Assembly: GCA_029933125.1 (NCBI GenBank) | Contig: JAOZOU010000030.1 | Location: 1 to 7,445, forward strand | DNA length: 7,445 nucleotides | Direction of reading: 5' to 3' | Source of the DNA: a bacterium | GTDB taxonomy: Bacteria > Arandabacterota > Arandabacteria > Arandabacterales > Arandabacteraceae | Shown: positions 1 to 7,445 of the stretch, in pieces | Layout: every line of letters starts with the position of its first letter | Position numbering within the stretch: the stretch's first letter is position 1 | Notes under the pieces: model-generated | What the model was told of the DNA's origin: nothing | The model's database searches: none | Seen by the model: only the letters and a program-made list of their open reading frames with translations | Position numbers and translations under genes: made by a program

Positions 1-131
1 AGCAGAAGCCCACAGTATCGTATGAGTATCTCAAGCGATATGCGAACCACTACATTTACTACGATGCCGCCTATGGAGTAGGAGTCATCCAGGAGAAAGC
101 CTGCTGCCTGATCAAGGTCAGTGATGCCTGA
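1..131 (+). CDS. C-terminal end of a truncated gene, possibly major capsid protein
   Basis: An open frame enters from the left edge (codons in phase with base 3) and ends with TGA at 129-131, giving the last 42 residues of a protein. The other two forward frames close within about 80 bases, so this is the plausible reading. The tail is aromatic and then beta-like (IYYDAAYGVGVIQEKACC, then LIKVSDA). A last beta strand ending close to the C-terminus is common in HK97-fold major capsid proteins. Its place just ahead of small virion-protein genes and upstream of adaptor genes also fits a capsid protein. That assignment is inference from position and style only; the fragment is too short for a firm family call. 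It is followed after 37 bases by the next gene. Confidence 0.5.
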   Translation, partial: QKPTVSYEYLKRYANHYIYYDAAYGVGVIQEKACCLIKVSDA

Positions 132-150
132 TCCGCTGAGTGAACTAAAG

Positions 151-157
151 AAAGGAG
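151..157 (+). promoter_or_regulatory. Shine-Dalgarno site for the 127-residue virion protein
   Basis: The purine run AAAGGAG lies 11 bases before the ATG at 169. A closer ATG at 162 opens a frame of only four codons, so the site decides for the start at 169. That start also gives the N-terminus shared with the spike gene at 953. Confidence 0.6.
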
Positions 158-168
158 AACTATGAGAA

Positions 169-552
169 ATGACTGAATATGGGTTCAGAGACAACAAAAT
201 CGCCGCGATGACTCCTGGCATCGTCACCGTCCCGATGAGTTTCGAAGATGGCGAGCAGACAGCCACGAAAATCTATTTCCCGTTCAAAGTCCGGATCGAC
301 AAAATCCGGAGCATTGTCATGAAGGCGATTGCAGGCACCGATGATGGCACCATTACCGGCGCGAATGCCAGCGGCAATTCCGCCAACGGTGTCGTCACAG
401 TCGCCGCCTCTTCCGCTCTCAACACTGAAGATTCTGCAACGCCAACATCCAACAACGTCGTCGAAGCCGGGTCTTACTACAAACTCACAGCTTCTAAGAG
501 TACAGCTGGTGGGAAGGTACTGGTCACACTTGAATACACACGCATTGCTTAG
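169..552 (+). CDS. small beta-rich virion protein (decoration or head-fiber type) with YGFRDNK docking peptide
   Basis: The product has 127 residues with no signal peptide or membrane segment. Residues 4-10 (YGFRDNK) recur at the same place in the spike encoded at 953. The rest is unrelated to that spike and rich in Gly, Ala, Ser, Thr and Val, with alternating beta-strand patterns: roughly 35-52 (KIYFPFKVRIDKIRSIVM), then a Gly/Ala/Ser loop (54-75), then strands at 75-80, 100-110 and 115-126. I recall this architecture from small phage virion proteins of unknown exact role. Capsid decoration protein or head fiber is the best inference, supported by its position after the presumed capsid gene. 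The next gene begins 2 bases after its stop, which suggests translational coupling. Confidence is high that it is a gene and moderate that it is structural. Confidence 0.8.
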   Translation: MTEYGFRDNKIAAMTPGIVTVPMSFEDGEQTATKIYFPFKVRIDKIRSIVMKAIAGTDDGTITGANASGNSANGVVTVAASSALNTEDSATPTSNNVVEAGSYYKLTASKSTAGGKVLVTLEYTRIA

Positions 553-554
553 AG

Positions 555-755
555 ATGTCCCCAGACCTGCCAGCGCTTATCAGCACGCTCGGCTTCCCAA
601 TCGCCGTCACTTGCTATCTGCTCTGGGAACGGCAGAACATCTCACGCAAACTCGAAAAGGCGATTCGGGAAGACCTCGTATCCGCGATTCAGGAGCTGAA
701 GGAGCAGATTATCATCTTTTCTGAACGCTGTAATGGAGGGCGCAGGAGGGAGTGA
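555..755 (+). CDS. YvrJ-like small membrane protein
   Basis: The product has 66 residues. A hydrophobic segment at about residues 7-24 contains LISTLGFPIAVTCYLLW, closely matching the YvrJ family signature: a short protein with an xGFPIAVTxxLLxR core followed by an amphipathic charged helix. Here the helix runs about 28-57 (KLEKAIREDLVSAIQELKEQ), and the protein ends in a basic RRRE tail. YvrJ proteins occur in many tailed-phage genomes; a holin-like or membrane role has been suggested, but I know of no firm function. The ATG lies two bases after the preceding stop with no clear Shine-Dalgarno, so it is probably translated by reinitiation. The site GGAGGG near its 3' end (745-750) serves the next gene. 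Confidence 0.75.
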   Translation: MSPDLPALISTLGFPIAVTCYLLWERQNISRKLEKAIREDLVSAIQELKEQIIIFSERCNGGRRRE

Positions 756-761
756 AGAGAT

Positions 762-920
762 ATGGCTGTCACAGTTGATGCAAGTGCCGATCCGTACATC
801 CATGCTTATGGCACGACCGCCGAAGTCTTAGGGCATCTCAAGGATCAGAACGTCGCCTCAAGCGATGTTATCGCGATCTGGTATAACGGCACCAACACCA
901 GTGTGGTCTATCGGCGATGA
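762..920 (+). CDS. 52-residue hypothetical virion-region protein
   Basis: ATG at 762 to TGA at 918-920 encodes 52 residues. The GGAGGG at 745-750 lies 11 bases upstream of the start, inside the end of the YvrJ-like gene, and only 6 bases separate the two genes. The protein starts MAVTVDASADPYIHAYGTTA and ends with a likely beta hairpin, SSDVIAIWYNGTNTSVVYRR. Small phage proteins with a similar ending (a DVIAIYYNG-type strand followed by VYR) are familiar to me, but I know of no function. There is no signal, membrane segment or cysteine. Codon use matches the neighbours, and the tight spacing with a ribosome site supports a real gene. A minor structural protein is possible but unproven. Confidence 0.65.
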   Translation: MAVTVDASADPYIHAYGTTAEVLGHLKDQNVASSDVIAIWYNGTNTSVVYRR

Positions 921-941
921 TAGTGTGAGAGGGAAAAAAAC

Positions 942-946
942 GGAGG
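942..946 (+). promoter_or_regulatory. Shine-Dalgarno site for the 380-residue spike
   Basis: GGAGG lies 6 bases before the ATG at 953, the strongest and best-spaced ribosome site in the first gene block. It is preceded by an A7 run. It fixes the start that carries the YGFRDNK peptide. Confidence 0.7.
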
Positions 947-952
947 ATTTTT

Positions 953-2095
953 ATGTCCAAGTATGGATTTAGAGACAATAAACTTGTAACTGCCCATTTG
1001 ACGGCTGATGATCTGAAAGTAACTTCGCGGGATTATTCATATCTGGTTACGAAGCTCGATTCAGGTGGCTATCGCGTGATCGACTGTGAAGGCTCGGTAG
1101 TTTTTACCGAAAATGATCCTAACCATGCCGAGAACGCGATTCAATGGGCTATAAACCAAAGTGGTTCTGGTTGTTCTATTTTTATAAAAAGAGGTGCATA
1201 TAATATCAGTGATACTATTAGCATAAAGAATGGTCTTAGTCATTTAGAGATACGTGGTGAGGGACAGGGAACGCATTTGCATGCTAAAATGAATAAGTCC
1301 TTGATAGAAATCGGAGAGGTTGGCACATACACTCATAACATCAAAATTGCAGATTTAGGACTTGGAGGTGAAGATGTCACTCCAATTGGGATAAAAATAT
1401 TCAGGAGTCGACTCCCGGTTCTCAAGAACCTACACATATCTCACTTCAATGATTCGGGGATTAAGATAGGAGGCTATACTTATTATGGGCAGATATCAGG
1501 TTGCCATATATACAGTAACTCTAACTACGGTATTTATGCATCGTATGCGCTTTACGAAACAGGCTCGCTTGGACCGTTCTCCATAAGAGATGTAAGTCTC
1601 TACAATCATATAACAGACATACATTTGCATAATATTGTTGCCGAATTAGCTACGGTGTCATTTGAATCTGCAACTAATGGGATTACTATGAACAATGTTA
1701 AGTCTGTATCATTAACTTCTTGTTACTTTGAGGGTCTAACTTATGGAATCAAAGTAGAAGCATCTGCCGTTAGTAGAGTTGCCGTAATTGAACCGTACTT
1801 TGCGGGTGATGTAGGCACGATATTAGTGAAAAGCGGAGGAGGGACAGCGCATATAGAGTGGGTTGGCGACTGGAATAAGGTATCAAGAAGTGACACAGCA
1901 ACCATACCAAGCGGAAACTCAAGTGTTGTAGTAGACCACGGATTGGTTGAAGCACCAAGTGATTTGCAATTAACAGGAACACATAGCGAAGTAGCTAATT
2001 GCTGGGTATCAGATATCACGGATACACAGTTCACAATAAATGCACCTGCTAATGTAACGGCTGATAGAGATGTCTATTGGGAAGCTGAAGTATGA
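953..2095 (+). CDS. right-handed beta-helix spike protein (pectate-lyase-like) with YGFRDNK docking peptide
   Basis: The product has 380 residues. Residues 1-12 repeat the docking peptide of the 127-residue protein. Residues 27-53 form a lead-in typical of archaeal pectate-lyase-like proteins (LVTKLDSGGYRVIDCEGSVV). Residues 58-122 hold the capping helix and first turns: AENAIQWAIN, then FIKRGAYNISDTI, then LEIRGEGQGTHL. Residues 125-300 are short beta-helix rungs with the repeated themes GIKI, GIYA, GITM and GIKV. Residues 314-380 match a C-terminal module I recognise from phage spikes: VVVDHGL, then FTI, ending VYWEAEV. No obvious catalytic carboxylate set can be assigned, so binding or cleavage of a host surface glycan is inference. 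The gene is A- and T-rich with AGT/AGC and ATA codons, unlike the GC-richer genes around it, which suggests acquisition of the spike body by transfer. Confidence 0.85.
   Translation: MSKYGFRDNKLVTAHLTADDLKVTSRDYSYLVTKLDSGGYRVIDCEGSVVFTENDPNHAENAIQWAINQSGSGCSIFIKRGAYNISDTISIKNGLSHLEIRGEGQGTHLHAKMNKSLIEIGEVGTYTHNIKIADLGLGGEDVTPIGIKIFRSRLPVLKNLHISHFNDSGIKIGGYTYYGQISGCHIYSNSNYGIYASYALYETGSLGPFSIRDVSLYNHITDIHLHNIVAELATVSFESATNGITMNNVKSVSLTSCYFEGLTYGIKVEASAVSRVAVIEPYFAGDVGTILVKSGGGTAHIEWVGDWNKVSRSDTATIPSGNSSVVVDHGLVEAPSDLQLTGTHSEVANCWVSDITDTQFTINAPANVTADRDVYWEAEV
1404..1430. repeat. two adjacent palindromes inside the first spike gene
   Basis: A perfect 12-base palindrome, GGAGTCGACTCC (1404-1415), is followed after one base by GGTTCT-CA-AGAACC (1417-1430), a 6-base-pair inverted repeat around two bases. 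They encode residues 151-159 of the beta-helix. The patch is GC-richer than the rest of this AT-rich gene. Each element alone is expected by chance about once or twice in a window of this size; only their adjacency is unusual. Confidence 0.5.
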
Positions 2096-2176
2096 TGTGA
2101 AGAGAAGGTGATCTGAGTACGGGTCTATTTGGGAGAGAAGGAGTTAAAAAAACAGATTCGGGTGAGTGAAAAAAAA

Positions 2177-2192
2177 CCGAAAAATTTTTATA
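2177..2192 (+). promoter_or_regulatory. archaeal-type promoter (BRE plus TATA box)
   Basis: CCGAAAAA (2177-2184) followed directly by TTTTTATA (2185-2192) fits a purine-rich BRE next to an archaeal TATA box. A start about 26 bases past the box centre would fall near 2215. It stands at the head of the 2446-5776 gene block, immediately after the end of the first block, so it probably gives the connector and spike genes their own transcript. The T5 in the box could also help to end upstream transcription. Confidence 0.5.
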
Positions 2193-2214
2193 CTCTCAGA
2201 ACGCTCCATCTTAT

Positions 2215-2282
2215 TGCAGTGCCATGAATACGCCCAACCTTTCCCTCCTCGCAACAGAACTTGACGGAGCACTGCATGCTCC
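2215..2282 (+). repeat. overlapping inverted repeats at the predicted 5' end of the leader
   Basis: TGCAGTGC (2215-2222) is exactly complementary to GCACTGCA (2269-2276), an 8-base-pair long-range stem. The second arm also lies within GGAGCA-CTGCA-TGCTCC (2266-2282), a 6-base-pair hairpin with a 5-base loop. The two pairings are mutually exclusive, as in an RNA switch, and they start right where transcription is predicted to begin. Chance occurrence cannot be excluded. Confidence 0.4.
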
Positions 2283-2382
2283 TCTCCTCTCGCTCCGTCT
2301 TCCAATTTCTTCCCGAGTATTTGTGCGTTGCCTTGCCTTGCCCTGCCACTTCACAGTACGCCCTTTATCCTCTATCCGGTCC

Positions 2383-2408
2383 GGGTGGAAGCGGAGGGGA
2401 GGAGGGGA
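2383..2408 (+). other. G-rich tract before the ribosome site
   Basis: The run has at least six G-tracts of two to four bases within 26 bases, including GGAGGGGAGGAGGGG. It could form a two-tier G-quadruplex or act as a set of decoy Shine-Dalgarno sequences. The true ribosome site GGAGG for the next gene lies at 2427-2431, 14 bases before its ATG. Confidence 0.35.
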
Positions 2409-2445
2409 TTTCCATCCTACGTAGCAGGAGGAAGCTGAAATCACG

Positions 2446-3132
2446 ATGCCGTTTTTAATCGTCAAACCGGACTATCCGCATGCTGCGATCACCAATGCAC
2501 GGCTGAATGTGCGCAAGGGCGAGATCATCGAATGCCCGCCCGACTATATGCCTTCATCTTCGTTCTTAGTGTTCGGCTCGCGTGCGGAAGCCGAGAAATA
2601 TCTTCGTTCGCTTCATGCTGCTTCGCAAAACCTGCCCGAAGCAACCCAGCCAGCAACGCCACCTCCCGCGGCGGAAGGGCGCTCCCGTCCCTCCCGGGAA
2701 AGAGGTTCTCCATCTTCACCTCCGCCTCTTTATCCGCTCTTCCGCCGTGTCTCCAGCATCCATGGCGAGACCGTCTATCAGCTATTCTCACGTGACATCC
2801 ACAGGTTCCTATCGCAACCAGAACCTGATATTATGCCAGATTTGCAGAGGCTGAACATTCACAAGAACACCGCGCAGCGGCTGCTGGATTACGAAGAGCG
2901 TCATTTCCATCGTCCTTCGATCATCCAGGCGCTCAAAGCCATCATCGAACGCGAAGAGAAAGCAGAGAGCGAAGACGAAGAAGAAGAGAAAGAGGAAGAG
3001 AGAAAACCGGCAGGCGAAGGGGAACCAAGGGGAAGTGGTGAGAAAACTGAAAAGTCTGAGAAACAACCGAAAGCTCCACGTGGCATCACGCATTCCAGCT
3101 CGCCGGGCGTGCGCAAGCTTCTGCAACCTTAA
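2446..3132 (+). CDS. 228-residue protein of unknown function with Pro-rich linker and charged tail
   Basis: I do not recognise a family. ATG at 2446 is the only start, because an in-frame TAG lies at 2422-2424. GGAGG at 2427-2431 is the likely ribosome site. Four segments are visible. Residues 1-56 look like a small alpha/beta domain (FLIVKPDY, then NVRKGEIIECPPDY, FLVFGS, and a helix AEAEKYL). Residues 60-97 are a Pro/Ser/Arg-rich linker. Residues 105-170 are helical, with NTAQRLLDYEERHFHRPSII as the most conserved-looking stretch. Residues 168-228 are charged and probably disordered, with the acidic block ESEDEEEEKEEER followed by a Lys/Arg/Ser-rich end. It is the first gene of the connector block and lies 26 bases ahead of an adaptor gene, so a head or neck accessory or assembly protein is likely. 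The charged tail would suit a scaffold or DNA-end-binding role, which is inference. Confidence 0.75.
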   Translation: MPFLIVKPDYPHAAITNARLNVRKGEIIECPPDYMPSSSFLVFGSRAEAEKYLRSLHAASQNLPEATQPATPPPAAEGRSRPSRERGSPSSPPPLYPLFRRVSSIHGETVYQLFSRDIHRFLSQPEPDIMPDLQRLNIHKNTAQRLLDYEERHFHRPSIIQALKAIIEREEKAESEDEEEEKEEERKPAGEGEPRGSGEKTEKSEKQPKAPRGITHSSSPGVRKLLQP

Positions 3133-3136
3133 TATC
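3129..3136 (+). promoter_or_regulatory. weak TATA-like box ahead of the first adaptor
   Basis: TTAATATC overlaps the stop of the preceding gene and is centred about 26 bases before the ATG at 3159. No Shine-Dalgarno precedes that ATG (CTCTATCTTTTACC). The spacing is what a leaderless archaeal transcript would need, but the upstream bases are a poor BRE match, so this is a weak candidate. Confidence 0.25.
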
Positions 3137-3158
3137 TTTCTGAGCTCTATCTTTTACC

Positions 3159-3770
3159 ATGTCATACGCGTCGCTCTCGAAGCTGCGGCTGCTCACGCAT
3201 TTCACGGTTGCTGAGATTTCAGATGCTGATGTTTCTTCGCTCATCCCTGAAGCCGATCGCGCGGTTCTGAGGCTCGCGACGATTGAGGTCTATGACGAGA
3301 AGCTCGAAGGTGACATTGATGGCTCCAATACGATCTTCACGACCGCACACAAGCCGATTGCCGATACGGACTTTGATTCTGATGTGGACGCTGATGATGT
3401 CACCGTGTATCTCGTTGATTACGACAGCGAAATGAATCCGGTGCATTCCTCCACTGAAGTTGCATCGGTGAATGCGCGCGACGGGATCATCACACTCTCT
3501 GAAGCGCCAACTACCACGAATGCAGAGGTTGGGGTTTTTGCCGATTACCGGTACTACAAAATGCCGGTGGATTATGATGTGCTCAAGCTCGCTGCGAATT
3601 ACTATCTCGCGCATCTTTGCGAGATGAAGATTCGCACTGAACGGGCATTGCAGTTCACAACGCCACAACCCAGCAAACTCCCGCCGGTTACGTCCTCAAA
3701 ATCGCGCTGGCTGGAGCTCGCGCTCTCGCAGCTACCGTTTGCTAAACCGTCCTTGATAGGGGTGAAATAA
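3159..3770 (+). CDS. head-tail adaptor-like protein with inserted beta domain
   Basis: The product has 203 residues. Residues 3-42 are helical with the adaptor-type pattern ISDADVSSLIPEADRAVLRLA, and residues 138-160 hold a second helix (YDVLKLAANYYLAHLCEMK). Both match the next gene's product in order and spacing. This resembles the small helical connectors of the HK97 gp6 / SPP1 gp15 kind, which form a ring under the portal. Between the helices, about residues 44-135, sits a beta-rich insertion with DIDGSNTIF, then DVTVYLVDY, then ARDGIITLSEAP, then FADYRYY. I recall this insertion in viral adaptors. The D/N/G-rich loop DTDFDSDVDADD could bind calcium. The tail (168-203) is Pro/Ser-rich. 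No Shine-Dalgarno precedes the ATG. The role is inferred from fold pattern and position. Confidence 0.7.
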   Translation: MSYASLSKLRLLTHFTVAEISDADVSSLIPEADRAVLRLATIEVYDEKLEGDIDGSNTIFTTAHKPIADTDFDSDVDADDVTVYLVDYDSEMNPVHSSTEVASVNARDGIITLSEAPTTTNAEVGVFADYRYYKMPVDYDVLKLAANYYLAHLCEMKIRTERALQFTTPQPSKLPPVTSSKSRWLELALSQLPFAKPSLIGVK

Positions 3771-3773
3771 GAA

Positions 3774-4133
3774 ATGTCCGTAACTTATACCACCGCGGCA
3801 ATTGTGAAGAAGCGTGTGAAGAGCATTTCTTCGTCGCTTTCTGATGATGATATCGAGGAGAACATACTTCAGGCTGAGTCGCTCATCGATTCTGTGATGA
3901 AGCGTACGGCACGTGGTACGTCGCCCGATTTCACGTTCGATGCAGATAAGCACGGCATCATACGCGACTGTGCTACGAACTATGCGGCGTATCTCTGCAT
4001 CACCTACGATCCAACTGAGTTCGCGTCCATGGAGACTGCGGAGATGGTTGCGAATCTGCTCTGGAATGCGGTGCAGAATGCGCTCACCATGCTCTCCGAT
4101 TCGCGGTTTGTTGAGTATCTCGCTTCATTGTAA
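3774..4133 (+). CDS. second head-tail adaptor-like protein
   Basis: The product has 119 residues, compact and largely helical. Residues 5-43 (YTTAAIVKKRVKSISS, then LSDDDIEENILQAESLIDSVM) and 62-76 (IIRDCATNYAAYLC) are typical of gp6-like connector proteins. They align without gaps to the first adaptor's N-terminal helix pair and to its ANYYLAHLC helix. The C-terminal helix (85-108) contains METAEMVANLLWNAVQNALTM. It lacks the beta insertion of its neighbour. GGGGTGA at 3759-3765, inside the end of the preceding gene, lies 8 bases before the ATG. The start follows the previous stop by three bases and the next start follows this stop by two, so the three genes are surely co-translated. It may act as a second ring or a stopper in the neck. 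Confidence 0.7.
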   Translation: MSVTYTTAAIVKKRVKSISSSLSDDDIEENILQAESLIDSVMKRTARGTSPDFTFDADKHGIIRDCATNYAAYLCITYDPTEFASMETAEMVANLLWNAVQNALTMLSDSRFVEYLASL

Positions 4134-4135
4134 CC

Positions 4136-5776
4136 ATGAATCCTGAATTGTTTCCGTTCCGGAATCTCGAATGGCGCCGGTGGTTTCATCGGTATACGAC
4201 ACCGCGCGACTGGAAGAAGGGCGCGCGTGATGTTCCTTTCGGGCTGGGCGCGAAGACGCTGTATGTGGATGGCACGAATGGTAATGATGCGAACGATGGC
4301 GAGTCCTGGAAGACCGCGAAGAAGACCATTCAAGCTGCGGTTGATGTTGCAGAAAGTTGGTCGCACATTTTTGTTAAAGCCGGTACTTATTCCGAAAACG
4401 TTTCCGTTTCTAAGAATTTCATTTCGCTGCTCGGTGAGACCCGAGATTCCGTCATCATTCAGCCTTCTTCTGATGATGTCTTCACCGTTTCTGGTAATGA
4501 TTGCCGCATCTCTTCCTTCTCTCCTTTTGCCCCCTCCGATGGTGATTATTGCATCAAGGTTACCGGCGACCGGGTGTTACTCGATAACCTGAAATTAGAT
4601 GGTGCCACAAACTCTTCTGGTATTTGGCTTTCTTCTTCCGATCACTCTTCTATCAGGCATATTTTTGCTTCTAATGCCAACCTTATCGAAGCTTTGAAAG
4701 TCGTTGGTACTTCTTCCTTCATTGAAATCAGTCATAATGTTTTTGATCTCTCTAAACACGGTGTCGCTTATCTCCTCTATCTCGAAAAAATTTTCAAATC
4801 AAAAATTTTTGAGAACGACCTCGGCTCAGTCCAAACTGGACTCTACGTAGAATCCGATTGTTCGGATGTGCTTATTTTCCATAATAATTTTATTTCCAAC
4901 AGTTATCAAATCGAGGACCGTGGTGGCACTCGCATCTCGTACTATGAAAATTATTTCGATGATCATTCCAACTCGGATAATGGCTTTGGCATCGCTACCG
5001 AACCTTATTCCTTCCACGGTGGGTCCGATCCACGCCCTGTTGTTTGCCGTGACGGCTGGCTCGTTCTATCGTGGGCTGATGCTGATCAAGTTGCTCTCGC
5101 TTCCGTATGCACGGAAGCGCGGCTCGCAGAATTAGATGCCGCTAATATTCCCGCCGATATCGATACGTTACTCTCTCGGCTGACTGCCACCCGCGCTGGC
5201 TATCTCGATGAACTTGATTTTGACTTAGATGCGCGGCTCGGCTCCCCCGCCTCTTCTTCCATTGCGGCAGATATCGCAGACCTCATTACTCGCACTAAGG
5301 GTCTTAATGACATCCATGATGATCTCGCCACAGTCGATTCAGTCGTGGATGCAATCCTCGCTAATCAGAAGAAATACTGGCACTGGAATGCTATCTCTGG
5401 TGACTACCGTGTAATTGAAGGCACATGGGCTCTCGCAACTGATTATTATCAGCATCTCACGTGTGTTCTGTACAATTCCAGCGATCATATGGATGATGAA
5501 ATCGCGATCCCGTTCTATGTTCCGTCCACCGATGCTCGCACATTGAACATCCGTTGTAAGACCAAGAGCGATGCTGGCATTGTTACCGTTAAGGTTGAAT
5601 CTCAATCGCAGGGTACAATTGATCTCTATAGCTCTTCCACGCAAAACAACGTAATTAAAACTATCTCAATCACTCCCGCTCGTGCCGGGATGAATGTTCT
5701 CAAGCTGGAAGTTACCGATCAAAATCCATCTTCCTCCGACTATTATTGTTATATCTCAGAGTTGTGGCTTACCTGA
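4136..5776 (+). CDS. modular tail-spike/fiber protein: docking region, beta-helix, coiled stalk, C-terminal beta domain
   Basis: The product has 546 residues. Residues 1-38 are Trp/Arg-rich (FRNLEWRRWFHRYTTPRDW) and probably attach to the virion. Residues 41-310 are a right-handed beta-helix opening with YVDGTNGNDANDGESWKTAK, the common start of DUF1565-like helices, then the helix TIQAAVDVA and rungs such as HIFVKAGTY, SGIWLSS, TGLYVES and NNFISN. Residues 326-412 are a helical stalk with the phage-fiber signature TEARLAELDAANIPADID, then LLSRLTATRAGYLDEL. Residues 413-546 are a beta-rich end domain (WHWNAISGDYRVIEGTW to ISELWLT), probably for receptor binding or trimerisation. No enzyme residues can be named. 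There is no Shine-Dalgarno; the ATG comes two bases after the previous stop. The beta-helix part uses T-rich codons (TCT, TTC, ATT), unlike both flanking modules. Confidence 0.85.
   Translation: MNPELFPFRNLEWRRWFHRYTTPRDWKKGARDVPFGLGAKTLYVDGTNGNDANDGESWKTAKKTIQAAVDVAESWSHIFVKAGTYSENVSVSKNFISLLGETRDSVIIQPSSDDVFTVSGNDCRISSFSPFAPSDGDYCIKVTGDRVLLDNLKLDGATNSSGIWLSSSDHSSIRHIFASNANLIEALKVVGTSSFIEISHNVFDLSKHGVAYLLYLEKIFKSKIFENDLGSVQTGLYVESDCSDVLIFHNNFISNSYQIEDRGGTRISYYENYFDDHSNSDNGFGIATEPYSFHGGSDPRPVVCRDGWLVLSWADADQVALASVCTEARLAELDAANIPADIDTLLSRLTATRAGYLDELDFDLDARLGSPASSSIAADIADLITRTKGLNDIHDDLATVDSVVDAILANQKKYWHWNAISGDYRVIEGTWALATDYYQHLTCVLYNSSDHMDDEIAIPFYVPSTDARTLNIRCKTKSDAGIVTVKVESQSQGTIDLYSSSTQNNVIKTISITPARAGMNVLKLEVTDQNPSSSDYYCYISELWLT
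5098..5119 (+). repeat. perfect 9-base-pair inverted repeat at a spike domain junction
   Basis: CGCTTCCGT (5098-5106) and ACGGAAGCG (5111-5119) flank the 4-base loop ATGC. The hairpin encodes about residues 321-328, exactly between the beta-helix and the coiled stalk. A rough chance expectation for such a 9-base-pair hairpin with a short loop is below one per window this size, so position and perfection are both mildly notable. Confidence 0.55.
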
Positions 5777-5781
5777 TTCAT

Positions 5782-5799
5782 CAGGCTCGGATTTGCCTG
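5782..5799 (+). terminator. possible weak terminator after the second spike gene
   Basis: CAGGC-(8 bases)-GCCTG begins 5 bases after the stop at 5776. A T-rich stretch (about 5820-5850) follows further on. The stem is only 5 base pairs and no T-tract follows it directly, so support is weak. Confidence 0.2.
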
Positions 5800-5813
5800 C
5801 CATTTCGATTACT

Positions 5814-5828
5814 GCAGAAGTTATTTAA
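5814..5828 (+). promoter_or_regulatory. archaeal-type promoter for a leaderless AbrB-like transcript
   Basis: The purine-rich GCAGAAG (5814-5820) is followed directly by TTATTTAA (5821-5828). The box centre is about 27 bases before the ATG at 5852, so transcription would start at or next to the start codon. No Shine-Dalgarno precedes that ATG, which agrees with a leaderless mRNA. This would separate the regulatory pair from the structural block. Confidence 0.5.
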
Positions 5829-5851
5829 TTCTGTCTTCATTTCTGTTCATT

Positions 5852-6085
5852 ATGTGTGAATCGCATCTGCCGGAAGTGCAAGTTGTCTTACTGTTGCGTG
5901 ATTATCGCATCACCGTCCCGTCAAAAATTCAGAAACGGCTCGGATTGAAGCCCGGCGATCTTGTCTTCTGCCGGCTGCGGAAAGCTACTCCATTTGAAGT
6001 CTGGCGTCTCAAACAACAGCAACGGCAGCGTGAGGAGTCACAGCACAACATGGAGGAGGTGAGTGCCCGTGAACAGCCCGCATAG
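5852..6085 (+). CDS. AbrB/SpoVT (MazE-like) DNA-binding protein
   Basis: The product has 77 residues. Residues 9-52 form one swapped-hairpin AbrB domain: VQVVLLLRDYRITVPSKIQKRLGLKPGDLVFCRL. The order strand, R-ITVPS-IQ-RLGLKPGD turn, strand is diagnostic. Such proteins work as dimers binding AT-rich DNA, as transition-state regulators or antitoxins. Residues 53-77 are Gln/Arg/Glu-rich and probably disordered. The gene appears leaderless and overlaps the start of the next gene, so the two products are made together. No toxin gene is adjacent, which favours a transcription regulator over an antitoxin. Target sites are not evident; the promoter just upstream is the natural autoregulatory candidate (inference). 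Confidence 0.85.
   Translation: MCESHLPEVQVVLLLRDYRITVPSKIQKRLGLKPGDLVFCRLRKATPFEVWRLKQQQRQREESQHNMEEVSAREQPA
6055..6062 (+). promoter_or_regulatory. strong Shine-Dalgarno GGAGGTGA deciding a GTG start
   Basis: GGAGGTGA, within the longer GGAGGAGGTGA at 6052-6062, is complementary to the 3' end of 16S rRNA. It lies inside the end of the AbrB-like gene. Spacing from GGAGG is 9 bases to the GTG at 6069 but only 3 to the GTG at 6063, so 6069 is the better start. Confidence 0.65.
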
Positions 6086-6344
6086 GCGTTTCACGCGGCT
6101 ATCGGATGAGGCGCACAGTCTGCTCCGTGAGTGCAGCGAACTGCAGGAAACTTCGATGGCGGAGCTCGCGTCGGATGCTATCATCGCTTATCTGAAAGAT
6201 GGCGATTATCGCACGTGCATTGCGAAACTGCACTGGCTGCAGCGTGAACTCGATATCGCACGGCGGTATCTCAGGCTGTATCTCGTGCTATCGCTGCTCT
6301 TAATTTTCGCTATCTCGTTGTTCTTCTTTGCACTTTCGGTTTAG
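6069..6344 (+). CDS. ribbon-helix-helix protein with C-terminal membrane anchor
   Basis: GTG at 6069 gives 91 residues; GTG at 6063 would add two. Residues 5-44 look like a CopG/Arc-type ribbon-helix-helix: a short strand (RRFTRL), helix A (SDEAHSLLRECSEL), turn, and helix B (SMAELASDAIIAYLK). Residues 50-68 form a charged amphipathic helix (CIAKLHWLQRELDIARRYL). Residues 69-91 are a strongly hydrophobic segment (RLYLVLSLLLIFAISLFFFA) ending at the stop, as in tail-anchored proteins. A DNA-binding domain fixed to the membrane is unusual; it could tether DNA or regulate from the membrane. The alternative is that the N-terminal part mimics ribbon-helix-helix and serves another binding role. The gene overlaps the AbrB-like gene by 17 bases with a strong ribosome site. 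Recognition is by pattern only. Confidence 0.7.
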   Translation: MNSPHRRFTRLSDEAHSLLRECSELQETSMAELASDAIIAYLKDGDYRTCIAKLHWLQRELDIARRYLRLYLVLSLLLIFAISLFFFALSV

Positions 6345-6352
6345 AAGGCGGG

Positions 6353-6379
6353 AAAAAGGGTGAAAAAAGGAAAAAAAAA
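6353..6379 (-). terminator. T-tract terminator of the - strand operon
   Basis: Read on the - strand, this spacer shows T9, T6 and T5 runs in succession, starting about 20 bases after the stop of the winged-helix gene. Multiple T-tracts without a required hairpin are the usual archaeal termination signal. Read on the + strand it is an A- and G-rich tract with no T-run, so it would not stop the converging + transcript. Confidence 0.55.
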
Positions 6380-6401
6380 GAAGAAGGAAGTTTGAATTGC
6401 T

Positions 6402-6695
6402 TTAGCGTTCGCTCAGGTTCTCGACCGATTTGATGAAGTTGATTACTTCTTGGGTGATCCTGTTGCGTTCGTCCAGCCGTACGATCTTGCTCTTGCCGGT
6501 GAAGATGACTTCCAGGAAGCCCAGCTCTATGAGATCATTCACGACTTTCTTGAGTGTTACGTGCGCCACGCCGAGGCGGGCACTCATCCCGCGCATGTTG
6601 TCGATGTAGCCGCGATTATTGTAGAACTCGAGTATCACTCGCAAGTGAAGGTTGTTCGCACCCAATAGTCGTTTCAGACGTTCATCTCTGTCCAT
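6402..6695 (-). CDS. winged-helix DNA-binding protein
   Basis: The product has 97 residues. A winged helix-turn-helix spans about residues 15-75: helix 1 (LHLRVILEFYNNRG), helix 2 (MRGMSARLG), recognition helix 3 (AHVTLKKVVNDLIELG), and a wing (FLEVIFTGKSKIVRLDERN). The N-terminus is charged (MDRDERLKRLL), and a last helix (ITQEVINFIKSVENL) may dimerise. It is MarR- or ArsR-like in general shape, with no metal- or ligand-binding residues that I can name. The ATG lies one base past the stop of the upstream peptidase gene. GGAGG (the complement of 6705-6709) sits 9 bases before the start, within that gene's end. The operon arrangement suggests it accompanies or controls the peptidase. T-tracts follow its stop. 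Confidence 0.85.
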   Translation of the reverse strand: MDRDERLKRLLGANNLHLRVILEFYNNRGYIDNMRGMSARLGVAHVTLKKVVNDLIELGFLEVIFTGKSKIVRLDERNRITQEVINFIKSVENLSER

Positions 6696-6696
6696 G

Positions 6697-7445
6697 TCAC
6701 GCGTCCTCCAGCTCCGCAGTCACTTTTAATCGTTTCTGCGCAATTACCCTCACGTTTCCGCGTCTGAAGGTGAAGGTGAGCTCTGTCGCGCGATTAAACT
6801 GGTAGGGCACATATAATCGAAGCTGGTTCTCACCCTTTCTCAATCGCTTCCTGAAGCTGAAGAGTCCCGGTCGGGTTTCTAACTGATAAGTTTTCCCTGT
6901 TCTTATCCCTGTCCTTATCATCAGATCCAGTCGCGCACCGAAGAGAGTGTTTCGAATCCGCTGGCATTCGATCTTAATATCATGCCCGGGGGGGAGCGGC
7001 GGTTCAGGCTTCGGTTCGGGCTTTGGTGTCGGTGTCGCGCGCGGGCGTACGACCCACGCTTCCGGGATAGGGTAATTCAGTGGCAGCGTGCCATAGCCGC
7101 GATTACCCCATTCCTCGCCCCATGAGTTCTTGAATTTCAGTCGTTTCGCAGCCAAGTCATATCCAACTATCAAAATCGCGTGATAGCCCAGAAATTCGCC
7201 TTTGGGCATGCCTATCTTGCCGTCCCAGCGCCAGGTGTTATAGACCGGCACCGCTGCGAAAATCGGCAGACGGTTCTTCCATAAAGTGCCCGGAATATCG
7301 TTGTAAACTCTGTGATACGTGCCGATCCGGTAGTGCTCCATCTCCGCTTCGATCCACGGACTTGAACACACCCGCTTTCGGCAGCCTCTCGATAAGGGAT
7401 AGCAGCCTTCGGTGCATGTCCCTTCTTTCTGCATGAGCTTCAGCG
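6697..7445 (-). CDS. papain-like (C1A) cysteine peptidase with C-terminal beta domain, N-terminus missing
   Basis: The frame stays open through the window edge, so the Met at 7434 is internal and not the start. The codons before it read LKL, which fits the usual stretch after the catalytic Cys motif (the LMQKEGTCTEGCYP part of papain-type domains). Visible hallmarks are GYHAILIVGYD with the catalytic His (codon 7180-7182) and FKNSWGEEWGNRGYG with the catalytic Asn. The active Cys would lie just outside the window. The peptidase domain ends near WVV (about 7050). A linker with PKPEPKPEPPLPP follows, then a 95-residue basic beta-rich domain, perhaps for substrate or surface binding. The role may be virion entry, host lysis or processing; a target such as an S-layer or protein sheath is inference. 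The gene runs opposite to the structural genes and is followed by the winged-helix gene. Confidence 0.85.
   Translation of the reverse strand, partial: LKLMQKEGTCTEGCYPLSRGCRKRVCSSPWIEAEMEHYRIGTYHRVYNDIPGTLWKNRLPIFAAVPVYNTWRWDGKIGMPKGEFLGYHAILIVGYDLAAKRLKFKNSWGEEWGNRGYGTLPLNYPIPEAWVVRPRATPTPKPEPKPEPPLPPGHDIKIECQRIRNTLFGARLDLMIRTGIRTGKTYQLETRPGLFSFRKRLRKGENQLRLYVPYQFNRATELTFTFRRGNVRVIAQKRLKVTAELEDA

Follow-up and report, generated by a model that had tools for sequence, protein, structure and literature searches.

The tailspikes of K1E, K1-5, and SP6 use hepta- and undecapeptides for docking, and those of the KP32 viruses use a 29-residue peptide (PMC6872550). On phage heads, residues 1-38 of crAss001 gp21 and residues 1-58 of gp29 bind at hexon centres (PMC10172136), the Andhra head fibre touches the hexamer via a small N-terminal domain (PMC9710869), and the N-arm of gp87 of P74-26 is visible only when capsid-bound (PMC7602432). 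Here we describe a leader peptide, M-[ST]-[EK]-Y-G-F-R-D-N-K-[IL], at the start of two phage proteins encoded on one contig. Comparison with relatives suggests that the peptide probably serves as an N-terminal docking arm by which different surface proteins are held at a single place on the virion, most likely the capsid exterior.

The window, i.e. the whole stretch of DNA analysed, is the complete contig C31 (7445 bases) of a genome of 176 contigs that is 97% complete. TFIIB and MCR were absent from this genome while the controls were positive; an archaeal host was therefore rejected and the genome is bacterial. The first 55 bases of the window are also the start of contig C127 and the end of contig C156 of the same genome. 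This overlap looks like an assembly fork, and C127 and the window therefore seem to represent two related viruses, or haplotypes, that coexist and diverge shortly before the capsid gene ends. In their aligned DNA, identity is 90% at the near end and 86% at the far one, with 95% in the YvrJ-like gene that lies in the middle, and the two differ in a cassette that extends up to a gene whose product begins MPFLIVKPDY. The presumption that a capsid gene lies upstream held, since C156 runs into the window and its ORF matches major head protein families (PHROG 1357, E 2e-16). The features of the window are as follows.

1-131, + strand: 3' end of the major capsid gene; the rest of the ORF is on C156, and relatives have the full gene here.
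169-201, + strand: leader MTEYGFRDNKI (codons 1-11) of the 127-aa protein (p127); identical in four orthologues; pLDDT below 50.
202-552, + strand: jelly-roll body of p127; AF2 pLDDT about 90, eight strands; homologous domain in C127, L103, L148, L150, and L151.
555-755, + strand: YvrJ-like 66-aa protein, encoded between the leader genes; its PF12841 match (E 6e-7) narrowly misses the cut-off.
762-920, + strand: 52-aa cassette ORF that L016 shares; no family match.
953-985, + strand: core leader MSKYGFRDNKL (codons 1-11) of the spike; identities 10/11 to C127, 9/11 to L111, and 8/11 to p127.
986-1030, + strand: second half of the spike leader (VTAHLTADDLKVTSR), common to the stalked leader proteins.
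1166-1543, + strand: beta-helix region of the spike; PF13229 E 7e-6.
1886-2092, + strand: C-terminal domain of the spike (residues 312-380), 71% identical to the end of a protein encoded on viral contig L153.
2446-3132, + strand: 228-aa MPFLIVKPDYPHA protein, the conserved right border of the variable cassette; present in C127, L016, and L111.
4136-5776, + strand: second beta-helix-like protein, 546 aa, without the leader; PF05048 E 2e-5, PHROG tail fibre E 1.5e-9.

The coordinates and starts given for the two leader genes in the preliminary description were right: the ORF at 169-552 encodes 127 aa and that at 953-2095 encodes 380 aa. Each is preceded by a plausible ribosome-binding site (AAAGGAG at 151-157 and GGAGG at 942-946, respectively). 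YGFRDNK was the sole word of at least six residues common to any two proteins of the window. By chance, about 0.005 shared 7-mers would be expected among these proteins, and 3.5e-9 in this exact register. Taken alone, the match comprises only seven residues, but it is found again in C127 and L111, with matches at up to 26 positions; a chance resemblance between two protein starts was therefore rejected, and its probability is negligible. Behind the leader, p127 and the spike are unrelated (0/15 identities at residues 12-26), as had been stated. The description of two unrelated virion proteins sharing a heptapeptide was thus accurate as to the word, but the leader is a longer homologous module, of about 26 residues in the spike, and p127 also has a stalked homologue, on C127.

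Codon comparison of the two window leaders revealed three synonymous differences (GGG/GGA, TTC/TTT, and AAC/AAT) and no non-synonymous difference in codons 4-10. In all 15 leader pairs compared, these codons had changed synonymously only, with 2-5 changes per seven codons, which bears out the earlier view that the synonymous positions have diverged and that the peptide is kept at the protein level. Recent copying of the leader DNA was rejected, because the synonymous sites have diverged and the window holds no DNA self-match. A constraint at the RNA level is unlikely for the former reason.

A six-residue pattern search of the same genome gave exactly one further site, on C127. It lies in a 179-aa protein, MSKYGFRDNKIVTERVTTDDLAATTK..., composed of the leader, an AK-type repeat stalk (SAAKLASDAVETAKIKDSAV), and a C-terminal domain related to p127 (24% identity over 116 residues; profile comparison, E 5e-9). 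The stalk repeats resemble those of phage fibres and match tail-fibre PHROGs; the AK-repeat hits of one search were to generic stalk repeats and were left out as evidence. In IMG/VR (2.9 million viral contigs), the pattern M-x2-YGFRDNK was found only in four p127 orthologues of about 90% identity. Among 84,980 genomes, it gave one real case, L111 (QNCM01000029.1), and two chance matches. L111 is a clearly related virus, and its 160-aa leader protein is encoded directly behind the capsid gene. This protein has the same stalk as that of C127 (30/49 identities at residues 27-75), and no relation of its C-terminal domain to p127 was detectable.

The leader is therefore found in four architectures: with the jelly roll (p127 and its four orthologues), with the stalk and a diverged jelly roll (C127), with the stalk and an unrelated C-terminal domain (L111), and with the beta-helix (the window spike). 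The bodies share about 25% identity or are unrelated, and three of them, the p127-type jelly roll, the L111 domain, and the beta-helix, are mutually unrelated. A search for the motif before diverse C-terminal domains had been proposed beforehand, and such proteins, with or without a stalk, were found. Because the leader codons change only synonymously while the bodies diverge or are unrelated, the leader appears to be a conserved anchoring module with exchangeable cargo. Two leader proteins occur in the window virus only, each relative having one leader gene in its whole record; the attachment of two appendages through one tag therefore rests on a single case.

No wider family with the motif was found outside this phage group. 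With a relaxed pattern, 16 additional loci came up, almost all of them internal peptides or starts that match by chance, and the pattern YGFxxNKCK gave chance matches only, apart from the locus L128 itself. A tblastn search of 50,697 phage records returned nothing for p127, the C127 protein, the L103 protein, the spike, the L128 protein, or the L148 fibre; as a control, a crAss ring protein matched 82 records of the same set. Eight genomes of the phylum to which this genome belongs were examined, and the protein was absent from the other seven. The phages with the leader are one group from hydrothermal sediment, and the name of the L111 MAG suggests Guaymas. That MAG is labelled Omnitrophota and the window belongs to a genome of another phylum, which would indicate a wide host range or a misbinned free virus.

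To p127, AF2 with a ten-sequence alignment assigned a mean pLDDT of 86, with residues 1-11 below 50 and the remainder forming an eight-stranded jelly roll; the predicted disordered stretch coincides exactly with the leader. Among solved structures, no relative of p127 was found by sequence. The model is similar in fold and size to the cement proteins of Helicobacter phages KHP30 and KHP40 (7dn2: Z 9.0, 114 residues aligned, 3.3 A; 7dou: Z 8.5, 110 aligned, 3.5 A) and to capsid chain H of cyanophage Pam1 (7eel: Z 7.6, 118 aligned, 4.7 A). The sequence identity of these proteins to p127 is only 7-12%, and equally high scores are reached by other jelly rolls: the coat protein of a plant satellite virus has Z 10.6, and a phage baseplate chain scores similarly to the cement proteins. 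For this reason, the fold alone cannot place the docking site. p127 itself had no Pfam match, and hence none to Phage_cement_2 (PF09956). Domains of the p127 type also end stalked fibres of other phages (L148, L150, and L151), which tells against the proposed head site. The L148 fibre (3533-4522) is that of a crAss-like phage and ends in such a jelly roll (profile E 2e-23); its gene comes third behind one that matches the auxiliary capsid protein of crAss001.

The PF13229 match of the spike is weak but above the cut-off (26.1 versus 25.9 bits), and single-sequence AF2 gave no usable model (mean pLDDT 43). Residues 1-26 have 17/26 identities to the C127 protein and 16/26 to the L111 protein. 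Since its leader is closer to those of the stalked leader proteins than to that of its neighbour p127, the spike probably arose by cargo replacement in a stalked leader gene. The same resemblance makes a fusion origin likely and would also suit the leader being a relic, the spike having been fused recently behind a copied leader with no common function. We consider this improbable, because every pair of leaders has diverged synonymously with no amino-acid change and the leader is kept before four architectures.

The cassette (window 131-2446, compared with C127, which is L004), bounded by the capsid gene and the MPFLIVKPDY gene, swaps large candidate adhesins. The candidates are the beta-helix in the window, a 716-aa DUF2341 protein in C127, a 529-aa protein in L015, and Laminin_G_3 proteins in L014 and, by resemblance, in L111. 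A second shared N-terminal module, M[KS]xFFxLDGxTYxLNELxTxxLR, begins the gene after the YvrJ-like ORF in C127 (L004:2543-2977, - strand), L015 (9117-9557), L014 (12610-13305), and L111 (4302-4991), and the C-terminal parts of these proteins differ. In the window and L016, the 52-aa ORF stands in place of this gene. To the right of the cassette, the ORFs at 3159-3770 and 3774-4133 had been called adaptors, an assignment that no family match confirms. The first 90 residues of the protein at 4136-5776 are conserved in L016 and L111 and its middle diverges (against L016, 34/45 identities in the first 45 residues and 9/45 at residues 136-180), so that it has another conserved N-terminal anchor and variable body. 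From this comparison, the place of a gene in the order seems, among these viruses, to go with its N-terminal module rather than with its body. A gene for a papain-family cysteine protease (PF00112, E 5e-7) occupies positions 6697-7434 of the - strand, at the contig end.

A leader gene stands directly behind the capsid gene in 7/7 sequences (for L017, by comparing positions); the spike gene itself is two small genes further from the capsid gene than that of p127. A place beside the capsid gene is what would be expected of genes for head fibre and capsid decoration proteins. The more distant virus L103 has a jelly roll 67% identical to that of p127, which is without the leader and lies behind a Phage_cement_2 domain (PF09956, residues 2-106, E 3e-9). 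The gene for this fusion sits between those for a Mu-like maturation protease (PF10123, E 2e-26) and the major head protein. These points also bear on the alternative of docking to the tail (at the hub, an adaptor, or the baseplate), under which the proteins would be tail fibres and tailspikes. Tailspikes of K1-5, K1E, SP6, and KP32 do indeed have the best-known docking peptides of the shared kind (PMC6872550), the crAss001 tail fibre gp22 docks via residues 1-26 (PMC10172136), and the AK repeats have tail-fibre matches. A 191-aa protein starting MAVYGFKDNKCKAE... (L128:2294-2869; MAVYGFKDNK) is also encoded among tail-like genes of another phage, where it may be a chance match or a distant analogue. 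Against this alternative, the leader genes follow the capsid gene immediately and precede the conserved genes at 2446-4133, L103 has the jelly roll joined to a capsid-cement domain, and the likely tail beta-helix protein of the window (4136-5776) is without the leader. We therefore regard tail docking as unlikely, though deserving serious consideration.

These results suggest that the leader is a shared tag, a reading well supported by the sequence comparisons. The preliminary description had placed the site on the head, and gene position, the L103 cement fusion, and the cement-like jelly-roll model favour this location; the capsid is the favoured docking site, as inferred from these three indirect lines. 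In the proposed docking mechanism, the leader arm would lack order as long as the protein is free and would become folded within a capsid pocket during assembly, like the N-termini of crAss001 head fibres. The arm would carry a stalkless jelly-roll knob on p127, a beta-helix on the window spike, and in relatives a knob or another domain on the AK-repeat stalk, so that the outward-facing part could be swapped behind the docked arm. Binding by the leader, trimeric assembly, and a role in host adhesion are presumed. A conserved, disordered N-terminal peptide could also serve as a recognition tag for a shared assembly factor, such as a chaperone or protease, or the two leader proteins might contact each other through it. 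Both versions are very doubtful. Relatives with a single leader protein still keep the leader, so a contact between leaders is not its general role, and short and stalked forms diverge from residue 12, so no common cleavage site is evident.

More tentatively, the docking arm may be a transferable capsid-docking tag of about 11 residues with which one phage lineage displays arbitrary domains, including a possibly enzymatic beta-helix spike, at a single capsid site; knob and spike would then share or compete for head positions, and swaps could change host contact. If true, a very short sequence would suffice to target unrelated domains to the phage head, head decoration would be as modular as tailspikes, head fibres would be easier to recognise from sequence alone, and the leader would be a natural display tag.

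The L103 protein resembles p127 in its C-terminal domain and in being encoded beside the major head protein gene, but a folded cement domain replaces the YGFRDNK leader and its gene is before, not behind, the head protein gene. As in the crAss001 head fibres, where N-terminal segments fix the fibres in a hexon pocket and gp29 has a beta-sandwich behind, a terminal segment would provide attachment; gp21 and gp29, however, have separate segments, whereas here one peptide is found on unrelated bodies. The K1-5, SP6, and KP32 tailspikes, the nearest functional parallel, likewise have a short N-terminal peptide common to different appendages with the parts behind it swapped, as observed here. Their peptides are, as far as known, unrelated in sequence to the YGFRDNK leader, and they dock on tail anchor proteins, whereas the leader genes follow the capsid gene and the capsid is the probable site. 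Docking by short shared peptides is thus already known, mostly for tail parts, and what is new here is the setting and the unusually clear domain swaps.
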